NCBI GenBank assembly: GCA_013203655.1
Contig: JABMPN010000073.1
Coordinates: 1 to 35,136 of the forward strand
Length of the DNA: 35,136 bases
From: Cyanobacteria bacterium bin.51
GTDB lineage: Bacteria; Cyanobacteriota; Cyanobacteriia; PCC-6307; Cyanobiaceae
Reading direction: 5' to 3'
Below are positions 1 to 35,136 of this stretch, in pieces (position 1 is the stretch's first letter; every line of letters starts with the position of its first letter). Below the pieces are notes generated by a model. The model was not told the origin of the DNA and did no database searches. It saw nothing but the letters and a program-made list of their open reading frames with translations. The position numbers were made by a program, and so were the translations under genes.

Positions 1-76
1 GATGGCACCGGCAGACCCGCCCCATGAAAACTTCGTCTTCCCTGAAGAGGTCCTCCCCCGTGGTAACGCTCTCTAA
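1..76 (+). CDS. psbD: Photosystem II D2 protein, C-terminal end (partial)
   Basis: The frame beginning at base 2 reads [20 protein letters not shown] then GNAL and a TAA stop at 74-76. This is the typical D2 C-terminus ([17 protein letters not shown] in the family). D2 is a core subunit of the photosystem II reaction centre in the thylakoid membrane. The gene starts upstream of the window. Its end overlaps the start of psbC by 17 bp, the standard psbD-psbC arrangement in cyanobacteria and chloroplasts. Confidence 0.93.
47..50 (+). promoter_or_regulatory. Ribosome binding site that decides the psbC start
   Basis: GAGG at 47-50, inside the psbD coding end, lies nine bases before the GTG at 60. 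The earlier in-frame ATG at 24 has no comparable Shine-Dalgarno sequence. This favours the GTG start known for psbC in related organisms. Confidence 0.65.
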
Positions 77-1448
77 TCCTTCCCTTGTTGCCGTTGGCGG
101 CAAGGATCTTGACTCCACAGGCTACGCCTGGTGGGCTGGCAATGCCCGCCTGATCAACCTCTCCGGCCGACTGCTGGGTGCGCACGTGGCCCACGCTGGC
201 CTGATGGTGTTCTGGGCCGGCGCGATGATGCTGTTCGAGGTGAGTCATTACAGCCTCGACAAACCGATGTACGAGCAGGGCCTGATCCTGTTCCCCCACG
301 TCGCCACCCTGGGCTATGGCGTCGGCCCCGGCGGTGAGGTCACCAGCCTCTATCCATTCTTCGTGGTCGGTGTTCTGCACCTGATCAGCTCCGCCGTGCT
401 TGGCCTCGGCGGCCTCTATCACGCCCTGCGCGGCCCTGAAGTGTTGGAGAACTATTCCTCCTTCTTCTCCCAGGACTGGCGCGATAAGAACCAGATGACC
501 AACATCATTGGGTATCACCTGATCCTGCTCGGTGTCGGCGCCCTGCTGCTGGTCTTCAAGGCGATGTTCTTCGGCGGCGTCTACGACACCTGGGCACCGG
601 GTGGTGGTGACGTGCGCATGATCACCAACCCCACCTTGAGCCCGGCCGTGATCTTCGGCTACCTCACCGCCGCTCCCTTCGGCGGCGAGGGCTGGATCAT
701 CGGGGTCAACTCGATGGAAGACATCATCGGCGGCCACATCTGGGTCGGCCTGATCTGCATCTTCGGTGGCATCTGGCACGTGATCACCAAGCCCTTCGGC
801 TGGGTGCGCCGTGCCTTCATCTGGAACGGTGAGGCCTACCTGAGCTACAGCCTCGGCGCTTTGAGCCTGATGAGCTTCATCGCTTCCACCTTCATCTGGT
901 TCAACAACACCGCCTATCCCTCCGAGTTCTACGGCCCCACCAACGCCGAGTCCTCGCAGGCCCAGAGCTTCACCTTCCTGGTTCGTGACCAGCGCCTCGG
1001 CGCCAACATCGGCTCGGCCATGGGCCCCACGGGTCTGGGTAAGTACCTGATGCGCTCCCCTACCGGTGAGATCATCTTCGGTGGTGAAACCATGCGCTTC
1101 TGGGACTTCCGCGGCCCCTGGCTCGAGCCCCTGCGTGGCCCCAACGGCCTCAGCCTCGACAAGCTGCAGAATGATATTCAGCCCTGGCAAGTGCGCCGGG
1201 CGGCTGAATACATGACCCACGCTCCGAACGCTTCGCTCAACTCTGTGGGCGGCATCATCACCGAGCCCAACTCGGTGAACTTCGTGAACGTGCGTCAGTG
1301 GCTCTCGGCCACCCAGTTCATCCTGGCCTTCTTCTTCCTCGTCGGTCACCTCTGGCATGCGGGCCGCGCCCGCGCCGCCGCCGCCGGTTTCGAGAAAGGG
1401 ATCGACCGCAAGGCCGAGCCCACCCTGGCCATGCCTGATCTCGACTGA
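60..1448 (+). CDS. psbC: Photosystem II CP43 chlorophyll-binding protein
   Basis: CP43 is an inner antenna protein of photosystem II: six transmembrane helices bind chlorophyll a, and the large lumenal loop contributes ligands to the Mn4CaO5 cluster. The product from GTG 60 has 462 residues and begins MVTLSNPS, like the family. The motif [12 protein letters not shown] contains the Glu and Arg known as CP43-Glu354 and Arg357 in standard numbering; the Glu is residue 343 counted from this start. Histidine-rich helix motifs such as GAHVAHAG and [19 protein letters not shown] are intact. An ATG at 24 would add 12 residues and increase the psbD overlap to 53 bp. I prefer GTG because of the GAGG at 47-50. 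The gene is co-transcribed with psbD and ends at a strong terminator. Confidence 0.97.
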
Positions 1449-1491
1449 TCTCCTGAATCGTTCAGTGTTCAGGGTTCACTCATTCCCCTTT

Positions 1492-1516
1492 CCCCCGCAG
1501 TTGCGGGGGTTTTTTT
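1492..1516 (+). terminator. Rho-independent terminator of psbDC
   Basis: An 8-bp perfect stem (CCCCCGCA / TGCGGGGG) with a 2-base apical gap is followed by seven T at 1510-1516. It starts 43 bp after the psbC stop, so it should close the psbDC transcript. Confidence 0.9.
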
Positions 1517-1637
1517 ATGGGTGGAACAGGCCAGAGACCAGACCAGCCTTGTCATCACCTCAGCCTTGAGAGAAACAGTTGGGACAGGTTTGATCGATGG
1601 ATCATTCCTACGTTTGAAGGATCGTTGCAGTGATCCC

Positions 1638-2393
1638 TTGCCTCTCCATCCTTTCGCCAGCCGCGCCCTTGCCTGTGCGGCCATGCCCTTGGCGTTGTTC
1701 GCTGTGGCAAGGCCTGTGGCTGCCCAAAACGGCTCGATCGATTTTCCTCGCCGAGGCGTGGTCTGTGATCTGCCCGCCAGGAGGTGCTACACCGCCCAAG
1801 GCGTTTCTTTGGCGCTGACCCGCGAATTTTTCGGTAGCTACGCCGAACGTGAGCTGAGTTCCACGCAGACGGGCAACAGGCGCTCCAACACGTTCAAGTT
1901 GAGTGATGGAGACGTCTGCGATGTGCGCCAGCAAACCTGCTGGGATGACGGCCGGGGAGGCAAGAACGTGAGCAACACGCTCAGCAAGCAGCTGTTCGGC
2001 AGCAATGGCGCCTGGGGGAACAACGGTTCGCAGCCATCCGCCCAGGACAGCAGCTCCTGTGTGCTTCGCCGAGGGAACCGTGAGCTTTTCGATGGCTCCT
2101 GCCAGCTCAATCGTCGTGCGACGTCCAATGGAACCGCTTACAACGTGGAGCTCAGTGACGGACGGCGTTACAGCTTCTTCAACCGGGATGGACGGCTGGT
2201 GATGCGGGATTCCAATGGACTCTGGCCCGTGCAGATCAGCAACCGCAACGGGAATGTGGCCTTCCGTTGGGCCGATCTGCAACTGTCAACTCGGAATCAA
2301 AGCTGGGGGAACCAGGGGTCGCAGGGGGGCAGCCGCGATTTCAACCCAACCAGCAACTTCCTTCAAGACGTGTTCAACAACCTGTTCCGTTGA
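1638..2393 (+). CDS. Secreted YcgJ-like protein with duplicated Cys motif
   Basis: No function is known. The start is uncertain. An in-frame ATG at 1521 lies only five bases after the psbC terminator T-run, leaving no room for a promoter or ribosome site. TTG 1638 gives a credible signal peptide with a basic n-region, hydrophobic stretch and ARPVAAQ cleavage region; ATG 1683 is another option. The mature part has two related blocks: GVVCD-x5-C followed by ...ALTREFFGS, and GDVCD-x5-C followed by ...TLSKQLFGS. This resembles the YcgJ family of small secreted proteins of unknown function. A third part holds two more Cys and a Gly/Asp-rich beta segment ending RDSNGLWPV...FRWADLQL. Six conserved-looking Cys suggest disulfides in an exported protein. 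Confidence 0.7.
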   Translation: MPLHPFASRALACAAMPLALFAVARPVAAQNGSIDFPRRGVVCDLPARRCYTAQGVSLALTREFFGSYAERELSSTQTGNRRSNTFKLSDGDVCDVRQQTCWDDGRGGKNVSNTLSKQLFGSNGAWGNNGSQPSAQDSSSCVLRRGNRELFDGSCQLNRRATSNGTAYNVELSDGRRYSFFNRDGRLVMRDSNGLWPVQISNRNGNVAFRWADLQLSTRNQSWGNQGSQGGSRDFNPTSNFLQDVFNNLFR

Positions 2394-2406
2394 CGGTTGC
2401 GCCCCA

Positions 2407-2997
2407 TCAGCGGCACTCTGCCCGCAACCAGCGCCGCAACAGTGGCAGGCTCAGGCCGATCACGTTGCTGAAGCAGCCCTCGATCCGCTCCACCAGCAGG
2501 CCGCCCCGGCCCTCAAGCGCAAACCCACCGGCGCAGTGCAAAGGCTCACCTGTGGCCACATAGCTGTCAATTTCGGCGTCACTTAGGGCCGCGAACTGAA
2601 CTCTGGTGGTCACAGTGGCCAGCTGCAGTGGTGCCAGTACGGCCGGCCCGCGGCGCAGGCAGTGGCCGGTGTGGAGCTCCGCCCACTGGCCCGCCATCCG
2701 TCGCCAGCGCCGGCTCGCCTCGGCGGCATCGTCGGGCTTGCCGAACACTTCATTTTCAAAGACCAGCACGGAATCGCAACCCAGCACCAGCTCCTCCACT
2801 CCGGCTCCGGTTCCGGCCAGCGCTTCGGCCTTCGCCCTGGCCAGCCGTTGCACCAGCTGCTCAGCTGTGAGCTGGGGCGCCCCGGCCCCAATCGCGTCTT
2901 CGTCAACGCCGCTGACGGCATAGCGGTGTGCAATAGCGGCCTGCTCCAGCAGGCGCCGGCGCGCCGGCGAGGCGGAAGCGAGCAAGAGAGCCTGCAT
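2407..2997 (-). CDS. maf: Maf/YhdE-family nucleotide pyrophosphatase
   Basis: Maf proteins hydrolyse non-canonical or modified nucleoside triphosphates to monophosphates (house-cleaning), and some affect septum formation. The 196-residue product starts [17 protein letters not shown], the family N-terminal signature that binds substrate phosphates. It continues with [16 protein letters not shown], the [14 protein letters not shown] segment, and the end motif [10 protein letters not shown]...[11 protein letters not shown]. Length matches the family (about 190-200). The open frame extends further upstream, but that part overlaps the divergent gene and is unlike Maf. A second ATG nine codons up is possible. 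The last codon is 13 bp from the convergent YcgJ-like gene, with no terminator visible between them. Confidence 0.92.
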
Positions 2998-3069
2998 CGG
3001 CAGATCGTGGCAGCAGATGGCAGCCGCCATCCTCAACCGCCGCTGCCGGTCATCCAGGAGAATCGTGGG

Positions 3070-3507
3070 ATGGAGAGCGATTTCCCAAGCAGTCCGGAAC
3101 TGATCAGTTCTGCACCAATCAATTCTGCACCAATCAGTTCTGCACCAATCAGTGATGCCCGCTCGCTCAGCCGTGCCGCCAGTGGCCTTCGCTGTCTGCC
3201 GTTCTCCCGGGCGTTCTACACGCTGGTGCAAGGAGAGGCGATCAGCAGTGAGGCGCTCTGTCAACGCCCTGATTGGCGCAGGTTCTGTTTCGTCTCGATG
3301 GGTCCCGATCGGGTCGAAGAGCACTTCCTCTGGCTGATCAAGCTTGGCGTGCTCCGCCGTGAGGTGGATGGCCAGGGGCTGACCGAACGGGTGCGGCTGA
3401 CGCCGATGGGGCGTGAGCTGGTGGCTGGCTGGCCTGGTGAGATTCCCCGGGCCGGTCTGGCGGAACGGATCCACCAGAACCTGCGCCGCCACCGGCCACG
3501 GCTATGA
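3070..3507 (+). CDS. Conserved cyanobacterial protein, Npun_F0494-like
   Basis: The 145-residue protein resembles the cyanobacterial family named Npun_F0494, for which no function is established. The conserved core runs from [19 protein letters not shown] to [20 protein letters not shown] followed by RLTPMGREL; the pattern suggests a winged-helix-like fold (inference). ATG 3070 is preceded by AGGAG at 3056-3060 with nine bases between, a good start. The N-terminal 30 residues are a low-complexity Ser-Ala-Pro-Ile repeat absent from the core family. The stop overlaps the start of cobQ in an ATGA, so the two are probably translated together. It diverges from maf across 72 bp. Confidence 0.75.
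3106..3150 (+). repeat. 15-bp tandem repeat x3, in frame
   Basis: Three consecutive 15-base units (agttctgcaccaatc, with one base changed in the middle copy) encode [15 protein letters not shown]. The unit length is a multiple of three, so copy-number change would lengthen or shorten the N-terminus of the protein without a frameshift. Confidence 0.95.
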
Positions 3508-5078
3508 GCGGCCGCCAGCTGGGCCATCCCCACGCCCTGATGGTGCTGGGCACCAGCAGTGGTGCCGGAAAATCGCTGATGGCAGCGGCCCTCTGCCGGG
3601 TGCTGCGCCGTCTTGGTGAGCAGCCCCTGCCCTTCAAGGGACAGAACATGAGCCTCAATGCCTGGGTGGACCGCGATGGCGGCGAGATGGCCTACAGCCA
3701 GGCCCTGCAGGCCTGGGCGGCGGGCCTGGAGCCGGAGGTGGCGATGAATCCGGTGCTGCTCAAGCCCCAGGGCGATAACAGCAGCGAGCTGATTCACCTG
3801 GGTCAGTCGGTGGGGGTAGCCCAGGCTGAGCACTACTACCGCGACTGGTTCCGCCCCGGCTGGGAAGCGATCCGGCAGGGCCTGGCCAGCCTTCAGGCCT
3901 CCTATCCCAGCGGACGGCTGGTGCTGGAGGGGGCCGGCAGCCCGGTGGAGGTGAACCTGCAGCACCGTGACCTCACCAATCTGCGCCTGGCCCAGTTCCT
4001 GGGGGCTCGCTGCCTGCTGGTGGCCGACATCGAAAGAGGGGGCGTGTTTGCCCAGATCATCGGCACCCTGGCCCTGCTGCGGCCCGTTGAGCGGCCATTG
4101 ATCGGCGGCATCCTGATCAACCGGTTTCGCGGCCGTCGCTCCCTGTTCGATGAAGGCCGCCGATGGCTGGAGCGGGAAACCGGGATTCCGGTGCTTGGGG
4201 TGATGCCCTGGCTCGATGAACTCTTCCCCCCCGAAGACTCCCTCGATCTGCTCGAACGGCGTGCCCGTAAACCCGATGCGGAGCTGGAGATCGCCGTGAT
4301 CCGGCTGCCGTCCATCAGCAATTTCTCCGATTTCGATCCGCTCGAAGCCGAGCCGAGCGTGAGGCTGCGCTGGTTGCGCCCCGGAGAGGCGCTCGGCAGC
4401 CCCGATGCCGTCGTGATTCCCGGCAGCAAGCAGACCCTGCGCGATCTGGCAGCCCTCAACTCCAGCCCGATGGCGGCGGAGCTGGAGCGCTTTGTCGCTG
4501 GTGGCGGCCACCTGTTCGGACTCTGCGGTGGCCTGCAGATGCTGGGAAGGGCCCTGGAGGATCCCCAGGGGCTGGAGGGTGGCGGCTCGGCGGCGGGCCT
4601 CGGATTTCTGCCGCTGCTTACCCGCTTCGACGTCGCCAAGGCCCTGCGCCAGAGCCAGGCCCGGGCCCTCTGGCCCGCACCGGCTGATCTGGAGCTGGCG
4701 GGTTTCGAGCTGCACCGGGGCCGCAGCCAGGTCCTGGAGCAAGGCCATGGCTGCCGGCCGCTGGCCAGCGCGGCCGATCTGGGCTGGTGGCGGCCCAGCG
4801 CCGGCGGTGGGGTGGTGGCCGGCACCTACCTGCATGGGGTGTTTGAAAGTGGCCCCTGGCGCCGCCGCTGGCTGAATCAACTGCGGCGGCGGCGGAGCCT
4901 GCCCGCCCTCAGCGAAGACCAGCCCCACCACAGCCGCCAGCGCGACGCCTTGCTCGATCGTCTCGCCGATGCCTTCGAGGCCCACGTGAACCTGGAGCCG
5001 CTGCTGGCTTTGCCAAGGCGCCAACTCAAGCGCCCACCCAGAATGGGTCTGCCGCTCGGTTCGTCCCTGTTGCCGTGA
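3504..5078 (+). CDS. cobQ: Cobyric acid synthase (glutamine-hydrolysing)
   Basis: CobQ amidates four carboxyl side chains of adenosylcobyrinic a,c-diamide using glutamine and ATP, a late step of cobalamin (or pseudocobalamin) synthesis. The 524-residue protein has an N-terminal ATP-binding domain with GTSSGAGKS (about residues 16-24), FKGQNMSLN, the [12 protein letters not shown] motif and [12 protein letters not shown]. The C-terminal class I glutaminase-like domain has [11 protein letters not shown] with catalytic Cys341, and TYLHGVFE with His444. Length is normal for the family. The start overlaps the preceding gene by 4 bp (ATGA) and the stop overlaps the following [2Fe-2S] gene by 4 bp (GTGA), so all three form one operon. 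Confidence 0.96.
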
Positions 5079-5320
5079 CCCCTTCCCTGGTCAGCATCAC
5101 CTGGCCCGATGGCCGCACCACCCTCGCCCCCTGTGGCAGCTCCTGGCTGGCAGCAGCTGCGGCTGCAGGTCTGTTGATCCCCACCGGTTGTCTGGGGGGA
5201 AGCTGCGGGGCCTGCGAAATCGAGGTGAATGGGCGCGTGGTGCGTGCCTGTATCAGCAGTGTGCCTCCGGCCCGCAGTGGTGCCCTGGCGGTGTCTCTCG
5301 CCAGCGATCCCTACTGGTGA
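5075..5320 (+). CDS. Small stand-alone [2Fe-2S] protein
   Basis: The 81-residue protein carries Cys39-x4-Cys44-x2-Cys47-x11-Cys59 ([16 protein letters not shown] then VVRAC). This binds a [2Fe-2S] cluster in the Fer2 fold. The 11-residue gap to the last Cys matches the N-terminal cluster of CoxS/xanthine-dehydrogenase small subunits rather than plant-type ferredoxins, where it is about 29. The second, alpha-helical cluster domain of those subunits is absent. The GTG start at 5075 overlaps the cobQ stop (GTGA), so it is probably expressed with cobQ. It may pass electrons to an unknown partner; a role in corrin chemistry is only suggested by position. Its end overlaps the end of mnmA by 10 bp. 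Confidence 0.85.
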
Positions 5321-6534
5321 GGGGGCGCAGTGGCAGGTTCCGGCTGAATCAGCCCACCGCCCAGCAGCACGGCACCGTCGTAGAAGACCGCCGCCTGGCC
5401 TGGGGTGATCGAGAACTGTTCCTCCTTGAACTGCAGCTGGCAGCGGGACGGCCGGCCAGCGGCCGCATCGGCCAGGCTCGGCTCCAGCGGCGTCAGCAGG
5501 GCCTTCACCGGCGCGCTGCGGTAACGCACCTGCACCTCCAGCTCCAGCGGCCGCTCGGGTGGATCAATCGATACCCAGTTGACCGCCCCGACCAGGCAAC
5601 CGCCCCGGGCCGCCTCAGAGCGCGGGGCCACCACCACCCGGTTCATGGCCGCATCGATGCGCAGCACATGCAGCGGCTCGCGCCAGGCCACGCCCAATCC
5701 TTTGCGCTGGCCGATGGTGAAGTGTTCGATACCGTCATGGCTGCCGAGCACAGTGCCATCGGCCAGGCAGATTTCGCCCTGGCGGGGCGGCAGGTAGGCA
5801 TCGAGGAATGCCTTCATCGAGCCGTGATGGTCGGCCAGGCAGAGGTCCTGGCTTTCCGGCTTGGCGGCGGTGCGCAGCCCGAGCCGTTCGGCTTCCAGCC
5901 GGGTGTCGGTCTTGCTGATCTCGCCGAGGGGGAAGACCAGCCTCTCAAGCACGGACTGCGGCAGGTCGTAGAGGAAATAGCTCTGGTCTTTCTGGCCATC
6001 GAGGCCGCGCAGCAGCTGGGTGCGACCGCTGGGGCTGAGCTCCGCCGGCAGCAGCCGGGCGTAGTGGCCGGTGGCAATCCGGCCGATCCCGCGTTGCTCG
6101 GCAGCCCACTCGAGCATGGGCGTGAACTTCACCTCCCGGTTGCAGCGCGAGCAGGGAAGTGGGGTCACGCCTGCGGCGTAGCCCTCCACCAGAAAATCGA
6201 CGATCTCGGCCTTGAAGCGTTCGCGCGAATCAACCACGTGATGGGGAACCGCCAACTGCTCGCAGAGGCCGGCGGCATCGACGAGGCCCTCGGCGCAGCA
6301 GCTGCCCTTGCCGCTCATCAGCCAGAGGGTGAGCCCTTCCACCTGCCAACCCGCCTGCACCAGCAAGGCCGCGCTCAAGGAGCTGTCGACGCCTCCGGAA
6401 AGACCCACCGCCACCCGCTGCTCACCCGGCCAGGCGCGCAGGCGCTCGATCGCCTCGGCTGTGGCCGGAGTAGCCGGAGTGGCCGGAGTGGCCGCTGTGG
6501 GGCGGGAAGAGCTGGTCAAACCGGACGACCTCAA
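5311..6534 (-). CDS. mnmA: tRNA-specific 2-thiouridylase MnmA
   Basis: MnmA thiolates U34 at the wobble position of tRNA Lys, Glu and Gln using ATP and sulfur from a persulfide relay. The ATP-PPase loop SGGVDS lies at residues 46-51. The catalytic Cys pair is Cys131 (in [10 protein letters not shown]) and Cys232 (in ESQDLC), and the GHYAR and KDQSYFLY motifs are present. The 407-residue length assumes the TTG at 6534. The first 30 residues are low complexity (ATP repeats) and not part of the fold, so a shorter start is possible. No ribosome site is evident for any of them. The gene converges with the [2Fe-2S] gene, overlapping by 10 bp, and diverges from the NAD(P)HX repair gene. Confidence 0.95.
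6461..6496 (+). repeat. 9-bp tandem repeat x4 near the start of mnmA
   Basis: Four 9-base units related to gtggccgga (6461-6469, 6470-6478, 6479-6487, 6488-6496) encode the Ala-Thr-Pro repeats of the MnmA N-terminus on the minus strand. It is another frame-neutral coding repeat. Confidence 0.9.
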
Positions 6535-6598
6535 GGCTGAAACGGAGCAGAACTAGGCGCTGCTCCCATCATGGGACCAGCCCTGCGCCGCTGCCGCC

Positions 6599-8203
6599 GT
6601 GTTCCGCTGGCCCCCTCCGGATGCCGCCCACCTGCTGGTGCGCTCCGAGCAGATGGCGGCCCTGGAAGCCGAACTGTTCGCCAGTGGTCTGCCGGTGGCT
6701 GCCCTGATGGAAAAGGCGGCCCTGCAGATCAGCCGGCGGCTGCTGGCCCAGCCCGAGCGGCTGGCCGCTGGCGTGCTCGTGCTGGTCGGTCCGGGCCACA
6801 ACGGCGCCGACGGGCTGGTGGTGGCGCGGGAACTGCATTTGGCGGGCGTCGCCGTGCGGATCTGGTGCCCCTTTGAGCGCCAGAAACCCCTGGCTGCAGA
6901 ACACAGGCGGCATGCCTGCTGGTTGGGGATCCCGGCCCTGACGGCAGCACCGGACCCCGGCGATTCAGCCCTCTGGATCGATGCCCTGTTTGGCATCGGC
7001 CAACACCGCGCGCCGGCTGAGGATCTCCAGACCCTCCTGGCCGAGCGGCAGGCCGCCCGAGCCGGCCAGCTGGTGGCCATCGATGTGCCCACCGGACTCT
7101 GCGCCGATGAGGGCCGGGTTCTGGGCCGGGTGGCGGCTTGCGCCAGCCAGACGTTTTGTCTGGGATTGCTCAAGCAGGGCCTGGTGCAGGACAGCGCCCT
7201 GGCCTGGGTGGGCCAGCTGGAGCGATTCGATCTGGCCCTGCCGGCAGCCCTGCTGGCGGCCTTGCCGGTCAATCAGCCGCTGGGCCTGAGCGCCGCCGAC
7301 CTCGATACGGCGCCCAGATCCGCCCCGCCGCCTGAGGCCGCAAAATATGGCCGGGGCCGGCTGCTGGTGGTGGCAGGCAGCGATCGCTACCGGGGTGCGG
7401 CCCTGCTCAGCCTGCTGGGTGCCAGCGCCAGTGGCTGCGGCAGCCTCCGGGCTGCCGTGCCGGCCGCTGTGGCGGCCGGTCTCTGGGCGGTGCAGCCCCA
7501 GGTGGTGATTGAGGCCGCCCTGGCAGAAAGACCCGCAGGTGGTCTGGCGCTGGCTCCACTGGCTGGGCCGGGAGTCCTCGACCGCCTTGATGCCGTCTTA
7601 TTGGGACCGGGCATCGGCCACGGACCGGCTTGCGTTGACGACACTGACGAACCTGCCTGGCGAGCCCTGCAGGATTTCCCGGGCTTGCTGGTGCTCGATG
7701 CCGATGGCCTTAACCGGCTCGCTGGCGGAGCGGCGGGGTCAGCGGCCACCACCTGGTTGCAACAGCGCCGGGGATCGACCTGGCTGACCCCCCATGCCGG
7801 TGAATTTTCCCGACTCTTTCCCGATCTCGCCGGCCGGCCTCCGCTCGAGGCCGCCGCCGCCGCCGCGGGTCGTTGCCAGGTTTCGGTTTTGCTCAAGGGG
7901 GCTCGCACCGTGGTGGCGGCGGCTGATGGGCGGCGCTGGCAGCTGCTGGAGGCGGCGGCCGCCGCTGCCCGCGCCGGACTGGGAGATGTGCTGGCCGGTT
8001 ATGCGGCCGGACGGGGTGCCGCTGCGGGCTGGGGCGATCTCTTCAAGCACGATCGCTCCGATGGGGGCGGGGGACTGCTGGCCGCTGTGGCCCTGGAGCA
8101 TGCCCAGGCCGGCTTGGCGAGCTGCAGGGAGCAGGGCCAGGGAGCAGCGACGCCCCAAGCGATTGCCCAGCAGTTGTCAGGACGTGCAGGCCGGGTGGCT
8201 TAG
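6599..8203 (+). CDS. nnr: Bifunctional NAD(P)HX epimerase / dehydratase
   Basis: This metabolite-repair enzyme restores NAD(P)H from its hydrated form: the N-terminal domain (YjeF/NnrE) epimerises R- and S-NAD(P)HX, and the C-terminal ribokinase-like domain (NnrD) dehydrates S-NAD(P)HX using ADP or ATP. The 534-residue fusion has GPGHNGADG at 64-72, DALFGIG and AIDVPTGL in the first half. The second half shows YGRGRLLVVAGS, LLGPGIG, DADGLN, LTPHAGEF (about 396) and AGLGDVLAG around Asp463. The last motif is usually GTGDVLAG, so Thr is replaced by Leu here. The start is a GTG at 6599 without a clear ribosome site. The gene is followed by 192 bp before the sigma factor. Confidence 0.93.
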   Translation: MFRWPPPDAAHLLVRSEQMAALEAELFASGLPVAALMEKAALQISRRLLAQPERLAAGVLVLVGPGHNGADGLVVARELHLAGVAVRIWCPFERQKPLAAEHRRHACWLGIPALTAAPDPGDSALWIDALFGIGQHRAPAEDLQTLLAERQAARAGQLVAIDVPTGLCADEGRVLGRVAACASQTFCLGLLKQGLVQDSALAWVGQLERFDLALPAALLAALPVNQPLGLSAADLDTAPRSAPPPEAAKYGRGRLLVVAGSDRYRGAALLSLLGASASGCGSLRAAVPAAVAAGLWAVQPQVVIEAALAERPAGGLALAPLAGPGVLDRLDAVLLGPGIGHGPACVDDTDEPAWRALQDFPGLLVLDADGLNRLAGGAAGSAATTWLQQRRGSTWLTPHAGEFSRLFPDLAGRPPLEAAAAAAGRCQVSVLLKGARTVVAAADGRRWQLLEAAAAAARAGLGDVLAGYAAGRGAAAGWGDLFKHDRSDGGGGLLAAVALEHAQAGLASCREQGQGAATPQAIAQQLSGRAGRVA

Positions 8204-8395
8204 CGGAGGCCAGCAACCCTGATCATCCAGATCAGTAACCCTGAAGATTACGGCAGCTACCCATAGCCGAGCCGAAGCGAGAGGCAAGTCACAGCATTGG
8301 TTGTGTCGTTTTGCACGCAGGCCCTCGAACAGTTGTTGAAATCACATCCAGGAATTGGTATTTCCAAGAGATTGGCGATCAATTTTTCAGGATTC

Positions 8396-9370
8396 ATGCC
8401 AACCGCCAGTCTTCAGATCAGGGAAAGCAGTCGTCGGCGCAGCAACGATCCCGTCAGCTGGTACCTGGCCACGATTGGGCGCGAACCACTGCTCACCCCA
8501 GCCGAGGAGATCGAACTGGGCAATCAGGTCCAGACGATGATGCGCTTGCTGGAGAACGGTGAGCCGGCCACTCCCAGCGAGCGTCAGAAGAAGGTGCTGC
8601 GCATCGGCCGGCGCTCCAAGCAGCGGATGATGAAAGCCAATCTGAGGCTGGTGGTCAGCATCGCCAAGAAATACCAGGGCAGGGGCTTGGAGCTGCTGGA
8701 CCTGGTTCAGGAGGGATCCCTCGGTCTGGAGCGGGCCGTGGAGAAATTTGATCCCACCCGCGGCTACAAATTCTCCACCTACGCCTTCTGGTGGATCCGC
8801 CAGAGCATGACCCGGGGGATCGCCTGCCATTCGCGCACGATTCGCTTGCCGGTCCACCTCGGAGAACGGCTCGGTGCCGTGCGCCGGGTGAGCCTGGAGC
8901 TGGCCCAGAAACTGGGCGCCATGCCCAGCCGCGGCGAGATTGCCGAAGCCATGGCGATCCCGATCGAGGAGCTTGATTCGCTGCTGCGTCAGTCGCTGAC
9001 CACATCCAGCCTCGATGCGCCGATCAACGGCGACGAGGGACGCAGTTCGCTTGGCGAGCTGGTGGCCAACCCGGCCAGCCAGGAGCCCCTGGAGCTGCTG
9101 GAGCGGGCCATGCACTTGGACCAGCTCGATGTCTGGCTCAGCCATCTCTCGGAGCAAGAGCGCAAGGTGCTGGAGATGCGCTACGGCGTTAACGGGACCC
9201 AGCGCAGCACTCTGGCCGAGATCGGCCGACTGATGCAGGTGTCAAGGGAGCGGGTGCGGCAGGTGGAGCTCAAGGCCCTGCGCAAGCTGCGGGCCCTCAC
9301 GGATCAGCCCCAAACAGATCAGCCGCAAACAGTGCAGCCGCTCAGTCTTCAGCCCAGATGTAGCGGGTGA
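8396..9370 (+). CDS. Group 2 (RpoD-like, non-essential type) sigma-70 factor
   Basis: This sigma factor directs RNA polymerase to promoters. Regions 2.1-2.4 lie at about residues 80-150 ([39 protein letters not shown]), followed by region 3. Region 4.2 near the end ([18 protein letters not shown]) supplies the helix-turn-helix for the -35 box. Region 1.1 is absent and the length is 324, as in cyanobacterial group 2 factors used in nutrient, light or stress responses. The tail carries a TDQPQ repeat. ATG 8396 is preceded by AGGA at a short three-base spacing; a TTG at 8297 would add 33 residues. A weak promoter (TTGAAA 8336, TATTTC 8359, 17-base spacing) may precede it. The 3' end overlaps pdhA by 29 bp. 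I cannot assign it to SigB, C, D or E. Confidence 0.93.
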
Positions 9371-10427
9371 GCTCGCTGGGGTCGGGTTCCGGAGCCGACA
9401 CAGCGAAGCTGACCGCGTCAGCGACCTCGGCGTCAATCTCGGCGTCGATCGCCTTGAGCTCCTCGGCCGTGGCCAGCTCGCCGCTGATCAGCTGGGCGGC
9501 CAGAGCCTTGATTGGATCACGCTGGGCCCAGAAGGCTTTCTCCGACTCGCTGCGCAGTTCGTCGGGATCGGCCAGCGAATGACCCCGGAACCGGTAGGTG
9601 AGGCACTCCAGCACGGTGGGGCCGTCGCCGGCTCTGGCCCGCTCGACCGCCCGCTGGGCAGCGGCTCGAACCGCCAGCACGTCCATGCCATCCACCTCTT
9701 CGCCGGCCATGCCGAAAGCGGCAGCTTTGCGCCAGATCTCCGGTTCACTGGTGGCCCGTTCGTGGGCCATGCCGATCGCCCACTTGTTGTTCTCCACCAC
9801 GAAGAGAATCGGCAGTTTCCAGAGCGCCGCCATGTTCAGGCACTCAAAGAACTGACCGTTGTTGCAGGTGCCGTCACCGAAGAAAGAGGCGGTGACGGAA
9901 TCGCTGCTGGCATCACCGAGGCCATCGCGCTTGTAGCGGCTGGTGAAGGCGGCCCCGAGGGCCACCGGAATCCCTTCGCCGATGAAGGCGTAACCACCCA
10001 GCAGATGGTGCTCGCGTGAGAAGAGGTGCATGGAGCCACCACGGCCCTTGCTGCAACCGGTGGCCTTGCCGAACAGTTCGCTCATCACCTCACGGGCCGG
10101 CACGCCGCAACTGAGGGCATGAACGTGGTCGCGGTAGGTGCTGCAGAACCAGTCGTGCTGCGGCTTCATCGCTTTGATCACCCCGGTGGCGACGGCTTCC
10201 TGGCCGTTATAAAGATGGACGAAGCCGAACATCTTGCCCCGGTAATACATCTCGGCGCACTTGTCTTCAAAGCGCCGGCCCAGGGTCATGTCGCGGTAGA
10301 GCATCAAGCCCTCAGGCCGGCTCACCATGGCCGGGGCAACAGCGGCAAAAGCGGCCAGGCGTTGGGCGTGGCTGCCGGCGCTCTCAGGCGCTTCCGGGGG
10401 GAGTGTGACAGCAAACTCCTGGATCAT
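9342..10427 (-). CDS. pdhA: Pyruvate dehydrogenase E1 component, alpha subunit
   Basis: PdhA pairs with PdhB as the thiamin-diphosphate E1 that decarboxylates pyruvate and acetylates the lipoyl E2, feeding acetyl-CoA to fatty acids and the TCA pathway. The 361-residue protein shows the ThDP motif from [15 protein letters not shown] to VVENNKW, the [10 protein letters not shown] phosphorylation-loop region, and [15 protein letters not shown]. Length is normal for the cyanobacterial/plastid type. The start at 10427 (MIQEFAVTL) is chosen because upstream sequence is not homologous and runs into the divergent ftn2. pdhB is not in the window. The gene ends inside the sigma factor's last codons (29-bp overlap), so read-through transcripts of either gene would be antisense to the other. 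Confidence 0.96.
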
Positions 10428-10553
10428 GGCAGGGGTGCCGGTATCTATTGATGGCGACTGTACGGGGTCCAAACTCGAAGGGGAGTAAAAATCGATGCCG
10501 CTGCTTACACTCGGCGCACTGACGACCCACGCAGGGTCTGGGAGCCGCTGCGA

Positions 10554-12503
10554 TTGGAACTTCCGATCGATCACTACCGCTTGCTGGGGGTCAGTCCTGC
10601 CTCCGACTGCCAGACGGTGCTGCGCACCCTGCAGCACCGTCTGGATCACCCACCCCAGCAGGGATTCAGCCACGAAGCGCTCGAAAGCAGGGCCGCCTTG
10701 ATTCGCTCCAGCGCCGACCTGCTCAGCGACGAAGAGCGGCGCAGTGCCTATGAAGCCGATCTGATTGCCTTCGAGGGCAGTGGCGGTGACGGCGCTCCCG
10801 GACTTGACGTGCCCAGCAGCAAGGAGGTGGGAGGGCTGCTGCTGCTGCTTGAGGCCGGTCAGCCGTTGGACAGCTTCGAAGCAGCACGGCGCAGCCTGCA
10901 GCCTCCCCAGACTCCAGCGTTGGGCAGCTCCCGCGAAGCCGATCTCACGTTGTTGGTCGGTCTGTCCTGCCGCCAGGCCTCCTCCGATCTGCGCGATCAG
11001 AGGCACTTCGAGGCAGCGGCTTCTCTGTTGCAGCAAGGGCTGCAGCTCTTGCAACGCATGGGCCAGGCCTCAGAGCAGCGACGCCAGCTCGACAGTGACC
11101 TCCACGCCCTGCTGCCGTTCCGGGTGCTGGATCTGCTCAGCCGCGACCTGGCCGCCAGCAATGAGCGCCAGGAAGGACTGCGTTTGCTTGAGATGCTGGT
11201 CAAGAAACGGGGAGGCCTCGAAGGCGACAGCGACCCGGAATTGCCGCGCCAGGAATTTCAATCGTTCTTCAAGCAGATCCGCCAGTTCCTCACCGTTCAA
11301 GAGCAGATGGATCTGTTCGGCCGCTGGGCCAGTGAGGGATCGCCCACCGCCGAGTTCCTGACCAGCTACGCCCTCACCGCCTCCGGTTTCTCCCAGCGCA
11401 AGCCCGAGCGGATTGCCGCGGGCCTGGAGCGGTTGGCGGCCAGCGGCCAGCCCGGCGTCGGGCCCTTTCTCGCCTGCCAGCACCTGCTGCTCGGCCGGGT
11501 TGATTCCGCCCACAGCAACTTTGAAGCCAGCGCCGGCGAAGATCTGCGCCGTTGGGCCGAAGCCCAGGGTGATGACCCCCTTGCCCAGCTCTGTGCGTAC
11601 TGCCGCGACTGGCTTTCCAGAGACGTGTTGCCGGGGTACCGCGATATCGAAACCGATGCCGATCTCGAGGCCTATTTCGCCGATCGTGACGTCCAGGCCT
11701 ATGTCGAGCAGAAGGATCTGGCACCGGCTGCGTCGGTGCCAACGGCTCTCGGCCAGGGTCTGAGCGCTGCGGACTGGCCGGTTCTCGGCGGGTCAGGCAC
11801 CGGCGAAGGCCTGACTTCAGGTCAACCGGTTGAGCCGTTCGGCACCACCGAGCTGCCAGCGCCGTCCTCCCCGCGGCGCCAGGGTCGGGGGCTGCCCTGG
11901 CTGTGGCCCGCTGGGCTTGGCCTGGCAACGGTTGCCGTCGCGGCTGGGGCCTGGATCGCCTTTCGGCCCCTCAATCCGAGCCCAACGCCCCCCGTACCGC
12001 CGCAGGACGGCTCCTCAGCGGTCAAACCCGATCCTGGCAAACCCGATCCCGGCAAGCCTGATCCCGGCAAGCCAACGCCGCCCCCGCCGGTGGCTGCGCC
12101 CAGCCTGCCGCTCAAGGCCCAGGCCCCCAGCGACGCCGAGATTCAGGGCCTGCTGGAGGCCTGGCTCAAGACCAAGGCTGAAGTGCTCGATGCCAAGACC
12201 CCCGGCCGGCCGCCCGGCGAGCTGGCACGGCCGGCCATGGTCGCTTCCCTCCAGGCTGAAAGGCGCAGCCTTGCCGCCCGGGATGAACGCAAGCAGGTGA
12301 AGGCCGAAGTCGAGCAGCTCACGGTGGTCAGCCGCAGCCCACGGCGAATTGAAATCAACGCCCAGCTCGGCTACAGCGACCAGACCACCAACGCCGCTGG
12401 TGCCGTGCAGCAGCGCACCCCTGCGATCACGGTGCGCAACACCTACGTGTTCGGCCGCGACGGTGACACCTGGAAGCTGGCCGGCTGGCGGCAGCGCAGC
12501 TGA
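10554..12503 (+). CDS. ftn2: Cell division protein Ftn2/ZipN (ARC6 homologue)
   Basis: Ftn2 (ZipN; ARC6 in plastids) anchors FtsZ to the cytoplasmic membrane and organises the divisome. The 649-residue protein starts with a degenerate J-like domain ([11 protein letters not shown] to [15 protein letters not shown]), without an HPD motif, as usual for the family. A long helical region follows, then one transmembrane segment at about 446-470. A Pro-rich linker leads to the C-terminal IMS/DUF4101 domain at about 525-649 ([13 protein letters not shown] to [10 protein letters not shown]). The start is TTG 10554, supported by GGGAG at 10540-10544 and by the family N-terminus (M-x-L/I-P-x-D-Y/H-Y). 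It diverges from pdhA across 126 bp and is followed 68 bp later by ffh. Confidence 0.93.
12024..12068 (+). repeat. 15-bp tandem repeat x3 in the ftn2 linker
   Basis: Three 15-base units encode KPDPG three times, in the Pro-rich stretch between the membrane segment and the IMS domain. The units differ at synonymous positions. Repeat number would change only linker length. Confidence 0.92.
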
Positions 12504-12571
12504 TCCGTCCTGTGCCGGTCGGTTTTTAGGATCACAGCGCGACAGCGCGTTCCCCCAGCCCGGGCCTTTCC

Positions 12572-14050
12572 ATGTTCGATGAGCTCTCCCAGCGTTTTGA
12601 AGACGCGGTCAAAAGCCTGAGGGGCCAGGACAAGATCACCGAAAGCAACGTGGAGGGGGCGCTCAAGCAGGTGCGGCGCGCCCTGCTCGAAGCCGATGTG
12701 AGCCTGGAGGTGATCAAGGTCTTCATCGAAGACGTGCGCCAGCGGGCGGTGGGCGCCGAGGTGGTGCGCGGGGTGAGCCCGGATCAGCAGTTCATCCAGC
12801 TGGTGCACCAGGCGCTGGTGGAGGTGATGGGAGGGGCCAATGCGCCTTTGGCCAAGGCCGAAGCGGCCCCCACCGTGATCCTGATGGCCGGCCTGCAGGG
12901 GGCGGGCAAGACCACCGCCACCGCCAAGCTCGGCCTGCACCTCAAGGAGCAGGGTCGCCGTGCCCTGATGGTGGCCGCCGACGTGTATCGGCCAGCGGCG
13001 ATTGATCAGCTGCGCACCCTCGGCGAACAGATCGACGTGGAGGTGTTCAGCCTCGGAACTGCGGCGAAGCCAGAGGAGATCGCCGCGGCCGGTGTGGCCA
13101 GGGGCCGCTCCGAAGGCTTTGACGTGGTGCTGGTGGACACGGCCGGCCGCCTCCAGATCGACACCGGAATGATGGAGGAGATGGTGCGGATCCGCGCCGC
13201 GGCCCAGCCCGACGAGGTGCTGCGGGTGGTGGATTCGATGATCGGCCAGGAGGCGGCCGAACTCACCCGCGCCTTCCACGACCAGGTGGGGCTTACCGGC
13301 GCGGTGCTCACCAAGCTTGACGGCGACAGCCGCGGCGGCGCCGCCCTCTCGATCCGCCAGGTGAGCGGTGCACCGATCAAGTTCATCGGCACCGGCGAGA
13401 AGGTGGAGGCACTGCAGCCCTTCCACCCGGAACGCATGGCCAGCCGGATTCTTGGCATGGGTGATGTGCTCACCCTGGTGGAGAAGGCGAGCAAGGAGGT
13501 GGAACTGGCGGATGTGGAAAAGATGCAGCAGAAGCTGCAGGAAGCCACCTTCGACTTCTCCGATTTCGTTCAGCAGATGCGGATGATCAAGCGGATGGGC
13601 TCCCTGGGTGGCCTGATGAAGATGATCCCCGGCATGAACAAGATCGACGACGGCATGCTCAAACAGGGCGAAAGCCAGCTCAAACGCATCGAGGCCATGA
13701 TCGGCTCGATGACCGAAGCCGAGCGCAAGCAACCCCAGCTGCTGGCCGCCCAGCCTTCCAGGCGCCGGCGCATTGCCGCCGGCAGTGGTCACACCCCGGC
13801 CGATGTCGACAAAGTTCTCGCCGATTTCCAGAAGATGCGCGGCTTCATGCAGCAGATGAGCCGCGGCGGCCTGCCCGGGATGGGGGGGATGCCAGGCATG
13901 GGCGGTGGCCTGCCCGGGCTGCCGGGCATGGGAGGAATGCCCGGCCAGCAGGGCCTGCCCGGAGCGGGACCCGGGCGCGGCGGCAGCTCCCGCAAGCCCC
14001 ACCGCCCGGCCAAACCGGCCAAGAAGCGCAAGGGATTCGGCTCGCTCTAA
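12572..14050 (+). CDS. ffh: Signal recognition particle protein Ffh (SRP54)
   Basis: Ffh binds signal sequences of nascent membrane proteins and, with SRP RNA and FtsY, delivers ribosomes to the translocon. The 492-residue protein has the N domain, then the G domain with GLQGAGKTT (P-loop), DTAGRLQ and TKLDGDSRGGAAL, then the Met-rich M domain (MRMIKRMGSLGGLMKMIPGM). The tail from about residue 433 is Gly/Met/Pro-rich (GLPGMGGMPGMGGG...) and ends in a basic KKRKGFGSL, longer than in E. coli but common in cyanobacteria. The ATG has no Shine-Dalgarno. rpsP follows after 231 bp; ffh-rpsP-trmD adjacency is ancestral in bacteria and partly kept here. The SRP RNA gene is not seen. Confidence 0.97.
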   Translation: MFDELSQRFEDAVKSLRGQDKITESNVEGALKQVRRALLEADVSLEVIKVFIEDVRQRAVGAEVVRGVSPDQQFIQLVHQALVEVMGGANAPLAKAEAAPTVILMAGLQGAGKTTATAKLGLHLKEQGRRALMVAADVYRPAAIDQLRTLGEQIDVEVFSLGTAAKPEEIAAAGVARGRSEGFDVVLVDTAGRLQIDTGMMEEMVRIRAAAQPDEVLRVVDSMIGQEAAELTRAFHDQVGLTGAVLTKLDGDSRGGAALSIRQVSGAPIKFIGTGEKVEALQPFHPERMASRILGMGDVLTLVEKASKEVELADVEKMQQKLQEATFDFSDFVQQMRMIKRMGSLGGLMKMIPGMNKIDDGMLKQGESQLKRIEAMIGSMTEAERKQPQLLAAQPSRRRRIAAGSGHTPADVDKVLADFQKMRGFMQQMSRGGLPGMGGMPGMGGGLPGLPGMGGMPGQQGLPGAGPGRGGSSRKPHRPAKPAKKRKGFGSL

Positions 14051-14155
14051 GCCCGTCTGCGTGGGCGCTCCTCCTGCCGTAGAGCCAAGCGGGGCGGATT
14101 GGCGATCCGATCAAGCAATGGGGCTGAAACGACCGCTCCAGGTGATGGCAGGCTT

Positions 14156-14176
14156 CAGATCTTGACGAAAGATCTG
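14156..14176 (+). promoter_or_regulatory. Perfect 8-bp inverted repeat upstream of rpsP
   Basis: CAGATCTT and AAGATCTG flank a five-base centre. The left arm and loop contain TTGACG (14162-14167), a good -35 match, but the best -10 nearby (TACCCT at 14183) is weak and 15 bases away. No T-run follows, so it is a poor terminator. It may be an operator or an RNA hairpin in the rpsP leader; the function is not known. Confidence 0.4.
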
Positions 14177-14281
14177 TAGTCCTACCCTTTCATTACCTCC
14201 TCCGCCCAGGGGCTGGCGCGTCCTGAGGACAGAGGGTGTCGCGGTAGGATCTAGGTCTGGAAGCCAAATGACTCCGTCTCA

Positions 14282-14686
14282 ATGATCAAGCTCCGCCTGA
14301 AGCGGTTCGGCAAAAAGCGTGAAGCAAGCTTCCGCTTGGTCGTCACCAACAGCACCTCCCGCCGGGATGGCCGTCCGCTCGAAGAGCTGGGCTTCTACAA
14401 CCCCCGCACCAAGGAGACCCGGTTGGACACCGAAGCGATCCGGGTACGTCTCAGTCAAGGCGCCCAACCCACCGACACCGTGCGCTCCTTGCTTGAGAAA
14501 GGTGGCTTGATTGAGCGAACCATTCGTCCGGGCGAAACTGTCGGCAAGGCCAAGCAGGCTGCCGCTCGTGAAGCCGTGATCAAAGCTGCAGCCAAAGAGG
14601 CCGCTGACGCCAAGGCTGCTGTTCAAGAAGCCGCCGCCGCTGAAGCCAAAGCAGCCGAACCCGAACCCGCCGTCGCCGAAGCTTGA
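14282..14686 (+). CDS. rpsP: 30S ribosomal protein S16
   Basis: S16 is a small-subunit assembly protein that binds 16S rRNA. The N-terminal 80 residues are standard: [20 protein letters not shown], the [16 protein letters not shown] segment and LRKGGLI-like end. The protein is 134 residues because of an Ala/Lys/Glu-rich C-terminal tail of about 45 residues ([19 protein letters not shown]), a feature seen in cyanobacterial S16. The tail is probably disordered. The stop codon overlaps a possible TTG start of phoH (TTGA), implying coupled expression. The ATG has no clear ribosome site. Confidence 0.96.
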
Positions 14687-14697
14687 GCGCCCGCCCC

Positions 14698-15690
14698 ATG
14701 GCCGGGGCAGAACGCGTCCATTCGTTTGTGATCGATCTCCCCGATCAGGCTGCGGCGCTCGCCTTGGCTGGGGAGGCCGAAGTCACACTCCATCGCCTTG
14801 AGGCCCTCACGGGTGCGTCCCTGGTTTTGCGTGGCCTGCAGCTGGTGATCCAGGGGCAGGCTGACCAACTGGAGCGGGCCTCAGCTCTCGTTGAGTTGAT
14901 CCGTCCGCTCTGGCTGGAGGGCCAGTCAGTGGGTCAGATGGATCTGCAGACGGCCCTGGCGGCCCTCGATGCCGGCAGCGGCGAGGAGCATCGTGCCCTC
15001 GGTAACCGCGTGCTGGCCCGCAGCTTGAGTGGCAAGTTGTTGCGGCCCCGCACCCTGGGTCAGCGGGCCTATGTGGAGGCGATCGAGCAGCACGATCTGA
15101 CCCTGGCGCTCGGACCGGCAGGCAGCGGCAAAACCTTGCTGGCCACCGTACAGGCCGTGCGCATGCTTCATGAACGTCGGGTCGAGAAGTTGATCCTCAC
15201 CCGCCCGGCTGTGGAAGCTGGCGAGCGCTTGGGGTTTCTTCCCGGTGACCTGCAGCAGAAAGTGGATCCCTACCTGCGCCCCCTGTACGACGCCCTGCAC
15301 AGCTTGCTGGGAGCCGAACGCACCACAGGCCTGCTGGAACGGGGTGTGATCGAGGTGGCGCCGCTGGCCTACATGCGAGGGCGCACCCTGGCTGATGCGT
15401 TTGTGATCGTTGATGAAGCCCAGAACACCACAGCTGCCCAGATGCGCATGGTGCTCACCCGTTTGGGGGAGAACTCGCGGATGGTGGTGACGGGCGATCC
15501 CAGCCAGGTGGACTTGCCTGCCCATCAGGTCAGTGGTCTCAGCGAGGCCGCCCGGGTGCTCGACGGGGTCGAGGGCGTGGCGATCTGCAACCTGACGGTC
15601 GCCGATGTGGTGCGCCATCCGCTGGTTCAGCGGGTCGTGCAGGCCTACGCCCGGCTGGATGCTGAACGCCGTGGCGAAGAGCCCAGATAG
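14698..15690 (+). CDS. phoH: PhoH-like ATPase
   Basis: PhoH proteins are cytosolic P-loop ATPases, possibly linked to RNA metabolism; the substrate is not settled. The 330-residue product has an N-terminal KH-like part, then the Walker A motif GPAGSGKTLLA, the segment LTRPAVEAGERLGFLPGDL, Walker B FVIVDEAQNTT, and VVTGDPSQVDLP. Length and motifs match the PhoH/YbeZ group. ATG 14698 is used; a TTG at 14683 would overlap the rpsP stop and add five residues. Neither has a clear ribosome site. In many bacteria phoH lies near era and ybeY; here era follows after two other genes. Confidence 0.94.
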   Translation: MAGAERVHSFVIDLPDQAAALALAGEAEVTLHRLEALTGASLVLRGLQLVIQGQADQLERASALVELIRPLWLEGQSVGQMDLQTALAALDAGSGEEHRALGNRVLARSLSGKLLRPRTLGQRAYVEAIEQHDLTLALGPAGSGKTLLATVQAVRMLHERRVEKLILTRPAVEAGERLGFLPGDLQQKVDPYLRPLYDALHSLLGAERTTGLLERGVIEVAPLAYMRGRTLADAFVIVDEAQNTTAAQMRMVLTRLGENSRMVVTGDPSQVDLPAHQVSGLSEAARVLDGVEGVAICNLTVADVVRHPLVQRVVQAYARLDAERRGEEPR

Positions 15691-15728
15691 GGAGATCCAC
15701 ACTCCCTCTGCCCGCCAGCACTGGCAGG

Positions 15729-16481
15729 ATGAACAGGTTCGAATTCAGAGCCATGCCGGCCAGCAGCAATTTCCAGGAAGCGATCCGCGAGGCCCAGCAG
15801 GGAGCCCTCGTCGGCCCCAACGTGGTCAACAAGGCGCTCCCCTATGTGGGCGGCGGCATGGTGCTCACCGCCGCTGGTGTGATCGGTGGTCTGTCGTTGA
15901 TCGGCAACCCGATCTTCATGCCCCTGTTCTGGGTGGCCCTGATCGGCAACTTCATTCTCTTCTTCGTGGCCCAGAACGCGGCGATGAAGGGCAACAACGG
16001 CACGGCCCTGCCGATCCTGGCGGCCTACAGCCTGATCACCGGCTTCACGCTCAGCGGCATCGTCGCCATGGCGATCGGTACTGCCGGCATCGGCGCGATC
16101 GGAACGGCTGCTCTGGCCACAGGCATCACCTTCGTGATTGCCTCGATCGTCGGGCGCAACATGAGCGACAGCCTCGGCCAGGCCCTGAGCGGTGTGGTGG
16201 GGCTCGGCATCGTCGGGCTGCTGATCGCGATGGTGGTCCAGATCGTCGGCGGGATCTTCATTCCCGGTTTCGGCGGCAACACCTTTGAGTTGTTGATTGC
16301 CGGCTTCGGCACGGTGCTGTTCGTGGGAGCCGCATTCGTCGACTTCTACACGATGCCGCGCACCTACAACGACGACCAATATCTGGCCGGCGCGCTTGGC
16401 ATGTATCTCACCTATATCAACCTGTTCATCTTCATTCTGCGCCTGATCATCGCCCTCAACGGTGGCGGTCGCCGCAACTGA
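15729..16481 (+). CDS. Bax inhibitor-1 / YccA family membrane protein
   Basis: The 250-residue protein has about seven hydrophobic helices, small-residue rich, with the family end motif DFYTMPR...YNDDQYLAGALGMYLTYINLFIFIL. This family (BI-1, UPF0005, YccA/YbhL) includes pH-sensitive calcium-leak channels and regulators of membrane proteases; the role in cyanobacteria is unknown. The ATG at 15729 directly follows AGG with no spacing. ATG 15753 (MPASSNFQEA) is an equally plausible start that removes eight residues. A strong terminator follows, so the transcript that may start at rpsP ends here. Confidence 0.9.
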   Translation: MNRFEFRAMPASSNFQEAIREAQQGALVGPNVVNKALPYVGGGMVLTAAGVIGGLSLIGNPIFMPLFWVALIGNFILFFVAQNAAMKGNNGTALPILAAYSLITGFTLSGIVAMAIGTAGIGAIGTAALATGITFVIASIVGRNMSDSLGQALSGVVGLGIVGLLIAMVVQIVGGIFIPGFGGNTFELLIAGFGTVLFVGAAFVDFYTMPRTYNDDQYLAGALGMYLTYINLFIFILRLIIALNGGGRRN

Positions 16482-16505
16482 ATCTGCTTCCAAAGAACTA
16501 ACAAC

Positions 16506-16530
16506 GCCAGAGCTTCGGCTCTGGCTTTTT
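16506..16530 (+). terminator. Rho-independent terminator after the BI-1 gene
   Basis: GCCAGAGC and GCTCTGGC form an 8-bp perfect stem around a TTCG tetraloop, followed by five T. It lies 24 bp after the stop codon of the BI-1 family gene. Confidence 0.93.
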
Positions 16531-16625
16531 CATGGCTTGACTCCGTCCTCGGCGCCTTTCCCCTTCATTCTTTCTTCAGCCAGGCAGGCAGCGCATCAAG
16601 CGCATCATCAAAACTGCCCTGATCA

Positions 16626-16679
16626 AAGAAGACCACCCCCTTCTATCCGCGCAGCCCCTATGGGGTGGCCAAGCCCTAC
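16626..16679 (+). pseudogene. gmd: Relic of a GDP-mannose 4,6-dehydratase gene
   Basis: In one frame 16632-16679 reads TTPFYPRSPYGVAKPY, preceded by KK. This matches the active-site segment of Gmd (family consensus ETTPFYPRSPY-x-VAK-x-YAYW, including the Tyr-x3-Lys catalytic pair). The frame has a stop at 16620 just upstream, and the similarity ends after the Lys-Pro-Tyr. So only about 16 codons survive, with no start and no remaining domain. A chance match of this length is very unlikely. It sits between a terminator and the next gene, in about 165 bp that otherwise hold no intact gene. It points to a past copy of a nucleotide-sugar (surface polysaccharide) gene. Confidence 0.7.
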
Positions 16680-16699
16680 GAAAGCCGGCCTCGATGCCA

Positions 16700-17242
16700 T
16701 CAGGTGGCAACGGAATGGACGGCGGCGGCGATGGCTTGCTTCTGTTCTTCGTCGTAGCCCCATCGCTTCAGGAAGGCCACATCTTCCCCCTGGCCGCCGG
16801 TGGCTGCGAGCAACGTTTCCAGCCTCTGCTTGACAGCCCCGGGTTCCAGTCCACGCAACAGATCCCGGCAACGGCGTTGGACGCGCAGCGATTTGTCCTG
16901 TTGCTCGCTGTCGCCGCTGCGGCCGTGGTGCTGCGCCATGGCCGTGCTCATCGCCAGGTTGCGTGCCGTGAGATCCACCACCGCTTCGCCAGCCATGCGC
17001 AGCTGCAGCACCAGGGCCTCCGGTAGCCGGTCCATCAGGGCGCTGTCTCCGGCCAGCGAAACCACGAAGAAGCCGCGGGCCCCATCTCGGCTGGCCACCA
17101 ACTCGCCGACCCGATCGGCGATCACCTCATCGCTCAGTTCACCGTTCTCCCAGAGCTCAAGCCAATGGTTGGCGATCTCCATCGCTTCAGCAAAGTCAGG
17201 CACCTTGGCGGTGGAGGGACTCTCCGGCGATGACATCGACAT
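16700..17242 (-). CDS. Conserved hypothetical protein, 180 aa, function unknown
   Basis: I do not recognise a characterised family. The product is acidic and soluble, with no signal peptide or membrane segment, and appears helical (AEAMEIANHWLELWENGELS, LPEALVLQLRMAGEAVVDLT). The C-terminal half has a basic patch (RVQRRCRDLL) and ends FLKRWGYDEEQKQAIAAAV, which looks like a conserved tail. ATG 17242 gives a start only 31-61 bp from era on the opposite strand, so the two may share a divergent promoter region. Codon use is like that of the neighbours, which supports a real gene. Confidence 0.75.
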   Translation of the reverse strand: MSMSSPESPSTAKVPDFAEAMEIANHWLELWENGELSDEVIADRVGELVASRDGARGFFVVSLAGDSALMDRLPEALVLQLRMAGEAVVDLTARNLAMSTAMAQHHGRSGDSEQQDKSLRVQRRCRDLLRGLEPGAVKQRLETLLAATGGQGEDVAFLKRWGYDEEQKQAIAAAVHSVAT

Positions 17243-17303
17243 GGTGACGGGTCAGGCTGTCACTGTTGAGCGTATGCAGAACCTGATGCCGCCGGGGCCC
17301 GGC

Positions 17304-18221
17304 ATGATCGATAGCGCTCCCGATGGCTTCCGCTCTGGCTTTGTCGCCCTGATCGGTCGGCCGAATGTGGGCAAGTCGACCCTGCTCAACCAGTTGGTGG
17401 GCGAGAAGGTGGCGATCACCTCCCCGGTTCCCCAGACCACCCGCAACCGGCTGAGGGCGATTCTCACCACCCCCGCCGCCCAGCTGGTGCTGCTTGACAC
17501 CCCAGGCATCCACAAACCCCACCACCTACTCGGCGAGCGGCTGGTCAAAAGTGCCCGCGGTGCCATCGGTGAAGTCGACGTGGTGCTGTTGCTTGTTGAC
17601 GGCAGTGAACCGGCCGGTCGCGGCGACGCCTTCATCGTCCAACTCCTCCAGCATTGCCGGGCTCCTGTGTTGGTGGCGCTCAACAAGCAGGATCTCGTTG
17701 ACCCCGCAGCCGCCGTTTCCCTGCAGAACAGTTACGCCGAACTGCTTGAGGACCACGGACTCAACGCGGCCCAGATCGGTTGCAGTGCCAGCACTGGGGC
17801 GGGCTGCCTGGAGCTTGTTGACGCCCTGGCCGCCCAGCTGCCCCTGGGCCCCTACCTCTATCCCAGCGACACGGTCAGCGATCAGCCTGAGCAGCTGCTG
17901 CTCGCCGAGCTGATTCGCGAGCAGGTGCTCACCCACACCCGCGAGGAGGTGCCCCATTCGGTGGCTGTGCAGGTGGAGCGGATCGTTGAGGACGGCAAGC
18001 GCACCGCCGTGCTGGCCACGGTGTTGGTGGAGCGATCCAGCCAGAAGGGCATCCTGATCGGCAAGGGCGGGTCGATGCTCAAGGAGATCGGCACGGGAGC
18101 CCGCCATCAGATGGAGAAGGTCTTCGACGGGCCGGTGTATCTGGAGTTGTTCGTCAAGGTGGTGCCCAACTGGCGGCGCAGTGCCTCGCGGCTGGCTGAG
18201 CTCGGTTACAGCGGCGAGTGA
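17304..18221 (+). CDS. era: GTPase Era
   Basis: Era is an essential-type GTPase that binds the 3' end of 16S rRNA and helps mature the small ribosomal subunit. G motifs are intact: GRPNVGKST (18-26), PQTTRNR, DTPGIHKP, NKQD and CSAS. The C-terminal KH domain holds GILIGKGGSMLKEIGTGAR. From ATG 17304 the length is 305, normal for Era. ATGs at 17286, 17274 and 17241 are in frame and would extend it; none has a strong ribosome site, and the shorter form leaves room for a promoter between era and the divergent gene. The open frame extends still further upstream but is antisense to the 180-aa gene there. Confidence 0.95.
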   Translation: MIDSAPDGFRSGFVALIGRPNVGKSTLLNQLVGEKVAITSPVPQTTRNRLRAILTTPAAQLVLLDTPGIHKPHHLLGERLVKSARGAIGEVDVVLLLVDGSEPAGRGDAFIVQLLQHCRAPVLVALNKQDLVDPAAAVSLQNSYAELLEDHGLNAAQIGCSASTGAGCLELVDALAAQLPLGPYLYPSDTVSDQPEQLLLAELIREQVLTHTREEVPHSVAVQVERIVEDGKRTAVLATVLVERSSQKGILIGKGGSMLKEIGTGARHQMEKVFDGPVYLELFVKVVPNWRRSASRLAELGYSGE

Positions 18222-18237
18222 GCCTGGCTCCTGCAGG

Positions 18238-18810
18238 ATGGGGGCTTCTCAGCCTGGCTCTGCCGTGACCGGCTCCCCACCCAGTTTTCCCCCCACCGCA
18301 TTGCCGGCCTTCCTGGAGCTCTGTGCGGGCCGGTGGATGGGTCTGCGCAGCCAGTTCACGACCTCTCCCACCCCGGAGCCGGCCCCGCCGGACCCCAGCT
18401 CTTCTGGCCCTGGCGACGATGACGCCTGGCACAGCAGTGAAAAGGGCGACGTGGTGGTGAGCTTCGAACCCTCCAGCTCCCCTGCCACGCTCGGCAGCCT
18501 GGTGGTGACCGCTCCCACCGGGACAAGCCAGCGGCTCCTGTTCCAGGCCGATGGCAGCCTCAGCGAAGAAGACGGCAGCGCCGGAACGCAGGCGCAAGCG
18601 CCACTGCTGGCCCATTGGATCGGTCAGTGGCAGCTCTGGACCGATGGCAGCCTGGAGCTCAGCGGCGAGCGGGGTGGCAGGTCATGGAAGGAGCGGATCT
18701 GGTTCACCAAGCCGAACCTGCGGCTGCGTAGCAGGGTCGAGCACAACGCCGATGGCAGTGCCGCTTCGGCGACCTTCTGCTCGGAGATTCGGCGGGTGGC
18801 AGCGGCGTGA
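18238..18810 (+). CDS. CpcS/CpeS-family bilin lyase-like protein
   Basis: CpcS/CpeS lyases attach phycobilins to cysteines of phycobiliproteins. The 190-residue protein has the family start FLELCAGRWMGLRSQF and the family end WKERIWFTKPNLRLRSRVE...FCSEIRRV. In between, about 30 Pro/Ser/Asp-rich residues (residues about 42-65) interrupt the usual beta-barrel. So it is a divergent member; whether it is an active lyase or a relative acting on another chromophore is open. The ATG at 18238 directly follows AGG. The stop overlaps the GTG start of trmD (GTGA), an unusual partner for a pigment protein. Confidence 0.72.
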   Translation: MGASQPGSAVTGSPPSFPPTALPAFLELCAGRWMGLRSQFTTSPTPEPAPPDPSSSGPGDDDAWHSSEKGDVVVSFEPSSSPATLGSLVVTAPTGTSQRLLFQADGSLSEEDGSAGTQAQAPLLAHWIGQWQLWTDGSLELSGERGGRSWKERIWFTKPNLRLRSRVEHNADGSAASATFCSEIRRVAAA

Positions 18811-19511
18811 GTGGCTTGCGCCTTGATGTGATCAGCCTGGCGCCAGAGGCCTTCGCGCCGCTCCAGGGCCTTGGCGTGATCGGCCGGGCCTTTGGCGCCG
18901 GCCTGGCGGAACTTCACACCCACAATCCCAGGGACTTCGCCACTGATCGTTACCGCAAGGTGGATGACGAGCCCTACGGCGGTGGTGCCGGCATGGTGCT
19001 CAAGCCCGAACCGGTGTTCGCCGCCTTCGAGTCGATCCCGCTGCTGCCGCGCCGGCGGGTGCTGCTGATGAGCCCGCAGGGGCAGCCGTTGCGGCAGGAG
19101 GATCTGCGCCGTTGGGCCGGCGATTACGGCCAGCTGGTGTTGCTCTGTGGCCACTACGAGGGCTTTGATGAGCGCATTCGCGGCCTGGCCGATGAGGAGG
19201 TCTCGATCGGTGATTTCGTGCTCACCGGCGGTGAGCTGCCGGCGATGACGGTGATCAATGGCGTCGTGCGGCTGCTTCCCGGCACCCTCGGTGCCGCTGC
19301 CTCGTTGGACGACGAAAGCCACACCTCTCTGCTGCTGGAGCACCCGCACTACACCCGCCCCGCCAGCTTTCGCGGCCTGGAGGTGCCCCAGGTGCTGCGC
19401 AGCGGCGACCATGGCGCCATTGCCCGCTGGCGCGCCGAGCAGCAGCAGCAACGCACCCAGGAGCGCCGACCGGATCTCTATGCCCGCTGGCAGGTCCAGA
19501 GCACGCCCTGA
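18807..19511 (+). CDS. trmD: tRNA (guanine-37-N1)-methyltransferase
   Basis: TrmD methylates G37 next to the anticodon using S-adenosylmethionine, preventing +1 frameshifting. The 234-residue SPOUT enzyme has [12 protein letters not shown], the [12 protein letters not shown] loop, [13 protein letters not shown], and the knot motif [15 protein letters not shown]. The C-terminus has [19 protein letters not shown] and the RPDLYARW end. The start is GTG 18807, overlapping the lyase stop. ispF follows after 61 bp on the same strand. Confidence 0.97.
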
Positions 19512-19572
19512 CCTGCTCAGCAGCTGGATCGCGGGGCTGGGAGACTGGACGGGTGGAAACGGGTTGAGGGGG

Positions 19573-20052
19573 ATGCAGCTGCGCATCGGCAACGGATACG
19601 ACATCCATCGCCTGGTGGCGGGACGGCCCTTGATCCTGGGCGGTGTGCGCCTGGATCATCCGCTCGGGCTCGATGGCCACAGCGATGCCGACGTGCTCGT
19701 GCATGCCCTGATCGACGCCCTGCTCGGTGCCCTCAGCCTCGGCGACATCGGTCTGCATTTCCCCCCCGAGGACCCGCGCTGGAAGGGGGCCGACAGCCTG
19801 CTGTTGCTGGAGCAGGTGAGCGGCCTGGTGCGCCAGCGCGGCTGGCAGGTGGTCAATGTGGACACGGTGGTGGTGGCGGAGCGTCCGAAGCTCAAACCCC
19901 ACATCGAAGCGATGCGGGCCGCGATCGCCGTGCGTCTGGGAGTAACCCCTGAGCAGGTGGGGGTGAAGGCCACCACCAACGAGGGGCTGGGTCCCACAGG
20001 CCGTGAGGAGGGCATCGCTTGCCATGCCGTCGCCCTGCTGCAGCAACCATGA
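19573..20052 (+). CDS. ispF: 2-C-methyl-D-erythritol 2,4-cyclodiphosphate synthase
   Basis: IspF cyclises CDP-methylerythritol 2-phosphate in the MEP isoprenoid pathway, which supplies carotenoids, phytol and quinone tails. The 159-residue protein has GNGYDIHRL with the metal-binding Asp and His, [14 protein letters not shown] with the third ligand, [12 protein letters not shown] and [23 protein letters not shown] 19573 is preceded by GAGGGGG, a strong ribosome site at short spacing. The longer open frame upstream is antisense-like noise over trmD. The stop overlaps the next ATG (ATGA). Confidence 0.97.
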
Positions 20053-20540
20053 GCCGGGCCCTGGTGATCGGCCTGACGGCTCTGTTCCTGGTGGGTCTGC
20101 TGGGTCTGGGCTGGGCTCGGCCCTTCCTGAGGACTGCCAGGGCCAGCAGCCTCCCGCCTGAGGGTGGTGCGAGTGACGTGGTGGAGGTGCTGCGCCTGAA
20201 GGTGCCTGCCGAGCAACGGGGCTGCTGGCTGCAGGCCGAAGCGCTCAGCTGGGACCCCTGGCTGCGCCAGCAAACCGGCTATCAGGGGCGGCAACTTCTT
20301 TGGGACCCCAAGCGCCAGGAGGGGGTGCTGCTGATCAGTTGGGCTCGCCGCGCCGATTGGCAGGCGATCACAGCGGAGAGCGTGGCGGTGGTGCAGAGCC
20401 GCTTCGAAGCCGACGCCCGCCGTTGCCTGGGCCTGCAGCAGGGCAGTTCGGAAGAAGGCAGTGGCAATCCTTTCCCCCTGATCAGCAGCGATGAGTTGCT
20501 GCCGGAGCTTGCCGGCGACCCGTTGCCGCCCCAGCGATGA
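20049..20540 (+). CDS. TIGR03792 family protein with membrane anchor
   Basis: This 163-residue product matches the cyanobacterial family TIGR03792: [19 protein letters not shown], then [18 protein letters not shown] and [13 protein letters not shown]. The fold is ABM-like (a small dimeric ferredoxin-like barrel); function is unknown. A hydrophobic N-terminal segment (residues about 4-21) should anchor it in the membrane or act as an uncleaved signal, unlike the short soluble family members. A 35-residue C-terminal tail has no similarity I recognise. ATG 20049 overlaps the ispF stop and the end overlaps larB's ATG, so all three are coupled. Confidence 0.82.
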
Positions 20541-21274
20541 CGCGCAAAGGCCCGGCACCGGCCCCGCAGGATGGCTGGATCGAAGGACTGGCCGAACTGG
20601 ACCTGGAGCGAAGCGAGCGGCTGGGCATGGCCGAAGCGATCTGGGGAGAAGACAAGAGCGCCGCCCAGATCAGTGCCATCCTCGAGCGCCTCGGCGCGCT
20701 CGGCGCCGTGGCCCTGGTCACCCGGGTGTCGGCGGACAAAGCCACCATCGTGCTCGAGCAGTTCCGCCGTCGCCGGGTCCCGGCCATGCCCGGCTACCAC
20801 CCCGAGGCCCGTTGCCTCAGCCTTGGACCCTTGCCTGTGCTGGAGTTCGCAGCCGTGTCTGCTCCGGTGGCGATCGTCTGTGGCGGCAGCAGCGACCTGG
20901 TGGTGGCGCATGAGGCCCGCCTGGCGCTGCGCTGGGCGGGGCTTGACGCCGATCTGCTGGTGGATGTGGGGGTGGCCGGCCTGCAGCGGCTGCTCGGCAA
21001 GTTGGAGCAGTTGCGGCAGGCCCGGGTGCTGATCGCCTGCGCCGGCATGGAAGGGGCCCTGCCCACCGTGCTGGCCGGCCTGTTGCCGCAGCCGGTGATC
21101 GGCGTGCCGGTTTCGGTGGGCTACGGCGTGGCGGCAGGAGGAATGGCTGCCCTCAACGGCATGCTGGCGAGCTGCTCGCCGGGTCTGAGTGTGGTGAACA
21201 TCGACAACGGCTACGGGGCGGCCATGGCCGCCGTTCGCATCCTCAGAGGTGCTGCAGCTGCGGATAGGCGGTAA
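20537..21274 (+). CDS. larB: LarB, nickel-pincer cofactor biosynthesis / AIR carboxylase-like
   Basis: LarB carboxylates and hydrolyses nicotinic acid adenine dinucleotide, the first step to the nickel-pincer nucleotide of lactate racemase. The 245-residue protein shows the N-terminal helical part with SERLGMAEAIWGEDKS, then the PurE-like domain with GGSSDLVVAHEA, DVGVAGLQRLL, IACAGMEGALPTVLAGL and PVSVGYG...GGMAALNGML. Length matches the family. larC, larE and larA are not in the window. The start overlaps the preceding gene by 4 bp, and the end overlaps the convergent DUF1517 gene by 32 bp. Confidence 0.93.
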   Translation: MTRKGPAPAPQDGWIEGLAELDLERSERLGMAEAIWGEDKSAAQISAILERLGALGAVALVTRVSADKATIVLEQFRRRRVPAMPGYHPEARCLSLGPLPVLEFAAVSAPVAIVCGGSSDLVVAHEARLALRWAGLDADLLVDVGVAGLQRLLGKLEQLRQARVLIACAGMEGALPTVLAGLLPQPVIGVPVSVGYGVAAGGMAALNGMLASCSPGLSVVNIDNGYGAAMAAVRILRGAAAADRR

Positions 21275-22175
21275 GCAGTTCTTCGGTGCTCAGCACCTCC
21301 CCTTCCCCTTCCGGCTGCCAGATCACTTCGAGTGCCAGCAGATCGGTGGCGGAGACCGCGCCGATCAGGCGCAGGCCTTCGCGCAGGCTTTCGGCACTGT
21401 TGACGGTCTTGATGGGTAGCCGGCTGCGGCTGGCAACCAGCAGGGTGATGGCGATGAAGTCGCTGGTGGCATCGGCATTACCAGCCGTTGCCCCGGAATC
21501 CTGGAAGCGCTGGCCCGCCACGTTCGAGGTGACCTCACTGCGCAACTTGCTGCGCTCGGTCATCGAGAGGCGGTTGAAGGTGGACTCCGCACTGACGAAG
21601 GGCACCTGACCCACTTCGCAGTTGGCGTAGACCCAGAGCTCGGGCTGACGCATCAGGGCCAGGCAGGTTTCCTGCAACACCTTCTGCAGGCCAGCGCTGT
21701 TGGAGGTGTTGGCCGTTTCGGCCAGCCGGCGCAGATCCTGCTGCAACTCGCGGGCGCTGGCCAGCAAGCCAACCTGCAGCTGGGCCACCGCCACCGGGCC
21801 ATCGGGCTTGCTGACGTAGCCGCGCCCATTCGCCGAGGGCAGGGCGCCGCCGCCTCCACCCCCGCCCCGCAACGCATTGACCAGCACCCCGGCGATCGTC
21901 ATCAGGATCAGAAAGCCGAACAGGCCGCCGCCGCCGAATCCGAACATCGGGATGAGGAACGGGAATCCGATCCCGCCACCGCCGAATCCACCGCCACCCC
22001 GAGCGCCACCACGAAAATTACCGGCACCGCCGCGGGAAAAGGAGGGCGCTGAACGGAAGCTGCCGCCACCGATGCGGCCACCGCGGGCGGCGTCACTGGG
22101 CTGGGGATAGGCGAACAGAAATAGGCCAGACGCCAGCAGGGGCAACAGCAACCAGATGGAGAAGCGACGCAGCAT
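21243..22175 (-). CDS. DUF1517 family membrane protein
   Basis: The 310-residue protein has a signal/anchor (LRRFSIWLLLPLLASGLFLF), then a Gly/Arg/Ser/Phe-rich stretch (RGGRIGGGSFRSAPSFSRGG). A second membrane helix follows (FGFLILMTIAGVLVNAL), and then a soluble domain with VAVAQLQVGLLASARELQ and SATDLLALEVIWQPEGEGEVLS. This is the DUF1517 pattern found in cyanobacteria and plastids; function is unknown. ATG 22175 is preferred; ATG 22244 would add 23 residues. Neither has a clear ribosome site. The 3' end overlaps larB by 32 bp. Confidence 0.9.
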   Translation of the reverse strand: MLRRFSIWLLLPLLASGLFLFAYPQPSDAARGGRIGGGSFRSAPSFSRGGAGNFRGGARGGGGFGGGGIGFPFLIPMFGFGGGGLFGFLILMTIAGVLVNALRGGGGGGGALPSANGRGYVSKPDGPVAVAQLQVGLLASARELQQDLRRLAETANTSNSAGLQKVLQETCLALMRQPELWVYANCEVGQVPFVSAESTFNRLSMTERSKLRSEVTSNVAGQRFQDSGATAGNADATSDFIAITLLVASRSRLPIKTVNSAESLREGLRLIGAVSATDLLALEVIWQPEGEGEVLSTEELLTAYPQLQHL

Positions 22176-22249
22176 CGAAGATCGAAAGAAAGAACGGGGA
22201 GAGGGCACGGGAGAGACCGGACGCGTGGCCCATAAAACGTGCATTGAAT

Positions 22250-22471
22250 CTAGGAACCCCCTCCGACAATGGTGACAACCTCCAACCCATCACCCGCCTT
22301 TAGCGCCTGCTCTGGCCACTGCTTGCGGGGAAGGATTTCGCCGTTGAATTCCACCACCACCAGGCGTGGCTCGTAGCCGAACCAGCGCAAAGCCGCCTCG
22401 AGGTCGAGACCGGCGGGGCACGGCTCCAGCTCGCCGTTGAGCTGAACCAGGACCGTTGACTCAGCGCCCAT
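22250..22471 (-). CDS. thiS: Sulfur carrier protein ThiS
   Basis: ThiS is a ubiquitin-fold carrier whose C-terminal glycine becomes a thiocarboxylate and donates sulfur to the thiazole of thiamin. The 73-residue protein has the fold's features: VQLNGELEPC, VVVEFNGEILPRKQW and LKAGDGLEVVTIVGGG. One Ser follows the glycines before the TAG stop, which is unusual because ThiF needs a free C-terminal Gly. The ATG overlaps the thiE stop by one base (TGATG), so the pair is an operon with thiE first. Confidence 0.93.
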   Translation of the reverse strand: MGAESTVLVQLNGELEPCPAGLDLEAALRWFGYEPRLVVVEFNGEILPRKQWPEQALKAGDGLEVVTIVGGGS

Positions 22472-23562
22472 CAGCTTTCGGGCCGGGGTGGTTCGGCGGC
22501 CCTCAGGGTCCTCAGCAGTTGGCGGCTGGCCGCGCCAGGATCCTCTGCCGCCATCACCGCCCGCACCACGGCCACCTGCCTGGCGCCGGCAGCCACCACC
22601 GTCGCCAGATTGCTGGCGTCGATGCCACCGATCGGGAAGAAGGGAATCGGGCTGGCCGCCGCCGCCTGGCGCACATAGGCCAGCCCCACCGGTTCACGCC
22701 CGGGCTTGGTGGGAGTGGCATGAACCGGCCCCACCCCGACGTAATCGCAGCCGTCGTTCACGGCCGCCCGGAGCTGCTCCAGGCGGTTGGTGCTGCGCCC
22801 GATCAGGCGGTCGCGGCCGAGCAGACGCCGGGCGATGGCCGGGGGCAGGTCCCCCTGGCCGAGGTGGACCCCGTCGGCCTCCACGGCCAAGGCCAGATCG
22901 ATCCGGTCGTTGATTATGAACAGGGCCCCGTGGCGGGCGCAGAGATGGCGCAGGGCGCGGGCCTCGATCAGGCGCTGCTGGTCCTCGGCCTGCTTGGCGC
23001 GGTACTGCACCAGCCTGACCCCCGCCTCCAGGGCCGCTGCCACCGTGGCTTCGAGCTGCCGCAGCGGCGAATCCGCTGGGTTGGTGATCAGATAGAGCTG
23101 GGCGGCCGCCAGTTGCCTGCGGCGTTGCTCGCCGCTGCCAGCGCTGGCCAGCAGATCCGCCTCCAGGTCGTAGAGGGCATAGCGGAGGCTGGCGGCCTCG
23201 GCGGCCAGCACGGGGTCGCCGCCACGGCCGAATTCCTCCAGCACCCGCAGGGCTTCCTGCACCCGGCCGGCATTGGCGGCCACCACCTGGGCTGGGGTCT
23301 GGCGCTCCAGCTGGGCGGGGTGAGCCAGGCCGGCGCCGCCATCACTGGCGCTGTGGCGGGCCCGTTTGTAGCTGTCGAGGTGGCAGCGACCCAGCCGCTG
23401 GCGCATGTCCTTGCTGCGGGCCACCAGATCCTGGCGGTCCAGGCCGAAACGGCACCAGTCTTCGATCACCCGCAGACCCTCGCGAGCGCGATCGAGGTTG
23501 GCATCGAGCAACCGCCTCACGCTGGCCGTTGGTTCCGGGGAAGGGGTCGGATCGGATGGCAT
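22471..23562 (-). CDS. thiE: Thiamin-phosphate synthase with N-terminal ThiD2 domain
   Basis: ThiE joins hydroxymethylpyrimidine pyrophosphate and thiazole phosphate to thiamin phosphate. The 363-residue protein has an N-terminal domain of about 140 residues (LLDANLDRAREGLRVIEDWC to LRYALYDLEADLL), the ThiD2-type extension typical of cyanobacterial ThiE. The C-terminal TIM barrel has VRLVQYRAKQ, INDRIDLALAVEADGVHLGQ, GRSTN, DYVGVGPVHATPTKP and PIGGI. The start at 23562 (MPSDPTPSPEP) is chosen because the N-terminal domain begins soon after; no strong ribosome site is visible. The gene is followed by thiS with a 1-bp overlap. Confidence 0.96.
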   Translation of the reverse strand: MPSDPTPSPEPTASVRRLLDANLDRAREGLRVIEDWCRFGLDRQDLVARSKDMRQRLGRCHLDSYKRARHSASDGGAGLAHPAQLERQTPAQVVAANAGRVQEALRVLEEFGRGGDPVLAAEAASLRYALYDLEADLLASAGSGEQRRRQLAAAQLYLITNPADSPLRQLEATVAAALEAGVRLVQYRAKQAEDQQRLIEARALRHLCARHGALFIINDRIDLALAVEADGVHLGQGDLPPAIARRLLGRDRLIGRSTNRLEQLRAAVNDGCDYVGVGPVHATPTKPGREPVGLAYVRQAAAASPIPFFPIGGIDASNLATVVAAGARQVAVVRAVMAAEDPGAASRQLLRTLRAAEPPRPES

Positions 23563-23673
23563 CAGGGCACGATCAGGGCAGAAAGAGGGTGGCGTTGAGA
23601 TGTGAGCGGCTGAACACGAGCGAAGCATCGTGCCGCGCTGTTCCTAAGTTGGAGCATCTCGATCAGGTGGCCC

Positions 23674-23796
23674 TTGGCCAACGATGCCGGCAGCAGCGAA
23701 AATCCAATGCTGGTCCTGATTTCAGGAATTCTGCTGCTCGGAGGCATCGGCGCGTTCATCAGCTGGGGCCTCACCCACGCTTATCCAGCCGGCTGA
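23674..23796 (+). CDS. Tiny single-pass membrane protein, unidentified
   Basis: A short frame encodes MLVLISGILLLGGIGAFISW followed by GLTHAYPAG. From the internal ATG 23707 it is 29 residues; from TTG 23674 it is 40 residues (MANDAGSSENPMLVL...). The TTG has AGGTGG only three bases upstream. The product is one clean transmembrane helix with a short polar end, the size and style of small photosynthetic subunits, but I do not recognise it as PetL, PetN, PsaM or a Psb peptide. It occupies the gap between divergent thiE and convergent ribF, ending two bases before the ribF stop. The fit to this gap supports a real gene. Confidence 0.5.
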   Translation: MANDAGSSENPMLVLISGILLLGGIGAFISWGLTHAYPAG

Positions 23797-23817
23797 AGCT
23801 ATCCGGCGGGCTGAAGC
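23783..23817 (+). repeat. 17-bp near-perfect direct repeat at two converging gene ends
   Basis: atccagccggctgaagc (23783-23799) and atccggcgggctgaagc (23801-23817) agree at 15 of 17 positions. The first copy holds the end of the tiny membrane ORF (PAG-stop) and the second lies in the end of ribF. A local duplication may have created one of the two gene ends. Confidence 0.75.
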
Positions 23818-24743
23818 CTGAGCAGCTGGCGGGCTTGCTGGGCGTCGGCATTGATCTGGGCACTGAGCGCTTCGAGATTGTCAAAGCGCCGTTGCTGGCG
23901 GAGCAGGGCCACCGGCTCCACCTCCAGCTCCCTGGCTTCGAGATCCAGCTCCCGATCCAGCAGGTGCACCTCCACGGCCGAGGCGGCCAGCGGGTCCACG
24001 GTGGGTTGGCGGCCGAGATTCATCACGGCCGACATCCAGGCGCAACCCGTTGAACCATGCGGCAACAGACGGGCCCAGGCGGCGTAAACGCCCTCGGCGG
24101 GCAGGAATTTGCGGCCATCCACCTGCAGATTGGCAGTTGGCCAGCCCAGGCCCCGGCCCAGCCCCCGACCGCGCACCACCGGGCCGCTGAAGCGGTAAGG
24201 GCGCTCCAGCAAGCGGGTGGCTTCGCTGATTTTTCCCGCGGCCAGGGCGCGGCGGATGCGGCTGCTGCTGACCCGCTCCTTGCCATCCCAGAGCATGGGC
24301 AACACATGCACCCGCAGTCCATGGCGGCGACCGATGGTCTGCAGATCGTCGCTGCCGCCGCTGCGGCCCACCCCGAAGCGGAAGTTCTCACCGACGGCCA
24401 CATCGCGGGCGTCCAACTGCCCTACCAGCACCTGCTCAACGAACGCCTCCGGAGTGAGTGCTGCCAGCTCATGGGTGAAGGGAACCAGCACCAGTTGGTG
24501 GATGCCACAGGGCTCCAGCAGCGCCAGCTTCTCGGTTGGTAAATCAAGTCGCAGCCGGGGTTCGCCGTGGAGCAGCTCGCGGGGATGGGGCCAGAAACTG
24601 ACCACCGTGGGGACCAGGCCAGGAACAGGGTCGCCGGCGATCGCGGCGATCACACGGCGATGCCCCTGGTGCAGACCATCAAAACTGCCGAGCGCCAGGG
24701 CCGTGGGGCTTAGCGCGTCCCGGGGGGATCGCAGGGGAATCAA
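23799..24743 (-). CDS. ribF: Bifunctional riboflavin kinase / FAD synthetase
   Basis: RibF phosphorylates riboflavin to FMN and adenylates FMN to FAD. The 314-residue protein has the N-terminal nucleotidyltransferase with LGSFDGLHQGHRRVI, FWPHPRELL, VGENFRFGVGRSG and the VSSSRIRRAL motif. The C-terminal flavokinase domain has RPYRFSGPVVRGRGLGRGLG then WPTANL, GVYAAW and NLGRQPTV. Length is normal. The start is TTG 24743 (M-IPLRSPRDAL) with no evident ribosome site. The gene is divergent from the DUF3611 gene. Confidence 0.96.
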   Translation of the reverse strand: MIPLRSPRDALSPTALALGSFDGLHQGHRRVIAAIAGDPVPGLVPTVVSFWPHPRELLHGEPRLRLDLPTEKLALLEPCGIHQLVLVPFTHELAALTPEAFVEQVLVGQLDARDVAVGENFRFGVGRSGGSDDLQTIGRRHGLRVHVLPMLWDGKERVSSSRIRRALAAGKISEATRLLERPYRFSGPVVRGRGLGRGLGWPTANLQVDGRKFLPAEGVYAAWARLLPHGSTGCAWMSAVMNLGRQPTVDPLAASAVEVHLLDRELDLEARELEVEPVALLRQQRRFDNLEALSAQINADAQQARQLLRLQPAG

Positions 24744-24825
24744 CGGTGCGTCAGGGCCCTGGTGAAACCCATCTTTCCATGGGGCCGTGGCAAGTTTGGG
24801 GTCCGCTCCAGCACGTTTTGCCCCG

Positions 24826-25407
24826 ATGGCCGACCAGCTCGATCTTCAGAGGGTCTCGGCGGCCCTGCGCCGCATCGGCTGGGGGCGGTTCTGGACCCAG
24901 CTGGCACTGGGGGTGGTGGTGGTCGTGGTGCTGCTGTTCAACAACATCAGCGGAAGGCTGGCGGCCAACACCAATCGGGCCCTGGGGCTCGGACCAGGCC
25001 TGTCGCTGACCACCCTGTCGTTTTTGCTGCTGCTCTGGTCGCTGTGGCAGGCCTGGCTGGTGATCCGTTGCGGCCGCGCCCTGGCCAGTCCGGTGCGGCC
25101 CAGCCGCGGCGAAACCAGCCGCCTGATCAAACGAAGCCTGCTGATCGACCTGGTCGGGCTCAGCCTGGCGGCTGTTGGCTACCAGGCCCTGGCCGGCAGC
25201 CTGTTTGTGCAGGCCTCGATGCAGGTGCCGGGGTTCTTCGGGGCCCAGCTGGCCGTGCCCCCCGGCACCCGCGGCAGCTTGATGGGCTTGCCGATCACCT
25301 CGATCGAAATGCTCTCGGTGCTGAGCAACACCCAGGTGCTCTTTGCTCACCTGATCGGTCTCTGCGTCAGCCTCTGGCTGCTGCAGAGGGTGTATCGGCC
25401 ATCCTGA
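24826..25407 (+). CDS. DUF3611 (Tic21/PIC1-like) membrane protein
   Basis: The 193-residue protein has about four transmembrane helices: a first at about residues 24-40 (ALGVVVVVVLLFNNI), a second in LSFLLLLWSLWQAWLVI, a third around LLIDLVGLSLAAVGY, and a last in LFAHLIGLCVSLWLL. It matches the DUF3611 family of cyanobacteria and plastids, whose plastid member Tic21/PIC1 is reported as an import component or iron permease. The cyanobacterial role is uncertain. ATG 24826 begins MADQLDLQRVSAALRRIGWG, the usual start; a GTG at 24787 would add 13 residues. Confidence 0.88.
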   Translation: MADQLDLQRVSAALRRIGWGRFWTQLALGVVVVVVLLFNNISGRLAANTNRALGLGPGLSLTTLSFLLLLWSLWQAWLVIRCGRALASPVRPSRGETSRLIKRSLLIDLVGLSLAAVGYQALAGSLFVQASMQVPGFFGAQLAVPPGTRGSLMGLPITSIEMLSVLSNTQVLFAHLIGLCVSLWLLQRVYRPS

Positions 25408-25447
25408 TGTTGCTCAGACTGTTGCTCAGATGCTGGTTTTCGGCTCC

Positions 25448-26278
25448 CTAATCCCCCGGGCTGGGTGAGAGGGACGGCAGAGAGGGGATGGAGGGAAGCG
25501 AGGGCAGCTCAGCCAGGCTTCCCCGCCAGAACAGTTCGGGCTGCAGAGGGGTGAGAGCACTACCACCGGCATGAATCTGGGCCACATCGGTGGGCCAGTC
25601 AGCCGGGCCAGCCGTGCCCGACTCCAGATCGAACACCACCTCCCCGGCCAGCCAGTAGTAGGTACGGCCGCGGGGGTCGAGGCGTTTGTCGAACTGGTCG
25701 ATGTAGCGGCGCATCGCCGGCCGGCACCAGCGCAACGGGCCGATCTCGCCGGCTGGCAGGGCCGGTACGTTGAGATTCAGCAACAGTCCGGCGGGCCAGC
25801 CGGCAGCGACCATGCGCTCGGCCACATCCAGGGCCAGGGTGGCAGCTGGCGCGAAGTGGCGCCACTGGAAGCAGGCGCTGCTCACCGCCAGGGCCCGCAG
25901 CCCTTCAAGGGTGCCTTCCATCGCCGCAGAAACGGTGCCGGAATAAAACACATCCGTTCCCAGGTTGGGGCCATGGTTGATTCCTGACAGCACCAGCTCC
26001 GGGGGTCTCTCCAGCAATCGGCCCAGGGCCAGCTTGACGCAATCGGAAGGGGTGCCGCTGCAGGCCCAGGCCGTCACCCCAGGCGCAAACAGGGCATCGG
26101 CCCGCTCCGCCCGCAGTGGCGCCTGCATGGTCAGGCCGTGGCCGGTGGCGGAACGTTCCTGGTCAGGGCAAACCACCGTGACCTGGTGGCCCCTCGACGC
26201 GGCCTCGGCGGCCAGGGCCTGAATCCCTTCAGCGAAGATCCCGTCGTCATTGCTGATCAGGATCCGCAGGAAAGGCAT
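25448..26278 (-). CDS. surE: 5'/3'-nucleotidase SurE
   Basis: SurE is a metal-dependent phosphatase that hydrolyses nucleoside monophosphates and short polyphosphates. The 276-residue protein has the catalytic [14 protein letters not shown], the [13 protein letters not shown] segment, [11 protein letters not shown] and [20 protein letters not shown]. The last 25 residues are a Ser/Pro/Leu repeat ([17 protein letters not shown]) that looks like recent repeat expansion and is outside the fold. ATG 26278 ([13 protein letters not shown]) is the natural start. It is divergent from pheS with 97 bp between the start codons. Confidence 0.96.
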
Positions 26279-26374
26279 CGTCTGAGCGCACGGGGCAGTA
26301 GCCACGCGAAACTTAGGTCGCTCACAGCCGTGGCCGCCTCGATCCGTACAGTCGAGCCATCCTGCCCCCGATCC

Positions 26375-27382
26375 GTGAGCGCCACGATCAGCCTCCAGCA
26401 GCTCAGCGAGCAACTCGACAGCCTGGAAGCAGAAGCGGCGGCCGCGATCCAGGCCGCCGGCTGCGCTGCCGATCTCGAGACTCTGCGGGTGGGGCTGCTC
26501 GGAAAAAAAGGCCGGCTTTCAGCGGTGCTTGGCTCCATGGGGCGGCTTTCAGCCGAGGAACGCCCCCTGGTGGGTCAACGCGCCAACCGGCTCAAGGAAC
26601 AACTCCAGGACCTGCTCTGTGAGCGGTTGGGTGGGCTGAAACAGGTGGTGCTGGAGCAGAAGCTCGAGGCTGAACGCCTTGATGTAACGGCACCGTGCCG
26701 GTACGTGCCGGCTGGTCACCGCCATCCACTGATCGCCACGATCGAAGAGATCGTCGACATCTTTTCCGGTCTTGGCTACCGGGTCGCCGAGGGACCGGAG
26801 GTGGAGAGCGACCACTACAACTTCAGCGCCCTCAACATCCCGCCCGATCACCCGGCCCGGGACATGCAGGACACGTTTTATCTGTCGGAGGCGACCCTGC
26901 TGCGCACCCATACCTCACCGGTTCAGATCCGCCACCTCGAGAGCACGCCCCCGCCGGTGCGGATCGTGGCTCCGGGGCGGGTCTTCCGGCGCGATGCGGT
27001 GGATGCCACCCACTCGCCGGTGTTCCACCAGGTGGAGGTGTTGGCGATTGATGAAGGTCTTGATTTCAGCCACCTGCGCGGCACCGTCACCACCTTTTTG
27101 CAGCAGTTCTTCGGGGATCTGCCGGTGCGCTTCAGGGCCAGCTACTTCCCCTTCACCGAACCGTCGGCTGAGGTGGATGTGCAGTGGCGCGGCCGTTGGC
27201 TCGAAGTGATGGGTTGCGGCATGGTCGATCCAGCCGTGCTTGAGGGGATGGGCCTGGATCCGGAACGCTGGAGCGGCTTCGCCGCTGGCCTTGGTGTCGA
27301 GCGCTTCTGCATGGTCCGCCACGGCATCGATGACATCCGGCGGCTCTACAGCAGTGATCTCCGCTTCCTCGAGCAGTTCTGA
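26375..27382 (+). CDS. pheS: Phenylalanyl-tRNA synthetase alpha subunit
   Basis: PheS carries the catalytic core of the alpha2-beta2 enzyme that charges tRNA-Phe. The 335-residue class II synthetase has an N-terminal coiled coil ([12 protein letters not shown]...). The core follows with [78 protein letters not shown] (motif 2) and the motif 3 region [18 protein letters not shown]. The start is GTG 26375 ([10 protein letters not shown]). Its usual partner pheT is not adjacent, as is common in cyanobacteria. nadK follows 87 bp later on the same strand. Confidence 0.97.
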
Positions 27383-27469
27383 AGCCTTTGCGTTAATCGC
27401 CTGTTCTGAGGTCTTCAAGCCGTTGTATCGGGGCGCCCCATAAACTCGACACCTCCTCGCCTGCGATCG

Positions 27470-28423
27470 GTGCCCTGCGTTGGACTGATCGTCAACGATG
27501 GCAAGGACCTGGCCGTTCAGACGGCCAACGCCATCGAAGCCCATTTCAGTGCTGCCGGCACCAGTGTTCTGCGCGTCAGCAGCTCCGGTGGGGTGGTCGG
27601 TTTCGCCAATCCCGACCAGCACCTCAGGACCCTCGGTTACAGCGCCTGCGTGCCGCCGGAGTTCCACAGCGAGATGGACCTGGCGCTCGTGCTCGGTGGA
27701 GACGGCACCGTGCTCTCCGCGGCCCGCCAGACCGCACCGATCGGTGTGCCGATCCTGGCGATCAACACCGGCCACATGGGCTTTCTGGCCGAAACCTATC
27801 TGCATGAGCTTGAGCAGGCCCTGACCCAGTTGCAGGCGGGCCGCTGGAGTGTCGAGGAGCGCACCATGCTGGTGGTGAGCGTGATGCGCGGTGAGCAGCG
27901 CCGCTGGCAGGTGCTCTGCCTCAACGAGATGGCCCTGCACCGGGAGCCGCTCACCAGCATGTGTCATTTCGAAATCGCCATTGGTGGTCATGTGCCGGTG
28001 GACATCTCCGCCGATGGGGTGATCCTCTCGACACCGACAGGCTCGACCGCCTACGCGCTCAGTGCCGGTGGGCCGGTGATCACTCCCGACTGCCCGGTTC
28101 TGCAGCTCACCCCGATCGCCCCCCACTCCCTGGCCTCGCGCGCCCTGGTGTTCAGCGATCGCGAGCCCGTCACGGTGTTCCCAGCCACACCGGAGCGGCT
28201 GATGATGGTGGTGGATGGCAGTGCGGGCTGCTACATCTGGCCGGAGGATCGGGTGTTGATCCGCCGCAGTGAACACCCCGCCCGCTTCGTGCGCCTTCAA
28301 GACCATGAGTTCTTCCAGGTGCTGCGCAACAAGCTGGGCTGGGGTCTGCCCCATGTGGCCAAACCGGGCAGCTCCGAACCCGGGGTCAGCCAGCGGGGAG
28401 AGCCACGCCTTGGCCAACGATGA
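27470..28423 (+). CDS. nadK: NAD kinase
   Basis: NadK phosphorylates NAD to NADP, the electron acceptor of photosystem I. The 317-residue protein has [32 protein letters not shown], and [20 protein letters not shown] followed by LSAGGPVI, all family hallmarks. The start is GTG 27470 ([11 protein letters not shown]), the standard position. The tail ([20 protein letters not shown]) is a short low-complexity extension that overlaps the next ATG by 4 bp (ATGA). A perfect GGGGCGCCCC palindrome lies 31-40 bp before the start. Confidence 0.96.
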
Positions 28424-29085
28424 GCGGCCCCCTGATCCTGCTGGTGGGGCCTGCCGCCGAAGCCCGGGCGGCGAGGCTGGAAGCCTCCGGCTACCGCATC
28501 GCCCGACTGGGTGCCCTGCCTGAACCGCCTGCCCTGGCGTTGCTCTGTGGCAGCGAAGGGCTCGCGATGCTCCCCGCCCTGCGCCTGGCGTTGCCGGGGA
28601 TGCCCCTCTTGCTTGATATCGAAACCGACAGCATTGAGGGCCGCTCCAGTTGCCTCACCGCCGGCGCCGACGACTTCTGGCTCTCCTCGGCTGGTTCGAG
28701 CGACCTGCTGCTGCGGCTGAGCTCGCACCTGCGCCTGCGTCTTCATCGCCCCCTGCCGGCCAGCAGCCAGCTTCAGGTGGCTGATCTCCGCGTTGATACC
28801 GGCCGGCGCGAGGTGAGCCGTGGTGGCCGGGTGATCGCTCTCACCGCCAGGGAGTACCAACTGCTGATGGTGCTGATGCGCCATGAGGGCGAAGTTCTTG
28901 GCCGGGACCTGCTGCTGCGCGAAGCCTGGGGGGACCCCCAGCAGACCGCCGGCAGCAACGTGGTCGAGGTCTATGTGCGCTATCTGCGCCAAAAACTTGA
29001 GGAGGGAGGCGGACGGCGGCTGATCCACACCTTGCGCGGGCGGGGCTACTGCCTCTGTGAGCGCCAGCCGCCAGCGGCGCCATGA
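28420..29085 (+). CDS. OmpR-type DNA-binding regulator with degenerate receiver
   Basis: The C-terminal half (about residues 125-215) is a winged-helix DNA-binding domain: [20 protein letters not shown], then [20 protein letters not shown] and [10 protein letters not shown]. The N-terminal half has receiver length and pattern ([20 protein letters not shown] ... [13 protein letters not shown]). However, the acidic pair after strand 1 is replaced by Gly-Pro, and strand 3 reads LALLCGSEG where the phospho-accepting Asp is expected. It is therefore probably not switched by phosphorylation. The gene overlaps nadK and the DUF192 gene by 4 bp each, and no sensor kinase is nearby. Confidence 0.85.
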
Positions 29086-29654
29086 CCAAAAAGTTGGTGG
29101 CCCGCTTCGCCCTGGTGGTAACGGGATTGGTGGCGTCAGGACTGGCCGTGTCAGTTCTGGGAGTGTCAGCGCCGTCCCCAGCTCCGCAGCAAGCGACGAC
29201 CCCGGCGCAGCCTCCCCAGTTCCTGCCGATCGAAGCCCAGTGGTGCCTGCCAACGGAGCCAGGTCAAGGCTTAGCCCCAGGCCCAGGCACCTGCATCCAG
29301 CTGGAAGTGCCCCGAACCCCCCGCCAATACGCCTGGGGACTGATGCAACGCCCGGCCCTTGGCGCGCTGCGGGGCATGTGGTTTCGCTTCGAGCCCGAGG
29401 CGCCCCTGAGCTTCTGGATGCACCGCACCCTGGTTCCGCTCGACCTGATCTTCCTGCGGGCCGGCCGGGTCATCGCCATCGAGGCGGCGGCACCTCCCTG
29501 CCCGCGCTTGCCCTGCCCCAGCTATCGTTCTCCGGGGACCGCCGACGGCGTTGTCGAGCTTGATGCGGGTGAGGCGGCCCGGTTGGGAATCAGGCCGGGA
29601 AGCCCGGCGCCGATCCGCTGGAACGACGTCCCTTCAGCACCAGCACGGGATTGA
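29082..29654 (+). CDS. DUF192 family exported protein
   Basis: The 190-residue protein has a signal or anchor (residues about 7-29), a Pro/Ala/Gln-rich linker, and a DUF192 domain. That domain is marked by QLEVPRTPRQYAWGLMQRP, MWFRFEPEAPLSFWMHRTLV, PLDLIFLRAGRVIAIE and GVVELDAGEAARLGIRPGS. DUF192 proteins are small beta proteins of unknown function, found in the periplasm or membrane of many bacteria. ATG 29082 overlaps the regulator's stop (ATGA). The coding end overlaps the end of cobL by 65 bp on the opposite strand. Confidence 0.88.
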   Translation: MTKKLVARFALVVTGLVASGLAVSVLGVSAPSPAPQQATTPAQPPQFLPIEAQWCLPTEPGQGLAPGPGTCIQLEVPRTPRQYAWGLMQRPALGALRGMWFRFEPEAPLSFWMHRTLVPLDLIFLRAGRVIAIEAAAPPCPRLPCPSYRSPGTADGVVELDAGEAARLGIRPGSPAPIRWNDVPSAPARD

Positions 29655-30888
29655 GCGGCGACAGGCGGGTACCGCCTGCCAGGGCTGCCCCGCGCCAGGC
29701 CTGGTGCTGGCTCACCTGCACCTCCAGTCCGGCCCGCTCCAGCAGGGGGCGCAGTTCGGCCAGGGCCTCCACCGTCGCCAGTGGCACCACCACCACCCCA
29801 GCGGGCTGTAGCCGCTCCAAAACGGCCTGCAGCAACGGGGCCCGTTGCTGGCCGCCTCCACCGATCAACACCCGGTCGGGGTCGGGCAGGGGGGGGGTGG
29901 CCCCATCAGCCCCGGCTCCCACCAGCTCCAGGGCCTCACCCTCGAGCACCCCCGCCGGATGCACCCCCAGTCGCTGGGCATTGGCGGCGATCAGGGCGGC
30001 CGAACCCGCGCGTCGCTCCACCGCCCAGAGCCCCAGGTTCGGGCGTAGCCGCAGGGCCTCCAGACCGATCGAGCCCACTCCGGCGCCCAGGTCCCAGAGC
30101 ACACCGTCTGAGGGCAACTCCAGATCGGCCAACAGCTGGACCCGCACCTCCCGTTTGGTCATCAGGCCAGGGCGATCGGGGTGCTGCAGCCAGAGGCCGT
30201 CGTCGATGCCGAACAGCGGCAGGGCAGCAGGATCTTGCGGGGCGGGGGTCTCGGCGATCAAGACCACCAGATGCAGTGGGTCGAGGTCGGCGGGCAGGCC
30301 CGCCTCCGCCCCTAGCCGCCAGACCCGCTCGGCGGGATGGCCGAGCCGTTCGCAAAGCCAGACGGCGTAAGCCTTTTCCAAGCCGGAAGCCCGCAGAATC
30401 CGGCGCACCTCCTCAGCACCGCCCCGGCCCGGATCGGTGAGCACCGCCAGGGCCGCCGGCCGCTGCTGCAGCCGGCGGGCCAGGGGCTCGGGCTCACGGC
30501 CGTGCAGGCTGATCCAACTCGCGTCCTGCCACGGCCTGCCGATCCGCGCGAATGCCAGCTGCAGGCTGGAAGGCGCCGGATGAAAACGAAGCTGCTGCGA
30601 TGGGATCTGCTGCAGCAGCAGGCGACCGATGCCGAACCAGAGCGGATCGCCGCTGGCTAGCAGCACGGTGGCCCGACCGGCAGCCAGGGAGGCCCGCAGC
30701 AGCGGAATCAGCTGATCGGGCCTGTCGCTGCTGTGCAGCTCCGCCTGGCAACTCCCCAGACCGCTCAGCAGGCGTGAGGGTGCCGCCAGCAGCTGGGCCC
30801 GGTGCACCAGCCCCAGGGACTGGGCCGAGAGGGACTCGAGGCCGCCGGCATCGGTGCCGATCACATCAAGCCTGGCGTCGTCGTTCAT
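29590..30888 (-). CDS. cobL: Precorrin-6Y C5,15-methyltransferase (CbiE-CbiT fusion)
   Basis: CobL methylates C5 and C15 of the corrin ring and decarboxylates the acetate side chain in cobalamin synthesis. The 432-residue fusion has the CbiE half (VIGTDAGGLESLSAQS to LLASGDPLWFGIGRLL, SLHGREPEPLARRLQ, VLTDPGRGGAEEV) and, from about residue 230, the CbiT half. CbiT shows MTKREVRVQLLADLEL and the SAM-binding motif LWDLGAGVGSIGLEALRL. The start is ATG 30888; the open frame continues upstream through the 80-aa gene on the other strand, which is not homologous. With cobQ, this is the second B12 gene in the window, but the two are 25 kb apart. Confidence 0.93.
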   Translation of the reverse strand: MNDDARLDVIGTDAGGLESLSAQSLGLVHRAQLLAAPSRLLSGLGSCQAELHSSDRPDQLIPLLRASLAAGRATVLLASGDPLWFGIGRLLLQQIPSQQLRFHPAPSSLQLAFARIGRPWQDASWISLHGREPEPLARRLQQRPAALAVLTDPGRGGAEEVRRILRASGLEKAYAVWLCERLGHPAERVWRLGAEAGLPADLDPLHLVVLIAETPAPQDPAALPLFGIDDGLWLQHPDRPGLMTKREVRVQLLADLELPSDGVLWDLGAGVGSIGLEALRLRPNLGLWAVERRAGSAALIAANAQRLGVHPAGVLEGEALELVGAGADGATPPLPDPDRVLIGGGGQQRAPLLQAVLERLQPAGVVVVPLATVEALAELRPLLERAGLEVQVSQHQAWRGAALAGGTRLSPLNPVLVLKGRRSSGSAPGFPA

Positions 30889-30939
30889 GGATTCCAGGTC
30901 CCCTCGCCATGATGCCCGGCAGATTGCTGCCGCCTGCCG

Positions 30940-31182
30940 ATGTCCTCCCTGGCCGATCCCGACCGCCGCCAGCGCATCCATGAACTGGTGCTGGCCCTGC
31001 TGGGCCGTCAGGGGGAGCTGGAGCTCCTGGCCGGCGACGGGGTGGGTGGCGGCGTGACAGAGGGAGACCCGGGCCTCTGGCTGGAGCGCAATCGGCGCGT
31101 CGTGCTCCGCTATCAGGCCCTGGTGCGTTCGGCCATCACCCTCGATGCCCTGATCGATCAGGACGTGAGCCGCAACCAATGA
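30940..31182 (+). CDS. Small conserved-looking protein, 80 aa, unknown
   Basis: The product (MSSLADPDRRQRIHELVLAL ... IDQDVSRNQ) is short, soluble and predicted helical, with a Gly-rich middle (GDGVGGGVTEGDPGLW) and a second helical segment containing RYQALVRSAITLDALID. I do not recognise a named family, though the pattern looks like the small cyanobacterial proteins found in many Synechococcus genomes. It is 51 bp from the divergent cobL start. Its stop overlaps the next ATG (ATGA at 31179-31182), which suggests it was in an operon with the membrane gene that is now broken. Confidence 0.65.
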   Translation: MSSLADPDRRQRIHELVLALLGRQGELELLAGDGVGGGVTEGDPGLWLERNRRVVLRYQALVRSAITLDALIDQDVSRNQ

Positions 31183-31571
31183 GCAGCTTTGCCACCCTGG
31201 CGCTGATTGCCGGGATCACGGCCTCCGGCTTTGCACTGGCCGGTCGCACAGTGGCTGCTGGCCGTCGATCTGCGCCGGGTTCTGCCCCAGGCCAGGCGCC
31301 TATTGGCCCCTTTCCGGGTCCCGGTTGGCAGGCATCGCCGTGGTGCTGCCCTCGGACGTGATCACCAGCCTGGTCCTGCTCGCGGCCCAGTGGCCAGCCT
31401 TGAACCGCAACGGTGCCGCCTAAGGCCTGGGTCTTGCTTTACGCCGCCCTCACTGTGGCCATGCAGGCCCTCCTGCTTCTGCTCATCCAGCGCCTACGCC
31501 GCTGGCCCCTTGGCTATCTGCTCGGCACCGACCTGGGCCTGGCCGTCGCCAACCTGTTGGATCAGTTCTGA
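31179..31571 (+). pseudogene. Frameshifted small membrane-protein gene
   Basis: Coding-like sequence jumps between frames. It starts MSSFATLALIAGITASGFAL at 31179, then reads QWLLAVDLRRVLPQARRLLA about 31250-31310 in the next frame. It moves on to AGIAVVLPSDVITSLVLLAA in the third frame (about 31328-31390). It ends in the first frame again with YAALTVAMQALLLLLIQRLR, then RWPLGYLLGTDLGLAVANLL and a stop at 31569-31571. The pieces together describe a membrane protein of about 125 residues with three or four helices, but no single frame spans it. At least three indels are needed, so it is either a decayed gene or a stretch of sequencing errors. The family is not recognised. It lies between the 80-aa gene and GH116. 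Confidence 0.6.
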
Positions 31572-31598
31572 CAAGCTGACTCCACTTTCCCTGGCTCG

Positions 31599-34133
31599 AT
31601 GGCGCCTTTCGGTCTTACCGCCTTCTCGAAACTGTTGCGCGGCCGCGGCTCCAGTCAGCCCTACCAGGCACCGGCCGCCAGTTGGCAGCGGCCCTTCGGC
31701 CTGGGCTGGGAGGCGCCCTACACCGTCCGTTACGCCAGCAATCTGGATGACGGCCCTAACCACGGCATGCCCCTGGGCGGTTTCGGCGCCGGTTGCTTCG
31801 GCCGCTCCCCCGATGGCCAGGTCAACCTCTGGCATCTCGATGGCGGTGAGCACTGGTTCGGGGTCCTGCCGGATTGCCAGTTCGCCCTCTTTGAGAGCGA
31901 CGGCAGCAGCCGCCGCGCCCACGCCCTGGCCATCGCCCCGCAGCGTGACGATTCCCGTCCGGTTGATTCCAGCCAGGAGCCCGGCGAACCACCCTTGGAG
32001 CCACCCCTGGGTGCCTGGCAGTGGTACCCGGCCAGCACCCCTGAGCAGAGCACCGGCACCTACGCCGCCCGCTATCCGCTGAGCTGGGTCGAGCACAGCG
32101 GTGTGTTCAAAGCGTCGGTGGGTTGCGAGGCGTTCAGCCCGATCTTGCCGGGCGATTACCAGCGCAGCAGCTATCCGGTGGCCGTGTTTCGCTGGCGGCT
32201 CGCCAATCCCACCGACGCGCCGCTGGACCTGTCCCTGCTGCTGAGCTGGCGCAACACGCTGGGTTGGTTCACCAACACCGATCCCTCCGCCTCCGTCCAC
32301 TTCCGCGATGACGGCAGCCCGGAGCACACTTATCTGCCGGCGATCGGCCGCGGCGAGGGCCAGCGCAATCGCTGCGTTGACACCGACGCCCTCCAGGGGG
32401 TGCTGCTGGAGGGGCGGCGCAGCCAGCCGTTGGCGGAGGGCGAAGGCCAGTGGTGTTTGGCGGTGCCTGCCGATCTGCCGGGAGTGGAGGTGCTGCGCTG
32501 CAGCCGCTGGGATCCCCGTGGTGATGGCGCCGAAATTTGGGAACCCTTCGCCCGCGATGGCTCGATCCCCGCCAGCGACAACGACCGACGCAGCCGCGCA
32601 GGCGAGCAGGCCAGCGCCGCGCTGGCTCTGCGCTTCCGGCTGGAGCCGGGCGCTGAGATCGAGCTGCCGCTGGTGATCAGCTGGGACCTGCCGCTCACGG
32701 CCTTCGCCACCGGCCAGGGGGCCCTGCGCCGCTACACTGACCACTTCGGTGCCAGTGGCGACAACGCCGTGGCGATCGCAACCGAGGCCTTAGCCGACTG
32801 GCCCAGCTGGCGCCAACAGATCGACGCCTGGCAGCAACCGGTGCTGGAGCGCACTGACCTGCCCGAGGCCGTGCGCATGGCCCTGTTCAACGAGCTCTAC
32901 GACCTCGCCAGCGGCGGCAGCCTCTGGACCGCCGCTGGCCCTGGGGATCCGGTGGGTCGCTTCGGGGTGCTCGAGTGCCTCGATTACGCCTGGTACGAAA
33001 GCCTCGACGTGCGCCTCTATGGCTCCTTCGCCCTGCTGCAGCTCTGGCCTGAACTTGACAAGGCGGTGCTGCGCAGCTTTGCCCGCGCCATCCCGGCCGC
33101 CGATGCCACTCCCCGGCCGATCGGCTGGTATTTCACCCAGGGCAAGGGGCGAGTGGAGGCGCCCCGCAAGGTTGCTGGTGCCACCCCCCACGACCTCGGC
33201 GCCCCGAACGAACGCCCCTTCGATGCCACCAATTACACCGCGTATCAGGACTGCAACCTCTGGAAGGACCTGGCCTCCGACTTCGTGCTGCAGGTGTGGC
33301 GCAGCTTCAAGCTGGCCCCCGGCGGCGAAGACCTGCGTTTCCTGGCCGATTGCTGGCCCGCTGCTGTCGAAGCCCTGCGCTATCTCAAGCAATTTGACGC
33401 CAACAACGACGGCCTGCCTGACAACGGCGGCGCGCCGGACCAGACCTTCGATGACTGGCCGCTGCAGGGGGTGAGCGCCTACTGTGGCGCCCTCTGGATC
33501 GCGGCGCTGGAGGCGGCCCTGGCGATGGCCCAACGGCTGCAGCTGGAGCTGGGTCTCGACACCGCAGACGTGCAACGGGAGTTCGGCGGTTGGCTGGAGC
33601 AATCGCGCACGAACTTCGATGCCCTGCTCTGGAACGGGGAGTACTACCGGATCGATGCCGAGAGCGGCACCCCGGTGGTGATGGCCGACCAACTCTGTGG
33701 CGATTTCTACGCCCGTCTGCTGGGCCTGCCGCCGGTGGTGGCCGAGGAGCGGTCCCGTTCGTCGCTCGTCGCCATTCGCGAGGCCTGCTTTGAGCGCTTC
33801 GAGGGCGGGCGGCTGGGGATGGCCAACGGACTCCGTCGCGACGGCACCCCGCTCGATCCCGATGGCACCCATCCGCTGGAGGTGTGGACGGGCATCAACT
33901 TCGGTATCGCCGCTTACTACCGCCTGATGGGCGAAACAGACACCGCTCTGGCGGTCAGCAGCGCGGTGGTGAACCAGGTGTATGCGGGTGGCCTGCAGTT
34001 CCGCACTCCCGAGGCGATCACGGCAGCGGGCACCTTCCGGGCCTGCCATTACCTGCGGGCGATGGCGATCTGGGCCCTCTGGGCCACCCACACCGGTTGG
34101 CAGCCGATCCCTGGCGCCGCGCGGGAGCCATGA
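31599..34133 (+). CDS. GH116 family glycosidase (GBA2-like)
   Basis: The 844-residue protein matches glycoside hydrolase family 116, which includes beta-glucosidases, beta-xylosidases and the non-lysosomal glucosylceramidase GBA2. The N-terminal beta-sandwich domain begins near MPLGGFGAGCFGRSPDG. The alpha6/alpha6 barrel carries FGVLECLDYAWYESLDVRLY, whose Glu459 is the likely nucleophile position, and DQTFDDWPLQGVSAYCGALW, whose Asp618 is the likely acid/base. WTGINFGIAAYY is near the end. There is no signal peptide, so it is probably cytosolic. The natural substrate in cyanobacteria is unknown; glucosides or glycolipids are reasonable. The stop overlaps the DUF3122 ATG (ATGA). Confidence 0.92.
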   Translation: MAPFGLTAFSKLLRGRGSSQPYQAPAASWQRPFGLGWEAPYTVRYASNLDDGPNHGMPLGGFGAGCFGRSPDGQVNLWHLDGGEHWFGVLPDCQFALFESDGSSRRAHALAIAPQRDDSRPVDSSQEPGEPPLEPPLGAWQWYPASTPEQSTGTYAARYPLSWVEHSGVFKASVGCEAFSPILPGDYQRSSYPVAVFRWRLANPTDAPLDLSLLLSWRNTLGWFTNTDPSASVHFRDDGSPEHTYLPAIGRGEGQRNRCVDTDALQGVLLEGRRSQPLAEGEGQWCLAVPADLPGVEVLRCSRWDPRGDGAEIWEPFARDGSIPASDNDRRSRAGEQASAALALRFRLEPGAEIELPLVISWDLPLTAFATGQGALRRYTDHFGASGDNAVAIATEALADWPSWRQQIDAWQQPVLERTDLPEAVRMALFNELYDLASGGSLWTAAGPGDPVGRFGVLECLDYAWYESLDVRLYGSFALLQLWPELDKAVLRSFARAIPAADATPRPIGWYFTQGKGRVEAPRKVAGATPHDLGAPNERPFDATNYTAYQDCNLWKDLASDFVLQVWRSFKLAPGGEDLRFLADCWPAAVEALRYLKQFDANNDGLPDNGGAPDQTFDDWPLQGVSAYCGALWIAALEAALAMAQRLQLELGLDTADVQREFGGWLEQSRTNFDALLWNGEYYRIDAESGTPVVMADQLCGDFYARLLGLPPVVAEERSRSSLVAIREACFERFEGGRLGMANGLRRDGTPLDPDGTHPLEVWTGINFGIAAYYRLMGETDTALAVSSAVVNQVYAGGLQFRTPEAITAAGTFRACHYLRAMAIWALWATHTGWQPIPGAAREP

Positions 34134-34687
34134 ACACGGCCATGAAGGCTCGTTCCGCTGCAGCCATCCGTCAGCTGGCCCTGTTCGTAGTCCTCGCCGG
34201 CCTGCTGCTCTTCCCTGCGCCTGCCAATGCCCTTGCGGCTGCCACTGCCACTGTGGCGTTTGGCCCCCTGGCCCAGCTCCACGCCCACCCCGACGCCAAC
34301 GGCACTCCGGTGTTGCGCAGCCTCGAAAGCCTGCGGGACCTCGACGACCAGAGCTGGCAACTGGTGGGCTATCGCGAGGGTCCGCCTGGAGGGCTACTGC
34401 GTCTGCGGATCGTCGGCTATCCAGGCAAGGTGCGGCTCGATCACCCCACCCCCCTGCTGGTGCGCTCCGGCCGCTACCACTGGGAGCTGGAGGATGTGAC
34501 CCTGGCCAGCAGCCAGCTGGCGGCTGACAACCGCTCCGCCGCCGCCGAATTCGATCTGGCCCCTCTGCTGGCGGAACTGAGCCAGGACCGACCGCTGAGA
34601 ATGCGGTTGCCGGGGGTGTTCACTGAGCTGCCTGTGCCTCCGTTCGTGGTGGCGGAGTGGCGCAACTTGAGTGCGCGGCCTTCATGA
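34130..34687 (+). CDS. DUF3122 family exported protein
   Basis: The 185-residue protein begins with a signal peptide (KARSAAAIRQLALFVVLAGL, cleavage after ANA-LAA). The rest follows the cyanobacterial DUF3122 pattern: LESLRDLDDQSWQLVGY, LRLRIVGYPGKVRLDHPTPL, AAAEFDLAPLLAEL and LPVPPFVVAEW at the end. Function is unknown; it should be periplasmic or lumenal. ATG 34130 overlaps the GH116 stop with GGGAG only two bases away, and ATG 34142 is an alternative start. Co-expression with GH116 is likely from the overlap. Confidence 0.88.
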   Translation: MNTAMKARSAAAIRQLALFVVLAGLLLFPAPANALAAATATVAFGPLAQLHAHPDANGTPVLRSLESLRDLDDQSWQLVGYREGPPGGLLRLRIVGYPGKVRLDHPTPLLVRSGRYHWELEDVTLASSQLAADNRSAAAEFDLAPLLAELSQDRPLRMRLPGVFTELPVPPFVVAEWRNLSARPS

Positions 34688-34995
34688 ACAGAGAGTGAGT
34701 CTTTGGCGAAGTCTGAGAGATGTCAATGTACAAAGCGAGGTTATTTCAGCACTCAGCACTCAGCACTCAGTACTCAGCACTCACACTCACACTCAGCAGT
34801 TGAAGCACTGGATAGTTCGCTAGACACGCGGAATATAGGCCAATTCATGAGACTTGAGTTGCCTTGATACGCAGGCGATCAATCCATAAGAGCGATCGAC
34901 AGACCTTCAAGATGTTTAGAGCTGGCTGTCAATATCTTGTGAGGCGATTGTACGCTCACTTCAGAGGAGTGAATAATCGCAATATTGACGCTTAT
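34688..34995. other. Gene-free, lower-GC stretch before an IS end
   Basis: No supported gene. The stretch holds the heptamer repeat at 34747-34800 and then AT-richer sequence (many TTGA, AATATT, GATAC) that contrasts with the GC-rich genes before it. A short TTG-started frame at 34864-35046 runs across the proposed IS boundary and has no recognisable similarity, so I do not call it. The region may be remnant or imported DNA. Confidence 0.6.
34747..34800 (+). repeat. Heptanucleotide tandem repeat (CAGCACT)n
   Basis: Five 7-base units (cagcact x3, cagtact, cagcact) are followed by two 6-base cacact units and a partial unit. Short heptamer repeats of this kind (STRR sequences) are known from several cyanobacterial genomes. 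Unlike the other tandem repeats here it lies outside genes, where a unit of seven does no reading-frame harm. Confidence 0.95.
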
Positions 34996-35136
34996 GGGCA
35001 CCTCGAAAAATCTTCGCCACGCCCTGACCGCCTGTTAAAGATGTAATAGAATTGGCTCAGTTCAACACAGCTGAATGGGACAGCGTGGATTCTGGGATGA
35101 GGAGAAGCGCATCCACAGGCTTCAGCAGAAGAAGCC
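34996..35136 (+). mobile_element. Left end of an IS5-type insertion sequence (partial)
   Basis: GGGCACCTCGAAAAATC at 34996-35012 has the look of an IS5-group terminal inverted repeat, about 79 bp ahead of the transposase start. The element runs off the window, so the right end, the partner repeat and the target duplication cannot be checked. The boundary is inferred; only the transposase start is firm. Confidence 0.5.
35075..35136 (+). CDS. IS5-family transposase, N-terminus (partial)
   Basis: The frame from ATG 35075 reads MGQRGFWDEEKRIHRLQQKK to the window end. This is the conserved N-terminal pattern of IS5-family transposases (M-x-Q-x-GFWD-x-EER-x3-L-x3-K), which move DNA by a DDE mechanism. 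Only 20 residues are visible, so whether the gene is intact is unknown. Its GC content is lower than that of the chromosomal genes, as expected for a mobile element. Confidence 0.72.
   Translation, partial: MGQRGFWDEEKRIHRLQQKK

Follow-up and report, generated by a model that had tools for sequence, protein, structure and literature searches.

A decayed gmd remnant between two convergent genes of a picocyanobacterium

A 135-base segment in the genome of a free-living picocyanobacterium, located between a Bax inhibitor-like gene and a conserved 180-aa gene, contains 77 bases of former gmd coding sequence. These very probably represent what is left of an ancestral intact gmd-fcl pair that occupied the same position and was removed by deletion. 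The two genes encode GDP-mannose 4,6-dehydratase (gmd) and GDP-L-fucose synthase (fcl), and serve GDP-fucose synthesis.

A gmd remnant downstream of the Bax inhibitor-like gene

The stretch of DNA analysed (hereafter the window) is one entire contig (C51) of 35,136 bases, taken from a fragmented assembly of 2.08 Mb in 148 contigs that is 80.7% complete and 2.0% contaminated. The order around the segment is phoH, the Bax inhibitor-like gene, a terminator-like hairpin, the 135-base segment, the 180-aa gene and, further right, an Era-like GTPase gene; phoH and Era-like GTPase are names assigned from the look of the sequences. The Bax inhibitor-like and 180-aa genes form a convergent pair (Table 1), and the product of the latter matches nothing in NCBIfam or Pfam at E up to 1.

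Table 1 Features at the junction between the Bax inhibitor-like gene and the 180-aa gene (window coordinates).
Feature	Position	Strand	Remarks
Bax inhibitor-1-like membrane protein gene	15729..16481	+	Left flank; Pfam Bax1-I E 6e-31; 99% aa identity to SynAce01
Terminator-like hairpin	16506..16525	+	3' of the Bax inhibitor-like gene; identical sequence in SynAce01
gmd 5' leader, conserved, up to the old start codon	16526..16603	+	Alignment to SynAce01
Chance open frame (previously read as a lost C-terminus)	16565..16642	-	Antisense to gmd leader and first codons
gmd nt 1-22 (codons 1-8)	16604..16625	+	Start codon ATG to ATC; 18, 18 and 19 of 22 bases (SynAce01, G001, CS-1325)
gmd nt 436-490 (codons 146-164)	16626..16680	+	Tyr-x3-Lys inside; 48, 50 and 49 of 55 bases (SynAce01, G001, CS-1325)
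Ambiguous filler with GCCGGCCTCGAT	16681..16695	.	Exact match to SynAce01 gmd nt 628-639; fcl/180-aa spacer similar too
180-aa conserved gene	16700..17242	-	Right flank; 96% aa identity to SynAce01

The first-pass annotation of this DNA had proposed a fossil of gmd, based on positions 16632-16679 (+), which read TTPFYPRSPYGVAKPY, and on stops close upstream. Both that reading and a second one on the opposite strand were recovered, as was an in-frame TGA at 16620-16622, and the gmd assignment holds at the level of DNA, of shuffled controls and of protein families. Local scores of each piece against the gmd genes of three sister genomes were compared with those of 2000 shuffles per piece. None of the shuffles of positions 16624-16683 reached the observed scores of 41, 45 and 43, the top shuffle scoring 17, while the same piece scored 9-10 against the gmd reverse strand. 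The match to codons 1-8 is short; for the piece 16597-16626 that covers it, 0, 3 and 0 of 2000 shuffles scored as well for SynAce01, G001 and CS-1325, respectively. A 21-aa peptide, obtained by reading through one stop, matches TIGR01472 (gmd; E 2.8e-4, 20.2 bits) and PF16363 (E 4.8e-4), with both scores under the curated cut-offs since the piece is only 21 residues long. The plus-strand gmd match is far beyond chance.

The two pieces are collinear with gmd and with both flanks, and the codon 146-164 piece is out of frame with the codon 1-8 piece. The Tyr-x3-Lys segment, which has a catalytic role in GDP-mannose 4,6-dehydratase, is present as SPYGVAK at 16653-16673. The N-terminal nucleotide-binding motif GxxGxxG is missing, as codons 9-145, which contain it in SynAce01, are absent from the remnant. 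The junction contains no full-length open frame scoring above 415 bits, the TIGR01472 cut-off: the start is lost, a TGA lies inside and the frame is shifted. A previous statement that the segment lacks flanking homology does not stand, given the presence of codons 1-8 and of a conserved gmd 5' flank at 16470-16596, which aligns with 924-1050 of the SynAce01 locus (L051) over 106 of 127 bases, right up to the gmd start. Homology to SynAce01 restarts at 16696, with 16696-16760 corresponding to L051 3227-3291 (60 of 65 bases) at the end of the 180-aa gene. Homology, order, joins and the broken frame are direct observations.

Two short elements accompany the remnant. An exact 9-bp tandem duplication of AGCGCATCA, with copies at 16590-16598 and 16599-16607, overlaps the old start codon; it is specific to the window and absent from SynAce01, and could either have arisen by slippage or have been left behind by an insertion sequence on excision. 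The GCCGGCCTCGAT stretch was considered as a third gmd piece and is not claimed as such, as 12, 50 and 50 of 2000 shuffles were equally good against the three sisters, and the reverse strand scored above the forward strand in two of the three (12 vs 11).

On the minus strand, 16642-16565 reads KGVVFFDQGSFDDALDALPAWLKKE, i.e. 25 codons followed by a stop. This frame lies antisense to the leader of gmd, to the duplication, to the gene's first codons and to the beginning of the second piece; in SynAce01 the corresponding stretch holds the leader of gmd and the start of that gene. A search with the 25-aa peptide gave nothing in NCBIfam, and in Pfam only a sub-threshold match to TPR_1 (E 0.052). 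We therefore reject it as the C-terminus of a second lost gene. Of the interpretation originally offered, the part that survives is a gmd fossil formed by deletion where relatives carry sugar-nucleotide genes; the lost gene on the minus strand does not.

Intact gmd-fcl pairs occupy the junction in three other genomes of the genus

The genus sample contains four genomes, i.e. that of the window and those of Synechococcus sp. SynAce01 (G002), G001 and CS-1325 (G003). The core of the segment was found in all three relatives, in every case sharing a contig with the Bax inhibitor-like gene and lying a few hundred bases beyond its 3' end, and in each of them intact gmd then fcl directly follow that gene. 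SynAce01 (NZ_CP018091.1), the nearest row to the window in both the PhoH and Bax inhibitor trees, has the order Bax inhibitor, gmd (371 aa), fcl (334 aa) and 180-aa gene, all within 2.8 kb. Its gmd matches TIGR01472 with 572 bits, and the best model for its fcl is GDP-L-fucose synthase NF047922, with a sub-cut-off score of 462 bits (cut-off 500). In G001 and CS-1325 the pair is followed by a third sugar gene, by eye galE, and the 180-aa gene is located on a separate contig. SynAce01 also has a second gmd copy (L137 5883-6893; ~1,421,873-1,422,895), ~71% identical, which has four stop codons in the matched stretch and adjoins an open 318-aa gmd-like frame.

Probable deletion and subsequent decay

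Measured on SynAce01, 413 bases are gone between the two pieces and ~1,690 after the second, where 15 ambiguous bases are found instead. The loss thus amounts to ~2.1 kb. The start codon has gone as well, having changed to ATC, and the remaining coding bases touch 27 of the 371 gmd codons. From this layout we infer the number and order of the deletions. An ancestor of the lineage would have carried intact gmd-fcl between the Bax inhibitor-like and 180-aa genes, and at least two deletions, ~2.1 kb in total, would have occurred in the window's lineage. One would have removed gmd nt 23-435, and the other, starting at ~gmd nt 490, would have taken the remainder of gmd together with the whole of fcl, ending a few bases short of the stop codon of the 180-aa gene. 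The coding bases left over would now be decaying between the convergent genes, with no detectable function.

Four of the 77 remnant sites differ from all three sisters: one falls in the start codon, one in codon 2, one in codon 147 (Glu to Lys) and one in codon 162 (Leu to Pro). Each of them changes either an amino acid or the start codon itself, which, although the sites are few, fits the expectation after gene loss. SynAce01 still has the gene, so the loss appears to postdate the split between the two. Between the window and SynAce01, the fourfold sites that differ are 43 of 205 in phoH, 39 of 141 in the Bax inhibitor-like gene and 15 of 96 in the 180-aa gene, numbers too small for a date.

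A second fcl-like frame in the same genome

No intact gmd was found in the genome's own assembly (80.7% complete), the best score being 82.8 bits against a cut-off of 415; a search with SynAce01 gmd matched only distant relatives and the remnant itself. Another contig of the same genome (C137, locus L136) starts within a 242-codon fcl-like frame that is cut by the contig edge. Over 212 residues this frame matches SynAce01 fcl at 73-74%, compared with 86% between the sisters. The contig also carries a gene that we take to be mutM, whose sole match in the genome is itself, and which is 92% identical to that of SynAce01 and 70% to those of the other two relatives. The single mutM and its similarity to the SynAce01 gene indicate that the contig is native. 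Other genes lie upstream of mutM in SynAce01, and no fcl or gmd match was found there. A second GDP-fucose locus is thus present in the genome, or was until recently, and with this partial fcl on a native contig the GDP-fucose function may persist.

Two further observations concern this contig. Beside mutM, at L136 1657-2091 (+), a truncated start of a glucose-1-phosphate thymidylyltransferase (rfbA-like) gene can be recognised by eye, and may be a further fossil of a sugar gene bordering a core gene. An Amidase_2-like protein (Pfam E 9.8e-5, sub-cut-off) is encoded at L136 786-1667 (-), and proteins with 68-75% identity occur near gmd or fcl pieces in L053 (7737-8597), L083 (7093-7974) and L081 (7359-7853); this protein hence occupies two different sites.

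The same junction in other lineages

A search with the Bax inhibitor protein returned 88 loci, the best 80 of which were analysed. Among these 80, a near full-length, stop-free gmd lies directly downstream of the Bax inhibitor-like gene in 16, a decayed gmd is found in two (L081 and L083), the 180-aa gene follows without a gmd trace in 60, and the remaining two (L072 and L074) stop at a contig edge. In L083 (Synechococcus sp. ATX 2A4, not titled a MAG), gmd codons ~130-203 are kept in two frames at 6817-7090; by eye, the end of this fossil resembles the gmd C-terminus. In L081 (a MAG; 6928-10379), codons 13-38 (or 7-38) lie beside codons ~162-281 in a different frame, and fcl is in three pieces and two frames with an internal stop. 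In the PhoH tree (computed without L052), L081 groups with L083 as its sister, apart from the window, which pairs with SynAce01. Decay of gmd at this junction is therefore observed in at least two lineages, and its loss recurs there.

The 60 spacers between the Bax inhibitor-like and 180-aa genes gave no gmd match by blastn, and three weak fcl matches of 21-25 bp (E 0.011-0.041). A protein-level recheck of the same spacers, in which the window, L081 and L083 were all recovered as controls, returned one gmd match with E 0.67, taken as chance. The specific join of the remnant (allowing up to three mismatches) occurs in one of 400 family genomes searched, namely the window's own, and viral contigs contained no exact match. 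The segment is thus not a non-coding element conserved in all relatives, an outcome that the first-pass annotation had put forward as contrary to its reading. The Bax inhibitor tree, unlike the PhoH tree, puts part of a second gmd clade beside the window's genus. The junction may have been exchanged by recombination; these are quick trees with modest supports at that position.

Discussion

An assembly artefact, in which the assembler skipped an intact gmd-fcl by joining short repeats, would be in keeping with the fragmentation of the assembly (148 contigs, 80.7% complete) and with the absence of the exact join from every other one of the 400 family genomes. It would, however, have to create at least two separate joins, leaving pieces of 22 and 55 bp and having, by eye, no long shared word, as well as four window-only, protein-altering changes in those pieces. 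That two further genomes, one of them not titled a MAG, carry similar fossils at this junction also speaks against it. We regard mis-assembly as very unlikely, as two joins within ~70 bases and the decay-type changes would all need to be artefacts. Still further from likely, to the point of being negligible, is a functional non-coding element (a small RNA or regulatory site) that resembles gmd by chance. Nothing in its support was found: Rfam gave no match for 16400-16800 (E up to 1), 16300-16900 contains no promoter-like site, and 60 of 60 other spacers between the same two genes lack a gmd-like trace. The collinearity of the remnant with gmd likewise argues against such an element.

Given deletion of an ancestral gmd-fcl pair, redundancy or a changed selection on surface sugars may have allowed the loss. 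The redundancy case, which concerns the cause of the deletion and is not an alternative to it, holds that a second, divergent gmd-fcl was acquired elsewhere, with GDP-fucose synthesis persisting; we consider the chances for and against it to be about even. The divergent fcl-like frame on the native contig and the different gene content upstream of mutM in SynAce01 are in its favour. Against this, no gmd is visible next to that frame, the contig ending inside fcl.

The remnant is a pseudogene remnant at a variable surface-sugar locus, of a known kind, and the outcome of ordinary gene decay. It derives from the GDP-mannose 4,6-dehydratase family (TIGR01472, PF16363) and keeps the Tyr-x3-Lys segment, and is no longer a gene. 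It is most comparable to bacterial pseudogenes and intergenic gene remnants (for example Pseudofinder, PMC9336565; Rickettsia, PMC2374718), with which it shares short collinear pieces, an intact gene at the same position in relatives, and loss of frame and start. It differs from them in coming from a free-living picocyanobacterium and in being reduced to 77 bases; remnants this short may be too small for annotation tools to pick up. The Ace Lake population 'Ca. Regnicoccus frigidus', to which SynAce01 presumably belongs, varies in cell-wall and glycosyltransferase genes (PMC9716671). Surface-sugar genes hence vary between close relatives both there and at this junction. The main text of that paper does not contain the words GDP, fucose or mannose, and does not describe the junction in those terms. 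A literature search returned nothing on this junction; novelty in print is not claimed.

A broader reading, which we offer tentatively and hold to be somewhat doubtful, is that GDP-fucose operons of picocyanobacteria repeatedly enter and leave the genome at a spot just downstream of the Bax inhibitor-like gene. The site would be cleared time and again by stepwise internal deletions that leave readable stubs, with fucose synthesis moving to another island, here beside mutM. If this were true, the surface sugar would persist though the locus turns over. The remnant itself provides a polarised example of the erasure of a sugar-nucleotide operon from a free-living picocyanobacterium. Short stubs of gmd are signs of a core-gene junction at which such operons are gained and lost, and can be of use in reconstructing the turnover of the cell surface and, by extension, perhaps that of phage receptors.
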